A stretch of DNA of 25,618 nt, taken from IMG/VR virus record IMGVR_UViG_3300036770_004271, positions 1-25,618 of that record. One strand, given 5' to 3'. Source of the stretch: a virus. The notes beneath the pieces are model-generated. The model had not been told where the DNA came from and did not search any database. It saw nothing but the letters and a program-made list of their open reading frames with translations. Positions 1-25,618 of the stretch are shown piece after piece. The position numbers were made by a program, and so were the translations under genes. Every line of letters starts with the position of its first letter. Position 1 is the stretch's first letter.

Positions 1-234
1 CGTGCAATTCAGCTTATTGGTATATATCAGAATCAGTTGTGTTCTGGATATAGTGAGGAGACTTGGAGTAGAGCGACGGCTATTCTTCAAGAGATTGGAA
101 CAATGGTAGATTTGACGACATATCGTTCTTTGGGAAATTTGATGAGTGAGGCATATACAAGTCCAAATCTTCAGAATGTTATTATGGAATGTGATAGGAT
201 TGCGGGTAGTTTACAGACCCGTCGTATGAGATGA
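1..234 (+). CDS. C-terminal part of an unknown protein (5' end outside window)
   Basis: The reading frame is already open at base 1 and runs 77 codons to a TGA. The first possible internal start is a TTG at 37, but the frame continues upstream of it without a stop, so this is the tail of a longer gene. The visible part is a mostly helical, polar sequence ending in a basic TRRMR stretch. I recognise no family. It is followed within about 25 bases by a strong intrinsic terminator, so it is the last gene of its transcript. Confidence 0.6.
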   Translation, partial: RAIQLIGIYQNQLCSGYSEETWSRATAILQEIGTMVDLTTYRSLGNLMSEAYTSPNLQNVIMECDRIAGSLQTRRMR

Positions 235-255
235 TTGTGAGGATAGGATGAAAAG

Positions 256-286
256 ACCCGGAGGATTAAATTCTTCCGGGTTTTTC
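256..286 (+). terminator. Rho-independent terminator
   Basis: ACCCGGA at 256-262 pairs with TCCGGGT at 275-281 and is followed by a T-rich run. It ends the transcript of the preceding gene and separates it from the HNH cluster. Confidence 0.85.
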
Positions 287-299
287 TTTTGGTGAACTT

Positions 300-470
300 A
301 TGAAAGAAAGACGTAAATCTGGACAACAAAAATTAGTTAAGGATAAATGTGAGATATGTGGTTATGATCGTCGAGCCGCATTAAATTTGCATCATATTAT
401 TCCACAATGTGATTCAAGATGCACGAATGATAATCATAATTTAGCTATAGTGATTAATTATAAATGTTAA
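300..470 (+). pseudogene. Truncated HNH endonuclease fragment
   Basis: An ATG at 300 opens a 56-codon frame too short to be a working nuclease. It reads through a CEICG zinc motif and an LNLHHIIPQCD stretch, then stops soon after NLAIV. The same stretch occurs in the intact HNH gene at 1403-1729 (CEICG, LNIHHIIPRCD, NLAVV), where it continues into the second zinc half CHSCHDLVHAGEI. The fragment therefore has the first half of the HNH fold and lacks the second metal-binding half. The two copies are also similar at the DNA level. A complete homing-type HNH gene lies between them, so this looks like the remnant of an insertion or recombination event. It could still be a translated small zinc-knuckle protein. 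Confidence 0.7.
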
Positions 471-498
471 AAGTTGATTGTGAATCATATTTATAAAT

Positions 499-1410
499 AT
501 GACATATATTAATTGCAAAAACTGTGATAAATTATTTAAAGTGTGGAAAAGTCGAATAGGAAAAATAAATTGTTGTACAGTAGAATGTTCAAAAGAATAT
601 CGACAAAAAATAAGAATGAAAAAAACATGTAAAGAATGTGGAATAGATTTTAATTGTAGTCGTAATTCAATAGTTTATTGTTCTGAAGAGTGCAGACATA
701 AAAACAAATATATTAATATATCCTGTCCTTGTTGTAGTAATGATTATCAGTTAACAAAATCAAAATATGAATATCGAAAAGCTAAATCTAAAAACGGTAT
801 TGTTTATTGTTCACGAAATTGTTCCTATAGAGATAGAATGAAAATTAAAGAATTATGTAAAACATGTTCACGATGCAATCAAAATTTTTACACATATGAT
901 CATGCACAAAAATGTTGTAGCGTTACATGCGCTTTAGAACATAGAACTGTGCAAACAACTATAACAAAAACATGTGCTAATTGTCATATTAATTACGAAG
1001 TAAAAGCTTCAGAAGAAAAATGGAAAAAATTAAGGGAACATGTACATTATTTCTGCTCGGTTAATTGTTTTAAGCAGCACAATAGAGGAGAAGCACATCA
1101 TGCGTGGATAAAAGATCGTTCTAAAATAAAAAGAGAAAATAAAAGTTTAAGAGCTAATATTGCTATGAAAGAATGGCGGGAAAAAGTTTTTGAAAGAGAT
1201 TTATATACATGTAAATGGTGCGATACAAAAGGAATATATATTGAAGCACACCATATAATTCCAGTAAGAGAAAATAAAAAATTAATGCATGAACTTACAA
1301 ATGGAATTACTTTATGCCGTCCATGTCATATTAAAACGTTTAAAAAAGAATCGCAATACGTAGAGTTTTTTAAAACCAAAATTTTCAATGAGAATATTCA
1401 TAATGATTAG
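499..1410 (+). CDS. HNH homing-type endonuclease with repeated zinc fingers
   Basis: 303 aa. Residues 1 to about 200 carry a series of short Cys-rich repeats (CxxC followed by CxxxC, for example CKNCDKLF and CSEEC), expected to bind zinc and DNA. The C-terminal part (about 225-290) is an HNH nuclease: a CKWC knuckle, EAHHIIPVREN with the catalytic His pair, NGITLCRPCH as the second half. This architecture is typical of free-standing phage homing endonucleases, which cut alleles lacking the gene and spread by repair. There is no clear Shine-Dalgarno. It sits between a broken and an intact copy of a different small HNH gene, and its stop overlaps the next start. DNA is very A/T-rich compared with neighbouring structural genes. 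The target site is unknown. Confidence 0.85.
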   Translation: MTYINCKNCDKLFKVWKSRIGKINCCTVECSKEYRQKIRMKKTCKECGIDFNCSRNSIVYCSEECRHKNKYINISCPCCSNDYQLTKSKYEYRKAKSKNGIVYCSRNCSYRDRMKIKELCKTCSRCNQNFYTYDHAQKCCSVTCALEHRTVQTTITKTCANCHINYEVKASEEKWKKLREHVHYFCSVNCFKQHNRGEAHHAWIKDRSKIKRENKSLRANIAMKEWREKVFERDLYTCKWCDTKGIYIEAHHIIPVRENKKLMHELTNGITLCRPCHIKTFKKESQYVEFFKTKIFNENIHND

Positions 1411-1729
1411 AAAAAAATATGGTTCTGGAAATTTAATTAAAGATAAATGTGAGATATGTGGCTTTAATAAATCTGCCGCATTAAATATACATCATATTAT
1501 TCCCAGATGCGATGAAAGATCATCTAATAACATATCGAATTTAGCTGTTGTATGTCATTCTTGTCATGATTTAGTTCATGCTGGAGAGATAACGATTATC
1601 GGTGTATATAATTCAACAGCGGGACGTAAATTGATGTGGTTTAAAGAGGGAGAGGAGCCGCCTTTACCTAAAGAGTTTTGGTTAATTAAAGAAAATCCTA
1701 TGGTTATAAGGGGGAAAAGAAATAATTAA
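1403..1729 (+). CDS. HNH endonuclease (intact paralogue of the fragment at 300)
   Basis: I chose the ATG at 1403 over that at 1388 because the resulting N-terminus (MIRKKYGSG) aligns with that of the truncated copy (MKERRKSGQ). This gives 108 aa and an 8-base overlap with the upstream gene. Visible motifs are CEICG, LNIHHIIPRCD (catalytic His-His) and CHSCHDLVH, together a full HNH/McrA-type zinc nuclease fold. The C-terminal part (STAGRKLMWF, PPLPKEFW) is not in the fragment. It may be a homing nuclease or a phage DNA-processing nuclease; the neighbourhood of mobile genes favours the former. Confidence 0.8.
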   Translation: MIRKKYGSGNLIKDKCEICGFNKSAALNIHHIIPRCDERSSNNISNLAVVCHSCHDLVHAGEITIIGVYNSTAGRKLMWFKEGEEPPLPKEFWLIKENPMVIRGKRNN

Positions 1730-1733
1730 TGGC

Positions 1734-2402
1734 ATGAAATGTTATATAAAAGAAGAAAAGATTAGTTTTGGCGATTATGATACGTGGAATGATCCACCGG
1801 TAGCTTATAAGGATAGTGATCCTAGTATTAGTGATAAAGCGCAAAAATTTGCTTTATTAATGGATAAGGTAGCGGAGCTATTAGATTTGCCGGAACCTAT
1901 TATTACAAGTGGTTTACGTCCACCGGAACGTCAAGTTAGAGCGATGCTTAATCTTTGGAAGAATAATGGTTCTGAATATGTGATTGATCTTTATTCTGAG
2001 AAATGTAAAAGTTGTAGTTCTGCTGCTGGTGAAGTAGCGAGAGAATTGGTTGATTTATGGGATAGGAACCGTAGATTTTTGATTGGTGGTGTTCCGGAAA
2101 AGATTGTTCAAAAATCAATTGAGATTGTTGCGAATAGTCCGATGTCGGAACATCAAAATGGAAATGCTTTGGATTATGGGACAAAGACAAATCCTGGCAA
2201 CAATATAAAAAGAATGGTTGATTTTATAAGTGATCGCAATTATGCAATTTTTGAATTAATTGATGAAACACAAGGTGCTGGACCACATTGGCATATAAGT
2301 GTTGATTCTATAACTTCAGAAGGTTTAAGATTTTTAGAAACGCCTAATGAACAATTAAATGAAAGTAATGTTTTCAGACTTTTAACTTACTTACTTTCAT
2401 AA
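1734..2402 (+). CDS. M15-type zinc peptidase-like protein (possible lysin or virion peptidase)
   Basis: 222 aa. The motifs SGLRPPERQ (59-67), SEHQNGNALDYG (139-149, His140 and Asp147) and GPHWHIS (183-189, His185 and His187) appear in the order and form of the M15 / D-Ala-D-Ala carboxypeptidase and VanY fold, where the two His and the Asp bind catalytic zinc. Such proteins cut peptide cross-links of the cell wall, so roles in lysis or in wall penetration during infection are the natural guesses. No signal peptide is seen. The start follows the preceding stop by 4 bases without a clear ribosome site, suggesting translational coupling. Several Cys (CKSC, 91-94) are unusual for this fold. Confidence 0.65.
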   Translation: MKCYIKEEKISFGDYDTWNDPPVAYKDSDPSISDKAQKFALLMDKVAELLDLPEPIITSGLRPPERQVRAMLNLWKNNGSEYVIDLYSEKCKSCSSAAGEVARELVDLWDRNRRFLIGGVPEKIVQKSIEIVANSPMSEHQNGNALDYGTKTNPGNNIKRMVDFISDRNYAIFELIDETQGAGPHWHISVDSITSEGLRFLETPNEQLNESNVFRLLTYLLS

Positions 2403-2412
2403 TATCTTTTAT

Positions 2413-2706
2413 ATGGAAAAAAAGATAGAGAGTTTACATAACGGTAAGGTTGTAGTTGTTAAACCTATTGATCAAAGCAATATAGTTCCTTTATTTTGTA
2501 AGCTTTGTTGTTATCCTATGAAAACAATTGAAGATAGTATTTCATATCGTAAGGTAGGTATTTGTTCTCATTGTGATAATCGTTGGAGTGGAGATAAAAG
2601 AATTAATTGGCAAGAAGAAAAAAATCCGGATAAGAATTGGGAAGAATGGGTGGAATATATAGAAATGAGGAGAATATCTGCACGTTCACCGATAAGTTTC
2701 CGATAA
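2413..2706 (+). CDS. Small zinc-ribbon protein of unknown function
   Basis: 97 aa with two CxxC pairs (CKLCC near residue 29 and CSHC near residue 52), which would form a zinc ribbon. The rest is rich in Trp and charged residues (NWEEWVEY). It starts 10 bases after the peptidase stop. I do not recognise a family; nucleic-acid or protein binding is only a guess from the zinc ribbon. Confidence 0.6.
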   Translation: MEKKIESLHNGKVVVVKPIDQSNIVPLFCKLCCYPMKTIEDSISYRKVGICSHCDNRWSGDKRINWQEEKNPDKNWEEWVEYIEMRRISARSPISFR

Positions 2707-2741
2707 ATCGGGTATAATTAAAGAAAATATGAGGCGCAAAT

Positions 2742-3152
2742 ATGCTTATTAAGGATTATCAAAAATTTGTTAATTTATCCCGACTTTTAAATACAAGTTT
2801 TGGTGCAGATAGCAGCAATCATGGTCGGGTATATCAAACACAATCGATTAAATTTGATTTATTAGACGATGGTTTACTTAAAATTCGTTATTTAACAATT
2901 GTTAATTTTGGTTCTGATACAATGATGCGTGAACTTATGCCTCGTTTCCGACAAGAAGCTCTTTCTATGATTGAAAGTGCTCTTAAAACTGTTAAAGAAA
3001 ATTATTCAAAAGAATTTCCAGGTCAATCAGTTCCAGACTTTACATTACAAGAAGAAACTTGTAATGAAGATATAGAATATATTTCTTATTACAATTATAC
3101 TGGAAACAGAAAAGCATATTATAGATTTGGTTGTCTTGTGGAGATTGAATGA
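2742..3152 (+). CDS. Unknown protein immediately upstream of terminase
   Basis: 136 aa, no recognised motif. It has an alternating beta/helical look with one clear helix (LMPRFRQEALSMIESALKTV). A GAGG ribosome site lies 8 bases before the ATG and a TATAAT box at 2713-2718, so it may begin a transcript. Its stop overlaps the terminase start by 4 bases (ATGA), so the two are translationally coupled. In many phages the gene before terL is the small terminase or a neck or tail completion protein. Position alone does not decide between these. Confidence 0.65.
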   Translation: MLIKDYQKFVNLSRLLNTSFGADSSNHGRVYQTQSIKFDLLDDGLLKIRYLTIVNFGSDTMMRELMPRFRQEALSMIESALKTVKENYSKEFPGQSVPDFTLQEETCNEDIEYISYYNYTGNRKAYYRFGCLVEIE

Positions 3153-4891
3153 CGAAGTTGGCGAAACCCACGACTATTGGAAAAGTTCCAAATCGTGCGG
3201 CACAATTAAAAGAAATAATGAGATGCGGCACAGATGCATCTTATTTTATTTCCAAATATGTTAAAATTTCTCATCCAGTTAAAGGTCCAATTCCATTTGA
3301 AACCTTTCCATATCAAGATAATTGTTTAAAGGCTTTCCAAAAGCATCGTTTCGTTATTACGAATAAAAGTCGGCAATTAGGTTTATCTACTTTATCTGCT
3401 GCTTATTCACTTTGGATGGCATTATTTCAACGTGAAAAAAATATTCTTGTTATTGCTACACGACTTGAAGTTGCAAAAAATTTCATTAAGAAGGTTAATG
3501 GTATGTATAGCAACCTTCCTAAATGGCTTGTAATGCCTCAAGTTAAAGCTCAATCTGTTAGATATCTTGAATTTTCAAACGGTTCTAAAGTTCAAGCTGT
3601 TCCAACTGGAACTGATGCTGGTCGTTCTGAAGCACTTTCTTTGTTAATTATTGACGAAGCTGCCCACGTTGATGGTATTGATGAATTGTGGCTTGGTTTA
3701 TGGCCTACTTTATCTACTGGTGGTTCTGCGATTCTTATTTCTTCTCCATCTGGTGTAGGAACATTATTCCATAAAATTTGGGTTGGCGCTAAAGATGGTG
3801 AAGATGGTGAAGGTCAACCACATCCCGGTAAAGGAAATAATAATTTCTATAGAATAGAACTTCCTTGGACGGTTCATCCAGAAAGAGATCAAGAATGGTT
3901 TGAAGCACAAAGAGCAGAAATTTTACCAGCCAAAGGTGAACGTGGTGTAGCTCAAGAATTATTATGTAGTTTTGCTGCTTCTGGTGAGAACTTTTTATCT
4001 TCTGATGTTATAGAAGATATGGAATCTCAAATAAAACAACCTGTAGCCACATATGGTGATAGAGGTGATGTATGGATTTGGAAATATGCAGAACCGAATC
4101 ACAAATATATTATTTCTGCTGACGTATCTCGTGGTGATGCTGATGATTATTCAACGTTGCAAGTTATTGATACAAATACTGATGAAGTTGTTTGTGAATA
4201 TCAAGGTAAATGTCCACCAGAACGTTTATCTGAGTTGATGATGGATTTAGGGTTTAAATATAATCAAGCTTTATTATGTCCGGAATTGAATTCATTTGGT
4301 TTGATAGTTGCAACGGATATTAAAAGAGCGCAATATCCTAACATTTATTATGAACGTATACATCGTAGTAATGCGTATATGGCGTATACTACGGCAGATG
4401 TTGTGAATGATTTACCTGGATTTACAACTGGACCGAAGAATCGTGATGAGATATTAGCCAAATTGGAAACGGTTATAAGAACTCGGCGTCTTAAAATATA
4501 TTCAGCTCGCACCGTAGAAGAATTTAAAACTTTCGTTTGGAAAAATAATAAAGCTCAAGCAATGAAATCTTATAATGATGATTTGATTTTAGCTTTAGCT
4601 ATAGGTAATTCTTTATATGAAGCTGCCGGTGTTAATGCTTGGGATGATAAACAAGTGACAATGGCAATGATAGCTGGTATGAGTAAATCTACTACGACAA
4701 TGTCTCCGATTGGCAATCAATTTGGAGAAAAGAATGCATATGTTCCTCCGATTATGACCAGCGATGGTGTTAAGGATTATGCTCAATTTCAAGATATGCA
4801 AAATAAATATAATCAACATCAAGCTGGTGCAACTGGTCAAGATTTTAGAAATCCATACTGGAATCAGTTTTCATGGATATTTGATAAGTAA
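3149..4891 (+). CDS. terL: Terminase large subunit (DNA-packaging ATPase and nuclease)
   Basis: 580 aa, the usual size of T4 gp17-type terminases. It pumps DNA into the prohead at the portal and cuts the concatemer. N-terminal ATPase: Walker A-like KSRQLGLST (73-81), Walker B LLIIDE (165-170), coupling motif SSPSG (198-202). C-terminal RNase H-fold nuclease: ISADVSRGDADD with Asp325, CPELN with Glu379, and YNDD with Asp477/478 as the metal-binding acidic triad. The Walker A lacks the usual Lys before Ser/Thr (GLS instead of GKS/T); the nearby Lys73 may serve, as in other terminases with a shifted basic residue. Start chosen from the 4-base overlap with the preceding gene. It is followed directly by a homing endonuclease gene. 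Confidence 0.95.
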   Translation: MTKLAKPTTIGKVPNRAAQLKEIMRCGTDASYFISKYVKISHPVKGPIPFETFPYQDNCLKAFQKHRFVITNKSRQLGLSTLSAAYSLWMALFQREKNILVIATRLEVAKNFIKKVNGMYSNLPKWLVMPQVKAQSVRYLEFSNGSKVQAVPTGTDAGRSEALSLLIIDEAAHVDGIDELWLGLWPTLSTGGSAILISSPSGVGTLFHKIWVGAKDGEDGEGQPHPGKGNNNFYRIELPWTVHPERDQEWFEAQRAEILPAKGERGVAQELLCSFAASGENFLSSDVIEDMESQIKQPVATYGDRGDVWIWKYAEPNHKYIISADVSRGDADDYSTLQVIDTNTDEVVCEYQGKCPPERLSELMMDLGFKYNQALLCPELNSFGLIVATDIKRAQYPNIYYERIHRSNAYMAYTTADVVNDLPGFTTGPKNRDEILAKLETVIRTRRLKIYSARTVEEFKTFVWKNNKAQAMKSYNDDLILALAIGNSLYEAAGVNAWDDKQVTMAMIAGMSKSTTTMSPIGNQFGEKNAYVPPIMTSDGVKDYAQFQDMQNKYNQHQAGATGQDFRNPYWNQFSWIFDK

Positions 4892-4904
4892 AAATGCCCC
4901 CTCT
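4887..4904 (+). repeat. Left copy of a short imperfect direct repeat flanking the GIY-YIG gene
   Basis: AGTAAAAATGCCCCCTCT, containing the terL stop codon, closely matches AGTAAAACGTCCCCTCT at 5815-5831, which contains the stop of the homing gene. The pair brackets the homing gene and may mark its insertion boundary. Confidence 0.45.
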
Positions 4905-4908
4905 GTTA

Positions 4909-4937
4909 TATACTTACTATAAAGGAGTAAGTATATG
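4909..4937 (+). promoter_or_regulatory. Hairpin hiding the ribosome site of the GIY-YIG gene
   Basis: ATACTTAC (4910-4917) is a perfect inverted repeat of GTAAGTAT (4927-4934), extendable by one T-A pair. The loop TATAAAGGA plus the first G of the 3' arm hold the AAGGAG Shine-Dalgarno, and the ATG follows at once. T4 homing-endonuclease genes such as I-TevI use comparable hairpins to block translation from read-through transcripts. The same function here is inferred. Confidence 0.7.
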
Positions 4938-5819
4938 GAATTTAAATTTGAAGGTAAATCTCTCAAGTCTGGCGTATATAAAATTGTTAATAAGTTGAAT
5001 GGTAGAACATATTATGGTTCTGCTAAAGAATTTAAACGACGTTCAAAACAACATGTTAAAGCTTTAGAAGCTGGCAAGCATTACAATAAATTTTTGCAAG
5101 CTGATTTCAATGCATGTGGGACAGATGCATTTATTTTTGAGGTTATTGAGGTTGTTGAAGGTGATAAAAACGATCGTCTTTTAGTTGAACAGAGATATCT
5201 TGACATATATCAAGGTTCACGTGATAATTGTTATAATCTTCGTAAGGAAGCTAATGCGACTGATGGTTGTTGGAGTAAGAATCCTGAAATAACAAAGAAA
5301 AAACATTCTTTGGCTTCAAAAAAGATGTGGGAAAGTGAAGAACATCGTAAAAATATTTCTGAGAAAAATTCTGAAGCTTCAAAAAAACAATGGTCAGATC
5401 CTGAGATTAGAGAAAAAATGATAAAGAAGATACGTGAAGTTGGTGAAAGAATGAAAGGTGTTCCCCGAGCCAAACATTCAGAAGAAACCAAGAGAAAGAT
5501 TGCGATTGCACATACTGGTTTATCTTCACCACATAAGGGTAAAAAATTATCAGAAGAACATGCTGAAAAATCAAGAAAGTGTTTATTACAATACGCAAAA
5601 TCGGAGAAGAGGATTGAAGCTTTACGTTCTGCTGCAAGAATAAAGAGAGGAAAACCCATAATCGCTTGGAACATATCTGAACCTGATAAAAAAATTGAAT
5701 TTTTAGCTATTAGACAAGCGGCAAAAGAAATATTTGTAAATCCTGTTTCAATAAGAAAGATATTGAGAGGGCATATGAAAATGACAAAAGCAGGTTGGAT
5801 ATTTTCTTATAAGGAGTAA
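4935..5819 (+). CDS. GIY-YIG homing endonuclease with NUMOD domains
   Basis: 294 aa. N-terminal GIY-YIG nuclease (about 10-100): GVYKI (13-17), TYYGSA (25-30), a following Arg/Lys-rich helix and a Glu near 85 in VEQRYLD. The middle holds NUMOD3-like DNA-binding motifs (KHSEETKRKIAIAHTG and HKGKKLSEEHAEK), preceded by looser repeats of the same kind (SLASKKMW, EASKKQW). The C-terminus (about 238-292, KPIIAWN to AGWIFSYKE) resembles NUMOD1 plus a helix-turn-helix. This is the SegA-type free-standing homing endonuclease layout. It lies directly after terL and is bracketed by near-identical short repeats, suggesting insertion at that site. Translation is probably controlled by the hairpin over its ribosome site. 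Confidence 0.92.
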   Translation: MEFKFEGKSLKSGVYKIVNKLNGRTYYGSAKEFKRRSKQHVKALEAGKHYNKFLQADFNACGTDAFIFEVIEVVEGDKNDRLLVEQRYLDIYQGSRDNCYNLRKEANATDGCWSKNPEITKKKHSLASKKMWESEEHRKNISEKNSEASKKQWSDPEIREKMIKKIREVGERMKGVPRAKHSEETKRKIAIAHTGLSSPHKGKKLSEEHAEKSRKCLLQYAKSEKRIEALRSAARIKRGKPIIAWNISEPDKKIEFLAIRQAAKEIFVNPVSIRKILRGHMKMTKAGWIFSYKE

Positions 5820-5831
5820 AACGTCCCCTCT
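5815..5831 (+). repeat. Right copy of the short direct repeat flanking the GIY-YIG gene
   Basis: AGTAAAACGTCCCCTCT overlaps the end of the homing gene and matches the end of terL at 4887-4904 with two or three differences. Confidence 0.45.
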
Positions 5832-5837
5832 AAATTA

Positions 5838-5865
5838 GTTTATATTAAATTAATAATATGATAAT
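5838..5865 (+). promoter_or_regulatory. Promoter giving a nearly leaderless transcript
   Basis: GTTTAT (5838-5843), 16 bases, GATAAT (5860-5865), then 8 bases to the ATG of the deaminase-like gene. A normal -10 to start-site spacing puts the 5' end within about two bases of the ATG, and there is no Shine-Dalgarno. Confidence 0.55.
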
Positions 5866-5873
5866 ATTGGTAT

Positions 5874-6320
5874 ATGCACAGATATCTAAGACTTGCTATG
5901 CAATATGCTGATGATTATCCCTTTGATGAGGAGATGGATTATAATCTATGTGCTCTTATTGTTAAGGGTGGTAGTGTTATATCAGTTGGGTATAACAAAA
6001 TGAATACCAATGCATTTGTTGAGCATTATGCTGATATTACTCGTGGACGAGGCAGAGATTTTTGTTTATCTACTCATGCTGAACAGGATGCGGTATTGAA
6101 GGCACGTAGCAAGGTTGATTTGCGTGGTTGTAAGATATTTGTAGCACGTCGTAAGAAACTTGATGGTGGGCCCGGGATGGCCCGTCCATGTCCTATTTGT
6201 GAGAATGTATTGCTCAATTATGGAATTCGTAAGGCGTATTATACGATTAATCGTGAACAATATGGTAAAATGCTAATTAAGCCATATGGAGATACGTCTG
6301 ACGTTATAATTGAAGTATGA
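5874..6320 (+). CDS. dCMP/cytidine deaminase-family enzyme
   Basis: 148 aa. Zinc deaminase signature: HAEQDA (68-73, His and catalytic Glu) and PCPIC (105-109, two zinc Cys). Total length and the inserted THAEQDAVLKA context match phage deoxycytidylate deaminases, which convert dCMP to dUMP to feed dTMP synthesis. A tRNA- or other nucleotide-specific deaminase cannot be excluded, because substrate residues are not diagnostic by eye. No kinase-like or allosteric extension is seen. It is preceded by a promoter only 8 bases from the ATG, and its end overlaps the next HNH gene by 4 bases (ATGA). Confidence 0.8.
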   Translation: MHRYLRLAMQYADDYPFDEEMDYNLCALIVKGGSVISVGYNKMNTNAFVEHYADITRGRGRDFCLSTHAEQDAVLKARSKVDLRGCKIFVARRKKLDGGPGMARPCPICENVLLNYGIRKAYYTINREQYGKMLIKPYGDTSDVIIEV

Positions 6321-6775
6321 TTATTTTATGCAAGAAAACTGGTTGTAATTTATGTTTTCGTAATTTGCGTTTTAGAAAAAGATCAAAAAGATATTTTAAG
6401 ATATGTTTTGATTGTTATAATGCGGAGCGTTTACGGATACGTAGTAATAATCGGCATCGTAGGACTCGCCGTTATAATGCTGGTCGTATACGTTTAGCTG
6501 ATTGGATTGAAATATTAGAGATTCATAAATTTCAATGTGCGGATTGTGGAAAAAGGGGTCGTCATAATTTAACGATTGATCATATTATTCCGATTAGTGA
6601 AGGTGGTTCTAATTCTGCAAACAATATTCAACCGCTTTGTGTTCCTTGTCATGAACGTAAAGATGGATATGTTAGAAGACCTTTATGGTGGTTGAGAAGA
6701 ATGTTGCGAAAATGGCGGCGTTTTATTAAAAAAAAGACTGGATTATTTTTACCAAAGATAAAACTTCTACAGTAA
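6317..6775 (+). CDS. HNH endonuclease with N-terminal zinc knuckle
   Basis: 152 aa. Residues 5-33 hold paired Cys (CKKTGCNLC, CFDC) that probably bind zinc, followed by a very Arg-rich stretch (about 38-58) suited to DNA contact. The nuclease domain has CADCG (74-78), LTIDHIIPISEGG (85-97, Asp88 and His89), NIQPLC (103-108) and CxxCH (108-112), the classic HNH pattern. The C-terminus is basic and Trp-rich (WWLRRMLRKWRRF). It overlaps the deaminase stop by 4 bases. It is likely another homing-type nuclease; its target is not evident. Confidence 0.88.
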   Translation: MIILCKKTGCNLCFRNLRFRKRSKRYFKICFDCYNAERLRIRSNNRHRRTRRYNAGRIRLADWIEILEIHKFQCADCGKRGRHNLTIDHIIPISEGGSNSANNIQPLCVPCHERKDGYVRRPLWWLRRMLRKWRRFIKKKTGLFLPKIKLLQ

Positions 6776-6799
6776 TGAATATCAATATATTTATTATTG

Positions 6800-7168
6800 A
6801 TGCCACGAAAGAAAAGCACATATCGGATTCCCTATTTGAAGGACGTAGACAAACTTACTGGAATGCCAGTTGGTAGTGTTCCTCATCAAATTACTCGTTA
6901 TGAAATGAGAAAATTATATTGGGAAAACCGGTATGAATGGAAGGAGAATCGTCCATTTGATGCTAATTTACGATTTATTAATATGTATTATGGTGGCAAG
7001 ATACTTTGGGAGAATACGGAAACTGGTGCTCGTTATTGGATGAACCAAAGTGGATTAGCGGCGTTGTTAAAAACTAAATCTATATTATATGGAACTGTGT
7101 TAGGAACCTTTATGTTTAAAAAACATGGCATAACATATAGCATTTTCCCATATATACAAAAAAATTAA
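6800..7168 (+). CDS. Unknown 122-aa protein
   Basis: The frame could open at a TTG at 6797, but the ATG at 6800 is preferred. The protein is rich in Tyr, Trp and basic residues (RYEMRKLYWENRYEW) with a GARYWMNQSGLAALL segment that may form a small helix-turn-helix-like unit. No family recognised. It converges with the minus-strand gene, overlapping it by 4 bases at the stops, with no terminator between them. Confidence 0.55.
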   Translation: MPRKKSTYRIPYLKDVDKLTGMPVGSVPHQITRYEMRKLYWENRYEWKENRPFDANLRFINMYYGGKILWENTETGARYWMNQSGLAALLKTKSILYGTVLGTFMFKKHGITYSIFPYIQKN

Positions 7169-7818
7169 GCTTCTTCCCAGTAGAATGCATATAATCTATC
7201 AGGAAGAATGCATTTTTTATTTGTTTTAGCTATAGCATATGCAGTTAAACGATGCGTGCCATCCATTATTTTTATAGTATTATTTTTGCATTTCATCAAT
7301 AAACTACGATTTGCTGCTAAAAATATATTTTTTTCGTTATTAAACATGGGATCAACAATATTTTTTGATTTTAATTGATAAGTCATTTTTGAATATGAAG
7401 CTTCTATGTTGTTTGCAAGATTTTTACAAACGTATTCCACAGCTTCTTTATTTTTTTCTAAATCGGAATTGTGTCTTGGTCTTTTAATCAAAAAACCTTT
7501 TTTTTTATTATAAGCTTTACTATATTGTTTAATAAATTCTTCAAAGGAAACATATGAAAAACACGTGTTAAATGTTAATAATTCTTGAATATCTATTTCT
7601 ATTAAAGCAAAAGCAACGTTATCACCCATTGAATCCCATATCCATTTGCGACGATCTTTGAATACATCCAATCTCAATTTATTTTCTAATGGATTAAGAA
7701 AATCTGGTTGCGATATTAATTTAGGATTGATGTTATTTACAACTACCTGCAATGCATGATCGCCACAAAGCATTGACCAAATTGGAATATGTTGACTAAT
7801 TAATTTTATTACTTTCAT
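7165..7818 (-). CDS. Unknown protein with ParB-like DGTHR motif
   Basis: The frame extends upstream to 7923, but the first 35 residues of that version are a hydrophobic, AT-derived stretch. The ATG at 7818 gives 217 aa starting MKVIKLISQHIP. Near the C-terminus KIMDGTHRLTAYAIAK (183-198) resembles the DGxHR signature of the ParB/sulfiredoxin (ParBc) fold, which binds or hydrolyses nucleotides. The rest is not recognisable (WIWDSMGDNVAFALIEID in the first third). It is the only minus-strand gene in the left 22 kb and lies among mobile nuclease genes, so it may be a horizontally acquired cargo gene. Divergent promoter space lies at 7819-7884, with TATTAT 7 bases before this ATG. Confidence 0.6.
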   Translation of the reverse strand: MKVIKLISQHIPIWSMLCGDHALQVVVNNINPKLISQPDFLNPLENKLRLDVFKDRRKWIWDSMGDNVAFALIEIDIQELLTFNTCFSYVSFEEFIKQYSKAYNKKKGFLIKRPRHNSDLEKNKEAVEYVCKNLANNIEASYSKMTYQLKSKNIVDPMFNNEKNIFLAANRSLLMKCKNNTIKIMDGTHRLTAYAIAKTNKKCILPDRLYAFYWEEA

Positions 7819-7884
7819 CAATTGTATAATATTAATTATATAATATGAAAAGTATATAATATTGAATAAATGATATAAAGTCAT

Positions 7885-8460
7885 ATGACACAAAAAGAAG
7901 TTAAAATCAAACTTAAAGGACAAGCTGAGAAGAAAGGAAATGAAGTTGTATTAACATCTGGACTTCATTCTGAAGGGGAATTGCTTTTAATGTCTCCTAT
8001 AAAAGTTTCTGATGCATCTTGGATTTGTTCATATGTTGCTAAAATTTCGGATTCTGAAGGAATTTCAGATGTTGATGGCCTCGGTGGTGACGGCATCCGG
8101 ATGAAATTATATTCTGAAGATCAACAAGAACTTTTTGCTGTATCAATGGATACATTTAAAAATTTAGAAAATAACAGCGGAAATGAAATTGTAATCTACT
8201 TTGAAGGAACAAAAGTAGCTCAAGCAGTTTGTCATGAAAGATTCAATGATGGAAAAGAAAAATTTGTTGAAATCATATATTCTGATGAACTTGAAACCGT
8301 TGTAGTTCGTGTTAATGATATGCCAGTAGTAGCATATGCATTTAGCGATATTCCATTTTATTCATTAGTCGATAAACCATTTTTATTATGTTTTTCTTCT
8401 TTTACCGGTGATGCCGGTGGCAAACATATAATATCTAATATTAAATTCGATATTTTATAA
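7885..8460 (+). CDS. Unknown beta-rich protein, possibly lectin-like
   Basis: 191 aa. The alternating hydrophobic pattern and the stretches GELLLMSPI, DVDGLGGDGIRMKLYSE, FVEIIYSDELETVVVRVND and IISNIKFDIL resemble the jelly-roll of concanavalin A/LamG-like carbohydrate-binding domains. No metal site can be assigned with certainty. If correct, it might be a virion or receptor-related protein. This is a fold impression, not a family match. A TATAAA box ends 5 bases before the ATG, and there is no Shine-Dalgarno. Confidence 0.5.
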   Translation: MTQKEVKIKLKGQAEKKGNEVVLTSGLHSEGELLLMSPIKVSDASWICSYVAKISDSEGISDVDGLGGDGIRMKLYSEDQQELFAVSMDTFKNLENNSGNEIVIYFEGTKVAQAVCHERFNDGKEKFVEIIYSDELETVVVRVNDMPVVAYAFSDIPFYSLVDKPFLLCFSSFTGDAGGKHIISNIKFDIL

Positions 8461-8465
8461 TAACG

Positions 8466-8494
8466 GTTTATATTCCGTTCAATTATGTTATAAT
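8466..8494 (+). promoter_or_regulatory. Promoter for lysyl-tRNA synthetase
   Basis: GTTTAT (8466-8471), 17 bases, TATAAT (8489-8494). The -35 box sits inside a small inverted repeat (AACGG at 8463-8467, CCGTT at 8475-8479) that could be an operator. Unlike other promoters here, it leaves a leader of about 24 bases with a GAGGT ribosome site. Confidence 0.6.
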
Positions 8495-8524
8495 GATCTT
8501 AGAACCATTAACTGAGGTTATATA

Positions 8525-9847
8525 ATGTTTTGGAATACAGACGATGTTGATTATGCCAGTCAGATTAATCATCTAAATGATGGTTATCCTGTTTCTCTTG
8601 TTGGACGAGTATTGTCTTATCGTAAAATGGGAGGAGTAAGTTTTGGACATATTTCGGACAATAGTGATACCAAGGTTCAGTTTTGTTTTAATAAAAAGCT
8701 TCTAACTGAGGAACAATATAAGGATTGGTCATCTACACCTCGTATTGGTGATCTTATTGGTATTCAAGGAGAGGTTTGGACTTCATCTACTGGAGAACGC
8801 ACGGTTCTTGTTAATCGGGCTTTCCAGAGGCTTCAGAAGGCTCATGCAAGCTTTCCTGATAAGTGGCATGGTATGACCGATCCAGAGCTTATTAGACGTA
8901 AGCGATGGCTTGAATGTGCTACTGTTCCACAATCTCGTAAGCTATTTCGTAATAGGAGTAGATTGATTCAATCTATTCGTTCTTATTTGGATATTAAGGA
9001 TTTTATGGAAGTAGAGACACCGATTCTTACTCCTCAAGCGAGTGGTGCTCAAGCTCGTCCATTTATTACGCATCATAATGCTCTTGATACGGATCTATAT
9101 ATGCGTATTGCGCCCGAAACATATTTGAAGCGTATGACTGCTGCGGGATTTGATCGTGTATATGAGATTGGCAAGCAATTCCGGAATGAAGGTATTGATG
9201 CTTCTCATTTGCAGGAATTTACTTCTCTTGAATGGTATGCGTCATATTGGGATTATTTGGACAATATGGATTTGTTCCGGAATATGCTTTTTCATATTTG
9301 GAAGGCATTTAATGCTCCTGGGAATGAAGAAATTCAGAATAAGCTACAAAGTTGGCATCAAGCGCCTATTGTAAATTATCGTGAATTGTTTATGCAACAT
9401 ACTGGTTTGAATCCGGATGATATGACTTGTAGGGAAGCGGATCAATTGTTTAAGACTGATGTTCGTCCAAAGCTTCATGATCCAATTTTTGTTATTGATT
9501 ATCCTGCTCATATGAGTCCGATGGCGGCAAGGCATCCAGAAGACTCTAAGACGGTTGAACAATGGCAATTTATTGTAGAGGGTTGGGAAGTTGTAAAGTG
9601 TTATACAGAATTGACTGATCCGGTTCTACAGCGTCAATTGCTTGAAGTTCAGATGCAGGAGCGAGCCAATGGTGATGATGAGGCTATGATGATTGAGGAA
9701 GATTTTTTGGAATGCATGGAACATGGTATGCCGCCTCAGAGTGGTTGTGGTATTGGGATTGATCGTATGGCAAGTTTGCTCTTCGGTGTGAGTAATCTCA
9801 GGGATGTAGTATTTTTCCCTACAATGAAGTCAAATACGCAAACTTGA
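8525..9847 (+). CDS. lysS: Lysyl-tRNA synthetase, class II
   Basis: 440 aa, shorter than the usual ~500. It would charge tRNA-Lys with lysine. N-terminal OB-fold anticodon domain at about 20-105 (SLVGRVLSYR, GHISDNSD, VQGEVW-type strands). Class II core: motif 1 around DFMEVETPILT (159-169), lysine-site region ARPFITHHNALDTDLYMRIAPETYLKR (177-203 in part), motif 2 VYEIGKQFRNEG (212-223) with EFTSLEWY, motif 3 GIGIDRMASLLFG (409-421). ARPFITHHN and the GDDEA segment are typical of LysRS rather than AspRS or AsnRS. The N-terminal extension before the OB fold is missing. It has its own promoter and GAGGT site. No tRNA-Lys is in this window. Phage synthetases are known in very large phages but remain uncommon. 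Confidence 0.93.
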   Translation: MFWNTDDVDYASQINHLNDGYPVSLVGRVLSYRKMGGVSFGHISDNSDTKVQFCFNKKLLTEEQYKDWSSTPRIGDLIGIQGEVWTSSTGERTVLVNRAFQRLQKAHASFPDKWHGMTDPELIRRKRWLECATVPQSRKLFRNRSRLIQSIRSYLDIKDFMEVETPILTPQASGAQARPFITHHNALDTDLYMRIAPETYLKRMTAAGFDRVYEIGKQFRNEGIDASHLQEFTSLEWYASYWDYLDNMDLFRNMLFHIWKAFNAPGNEEIQNKLQSWHQAPIVNYRELFMQHTGLNPDDMTCREADQLFKTDVRPKLHDPIFVIDYPAHMSPMAARHPEDSKTVEQWQFIVEGWEVVKCYTELTDPVLQRQLLEVQMQERANGDDEAMMIEEDFLECMEHGMPPQSGCGIGIDRMASLLFGVSNLRDVVFFPTMKSNTQT

Positions 9848-9878
9848 CATATACTTAAAATAACTGAAAAAAGGAATC

Positions 9879-9915
9879 AAATGGGTTTTGTTGAAAAACA
9901 GCCCATTTTTCCTTT
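9879..9915 (+). terminator. Rho-independent terminator after lysS
   Basis: ATGGG (9881-9885) with following GTTTT pairs with AAAAAC and CCCAT (9902-9906), then a T run. Directly after it TCCTT (9910-9914) can pair with AAGGA (9919-9923), partly covering the Shine-Dalgarno of the next gene. Confidence 0.75.
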
Positions 9916-9929
9916 TATAAGGAGGTTAT

Positions 9930-10559
9930 ATGAAAAATTTTATGTTGATCCCATTTGTATTAATGTCATTGTTTACTTCTGAACAATCAAATACAAATGA
10001 TGAAATCCCAAATGTTAGAAAAATATTTGTGGAAAAAATAATGTCCTGCAATTATGATCCGGATGCGATGAGTCATTATGAACCACCACCGATAGATCCA
10101 AATGCAGAAATTCAATTGGCTTTAGCCCGCATTTGTGTAAGCGAAGCAGGATTCCAAACAAGTACAGATGATTGCACATTTATCTATCATGCTCTCCGAA
10201 ATCGTAGTAGAAATGGAGAAATTACATTAGAAATTATGAGAGCATATGCACGTGGAACTTTTAATACCGAACGAACAGATTCTCGTAGATGGATTCCACA
10301 TCTTAGAGCGGATTTTCAAGAACCATATGGTTGGAGAGAAACGGTTGATTTACCGTGGAGTGCTCGCAGAAACGGTTTTATTTCAGTTTATAATCATGTT
10401 GGTAGATTATTGAGATCTCCCAGAAGGGCTCCTTGTGATAGAAGAATTGATCATTGGGGAGCAAGAGGTTTCCGGAGAGAATTGCATTTATCTAATGGAT
10501 GGCATTTATTGGAATGTGGCAATACTTTAAATGATTTCTGGAGTTTGCCAAGAAGTTAA
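9930..10559 (+). CDS. Secreted protein, possibly a cell-wall hydrolase
   Basis: 209 aa. The N-terminus (Met-Lys, then a hydrophobic stretch to about residue 15, ending SLFTSEQS) looks like a short Sec signal peptide, so the product is probably exported. After a spacer, LALARICVSEAGFQT followed by IYHALRNRS loosely resembles the start of SleB-type cell-wall hydrolases or lytic transglycosylases (ARxxxxEA...VxxNR). The C-terminal part DHWGARGF plus scattered Cys is unassigned. Wall degradation at lysis would fit, but the match is weak. Strong AAGGAGG site 5 bases before the ATG. Confidence 0.55.
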   Translation: MKNFMLIPFVLMSLFTSEQSNTNDEIPNVRKIFVEKIMSCNYDPDAMSHYEPPPIDPNAEIQLALARICVSEAGFQTSTDDCTFIYHALRNRSRNGEITLEIMRAYARGTFNTERTDSRRWIPHLRADFQEPYGWRETVDLPWSARRNGFISVYNHVGRLLRSPRRAPCDRRIDHWGARGFRRELHLSNGWHLLECGNTLNDFWSLPRS

Positions 10560-10599
10560 TCAGAACAATAAAATCAAATACAAAAACCGGGTTCCACAA

Positions 10600-10605
10600 T
10601 ATAAT
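10600..10605 (+). promoter_or_regulatory. -10 box close to the start codon of the next nuclease gene
   Basis: A perfect TATAAT lies 8 bases before the ATG at 10614. An AATACA hexamer lies 17 bases further upstream and is a weak -35. No Shine-Dalgarno is present, so the mRNA would be leaderless or nearly so. Confidence 0.5.
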
Positions 10606-10613
10606 TATATATT

Positions 10614-11411
10614 ATGACTGAAATAGAATTAATATGTAAGAAATGTGAAACTCGGTTTTTTGTTAATGGCAAAAAAAATATCAGATCATTTTGCAGTAGA
10701 AAATGTTCAAATAGTAGAACATGGTCTGAAGAAGATAAAAAGAAAAAATCTCAATCAGCTAAAAATAGCGAAAAAGTTTTAACAGCAAATCAAAATCGCA
10801 TTTTAGAAAAAACGAAAAAAGAATGCAAATGTGGTAAAACGTTTTTTGTTCTGCCATCCAAGATTCAAAAAAAATATTGTTCTATAGAATGCTCTAATCA
10901 ATTTGCAATAAAAGCAAGTGGTGGATATAGAGAAGGATCGGGTAGAAGCAAGTCTGGACATTATAAAGGCATATATTGCGGCTCAACATATGAATTATGC
11001 TGGGTCATTTATAATTTAGATCACAATATCCCTTTTAGTAGATTCCCTGGAACGTTAACAAATGGCAAGATAAAATACATTCCAGATTTTTTGCAAGAAG
11101 AAAATGTTATTGTAGAAATAAAAGGGTATGAACAAAAGGATAAGGTTCAAGCTAAAATAAGGTTGGCTGAAGAAAAAGGATACAAAGTAAAAATTCTTTA
11201 CAAAAATGATTTAAAAGTATGCTTTGACTATGTTATGTTAAGGTATAAGACAAAGACGAACAAGTTATATACCTTATACGACGGATACAAGCCAAAATAC
11301 GAATATAATTGTTCTTTATGTGAAAAAAGTTATTTTCGGGATAAGCAAATAAAAACCAAAAATACTTTTTGTTCTAAAAGTTGTTCTATGAAGTTTAATA
11401 GACTTCTATAA
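10614..11411 (+). CDS. PD-(D/E)XK homing-type endonuclease with zinc fingers
   Basis: 265 aa. The N-terminal half has Cys motifs (CKKC at 8-11, CSRKC 27-31, CKCG 71-74, CSIEC 89-93) and the C-terminus another set (CSLC and CSKSC), probably zinc knuckles. TWSEEDKKKKSQSAKNSE resembles a NUMOD3 unit. The centre looks like a PD-(D/E)XK nuclease core: STYELCW (Glu127), YIPDF (Asp158) and VIVEIKG (Glu168, Lys170), followed by an amphipathic helix and a strand (YKVKILY). Nucleases of this fold joined to zinc fingers occur as homing enzymes in T4-like and other large phages. It ends 2 bases before tRNA-Glu, consistent with homing near tRNA genes. Confidence 0.75.
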   Translation: MTEIELICKKCETRFFVNGKKNIRSFCSRKCSNSRTWSEEDKKKKSQSAKNSEKVLTANQNRILEKTKKECKCGKTFFVLPSKIQKKYCSIECSNQFAIKASGGYREGSGRSKSGHYKGIYCGSTYELCWVIYNLDHNIPFSRFPGTLTNGKIKYIPDFLQEENVIVEIKGYEQKDKVQAKIRLAEEKGYKVKILYKNDLKVCFDYVMLRYKTKTNKLYTLYDGYKPKYEYNCSLCEKSYFRDKQIKTKNTFCSKSCSMKFNRLL

Positions 11412-11412
11412 T

Positions 11413-11485
11413 GGTCCCATAGATTAGCGGTTAAATCGTCTGACTTTCACTCAGAAGAGCATGGGTTCAAACCCCATTGGGATCG
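11413..11485 (+). tRNA. tRNA-Glu (anticodon TTC)
   Basis: Full cloverleaf: acceptor GGTCCCA/TGGGATC (one G-T pair), D stem GATT/AATC, anticodon stem TCTGA/TCAGA with loop CTTTCAC, T stem ATGGG/CCCAT with loop TTCAAAC, discriminator G. CCA is not encoded. Confidence 0.95.
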
Positions 11486-11526
11486 TCGCTCTCTAAATCC
11501 CCGAAATTATTACACTAAATAATGGA

Positions 11527-11555
11527 TTTAAATCTGCTTAAGAATTACTTATAAT
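11527..11555 (+). promoter_or_regulatory. Promoter, leaderless type
   Basis: TTTAAA (11527-11532), exactly 17 bases, TATAAT (11550-11555), then 6 bases to the ATG at 11562. The expected 5' end coincides with the start codon. Confidence 0.65.
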
Positions 11556-11561
11556 AAGCTT

Positions 11562-11717
11562 ATGTCTAACAATAAGAAAAATAAGAAGCCTCTTAAGCAC
11601 CGTTCAGCAATCGCTGAATTCATGCTTTTTAATCTCGGTGGTGGTGCCATGCGTGATCGTCGTAAACGCCGTCAAAAGGCTCGTAAACACGATTATCGCA
11701 ATCCACAGAATTGGTAA
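11562..11717 (+). CDS. Small very basic protein (51 aa)
   Basis: ATG at 11562 to TAA at 11715. The composition is extreme: the N-terminus is Lys/Asn-rich (NNKKNKK) and residues 31-43 run RDRRKRRQKARKH, with a short hydrophobic patch AEFMLFNLGGG between. No family recognised. Nucleic-acid or ribosome binding is plausible from charge alone. Support for a real gene comes from a perfect promoter ending 6 bases before the ATG and from CGT-rich codon use like other expressed genes here. Confidence 0.65.
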   Translation: MSNNKKNKKPLKHRSAIAEFMLFNLGGGAMRDRRKRRQKARKHDYRNPQNW

Positions 11718-11722
11718 ATTCT

Positions 11723-12145
11723 ATGCCAGGACGAAAACGTATCGTTCATCAAGAATTTATTCCAGGCGGTAAACGATTCTGGAAAGTCGGACAAATCTAT
11801 ATCCTACGCCAAAGTATAACGCTTTATTACGAAAAACCAGAATTAAAACATAATCGCATTATTCGTAGAAGAACCAATCGTAAATGGAATTATGATCCAA
11901 CCATTCCATTTGATGTAATTCCAAGAGGTCAAACGTTTATCGCACTTAAAAAACCTCTTTATTGTTTTTCCCCAAATTCCGTTGATTGCTCAGTTGATGA
12001 ATCCGGTTGGCGTAGCGATAAAATATTTGAATATTCAAGATACTATAAACTAAACATTCTATGTGGAGATAAAGTTGGTTGGATATTTTTCAATCATTAT
12101 GTTAGTCCCAGAGTCTATTGCAAACCTCTAAAAATCAAAGAATAA
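11723..12145 (+). CDS. Unknown 140-aa protein
   Basis: The frame could start at a TTG at 11711, overlapping the previous gene. The ATG at 11723 (MPGRKRIVHQ) lies 5 bases after the preceding stop and is preferred. The protein is basic, rich in Tyr, Trp and Arg, and looks like mostly beta strands (FWKVGQIYILRQ, DKVGWIFFNHYV). No recognised domain, signal peptide or membrane segment. It is followed by the next gene after one base, so the three small genes form an operon. Confidence 0.6.
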   Translation: MPGRKRIVHQEFIPGGKRFWKVGQIYILRQSITLYYEKPELKHNRIIRRRTNRKWNYDPTIPFDVIPRGQTFIALKKPLYCFSPNSVDCSVDESGWRSDKIFEYSRYYKLNILCGDKVGWIFFNHYVSPRVYCKPLKIKE

Positions 12146-12146
12146 A

Positions 12147-12917
12147 ATGACATTTCAAATCACACAATCAATATTTCTGGATAACGTTCTTGATAAACTA
12201 ACAACACAAGAAAAAACCACGTTGGAGAAAATTGATTATCTAAATAAGCTTCGTCTTAATAGAAGGTTTTATGGTTGGGGAAGAAACCTGGTTGATAATA
12301 TGGTCAATGATCAACCTTCTCGTTCTCTAACATTTGAGGGTTTTATTCATAGAGGTCAAATTAGCTCTCCAGTTAAGCTATATTGGGATAATGATTATCA
12401 ATCTGTAATGATAGATTATCCAACCATTTCTACTAATAGTAGTCCACCTCCTTATGTTCCAAATGGTTCTATCCGATTTCAAACTACTTTTGGAACGTTT
12501 ATTACTTTTGGACAAGTAAATAAATGGTCATTGAATTCTGAATATGAAAGTCTTATCAAGCAATTTCGCAAGGCATATGCTGAAGCGTGGCTTAATTTGA
12601 AGCGTAAGAAGGTAAATGAACTAAAGAATAGTTTGGATAGTGATTCAATTAATGAATTTATTGCAGTAAAGCGAGCTATTAAAACTCAAGCTATTATTGA
12701 AATCAATATTCAAACAGCGACATTGATGAGTAAGTTGGAAAATTATCAGAGGAATATTTCTACCATTACGAATCCAGCGGAAGCAAACAGTTTGTTTAAT
12801 GAAGTAGAAACACTTATGATCAAGTTGAAGTATATGCATGAGCGTAATGTTTCAAAGCTTAATAATAATCCCAGAATTCCTGGTGGAAAGAAAGTAAAGA
12901 ATTTAATTAATTCCTAA
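12147..12917 (+). CDS. Unknown 256-aa protein with helical C-terminal half
   Basis: The N-terminal half is beta-like with a Pro-rich turn (STNSSPPPYVPNG). Residues from about 135 to 240 are strongly helical and charged (YAEAWLNLKRKKVNELKNSL, then AVKRAIKTQAIIEIN), compatible with a coiled coil. The tail is basic (PGGKKVKNLIN). No family recognised; a structural or DNA-associated role is possible. It begins one base after the preceding stop. A GTTTATA motif follows its stop at 12921. Confidence 0.6.
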   Translation: MTFQITQSIFLDNVLDKLTTQEKTTLEKIDYLNKLRLNRRFYGWGRNLVDNMVNDQPSRSLTFEGFIHRGQISSPVKLYWDNDYQSVMIDYPTISTNSSPPPYVPNGSIRFQTTFGTFITFGQVNKWSLNSEYESLIKQFRKAYAEAWLNLKRKKVNELKNSLDSDSINEFIAVKRAIKTQAIIEINIQTATLMSKLENYQRNISTITNPAEANSLFNEVETLMIKLKYMHERNVSKLNNNPRIPGGKKVKNLINS

Positions 12918-12937
12918 ACAGTTTATAATCTTAAGAA

Positions 12938-12966
12938 AATACAGTAAGATCAGATCTATCTATAAT
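12938..12966 (+). promoter_or_regulatory. Possible promoter of the tRNA-Ala gene
   Basis: AATACA (12938-12943), 17 bases, TATAAT (12961-12966), with the tRNA beginning 17 bases after the -10. A second candidate is GTTTAT (12921-12926) with TAAGAT (12945-12950), spaced 18. Confidence 0.45.
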
Positions 12967-12983
12967 AGAGATTGATCCTCTCA

Positions 12984-13055
12984 GGGGGTTTAGTATAATG
13001 GCGATTACAATGCCCTTGCAAGGCATGAATTCGAGTTCGATTCTCGAAACCTCCA
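12984..13055 (+). tRNA. tRNA-Ala (anticodon TGC)
   Basis: Acceptor GGGGGTT/AACCTCC, D stem GTA/TAC, anticodon stem ATGCC/GGCAT with loop CTTGCAA, T stem TCGAG/CTCGA with loop TTCGATT, discriminator A. CCA is not encoded. Confidence 0.93.
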
Positions 13056-13087
13056 TTTAGTCCATTCTTTGATAATTAAATAATTTC

Positions 13088-13143
13088 GTATCTTATCCAA
13101 TGGTTCTTCATCGTCTTTAGAACTTGATAAGGCAATGAGATAC
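13088..13143 (+). ncRNA. Candidate three-tier RNA hairpin downstream of tRNA-Ala
   Basis: Three nested perfect 5-base helices: GTATC (13088-13092)/GATAC (13139-13143), TTATC (13093-13097)/GATAA (13126-13130), GTTCT (13103-13107)/AGAAC (13119-13123). No poly-T tract follows, so it is not an ordinary terminator. It may be a processing signal or part of a larger RNA. Confidence 0.4.
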
Positions 13144-13180
13144 AAAAGGTCCGTAAGTATCTGATTTAAATTTGTTTCAT

Positions 13181-13209
13181 TATATATAACTTACTTATTT
13201 GTTTTAGAT
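13181..13209 (+). promoter_or_regulatory. Promoter-like site resembling that of tRNA-Arg
   Basis: TTAGAT (13204-13209) is preceded by CTTATTTG, and the stretch 13194-13214 closely matches 20198-20219, which lies just before tRNA-Arg. The -35 region is only TATATA (13181-13186). Transcription would begin near 13216, ahead of the structured stretch and tRNA-Asn. Confidence 0.45.
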
Positions 13210-13215
13210 CAGAGA

Positions 13216-13430
13216 AAATAAACTAATATGTTTAATAGTCGGAGTATTACAGTTACTTGTAGTTGGCGATGATTACAAGATATCAGAAGCGACCTGATAT
13301 GCCGAAAAGATTAACTAACCCTTTTGTTAATTTATGCGGAGACAAAGCCCCTCTTCGGGAAAGAAGCCGTAGATAGACCGGTAAACGAGAAAGCCAATAT
13401 TATATTTGTAACATTTTAAAGGAGCTCGTG
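13216..13430 (+). ncRNA. Unexplained structured non-coding stretch before split tRNA-Asn
   Basis: There is no coding frame of note. Perfect helices include CTTGTA (13256-13261)/TACAAG (13274-13279), ATATCAG (13280-13286)/CTGATAT (13294-13300) and TTAAC (13311-13315)/GTTAA (13326-13330), followed by a GC-richer block at 13336-13395 with a C(TTCG)G turn at 13353-13358. Composition differs from the AT-rich surroundings, as expected for a folded RNA. I could not fit it to RNase P RNA, tmRNA, 6S or a group I core. Large phages often keep structured RNAs such as GOLLD or ROOL beside tRNA genes, but this one is shorter. Confidence 0.4.
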
Positions 13431-13437
13431 CTATCAT

Positions 13438-13716
13438 GCCCATTTAGCTCAGAGGTAGAGCAAGCGGCTGTCAGGTTGGCAGCGTTATCGGGAAACTGAT
13501 AAATGAAAATTGCCCAAATTCGGGGAACTCTTAACAGGTAAAGCTGATGACAATCCCGAGCCAAGCCCGAAAGGGAAGGTGTAGAGACTAGAGGGGCAAT
13601 ATCCTAACGAGAAAGACGAGGATAATGGGATAGTCCAGACCACAAACCGAAAGGGTAGTGAAAACTATAGTGGTAAAGTAACCGCTTGGTCGGTGGTTCG
13701 ACCCCATCAATGGGCG
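13438..13716 (+). tRNA. tRNA-Asn (anticodon GTT) interrupted by a group I intron
   Basis: The exons are 13438-13471 and 13679-13716. Joined, they give a complete cloverleaf: acceptor GCCCATT/AATGGGC, D stem GCTC/GAGC, anticodon stem AGCGG/CCGCT with loop CTGTTAA, T stem GGTGG/CCATC with loop TTCGACC, discriminator G as usual for tRNA-Asn. CCA is not encoded. The junction falls between anticodon bases 35 and 36, so no functional anticodon exists until splicing. Confidence 0.92.
13472..13678 (+). ncRNA. Self-splicing group I intron in tRNA-Asn
   Basis: 207 bases, no reading frame. P1: exon GCTGT (13467-13471) pairs with guide GCAGC (13479-13483), with the required U-G at the splice site. P10: adjacent GGTTG (13474-13478) pairs with the start of exon 2, TAACC. 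P3: ATTGCCC (13510-13516)/GGGCAAT (13594-13600). P4: TCGGG (13521-13525)/CCCGA (13555-13559). P6a: CCC-GAAA-GGG. P7: GACTA (13586-13590)/TAGTC (13631-13635). P8: ATCCT (13601-13605)/AGGAT. It ends in the conserved G at 13678. The small size and tRNA location resemble subgroup IC3. Confidence 0.92.
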
Positions 13717-13745
13717 CTAATTTCGTTATTCTTTATCTTAATAAA

Positions 13746-13819
13746 GTGGGTATGGCGTAATCAGGCTAGCGTACTCCGTTTGGGGCGGAGAGGTAAGAGT
13801 TCAAATCCCTTTACCCGCA
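13746..13819 (+). tRNA. tRNA-Pro (anticodon TGG)
   Basis: Acceptor GTGGGTA/TACCCGC (one T-G pair), D stem GCGT/GCGT with wobble pairs, anticodon stem CTCCG/CGGAG with loop TTTGGGG, T stem AAGAG/CCCTT (one mismatch) with loop TTCAAAT, discriminator A. Confidence 0.9.
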
Positions 13820-13865
13820 TCGATCTTATTCGTTCGGAACGAACTACTCCGAATTTTTTCAAAAA

Positions 13866-13891
13866 GGCACGATTAACGTCGTGCCTTTTTT
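13866..13891 (+). terminator. Rho-independent terminator ending the tRNA cluster
   Basis: GGCACGA (13866-13872) pairs with TCGTGCC (13879-13885), with A and T runs on either side. Confidence 0.9.
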
Positions 13892-13979
13892 GTTTTTAAT
13901 GCAAATTTTTTTGCAAATCAAAGATTATGATATTTGCTAACTATTTATAGCTATCATATTAACATATGGAGTATAAATT

Positions 13980-14351
13980 ATGAAAGTTTCATTATCAGAT
14001 TTACGTAAATTAATTCGTGAAGCCGTAGAAGAAGTTATGGCTACAGAAGGTGTTGAAGAGCAAGATGGTGGAGGTGTTGATGAATTTCTTCTTCCATTTA
14101 TGAGATCTGCTCGTCGAGGCGGTACAGGCGCTGCAAGAGAATTATCTCGAGAAATGCCAAAATTTGATCTTTCCACTAAGAAAGGTCCGGATCTCCGAAT
14201 AGCTTTACAAGCATTACTTGACGAATATGCACTTACATCTGATGAATCTGGTAAAAAGCAAATTGTTGATCAAATTATTAAATTTACAGAAATGCATCAA
14301 ATGAAAGTGGAATCACTTAGACGACAATTAAAATTATTAAAAAATCGTTGA
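13980..14351 (+). CDS. Unknown 123-aa helical protein with LRxxIREAVEE N-terminus
   Basis: It starts MKVSLSDLRKLIREAVEEVM, an amphipathic helix type that recurs at the N-termini of unrelated proteins in large marine-type phages. The protein from 16365 has a similar opening (RKLLKEYIKLIVEN). After a Gly/Glu linker the C-terminal half (about 60-123) is helical (IALQALLDEYA, EMHQMKVESLRRQLKLLK). No enzymatic motif. The shared leading helix might be a targeting or packaging tag, which is speculation. A GGAG site lies 8 bases before the ATG. Confidence 0.6.
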   Translation: MKVSLSDLRKLIREAVEEVMATEGVEEQDGGGVDEFLLPFMRSARRGGTGAARELSREMPKFDLSTKKGPDLRIALQALLDEYALTSDESGKKQIVDQIIKFTEMHQMKVESLRRQLKLLKNR

Positions 14352-14360
14352 TATATATAC

Positions 14361-14389
14361 TTGAAATCTAATTAGATACAGTATATACT
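14361..14389 (+). promoter_or_regulatory. Promoter, leaderless type
   Basis: TTGAAA (14361-14366), 17 bases, TATACT (14384-14389), then 6 bases to the ATG at 14396. The predicted transcript begins at or next to the start codon. Confidence 0.7.
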
Positions 14390-14395
14390 GATAAT

Positions 14396-14578
14396 ATGAA
14401 TGAATACGAAATTTTGATCTCAGTTTTTGTAGAAAAGCTTGAAGCTGGAGTTCTTACTATGAAAGACGTAGAAGATATCTATCAAACTGCGCCGCCTTCT
14501 GTAAAAGAAGGGGTTTTGAGCTCTATTAAGACAAGAATTGAACTATATAGATTAGTTCAATTGCGTAATGCTAGCTGA
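14396..14578 (+). CDS. Small acidic helical protein (60 aa)
   Basis: MNEYEILISVFVEKLEAGVLTMKDVEDIYQ and the rest form about three helices with Glu/Asp and hydrophobic spacing. No recognised family. It is supported as a gene by a textbook promoter immediately before it and a strong terminator 20 bases after its stop, making it a single-gene leaderless transcription unit. Confidence 0.65.
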   Translation: MNEYEILISVFVEKLEAGVLTMKDVEDIYQTAPPSVKEGVLSSIKTRIELYRLVQLRNAS

Positions 14579-14597
14579 GAACTAAGTCTAATAACAA

Positions 14598-14622
14598 ACC
14601 CGATGTTTCCATCGGGTTTTTT
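14598..14622 (+). terminator. Rho-independent terminator
   Basis: ACCCGATG (14598-14605), loop TTTC, CATCGGGT (14610-14617), T run. The next promoter starts within the end of its T-rich tail. Confidence 0.92.
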
Positions 14623-14625
14623 GTT

Positions 14626-14654
14626 TTTACATTTAATCATCGATGCATCATAAT
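14626..14654 (+). promoter_or_regulatory. Promoter of isocitrate lyase, leaderless type
   Basis: TTTACA (14626-14631), 17 bases, CATAAT (14649-14654), 8 bases, ATG. No Shine-Dalgarno precedes the gene. Confidence 0.65.
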
Positions 14655-14662
14655 TAGGCACT

Positions 14663-15934
14663 ATGAACACCAAAGAAGAAATACAAAAATTAGAAGATGC
14701 ATGGATTTTTAATCAAAGATGGCATGGAATAAAGCGTCCTTATAGTGCAGAAGATGTTTTAAAACTTCGTAGTAAAGTTCATATAGAACATAGTCTTGCA
14801 CGTCTTGGAGCTAATAAACTTTGGAAACGATTGCAATCACAATCTTATGTTGCTGGTTTAGGTGCGTTAACTGGAAATCAAGCAGTTCAAGAAGTAGCAG
14901 CAGGATTAGAAGCAATCTATCTAAGTGGTTGGCAAGTAGCAGCAGATGCGAACTTAGCTGGTCATATGTATCCGGATCAATCACTTTATCCAATTGATAG
15001 TGTTCCGGCAGTTGTTAAAAAGATTAATAATGCATTATTGCGTTGTGAACAGATTGATAGTGTAAATGGGGATAATAGTAAAGATTGGATGGTTCCAATT
15101 GTAGCTGATGCTGAAGCTGGATTTGGTGGCAATTTAAATGCATATGAATTGATGAAAATGATGATTGAGGCTGGTGCTGCTGGTGTTCATTTTGAAGATC
15201 AATTATCAAGTGCAAAGAAGTGTGGACATTTAGGTGGTAAAGTATTGGTGCCAACCAGCGAAGCAATTGCCAAGCTTATTGCGGCGAGATTAGCTGCTGA
15301 TGTTATGGACGTTCCAACTCTTGTTATTGCCAGAACTGATGGTGAAGCGGCAAATCTTATAACAAGCGATATTGATGAAAGAGATCGTCCATTTCTTACT
15401 GGTGAGAGAACCGCAGAAGGTTTTTATCGTGTTCGTAATGGATTAGAACAATGTATAGCCCGTGGATTGGCATATGCAGAATATGCAGATCTTCTATGGA
15501 TGGAAACGGGTAAACCCGATTTAGAAGTAGCCAAAGCTTTTGCAGAAGGTATACATAAAGTATTTCCGAATAAAATGTTAGCTTATAATTGTTCGCCAAG
15601 TTTTAATTGGGCGAAATATCTTTCTAAAGAACAAATGTTAACATTTCGTGAAGAGTTGGCGGCAATGGGTTATCGTTTTCAATTTATTACTCTTGCTGGA
15701 TTTCATTCTCTTAATACTTCAATGTTTGAATTAAGTAAAGCATATAAAACATATGGTATGGCAGGATTTTCAGAATTACAACAAAAAGAATTTGCTATGC
15801 AAGATGAAGGTTTCCGAGCCGTTAAACATCAAAGCTTTGTAGGGACTGGATATTTTGATTATATTCAAAATACGGTTCAAGCTGGTGCATCTACGGTCGC
15901 CTTAAAGGACAGCACCGAGGCAGAACAATTTTGA
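14663..15934 (+). CDS. aceA: Isocitrate lyase
   Basis: 423 aa, full family length. It splits isocitrate into succinate and glyoxylate, the first step of the glyoxylate shunt, in the cytoplasm as a tetramer. Diagnostic motifs are intact: [20 protein letters not shown] (88-107), metal-site region [11 protein letters not shown] (146-156), catalytic loop KKCGHLGGK (185-193, Cys187), IARTDGEAA (222-230), YNCSPSFNW (308-316) and a C-terminal lid ending STEAEQF. By memory it closely follows the short actinobacterial AceA (about 428 aa). No malate synthase is present here, so glyoxylate would go to host enzymes. The next gene starts inside its stop codon. I know of no common phage homologue, so this is an unusual auxiliary metabolic gene. 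Confidence 0.95.
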
Positions 15935-16365
15935 TAGCCAATCAAACAATAGCATTATCTGGTGGTTTTGATATTATTCATCCTGGTCATATTCGGATGA
16001 TTAATGGGGCTCAACATTTTGGGCGTGTTATAATCATATTGAATAGTGATGAATGGATTATAAAAAGAAAAGGCGTATTAATGATGCCTTGGCACGAACG
16101 TAAAGAAATATTATTGGCTATTAAAGGTGTAGATATTGTAGAACCTGTAGATGATCGTGATGGAACTGTTTGTGAAGCATTAAAAAGATTAAGACCTAAT
16201 GTATTTGGTAATGGTGGTTTAAGGGGTGAGAGAAACACTCCAGAACGTGCATTATGTAATGAATTAGGTATTGCTTTGGTATTTGGTATTGGTGGTGGGG
16301 AACGTGATGCATATAGCAATTCTATATTAGAAAAAATATATTCTGCTAAACGACCGAATATTTAA
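15931..16365 (+). CDS. Cytidylyl/adenylyltransferase (HldE/RfaE C-terminal type)
   Basis: 144 aa. The nucleotidyltransferase signature [11 protein letters not shown] (11-21) contains the HxGH motif that binds the [12 protein letters not shown] (residues near 88-96) resembles the conserved PDV-xx-KGGD region of the heptose-1-phosphate adenylyltransferase RfaE/HldE, and [16 protein letters not shown] near the end resembles its closing Sxx(I/L)xxI helix. It would activate a sugar- or polyol-phosphate; the exact substrate is unknown. The start codon is taken as TTG, sharing TTGA with the isocitrate lyase stop, so the two are translationally coupled. Together with the cupin isomerase downstream it suggests glycan precursor chemistry. 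Confidence 0.75.
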
Positions 16366-16907
16366 TGATTATGAATCGCAAGCTTTTAAAAGAATATATT
16401 AAATTAATTGTTGAAAATTGCTTATTAGAAGCGGATACGATATCATCAATATCTACGAGTTCAACTTTAGGTTCAACTATATCATCTAGTTCTACATTAT
16501 CTCCTAAAACAACAGTAACAACTTCATCAACACAAAGAACTGGAAGTGGTCCTAAAACAACTGATACTGAAACTTCAATTGGTGATGTTGAAGGTCGTAT
16601 ATCTGATAATGAAGAAAGAATTGCTGATAGTGAAAAAACAATTCAGAATATAAAAAAGGATTCTTCTAATATTTCAAATAAAACACGTGAGATTCAATCA
16701 GCGAATCAAAATGCACAAAAAAATTTGCAACAAGCTGCTGATTCAACTGAAAGATTGCGTGATGCTGCCAAAGATCCGGATAGACAAGCGGCTGAGTATA
16801 CCAATACTGCTACGGCATTAAAAAACGTAGCAGACAGTATTGGTCAAATAGCTCAAAAACAAGGAAATATAGCTGACATATATAACAAACAAGGATCTCG
16901 TTCTTAA
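16365..16907 (+). CDS. Ser/Thr-rich protein with coiled-coil C-terminus
   Basis: 180 aa. It begins with a helix (RKLLKEYIKLIVENCLLEAD) like that of the protein at 13980. Residues 25-70 are a low-complexity Ser/Thr stretch. From about 75 to 175 the sequence is a long polar helix with heptad spacing (VEGRISDNEERIADSEKTI, NQNAQKNLQQAADSTERL), probably a coiled coil. Such composition is common in phage virion, fibre or scaffold proteins. It starts by a TAATG one-base overlap with the nucleotidyltransferase stop, hence same operon. No specific function can be given. Confidence 0.6.
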   Translation: MIMNRKLLKEYIKLIVENCLLEADTISSISTSSTLGSTISSSSTLSPKTTVTTSSTQRTGSGPKTTDTETSIGDVEGRISDNEERIADSEKTIQNIKKDSSNISNKTREIQSANQNAQKNLQQAADSTERLRDAAKDPDRQAAEYTNTATALKNVADSIGQIAQKQGNIADIYNKQGSRS

Positions 16908-16910
16908 TCA

Positions 16911-16948
16911 GTTTATATACAAATATGTATACGTTATTTTAAACGTAT
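16911..16948 (+). promoter_or_regulatory. Promoter motif and inverted repeat over the start of the PurA/PurZ-like gene
   Basis: GTTTAT (16911-16916) is followed after 17 bases by a poor -10, TTATTT (16934-16939). ATACGTT (16929-16935) is a perfect inverted repeat of AACGTAT (16942-16948), spaced 6, and the right arm includes the AT of the ATG. It could be an operator or a start-codon-hiding hairpin. Confidence 0.45.
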
Positions 16949-17966
16949 GACTAATATAAAAATTGATCTTGTTGTAGGGTTATCTCATGGGGATGAAGGA
17001 AAAGGCAAAGTTTGTCATGCATTGCTCGGAAAGGGTATGTATACACATTGTCTTAGATTTGGTGGCGGCGGAAATGCTGGACATACAATATTCCATAAAG
17101 GAAAAAAATATATAACTCATCTTATACCTTCTGGAGTATTTCATGGTATTCGTTCTATTGTTGGACCGGGTTGTGTAGTTAATACGTCTAAATTTCTTGA
17201 AGAAATAAAATATCTTGAAGACGGTTTAGGAAAAAAGATTGATGTTGGTATTGCTAAAAATACACATCTTGTAACTGCTGATCATTTATTGGAAGATGGT
17301 GGAGATACCAAGATTGGAACAACGAAAACTGGTAATGGTCCAGCATATTCTTCAAAATATGCTCGTCGTGGTGTAAGAGCAGAACATGATCCAGTTTTAA
17401 AATCATTTTTAATGGATATGTATGAGGAGTTTTATTCTTCCAATACTCGTTCTGTTATTTTAGCAGAGGGAGCACAAGCATTTAATTTAGATATTGATTG
17501 GGGAGATTATCCATATGTCACCAGTAGTCATTGCGGTGTTGGTGGTTTGCTTAACAATGGCTTTCATCATAAGCATATAAGAAACGTATATGGCGTTATA
17601 AAAGCATATGACACATATGTAGGTGCAAAGCAGTTTCAGCCTTCTGGAGAGGTTTTTAATCGCATACAGGAGATAGGACAAGAGTTTGGAGCCACGACAG
17701 GAAGAAAGCGTCAAGTTAATTGGCTTGATTGGAATATGATTGAGCGTGGTATAAAGATGAATGGTGTTACTACTCTTATTGTTAACAAAGCTGATGTTTT
17801 GGATCAAGTTGGTGTTTGGGGAATTATTGAAAATGGTAATGTGATTGAATTTAAATCCAAAGAAAATTTCAAAGCTTGGTTAGATGCAAAGACATTTTCA
17901 TTGGATATGAACAATATTGTTTTTTCGGAAAGTGCAGATGATATAGATTTTGTTGATCATCTGTAA
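16947..17966 (+). CDS. Short adenylosuccinate synthetase (PurA/PurZ type)
   Basis: 339 aa against about 430 for bacterial PurA; this short form is seen in archaeal PurA and in phage PurZ. PurA joins Asp to IMP with GTP; PurZ does the same to dGMP on the route to 2-aminoadenine (Z) DNA. Visible: GLSHGDEGKGK (11-21) with Asp16, GGGGNAGHTI (39-48) with the acid His46, GTTKTGNGPAYSSK and ARRGVR for substrate phosphate, ATTGRKRQVNWLD, and NKADVLD for the nucleotide base. The Asp of GDEGKGK is kept; from memory, dGMP-specific PurZ enzymes often lack it, so a purine role on IMP remains possible. No DatZ, MazG or DpoZ partner lies in this window. Confidence 0.85.
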   Translation: MTNIKIDLVVGLSHGDEGKGKVCHALLGKGMYTHCLRFGGGGNAGHTIFHKGKKYITHLIPSGVFHGIRSIVGPGCVVNTSKFLEEIKYLEDGLGKKIDVGIAKNTHLVTADHLLEDGGDTKIGTTKTGNGPAYSSKYARRGVRAEHDPVLKSFLMDMYEEFYSSNTRSVILAEGAQAFNLDIDWGDYPYVTSSHCGVGGLLNNGFHHKHIRNVYGVIKAYDTYVGAKQFQPSGEVFNRIQEIGQEFGATTGRKRQVNWLDWNMIERGIKMNGVTTLIVNKADVLDQVGVWGIIENGNVIEFKSKENFKAWLDAKTFSLDMNNIVFSESADDIDFVDHL

Positions 17967-17977
17967 TATATAAGGTT

Positions 17978-18343
17978 ATGCCTAAAAAAGAAAAAACAGA
18001 AGTAGTAAATGATAAAATTGAACAAAGACCTTGGGGATGGTTTGAGACTGTATGTGAAGGGGAAAAGTATAAAGTAAAACGTCTTTTTATAAAACGGGGA
18101 CAACGTATATCTTTACAGTCTCATGATAATCGTGATGAGCATTGGGTTGTAGTTGAAGGTTTTGGTTTAGTAGAGGTTGATGATTCTGAGCGTCATATAG
18201 GTTTAGGTGGACATATTCTTATTCCTAAAAAGCAAAAGCATCGTTTAACTGCGGTTAAGGATATGCTGCTTATAGAAGTTCAGATGGGAATTTGTGAAGA
18301 AAAGGATATTCGTCGTTATCAAGATGATTATGGTAGGGTTTAA
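17978..18343 (+). CDS. Mannose-6-phosphate isomerase-type cupin (ManC C-terminal domain alone)
   Basis: 121 aa. The sequence follows the type II phosphomannose isomerase cupin: RPWGWFETV (17-25), KVKRLFIKRGQRISLQSHDNRDEHWVVVEG (metal-binding His and Glu in QSHDNRDEHW), LIPKKQKHRL, LLIEVQMG and a final DDYGR. Usually this is the C-terminal half of bifunctional ManC (GDP-mannose pyrophosphorylase/isomerase). Here it stands alone, so it would interconvert mannose-6-P and fructose-6-P or act on a related sugar phosphate. AAGG ribosome site. It lies 11 bases after the PurA/PurZ-like gene and shares the region with a sugar-type nucleotidyltransferase. Confidence 0.85.
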   Translation: MPKKEKTEVVNDKIEQRPWGWFETVCEGEKYKVKRLFIKRGQRISLQSHDNRDEHWVVVEGFGLVEVDDSERHIGLGGHILIPKKQKHRLTAVKDMLLIEVQMGICEEKDIRRYQDDYGRV

Positions 18344-18428
18344 AGCCTTTTTTGGGATATTACTCCCCCCTAAAAACCTTAATGATTTCGGGTATTTATA
18401 ATTTTTTTAAAATATTTCCGGAATTATC

Positions 18429-18457
18429 TTTAAAAAATCGGTTTCGTCTGCTATAGT
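18429..18457 (+). promoter_or_regulatory. Promoter of the amidoligase cassette, leaderless type
   Basis: TTTAAA (18429-18434), 17 bases, TATAGT (18452-18457), 8 bases, ATG at 18466. No Shine-Dalgarno. The 80 bases before it contain C and T runs but no convincing terminator. Confidence 0.6.
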
Positions 18458-18465
18458 GTATATAT

Positions 18466-19560
18466 ATGACGATGACGAACAGGACGTTTGGTGTTGAGAT
18501 TGAGTGTATCGGTGTGTCGCAGACGACTGCGCTGGATGCTCTCCGTGCAGCGGGCGTGAATGCCGAGATCGAGTCTTACAACCATAACACTCGGACGCAT
18601 TGGAAGATCACCTATGACTCCTCGGTTTCTGGTCCCGGTGGGATGCCTGGCATCGAGGTTGTGTCGCCGGTTTTGTCGGGACCGGAGGGTCTTGCGGAGC
18701 TTCGCAAGGTTGCGGACGCTTTGAATGCTGCGGGCGCTACTGCTAATCGCACGTGTGGTCTTCACGTTCACGTCGGCACGACCGATCTCACGATTGACGA
18801 CATTAAGACGATTGTGAAGCGATACACGACGTTCGAGAACGTGATCGATACGTTTATGCCGAATTCTCGTCGGGGTGATAATAACACCTATACCAAGAGT
18901 ATGCGTCGGTGGGCAGCGTGCGAGGGTAGTCGTCTGGAAGCTTGTGAGAGCCTTTCCGCTCTTCGTAGTAGCTACTTTGATCGTTATTACAAGATCAATC
19001 TGGCGGCGTTCGTTCGTCAGGGCACGATTGAATTCCGGCAGCACAGCGGCACGGTTAGTGCAGAGAAGATTACGAATTGGGTTCTTTTCGTTCTTAACTT
19101 CGTTGAGCAGAGTCGGGTGACGATGGTGGTTTCGGATGCTGCCCCGGCTCGTCGTCGTGGACGCCCCGGTGGTCGTTCTAATGCTCGTGATAAGGGTCTT
19201 TTCAAGATCTTGAACATGTTGAACGATTATAATGCTCACGGTGAGCGTCCCACCATTCAGAGGCTTGCGGAGGTTTCTGGTTATTCTGAGGCGAGCATTC
19301 CGGCGTGTATTTCTGAGATTCGTCGCAAGTGGAACGTGCGTGTTCGTAAGAGCCGTTGGGCGAATGCTTACGTGACTGTGGGTCTGACTGCCGAGCGTTA
19401 TGAGCAAATTCGTAGTCAGGTTTCTGGCGAGGTTGTGGCTCCTGCTCCGGTGACTCGGGTTGCTGTCCCGGTGTATGCTGGTGAGGACTCGGCTCTGCGT
19501 GGTCTTCCGATGAGCGTTGTTAGCTACTTCAACGAGCGTGCAGCGGAGCTTGCGGCGTGA
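18466..19560 (+). CDS. Amidoligase (COOH-NH2 ligase, Amidoligase_2 family) with C-terminal helix-turn-helix region
   Basis: 364 aa. The glutamine-synthetase/GCS-like ligase core shows FGVEIE (8-13, metal-binding Glu), GIEVVSPVLSG (62-72), CGLHVHVG (97-104) and GTIEFRQHSGT (186-196), the signature set of phage and bacterial amidoligases that form amide bonds between carboxylates and amines using ATP. After a basic linker (ARRRGRPGGR) residues 245-300 look like a winged-helix DNA-binding region (TIQRLAEVSGYSEASIPACISEIRR). The DNA is clearly richer in G/C than its neighbours (34 of 60 in 18541-18600) and codon use shifts, suggesting recent transfer. It overlaps the next gene (GTGA) and is one gene away from a cyclotransferase. 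Confidence 0.88.
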   Translation: MTMTNRTFGVEIECIGVSQTTALDALRAAGVNAEIESYNHNTRTHWKITYDSSVSGPGGMPGIEVVSPVLSGPEGLAELRKVADALNAAGATANRTCGLHVHVGTTDLTIDDIKTIVKRYTTFENVIDTFMPNSRRGDNNTYTKSMRRWAACEGSRLEACESLSALRSSYFDRYYKINLAAFVRQGTIEFRQHSGTVSAEKITNWVLFVLNFVEQSRVTMVVSDAAPARRRGRPGGRSNARDKGLFKILNMLNDYNAHGERPTIQRLAEVSGYSEASIPACISEIRRKWNVRVRKSRWANAYVTVGLTAERYEQIRSQVSGEVVAPAPVTRVAVPVYAGEDSALRGLPMSVVSYFNERAAELAA

Positions 19561-19787
19561 TTTACCGATTCTTTAATTACGATATTCCCGCCAATAATCA
19601 TTCTGAATTCGTTCGGAGATTGTGGGCAAGCAGTTGGACGGCAGCGGGTGCGCCGCAAGGCTATATGGAGGAAGTGGCAGATCGAGTTTATATATTGGAA
19701 GGACGATTCCTCCGGACTCAGAACGAAACTAAGTTCGTAGAAGATTTGCAGACTGCCGGTTATCTTAGTATTATTGCATTGCATTAA
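19557..19787 (+). CDS. Small protein (76 aa) coupled to the amidoligase
   Basis: It starts at GTG within the amidoligase stop (GTGA), so translation is coupled. The sequence (RFFNYDIPANNHSEFVRRLW, YMEEVADRVYILEG, then TKFVEDLQTAGYLSIIAL) is unrecognised. Its position between ligase and cyclotransferase makes it a candidate substrate, carrier or regulator of the cassette; that is inference. Its base composition is between that of the GC-rich ligase and the AT-rich genome. Confidence 0.65.
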   Translation: MIYRFFNYDIPANNHSEFVRRLWASSWTAAGAPQGYMEEVADRVYILEGRFLRTQNETKFVEDLQTAGYLSIIALH

Positions 19788-19798
19788 GAGGTGATATA

Positions 19799-20182
19799 GT
19801 GCATCGTGTTTTTGTATATGGCAGTCTAAAGCGTGGTTTTGGTAATAATAGTATTCTTGGTAATTCTGAATTTCTTGGAGAACGGATTACTGCGGATAAT
19901 CATTATAGAATGATTTCTTTTGGTGCTTTCCCAGGAGTGATTTTTTCTAAGTCTGCTAAGACTGTTGCCAAGGTTTTTGGTGAACTTTATGTTGTCAACG
20001 ATTATGTTCTAAAGCGACTGGATATGTTGGAGGGTAATGGAAATTTTTATCAGCGAGAATTGGTTTCTTTGATTGATGAGGAGCATCCGGCTTGGATGTA
20101 TTTGTTGGTAAGTCGGGATTATCCATATAATTCTTTGGATACCATTGATCGTAATGGTGAAAAGATTTTTAAATGGAGATAA
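19799..20182 (+). CDS. AIG2/gamma-glutamyl cyclotransferase-like protein
   Basis: 127 aa, start GTG with an AGAGGTG site. The motif VFVYGSLKRGFGNN (4-17) is the substrate-binding YGSL loop of the GGCT/AIG2 fold, and LDMLEGNGNFYQRELV contains the LDxxEG..Y.R segment whose Glu is usually catalytic. Such enzymes release 5-oxoproline from gamma-glutamyl amines or peptides. Comparative genomics (Iyer, Aravind and colleagues) linked AIG2-like proteins with amidoligases, where one makes and the other removes glutamyl-type amides. It has lower G/C than the amidoligase, so the cassette may be of mixed origin or partly ameliorated. Confidence 0.82.
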   Translation: MHRVFVYGSLKRGFGNNSILGNSEFLGERITADNHYRMISFGAFPGVIFSKSAKTVAKVFGELYVVNDYVLKRLDMLEGNGNFYQRELVSLIDEEHPAWMYLLVSRDYPYNSLDTIDRNGEKIFKWR

Positions 20183-20184
20183 TG

Positions 20185-20213
20185 GTTTATATATATTCTT
20201 ATTTGTGTTAGAT
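20185..20213 (+). promoter_or_regulatory. Promoter of tRNA-Arg and the IF-1 operon
   Basis: GTTTAT (20185-20190), 17 bases, TTAGAT (20208-20213). Transcription would begin near 20220, 8 bases ahead of the tRNA. The -10 side matches the promoter-like site at 13194-13214. Confidence 0.65.
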
Positions 20214-20227
20214 TAAGAGAGTAAAGA

Positions 20228-20301
20228 GTTTCCGTAGTTCAATGGATAGAACACACGCCTTCTAAGCGTTGAGGTTGCTGGTTCGACCCCAGCCGGGAAC
20301 G
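20228..20301 (+). tRNA. tRNA-Arg (anticodon TCT)
   Basis: Acceptor GTTTCCG/CGGGAAC, D stem GTTC/GAAC, anticodon stem ACGC/GCGT (outer C-T mismatch) with loop CTTCTAA, T stem GCTGG/CCAGC with loop TTCGACC, discriminator G. It would read AGA/AGG, which are frequent in the AT-rich genes here. Confidence 0.93.
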
Positions 20302-20342
20302 TAGAGAATAATAAAGAAAGATAGAAAAGGTAAAATAAAGAT

Positions 20343-20654
20343 ATGCGTGATAGGATGGAAATTTCTGGAGAGGTTGTTGAGCATTGTAAGGACATTTTCA
20401 AGGTCCGAATTGATGGCGGCGATCAGATTGTGACAGCAAAGCTTTCTGGTAAGATGCGACAAAATAAGATTAATCTTCAAGTTGGTGATCGTGTGCGAGT
20501 GGAGGTTAGTCCATATGATATGAATATGGGTCGTATTACATTCCGCATGTCAAGTGGTCGTGAGTATATCGTTCGGGATGATGATGACGATGATACGCCC
20601 AAGAAGAAGCCGCAGAAGCGTCCTCGTTATCGTGAGCGGGATGAGGATGAGTAA
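20343..20654 (+). CDS. infA: Translation initiation factor IF-1 with charged C-terminal tail
   Basis: 103 aa; cellular IF-1 is about 72. Residues 5-70 match the S1-like OB fold in order: MEISGEVVEHCKDIFKVRID, then AKLSGKMRQNKINL (the H/LSGKMRxNxI signature), GDRVRVEVSPYDMNMGRITFR (near 53-73, cf. GD-V-VE-SPYD--KGRI-FR). IF-1 occupies the ribosomal A site on the 30S subunit and helps IF-2 and IF-3 select the initiator tRNA. The extra 30 residues are a run of Asp followed by Lys/Arg and an acidic end, absent in bacterial IF-1. It lies 41 bases after tRNA-Arg and overlaps the next gene. Confidence 0.93.
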   Translation: MRDRMEISGEVVEHCKDIFKVRIDGGDQIVTAKLSGKMRQNKINLQVGDRVRVEVSPYDMNMGRITFRMSSGREYIVRDDDDDDTPKKKPQKRPRYRERDEDE

Positions 20655-20871
20655 GCCGAATATATTTCGTATACAATTTAATTATTTACCGGATTATCAA
20701 GAGCGGGTTCAGATTGAGGCCGCTCTTCGGCTTTGTGGAGCATATGTTCAAGATTTTATATATTTGTTCAATCGCAACATATTGCTCTATAAACTAACCG
20801 CAGAACAATACGAAACCTTTATTAATAAATTTAGTCAAACCCAATATTGGAACAATTGCAATGTCCTATAA
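20647..20871 (+). CDS. Unknown small protein (74 aa) between IF-1 and the RNA methyltransferase
   Basis: The frame extends upstream inside IF-1, but that part is a shadow. The ATG at 20647 (MSKPNIFRIQF) overlaps the IF-1 stop by 8 bases and gives a sensible protein. It is aromatic-rich with a possible beta-alpha-beta pattern (IFRIQFNYLPDYQER, ALRLCGAYVQDFIYLFN). No family recognised. It ends inside the start of the methyltransferase gene, so the three are one coupled operon, hinting at a translation-related job. Confidence 0.65.
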   Translation: MSKPNIFRIQFNYLPDYQERVQIEAALRLCGAYVQDFIYLFNRNILLYKLTAEQYETFINKFSQTQYWNNCNVL

Positions 20872-21379
20872 TCCAGACCTTTCGGGATTTACTCGTGAAG
20901 AAATTTGTGATGCCCTTGATGAAGTTCGTCAACCGGTAAGTATTGCAATCTTTGGTAGTAAAAATGAATTTAATATCGGTGGTATGATCAGAACCGCTCA
21001 TAACTTTCTTGTGCGAGATATTCATCTTGTTGAAGTTGAATGGTTTTATGAGAAGGGTGCGCTTTCTACATTGAAATATGAAAAGCGTAATCTTAAGCGT
21101 TGGTCTACTCTTCGTTCTTTTATTGATGCAATGTCTGGACAAAATATCATTGCATTTGAACGACGAATTGAACTAAATACCAAAGATATTCGTTCATATC
21201 GTTATCCTTCTAATCCTGTTCTATTTTTTGGTAATGAACAATATGGAGTTCCAGATGAGATTTTGGAACGAGCTAATGATATTGTTAGTATTCCTATGCT
21301 TGGATTAAATAATGATCACAATGTATCTGTTGCTTGTGGTATTGTTCTCTACGATTGGTTTTATAAGAACAATAGATAA
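20861..21379 (+). CDS. SpoU/TrmH-family RNA 2'-O-methyltransferase
   Basis: 172 aa, about the size of single-domain TrmL/TrmH enzymes. The three SPOUT motifs are present: motif 1 NEFNIGGMIRTAHNF (35-49, with the catalytic Arg in IRTA), motif 2 PVLFFGNEQYGVPDEIL, motif 3 SIPMLGLNNDHNVSVACGIVLYDW, which build the knotted S-adenosylmethionine site. Family members methylate ribose in tRNA (positions 18 or 34) or 23S rRNA. In this operon with IF-1 and a tRNA it probably tunes phage or host tRNA, or the ribosome. The target cannot be told by eye. Confidence 0.9.
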   Translation: MSYNPDLSGFTREEICDALDEVRQPVSIAIFGSKNEFNIGGMIRTAHNFLVRDIHLVEVEWFYEKGALSTLKYEKRNLKRWSTLRSFIDAMSGQNIIAFERRIELNTKDIRSYRYPSNPVLFFGNEQYGVPDEILERANDIVSIPMLGLNNDHNVSVACGIVLYDWFYKNNR

Positions 21380-21413
21380 TAAGTAATCTCAATAATTTCA
21401 GTATGTTATCTTA

Positions 21414-21444
21414 CCTTCATACTTATTAGTATGGAGGTTTTTTT
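21414..21444 (+). terminator. Terminator hairpin that also contains the next gene's ribosome site
   Basis: CCTTCATAC (21414-21422) pairs with GTATGGAGG (21429-21437), followed by seven T and then directly by the ATG at 21445. The 3' arm is the GGAGG Shine-Dalgarno, so the same element can end transcription or mask translation. Confidence 0.8.
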
Positions 21445-21639
21445 ATGTCTAATGAAGTGGTTGATGAACCTCAATTTTGGGAATGGGCGATACAAAAAAT
21501 TCGTGAACGTGAAAAAGAAAAATTAGAACAACCACAAATAGAATTAGATATAATATATCCCGATAAATTACCAAATAAAGAAACCGAAAATCCATATGAC
21601 GTTAATCATGAAGTGAATAATGACATATATCAAATGTAA
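21445..21639 (+). CDS. Unknown small acidic protein (64 aa)
   Basis: MSNEVVDEPQFWEWAIQKIR then a charged, Pro- and Asn-rich sequence without hydrophobic core; likely largely disordered apart from the leading helix. No family recognised. A GGAGG site lies 8 bases from the ATG but is inside a terminator-like hairpin. The next gene follows after 8 bases with its own AAGGA site. Confidence 0.6.
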   Translation: MSNEVVDEPQFWEWAIQKIREREKEKLEQPQIELDIIYPDKLPNKETENPYDVNHEVNNDIYQM

Positions 21640-21647
21640 GGAAATAA

Positions 21648-22013
21648 ATGAGTTTTGCAGCATTAACCCGAAAAGAAATAGAAACTTTATTAAAAAAGGT
21701 TCAAGGGATTGCTGCACTCTTAAAGGACGTTAATGACATATTGGCATCTGAAAGTAATGATCCAAGTGATCCAGAAGATAACGTGATACATATTGTTCCT
21801 GGCCTTATGCAACAATTTGAAAGAAATCAAAAAGTTAAAATGACGGTTGTAGATGTTATAACGTTATATGAAAATTGGACTAAAGCTTTATATGAAGCAA
21901 CGATTAATAATAAAGGACATATGCAAAATCGTGTTATACGAAATCATATGCAACAAGCCTATCAAATTTGTCGTTCTGTAGAACAAATATTGAAAAATTT
22001 GATGAATGCATAA
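21648..22013 (+). CDS. Unknown all-helical protein (121 aa)
   Basis: Predicted by eye to be four helices (TRKEIETLLKKVQGIAALL, QQFERNQKVKMTVVDVITLY, ENWTKALYEATI, NHMQQAYQICRSVEQILKNL). No motif recognised. AAGGA ribosome site 5 bases before the ATG. It lies between a small acidic protein and the Dps-like ferritin, all in one direction, so it is probably co-transcribed with them. Confidence 0.6.
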   Translation: MSFAALTRKEIETLLKKVQGIAALLKDVNDILASESNDPSDPEDNVIHIVPGLMQQFERNQKVKMTVVDVITLYENWTKALYEATINNKGHMQNRVIRNHMQQAYQICRSVEQILKNLMNA

Positions 22014-22024
22014 TATTTAGGAAC

Positions 22025-22528
22025 ATGACTATGTTAAAATTAGAAGATTTATTTATGACTTATGGTGATTCCAAGTATGCTGAACTTGGAATTTTTATTG
22101 ATTTATTAAGAGCCCTTTCCATGTTGCATCATACACATCATTGGCAAACAAAAGGTTCTCAATTTTATGGTGATCATCTTTTATATCAGAGATTGTATGA
22201 ATTAGCAGATGGTCAAATTGATTTAGTTGGTGAGAAGGCAGTAGGTTTAGGTTCACCAGAATTAGTAGATTATAGACATTCATTAGAGAATATGAATCGT
22301 TATTTGAATGCGGTTGAAGCTGGAGATATAATGGATACTCCGGCTCTTAAAATGGCAAAACGATCTCTCCTTGCGGAAAAATCGTTTATTACAGCCGGTG
22401 AAAAAATGATGGATCAACTTAAAAGTAAAGGTCTATTAACAAGAGGAGTTGAACAGCTTCTTGGAACCATTCTTGATCAACATGAAGGTGTTTTATATCT
22501 TCTCAAGCAAAGAATTTCTGGAGCCTGA
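22025..22528 (+). CDS. Dps-like ferritin-family protein
   Basis: The ATG at 22025 (MTMLKLEDLF) has an AGGA site; the longer frame from 21968 overlaps the previous gene and is rejected. 167 aa, the usual Dps size. Residues 28-75 resemble the Dps ferroxidase/dimer region: ALSMLHHTHHWQTKG (30-44), FYGDHLLYQRLYEL and ADGQIDLVGEKAVGLG, with His, Asp and Glu at the expected spacing. Dps dodecamers store iron and protect DNA from peroxide; some bind DNA. A phage copy could protect replicating DNA. A bacterioferritin-like relative is also possible. It converges with the minus-strand operon, 2 bases apart. Confidence 0.75.
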   Translation: MTMLKLEDLFMTYGDSKYAELGIFIDLLRALSMLHHTHHWQTKGSQFYGDHLLYQRLYELADGQIDLVGEKAVGLGSPELVDYRHSLENMNRYLNAVEAGDIMDTPALKMAKRSLLAEKSFITAGEKMMDQLKSKGLLTRGVEQLLGTILDQHEGVLYLLKQRISGA

Positions 22529-22530
22529 TC

Positions 22531-22890
22531 TCAACGTAATATATCACCCGAAACAATTCGGATATGATCAGATGGAAACCAACCTACTTGTTGATAATGA
22601 TCTAAAAATACTGGAAACATATTGATGAAATCATTTGTTCCGCCAAGAGCAGCAGTAGGTGGAACATTTTGTAAATGTAATAATTGTGTTCTATGAATTT
22701 TAAGTGGTGTTCCTTGAATGGTTCCTGTTGAACCTGTTTTTACGCCACCTAATCTTTGAAATTCAAATGATCCATCATATGATTCTTTTAATTGACCATT
22801 TGAAGCTTTTGCGGGACCATATACCGGTAAAATTTCATCTGCGGTATTTAACATTAATGCAGAACTTATAACAACTCTATCACCTTTCAT
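22531..22890 (-). CDS. Unknown beta-rich protein (119 aa) directly after groEL
   Basis: It starts MKGDRVVISSALM with a GAGGAG site inside the end of groEL and ends close to the Dps stop. The composition (Gly, Val, Ile, few helices; GDRVVI, GGVKTGSTGTIQGTP, VGWFPSDHIRIVSGD) suggests a small beta-barrel of SH3/KOW style. Its place next to a chaperonin invites the idea of a co-chaperonin such as T4 gp31 (111 aa), but I see no GroES signature or convincing mobile loop, so this is only a hypothesis. Confidence 0.6.
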   Translation of the reverse strand: MKGDRVVISSALMLNTADEILPVYGPAKASNGQLKESYDGSFEFQRLGGVKTGSTGTIQGTPLKIHRTQLLHLQNVPPTAALGGTNDFINMFPVFLDHYQQVGWFPSDHIRIVSGDILR

Positions 22891-22891
22891 A

Positions 22892-24631
22892 TCAATTCTC
22901 CTCTATGTTTACAATTACTGAATTACAACTCAACATTAATCCTATCACGCTAACTGCATGTGAAAGAGCAGCTCGTGTTACTTTAATAGGATCAATAACT
23001 CCTTCATTAACTAAATCACCGTAAGTTCCTTTAGCGGCATTATAACCGAATCTTTTATTTTCTGGTTGGTCTTGTCGTTTTTTGAATTCTTTTACGGCAG
23101 AAACTAAATCATCTACATCAACATTTTGAGTGTCAATATAAAAAACCTTATGTCCAGTCTGAGATTGTTTCAATCTTTCTTTAATAACATCTGGACTTGC
23201 ACCGGTATTGCTTACTATGGTATTAAGTGGATATTCACAAACATTTGCTATAATTTCATAACCGGCTAATATATCTGAATTTATAGGTTCAATTGTGGTG
23301 GCTTGCATTAATTTAACATATTCTCGTAAATGAGAAGCGGCATAATACAAAGCAGTACCACCACCAGGAACAATACCTTCTTGTGTAGCTGCCAATGTCG
23401 CATTTACTGCATCCTCTACTCTATCTTTTTTCTCTAAAATCTCTACTTCCGTAGAACCACCCACCTTAATTACTGCAACGCCTCCAGATAGTCTTGCAAG
23501 CCTTTTACGATATTTGTCAACGTGTAAGGCATCCAAGGTCTTGTCTTCAATCAAAGAGGTTCTGAGAGCCCGTATACGGTCTTCTAAAGCCTGTTTGCGA
23601 TCACCATCTAAATCACTAATGATTGTAGTTGTATTGCGACCTATTATAACTTTCTTAGCAGATCCAAGATTATTAATAGTTGCCTTTTTAAGATTTAAAT
23701 CAGTTGTGGCATTGAATACAGTTCCACCTGTCAATGTTTGAATATCTGAAAGTATATCTGCACGATGTTCACCATAACTTGGAGCCTTGATCGCACAAAC
23801 CTTAACAACACCTTTTGTTTTATTAACAATAAGAGTATGAAGTGCTTCACCTTCTACATCATCTGCAATGATTAATAATGAACGTGAAGTTTTAAGAACA
23901 CCTTCCAATAATCCAATAATGTCTTGTATAGAAGAAATTTTATTTGGCGTTATAAGAATATATGGATTTTCAAGTTCACAAGTCGCACGTTCAGAATTTG
24001 TAATAAAAAATGGAGAAACATAACCGCTGTCCAATTGCATACCTTCTACAATATCAAGCGTTGTTTCAACACTTTTTGCTGGTTCTACCGTAATAATACC
24101 ATCATTACCTACACGTTCTATTGCCGTAGCTAATAATTCACCAATAGAACGATCACCATTGGCTGATATAGTTCCAACATTCACTACATCATCCCTGGAA
24201 GAAACTGGAGTGGCTATATTTTTTAAATAATCAATAATAATATCTGAAGCTTTATCCATTCCTTTTTTGATATCAATTGCAGAACGTCCAGTTGATATCA
24301 TTTTAAGACCTTCCGAAAATATAGCATGACCAAGAACGGTAGCAGTTGTTGTCCCATCTCCAGCTATATCATTTGTTTTAGATGCAACTTCTTTTAATAA
24401 TTCGGCACCCATTGATTGTAATTTATCTTTTAAATTAATAGATTTAGCTACAGTTACTCCATCTTTTGTTATAAGAGGAGGACCAGTTTCCATATCAATG
24501 ATTACAGAATGTCCAGATGGTCCCATTGTAGAAGCTACAGCATTTGCAAGAATTGTAGCTCCTTTGAAAAGCTCTTCATGAGCTTTAGGAAAGAAAACAA
24601 CTTGTTGTGTAGGAGAATTTTGATTTGTCAT
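22892..24631 (-). CDS. groEL: GroEL-type chaperonin (group I)
   Basis: 579 aa. It forms ATP-driven folding rings in the cytoplasm. The equatorial ATP site is intact: MGPSGHSVI (36-44), TKDGVTV (55-61, Asp57), GDGTTTATVL (91-100) and EDAVNATLAATQEGIVPGGG containing the hydrolytic Asp. The apical domain has SGYVSPFFITN and LLIIADDVEGEALHTL, the region that holds substrates. The ending resembles GroEL (DPIKVTRAALSHAV) but lacks the Gly-Met tail, and a basic insertion (KKRQDQPENKR) precedes the GYNAA segment. Some jumbo phages (for example Pseudomonas phage EL) encode GroELs that work without GroES. The start overlaps the upstream gene by 4 bases (ATGA). Confidence 0.96.
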   Translation of the reverse strand: MTNQNSPTQQVVFFPKAHEELFKGATILANAVASTMGPSGHSVIIDMETGPPLITKDGVTVAKSINLKDKLQSMGAELLKEVASKTNDIAGDGTTTATVLGHAIFSEGLKMISTGRSAIDIKKGMDKASDIIIDYLKNIATPVSSRDDVVNVGTISANGDRSIGELLATAIERVGNDGIITVEPAKSVETTLDIVEGMQLDSGYVSPFFITNSERATCELENPYILITPNKISSIQDIIGLLEGVLKTSRSLLIIADDVEGEALHTLIVNKTKGVVKVCAIKAPSYGEHRADILSDIQTLTGGTVFNATTDLNLKKATINNLGSAKKVIIGRNTTTIISDLDGDRKQALEDRIRALRTSLIEDKTLDALHVDKYRKRLARLSGGVAVIKVGGSTEVEILEKKDRVEDAVNATLAATQEGIVPGGGTALYYAASHLREYVKLMQATTIEPINSDILAGYEIIANVCEYPLNTIVSNTGASPDVIKERLKQSQTGHKVFYIDTQNVDVDDLVSAVKEFKKRQDQPENKRFGYNAAKGTYGDLVNEGVIDPIKVTRAALSHAVSVIGLMLSCNSVIVNIEEN

Positions 24632-25227
24632 GTTCTAATGTTAACCCTAACTGTTTGTCCGCCTGGAAGTTGAATTTCTTCAGAATCTAAGATTTCACTT
24701 TGTCCAGGTTTTGGTTCATCGCTCATAGCAGCCATTAATTTTTTACGAGCTTCTTTGGCAGCTTGTGCTTTTGTTATAGTTTTTTCAGTTTTTGCCGGTT
24801 TTGACATTATTGTTGCAACAGCATCTTTTTTATCATCTTCAATTACATCATCTACAAGACTATCAGGATCAATTTTATCTGATTGAGATAATTTTTCTTC
24901 TAATTGTTTTGTTTTTTGACCATACCAACTTTGAGCACGTTTTTCTGCATCAATAACAATTTGATTTATAAATTGACCTAAACGTTCCTCGAGAACTCCT
25001 TGAACTTCTTCTAATGAAGAATAAAGTTCACCATCTAAACGTTTTGAATCAATTGTTTTTTCTTTTCCAGCGGGACCAACAGATACTTTCCAAGAAATCT
25101 GATTGCCATCAATTTTTTTAACAATCATTTCTTCTACAACAACAGCCGGTATAATTTTTTGTGCCTTATTTGAAAGCACATATATTATTTGACCTATGCT
25201 TAAATTAGTATTTTCTCCAATTGGCAT
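24628..25227 (-). CDS. Unknown protein (199 aa) upstream of groEL
   Basis: The N-terminal 70 residues look beta-rich (LSIGQIIYVLSN, IIPAVVVEEMIVKKI, ISWKVSVG). The middle is helical and charged (EEVQGVLEERLGQFINQIVIDAEKRAQSWY), then a Lys/Ala-rich stretch with a coiled-coil look (KTEKTITKAQAAKEARKKLM) and a final short beta part. No family recognised. It is in the minus-strand operon and its stop overlaps groEL (ATGA). A virion or assembly protein folded by the chaperonin would fit the context but is unproven. Confidence 0.6.
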   Translation of the reverse strand: MPIGENTNLSIGQIIYVLSNKAQKIIPAVVVEEMIVKKIDGNQISWKVSVGPAGKEKTIDSKRLDGELYSSLEEVQGVLEERLGQFINQIVIDAEKRAQSWYGQKTKQLEEKLSQSDKIDPDSLVDDVIEDDKKDAVATIMSKPAKTEKTITKAQAAKEARKKLMAAMSDEPKPGQSEILDSEEIQLPGGQTVRVNIRT

Positions 25228-25233
25228 ATCTAC

Positions 25234-25422
25234 TCACTTACGCAATGCTTTGACTAAATCTTCTGTAAGAACAAGAATAACATCTTGTTCACCAGTTTTG
25301 CGCTCATATGCTGATAAATCAAGTTGTTCTAATTTTGTTTTTAATTTTCCGTTGTTAACATGTCCACCATAATTCTCAAAAAGATATATTAACTTATCAA
25401 TAACTTGTGGATGTAATTTCAT
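25234..25422 (-). CDS. Unknown small protein (62 aa)
   Basis: MKLHPQVIDKLIYLFENYGG followed by KLKTKLEQLDLSAYERKTGE and a terminal helix. It may be a small helical domain; no family recognised. AAGGAGAG ribosome site, and its ATG overlaps the preceding stop by 4 bases (ATGA). It lies 6 bases before the next gene of the operon. Confidence 0.6.
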   Translation of the reverse strand: MKLHPQVIDKLIYLFENYGGHVNNGKLKTKLEQLDLSAYERKTGEQDVILVLTEDLVKALRK

Positions 25423-25618
25423 TGCATTCTCTCCTTGGTTTTCTTTTCTAATTCTTGAGAAACTAATTCTCGTTTTTCTTGTTTTTCTTTTTCAGCTTCA
25501 TCTTTGATTACTGAAACATTAAAAAATACTTTATCCATTATTTTTTGACCTTCTTGTTTAGCTTCTTGTAAAGGTTTCATTCCAAGAGCTACACGAATTT
25601 GATCATTTAATTCTGGAG
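25419..25618 (-). CDS. C-terminal part of an unknown coiled-coil protein (5' end outside window)
   Basis: On the minus strand the frame is open from the window edge to a TGA at 25419-25421. The visible 65 residues start PELNDQIRVALGMKPLQEAK and continue as a Lys/Glu/Gln-rich helix to KKTKERMQ, a strong coiled-coil candidate. No family can be named from the tail. It is the furthest upstream visible gene of the chaperonin operon. Confidence 0.6.
   Translation of the reverse strand, partial: PELNDQIRVALGMKPLQEAKQEGQKIMDKVFFNVSVIKDEAEKEKQEKRELVSQELEKKTKERMQ

Follow-up and report, generated by a model that had tools for sequence, protein, structure and literature searches.

The window analysed here is a 25.6-kb IMG/VR virus record, and all positions below are window coordinates. 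It encodes a T4-type large terminase with 39% identity to Microcystis phage Mel-JY01, and no DNA similarity to named phages was detected. Three intact genes lie in series on its plus strand: an Amidoligase_2 protein of 364 residues with a GS-type fold (18466..19560), a small partner protein of 76 residues (19557..19787) and a GGACT/AIG2-type gamma-glutamyl cyclotransferase (GGCT) of 127 residues (19799..20182). The GTG start of the small-protein gene sits within the GTGA of the ligase stop, and the GGCT gene starts 11 bases past the small-protein stop; this arrangement had been described in the original prediction and was confirmed.

The surrounding genes were also inspected. An isocitrate lyase gene (PF00463, 6e-108) is followed by a cytidylyltransferase-like gene that starts inside its last codons (14663-16365), both of them metabolic genes of a kind unusual in a phage, and a short adenylosuccinate synthetase is encoded at 16947-17966. 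The latter resembles bacterial PurA (1.9e-51) more closely than it does PurZ (1e-15 to 1.5e-12), and the possibility that it is a PurZ serving a 2-aminoadenine genome was therefore rejected. After the cassette, at 20343-21379 and 21968-24631, the sequence points to an IF-1-like S1 protein, a SpoU-type methylase, a weakly ferritin-like protein and a GroEL-like chaperonin. Candidates for HNH- and GIY-YIG-like homing endonucleases were recognized by eye at 499-1729, 4935-5819 and 6317-6775.

The first and third genes had been predicted, from their motifs, to encode an amidoligase and an AIG2-type cyclotransferase, and profile searches bore out both identities. The ligase matched PF12224 with an E-value of 6.4e-40 (138 bits against a cut-off of 22) over positions 2-244 of the 245 in the profile, and PHROG 2443 with an E-value of 1.5e-45. 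All 24 invariant columns of a 41-sequence alignment, with their acidic, histidine and arginine residues, are present in the window ligase. Its AlphaFold2 (AF2) model (mean pLDDT 88.8) has a GS-type core that was superposed by VIA-align on YbdK (1r8g; Z 12.6, 207 residues, rmsd 3.4) and on glutamine synthetase (Z 12.5), and a PDB sequence search with the ligase detected no relation to enzymes of these types. On the strength of its family and its active-site-type residues, the window ligase is predicted to catalyze ATP-dependent amide ligation. The cyclotransferase matched PF06094 with an E-value of 1.7e-20 (74 bits against a cut-off of 22.8), contains a VYGSLKRG motif and aligns with E. coli YtfP (1xhs, 7e-11); its Glu78 occupies the catalytic position, aligned to E82 of the GGACT structures. 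It is predicted to release 5-oxoproline from gamma-glutamyl amines.

All three genes are present, with their order kept, in five sister contigs of the same phage group (L001, L002, L006, L009 and L010), whose ligases are ~60% identical to that of the window and whose small proteins are 45-53% identical. The dN/dS ratios for the ligase, small-protein and GGCT genes were 0.16, 0.17 and 0.12, respectively, between L001 and L002, and 0.11, 0.05 and 0.16 between L009 and L010; in both pairs compared, dN was well under dS for every gene, which for the small protein indicates purifying selection. As the order is kept in five sisters and dN/dS is low, the cassette is not a chance arrangement. The same order was found in unrelated contigs (L022, L024, L025, L034, L035, L050, L078 and L081). 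The original prediction had been open to failure had the ligase matched no amidoligase family, or had the three genes not been found together in any related phage; neither outcome was observed, as the family match is significant and the order is conserved in both the sister and the unrelated contigs.

The cassette appears to carry its own expression signals. A TTTAAA-N17-TATWST motif lies directly 5' of it in all six phages (in the window, TTTAAA-N17-TATAGT at 18429..18457, plus strand), although in a scan of the window the motif count on its own hardly exceeds that in shuffled sequence. The ligase ATG lies 8 nt past the second hexamer in the window, and ~7-8 bases past it across the six phages, and no Shine-Dalgarno sequence is evident before the ligase start in the window or its five relatives. 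The proximity of the start codon to the promoter-like hexamer and the lack of an evident Shine-Dalgarno sequence suggest that the ligase mRNA is possibly leaderless. In the relatives, tRNA-Met and tRNA-Gly genes precede the cassette and a tRNA-Arg gene follows it; the downstream boundary of the cassette in the window is likewise a tRNA-Arg gene (20228..20301, plus strand), as it is in L001, L006 and L009. The GC content of the ligase gene (18466-19557) is 53-56%, with a GC3 of about 0.5-0.6, compared with 35% for the window and a GC3 of about 0.2 for its neighbours. This contrast persists in the five diverged relatives, and the ligase gene is therefore not a recent import. In its promoter-like element, tRNA flanks and composition the cassette looks like a moron. 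An open frame of 318 codons antisense to the ligase (18451-19407, minus strand) is probably a by-product of the ligase codon composition.

The small protein was examined as a family. Scans of viral contigs with single ligase or small-protein sequences found no relatives, whereas GGCT and alignment queries did; a profile built from three small-protein sequences reached remote relatives, and its iteration converged at 74 distinct members. No significant match to the family was found in Pfam, NCBIfam or PHROGs (isolated weak matches had E-values of at least 0.0018), and by this comparison the small protein founds an undescribed family outside those collections. A match to Pfam Imm22 (DUF4284) was noise (E 0.17), and the PADLOC models of anti-phage defence gave a sole weak match, to the small protein (E 0.06), and no defence call. 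With respect to a RiPP recognition element or PqqD-like carrier, the small protein had neither a Pfam match of significance nor, by Foldseek, a PDB match with an E-value of 0.001 or less. That the gene is a random open reading frame is ruled out by the conserved family, the purifying selection and a confidently predicted fold.

Members of this family are encoded almost exclusively beside amidoligases. When the ligases were grouped at 70% identity, a small-protein gene lay within 1.6 kb of the ligase in 53 of the 88 resulting clusters. Among the 10,269 open reading frames of 134 loci, which had been chosen for their amidoligases, no family member was found away from an amidoligase. A larger, unbiased survey covered 194 genomes of one order, in which nine of 12 small-family copies adjoin an amidoligase; in 150 genomes of a second order, three of four do so. 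When 50,697 phage records were searched with a Bacteroides member of the family, all ten matching records bore an amidoligase, adjacent to the match. Members with no adjacent amidoligase were found in L142 (5344-5649, minus strand), L143 (4847-5005) and L144 (4476-4700). The two genes overlap or abut in 42 of 73 measured pairs, and in 20 of these the overlap is 4 bp (ATGA in 17, GTGA in three). Prophage and phage copies occur in Bacteroides, Porphyromonas and Desulfovibrio contigs; in one Porphyromonas phage (L135, 4731-5751), the small-protein gene, annotated as hypothetical, is followed by a short hypothetical gene and HicA/HicB-like genes.

Ligase and small-protein distances were correlated (Spearman 0.52, where the highest of 500 permutations gave 0.22), which shows co-inheritance and not contact. 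In the tree comparison, presence of the small protein requires nine changes. The label for the group with the small protein alone requires seven changes, compared with 25.8 when labels were shuffled, and is thus clustered and mostly inherited.

An AF2 prediction from 51 aligned small proteins gave a beta-beta-alpha-alpha-alpha-beta fold with a mean pLDDT of 94.5 and a pTM of 0.83. The best Foldseek match in the PDB had an E-value of 2.1, and VIA-align returned a single row (Z 2.2, 39 aligned residues, rmsd 2.9); the lack of a clear PDB match for a predicted model does not, however, prove a new fold. Small unnamed viral proteins in BFVD matched the model structurally, with a best E-value of 1.7e-4 and a TM of 0.89.

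The original prediction had offered the 76-residue protein as a possible substrate or carrier. In such a role, it would receive from the ligase an amine or amino acid that the cyclotransferase would remove, in the manner of Pup, LysW or graspetide-like systems. Its small size, its translational coupling to the ligase and its co-inheritance with it are consistent with such a role. However, none of the 51 sequences' positions is invariant: the commonest residues (F60, R43, L64, G68, M37 and D63) are present in 80-86% of members, and the best acidic column, D63, reaches 80%. The C-termini are variable, the fold is compact, and 35 of the 53 ligase clusters with a small protein have neither GGCT nor a glutamine amidotransferase (GATase) nearby. 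For these reasons a dedicated accessory subunit is favoured, and a substrate or carrier is considered unlikely.

The ligase itself extends beyond its catalytic domain. A basic linker, RRRGRPGGR, with an AT-hook-like RGRP core (residues 229-237; 19150..19176) is predicted with low confidence (pLDDT <50 at 229-236), and the same sequence as RRRGRPAGR, or a near variant, occurs in all five sister ligases. The winged-helix-like region that had been proposed to follow the linker was recovered by AF2 as an HHH-EE arrangement at residues 240-305, within a domain spanning residues 240-320 (19183..19425; helices 240-258, 264-271, 275-289 and 309-320, strands 292-296 and 301-305). DUF3489 (PF11994) was found at the corresponding place in relatives (L057, 3e-15; L055, 5e-10); it fell below the cut-off in L013 and L060 and was undetected in the window ligase, where position and predicted fold agree with it. 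A C-terminal helix (residues 349-363; 19510..19554), seen in alignments and in the AF2 model, carries a recurrent ligase-family motif, (Y/F)..R....LA. Bacteroidetes ligases have instead a conserved N-terminal helix-turn-helix (HTH)-like segment, and those of Arthrobacter phages have another, dissimilar segment of this kind, both recognized by eye where Pfam gave no match. Extensions of at least 45 residues at the N-terminus occur in 47 of the 88 clusters, and of at least 90 residues at the C-terminus in 24. HTH-type fusions, partly predicted by eye, thus occur repeatedly, at the N-terminus in some ligases and at the C-terminus in others.

The third gene of the cassette is also variable among phages. 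Near the ligase, GGCT was found in 25 of the 88 clusters, a class-II glutamine amidotransferase in 24 and both in three, suggesting that the two are mostly alternative third genes, albeit with few independent pairs in the tree comparison. In phage C75C1 (L140, 4717-5613) they are fused in one protein of 298 residues (GGACT, 2.7e-21). Glutamine is hydrolysed at its gamma-amide by class-II amidotransferases, and gamma-glutamyl amides are cyclised by GGCTs; as each acts on gamma-glutamyl amides, both would fit a gamma-glutamyl amide as the product of the ligase.

The reading that best accommodates these observations, to which we assign a probability of roughly 45%, is that the three genes form a self-contained phage module under their own likely promoter, in which an HTH-targeted ligase with an accessory small subunit is paired with an enzyme that cleaves gamma-glutamyl amides. 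The ligase and small protein would form a single functional enzyme, in which the small protein serves as an accessory or specificity subunit. At the expense of ATP, this enzyme would link a carboxylate, that of glutamate or of a glutamyl group, with an amine of a macromolecule to which the HTH domain gives access. The cyclotransferase would open gamma-glutamyl amides, releasing 5-oxoproline, and would so reverse or recycle what the ligase makes. Write-and-erase chemistry, as originally proposed for the cassette, is a plausible hypothesis. Counting against the module are the many ligase-small protein pairs with no eraser nearby and the few small-protein orphans. The target may be a DNA-bound protein, DNA, the cell wall or a metabolite. 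A narrower version is doubtful: in it, DNA or a protein bound to it would receive a gamma-glutamyl-type amide from the heteromer of HTH-bearing ligase and small subunit, and would lose it again to either a GGCT or a class-II amidotransferase, the two being interchangeable.

It is quite unlikely that the cassette modifies the cell wall, adding or trimming gamma-glutamyl-type cross-links in peptidoglycan precursors so that superinfecting phages are excluded. The same enzyme classes do co-occur in phiEco32/LUZ24-type cassettes (PMC5498523; PMC3890496; LUZ24 map). However, neither GATase_6 (PF13522) nor RimK (PF08443), the ATP-grasp model searched, matched the window or the five sister records, all of them fragments; no member of the small family was detected in LUZ24 or UFV-P2, and the HTH domains would be left unexplained. 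Less probable again is a metabolic set in which a free gamma-glutamyl amine or amide is made by the ligase and broken by the cyclotransferase in nitrogen or redox metabolism. The nearest folds to the ligase, YbdK and glutamine synthetase, and the isocitrate lyase and PurA-like neighbours would suit such a role, but the winged helix and the dedicated small protein would have no explanation in it, and in relatives the cassette is flanked by tRNA genes, its base composition being unlike that of its neighbours. The role of the HTH could be autoregulation instead of targeting, making the ligase a BirA-like bifunctional enzyme-repressor of its own cassette, as its winged helix and the conserved promoter-like element right before its gene would allow, but HTH domains of different types, at both ends, in phages with different neighbours make this the least probable explanation.

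With the modular reading, of a ligase with its accessory subunit and a paired amide-cleaving enzyme, preferred, the cassette can be set against known systems. The amidoligase survey of Iyer et al. in 2009, as cited in PMC5498523 and PMC11318856, is reportedly the source for the phiEco32/LUZ24-type phage cassette. That cassette resembles the present one in its Amidoligase_2 and GGCT, which a class-II glutamine amidotransferase sometimes joins, whereas it has in addition a second COOH-NH2 ligase, an ATP-grasp enzyme and GATase (LUZ24 map). A search with COOH-NH2_lig (PF14395) gave no match, and nor did the controls. The small protein is extra here: LUZ24 and UFV-P2 appear to lack its family, as profile comparison found nothing to link it with LUZ24 gp20 or UFV-P2 ORF26 (73 and 72 residues, encoded 3' of GATase). 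For these cassettes a cell-wall role has been proposed (PMC5498523, PMC11318856). The phi13 prophage of Clostridium clostridioforme has members of PHROG 2443 and PHROG 2520 near each other, in a table that leaves the intervening and flanking genes unnamed, and such prophage pairs share the amidoligase and GGCT, with no small partner or HTH fusion described in the accessible part of that account (PMC11318856).

That phages pair Amidoligase_2 with GGCT or GATase is already known. No description was found in the accessible literature of the small partner family, of its nearly exclusive linkage or of HTH-type fusions that recur, although the 2009 survey may include the small protein or the fusions. 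Phage amidoligases are widespread, and the accessible parts of the literature report no tested substrate. The small family offers a handle on these enzymes: it probably supplies a missing subunit, the lack of which might account for an inactive recombinant enzyme, and it is a marker for one branch of phage amidoligase systems. The HTH-type fusions direct the search for substrates to nucleic acid or bound proteins, besides the proposed cell wall, and the Bacteroides, Porphyromonas and Desulfovibrio copies are places in which the system could be tested.

The individual components can be compared in the same way. The gene logic of a ligase with a small protein is shared with pupylation, LysW and graspetide systems, but here there is no conserved acceptor residue and the ligase is an Amidoligase_2 protein, not an ATP-grasp enzyme or Pup ligase. 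With YbdK and other glutamate-cysteine-ligase-type enzymes, and with glutamine synthetase, the window ligase shares its catalytic fold, to which it adds the winged helix. The cyclotransferase shares the Pfam GGACT family, the VYGSLKRG motif and the glutamate at the E82 position with human GGACT and E. coli YtfP, but is here encoded by a phage.
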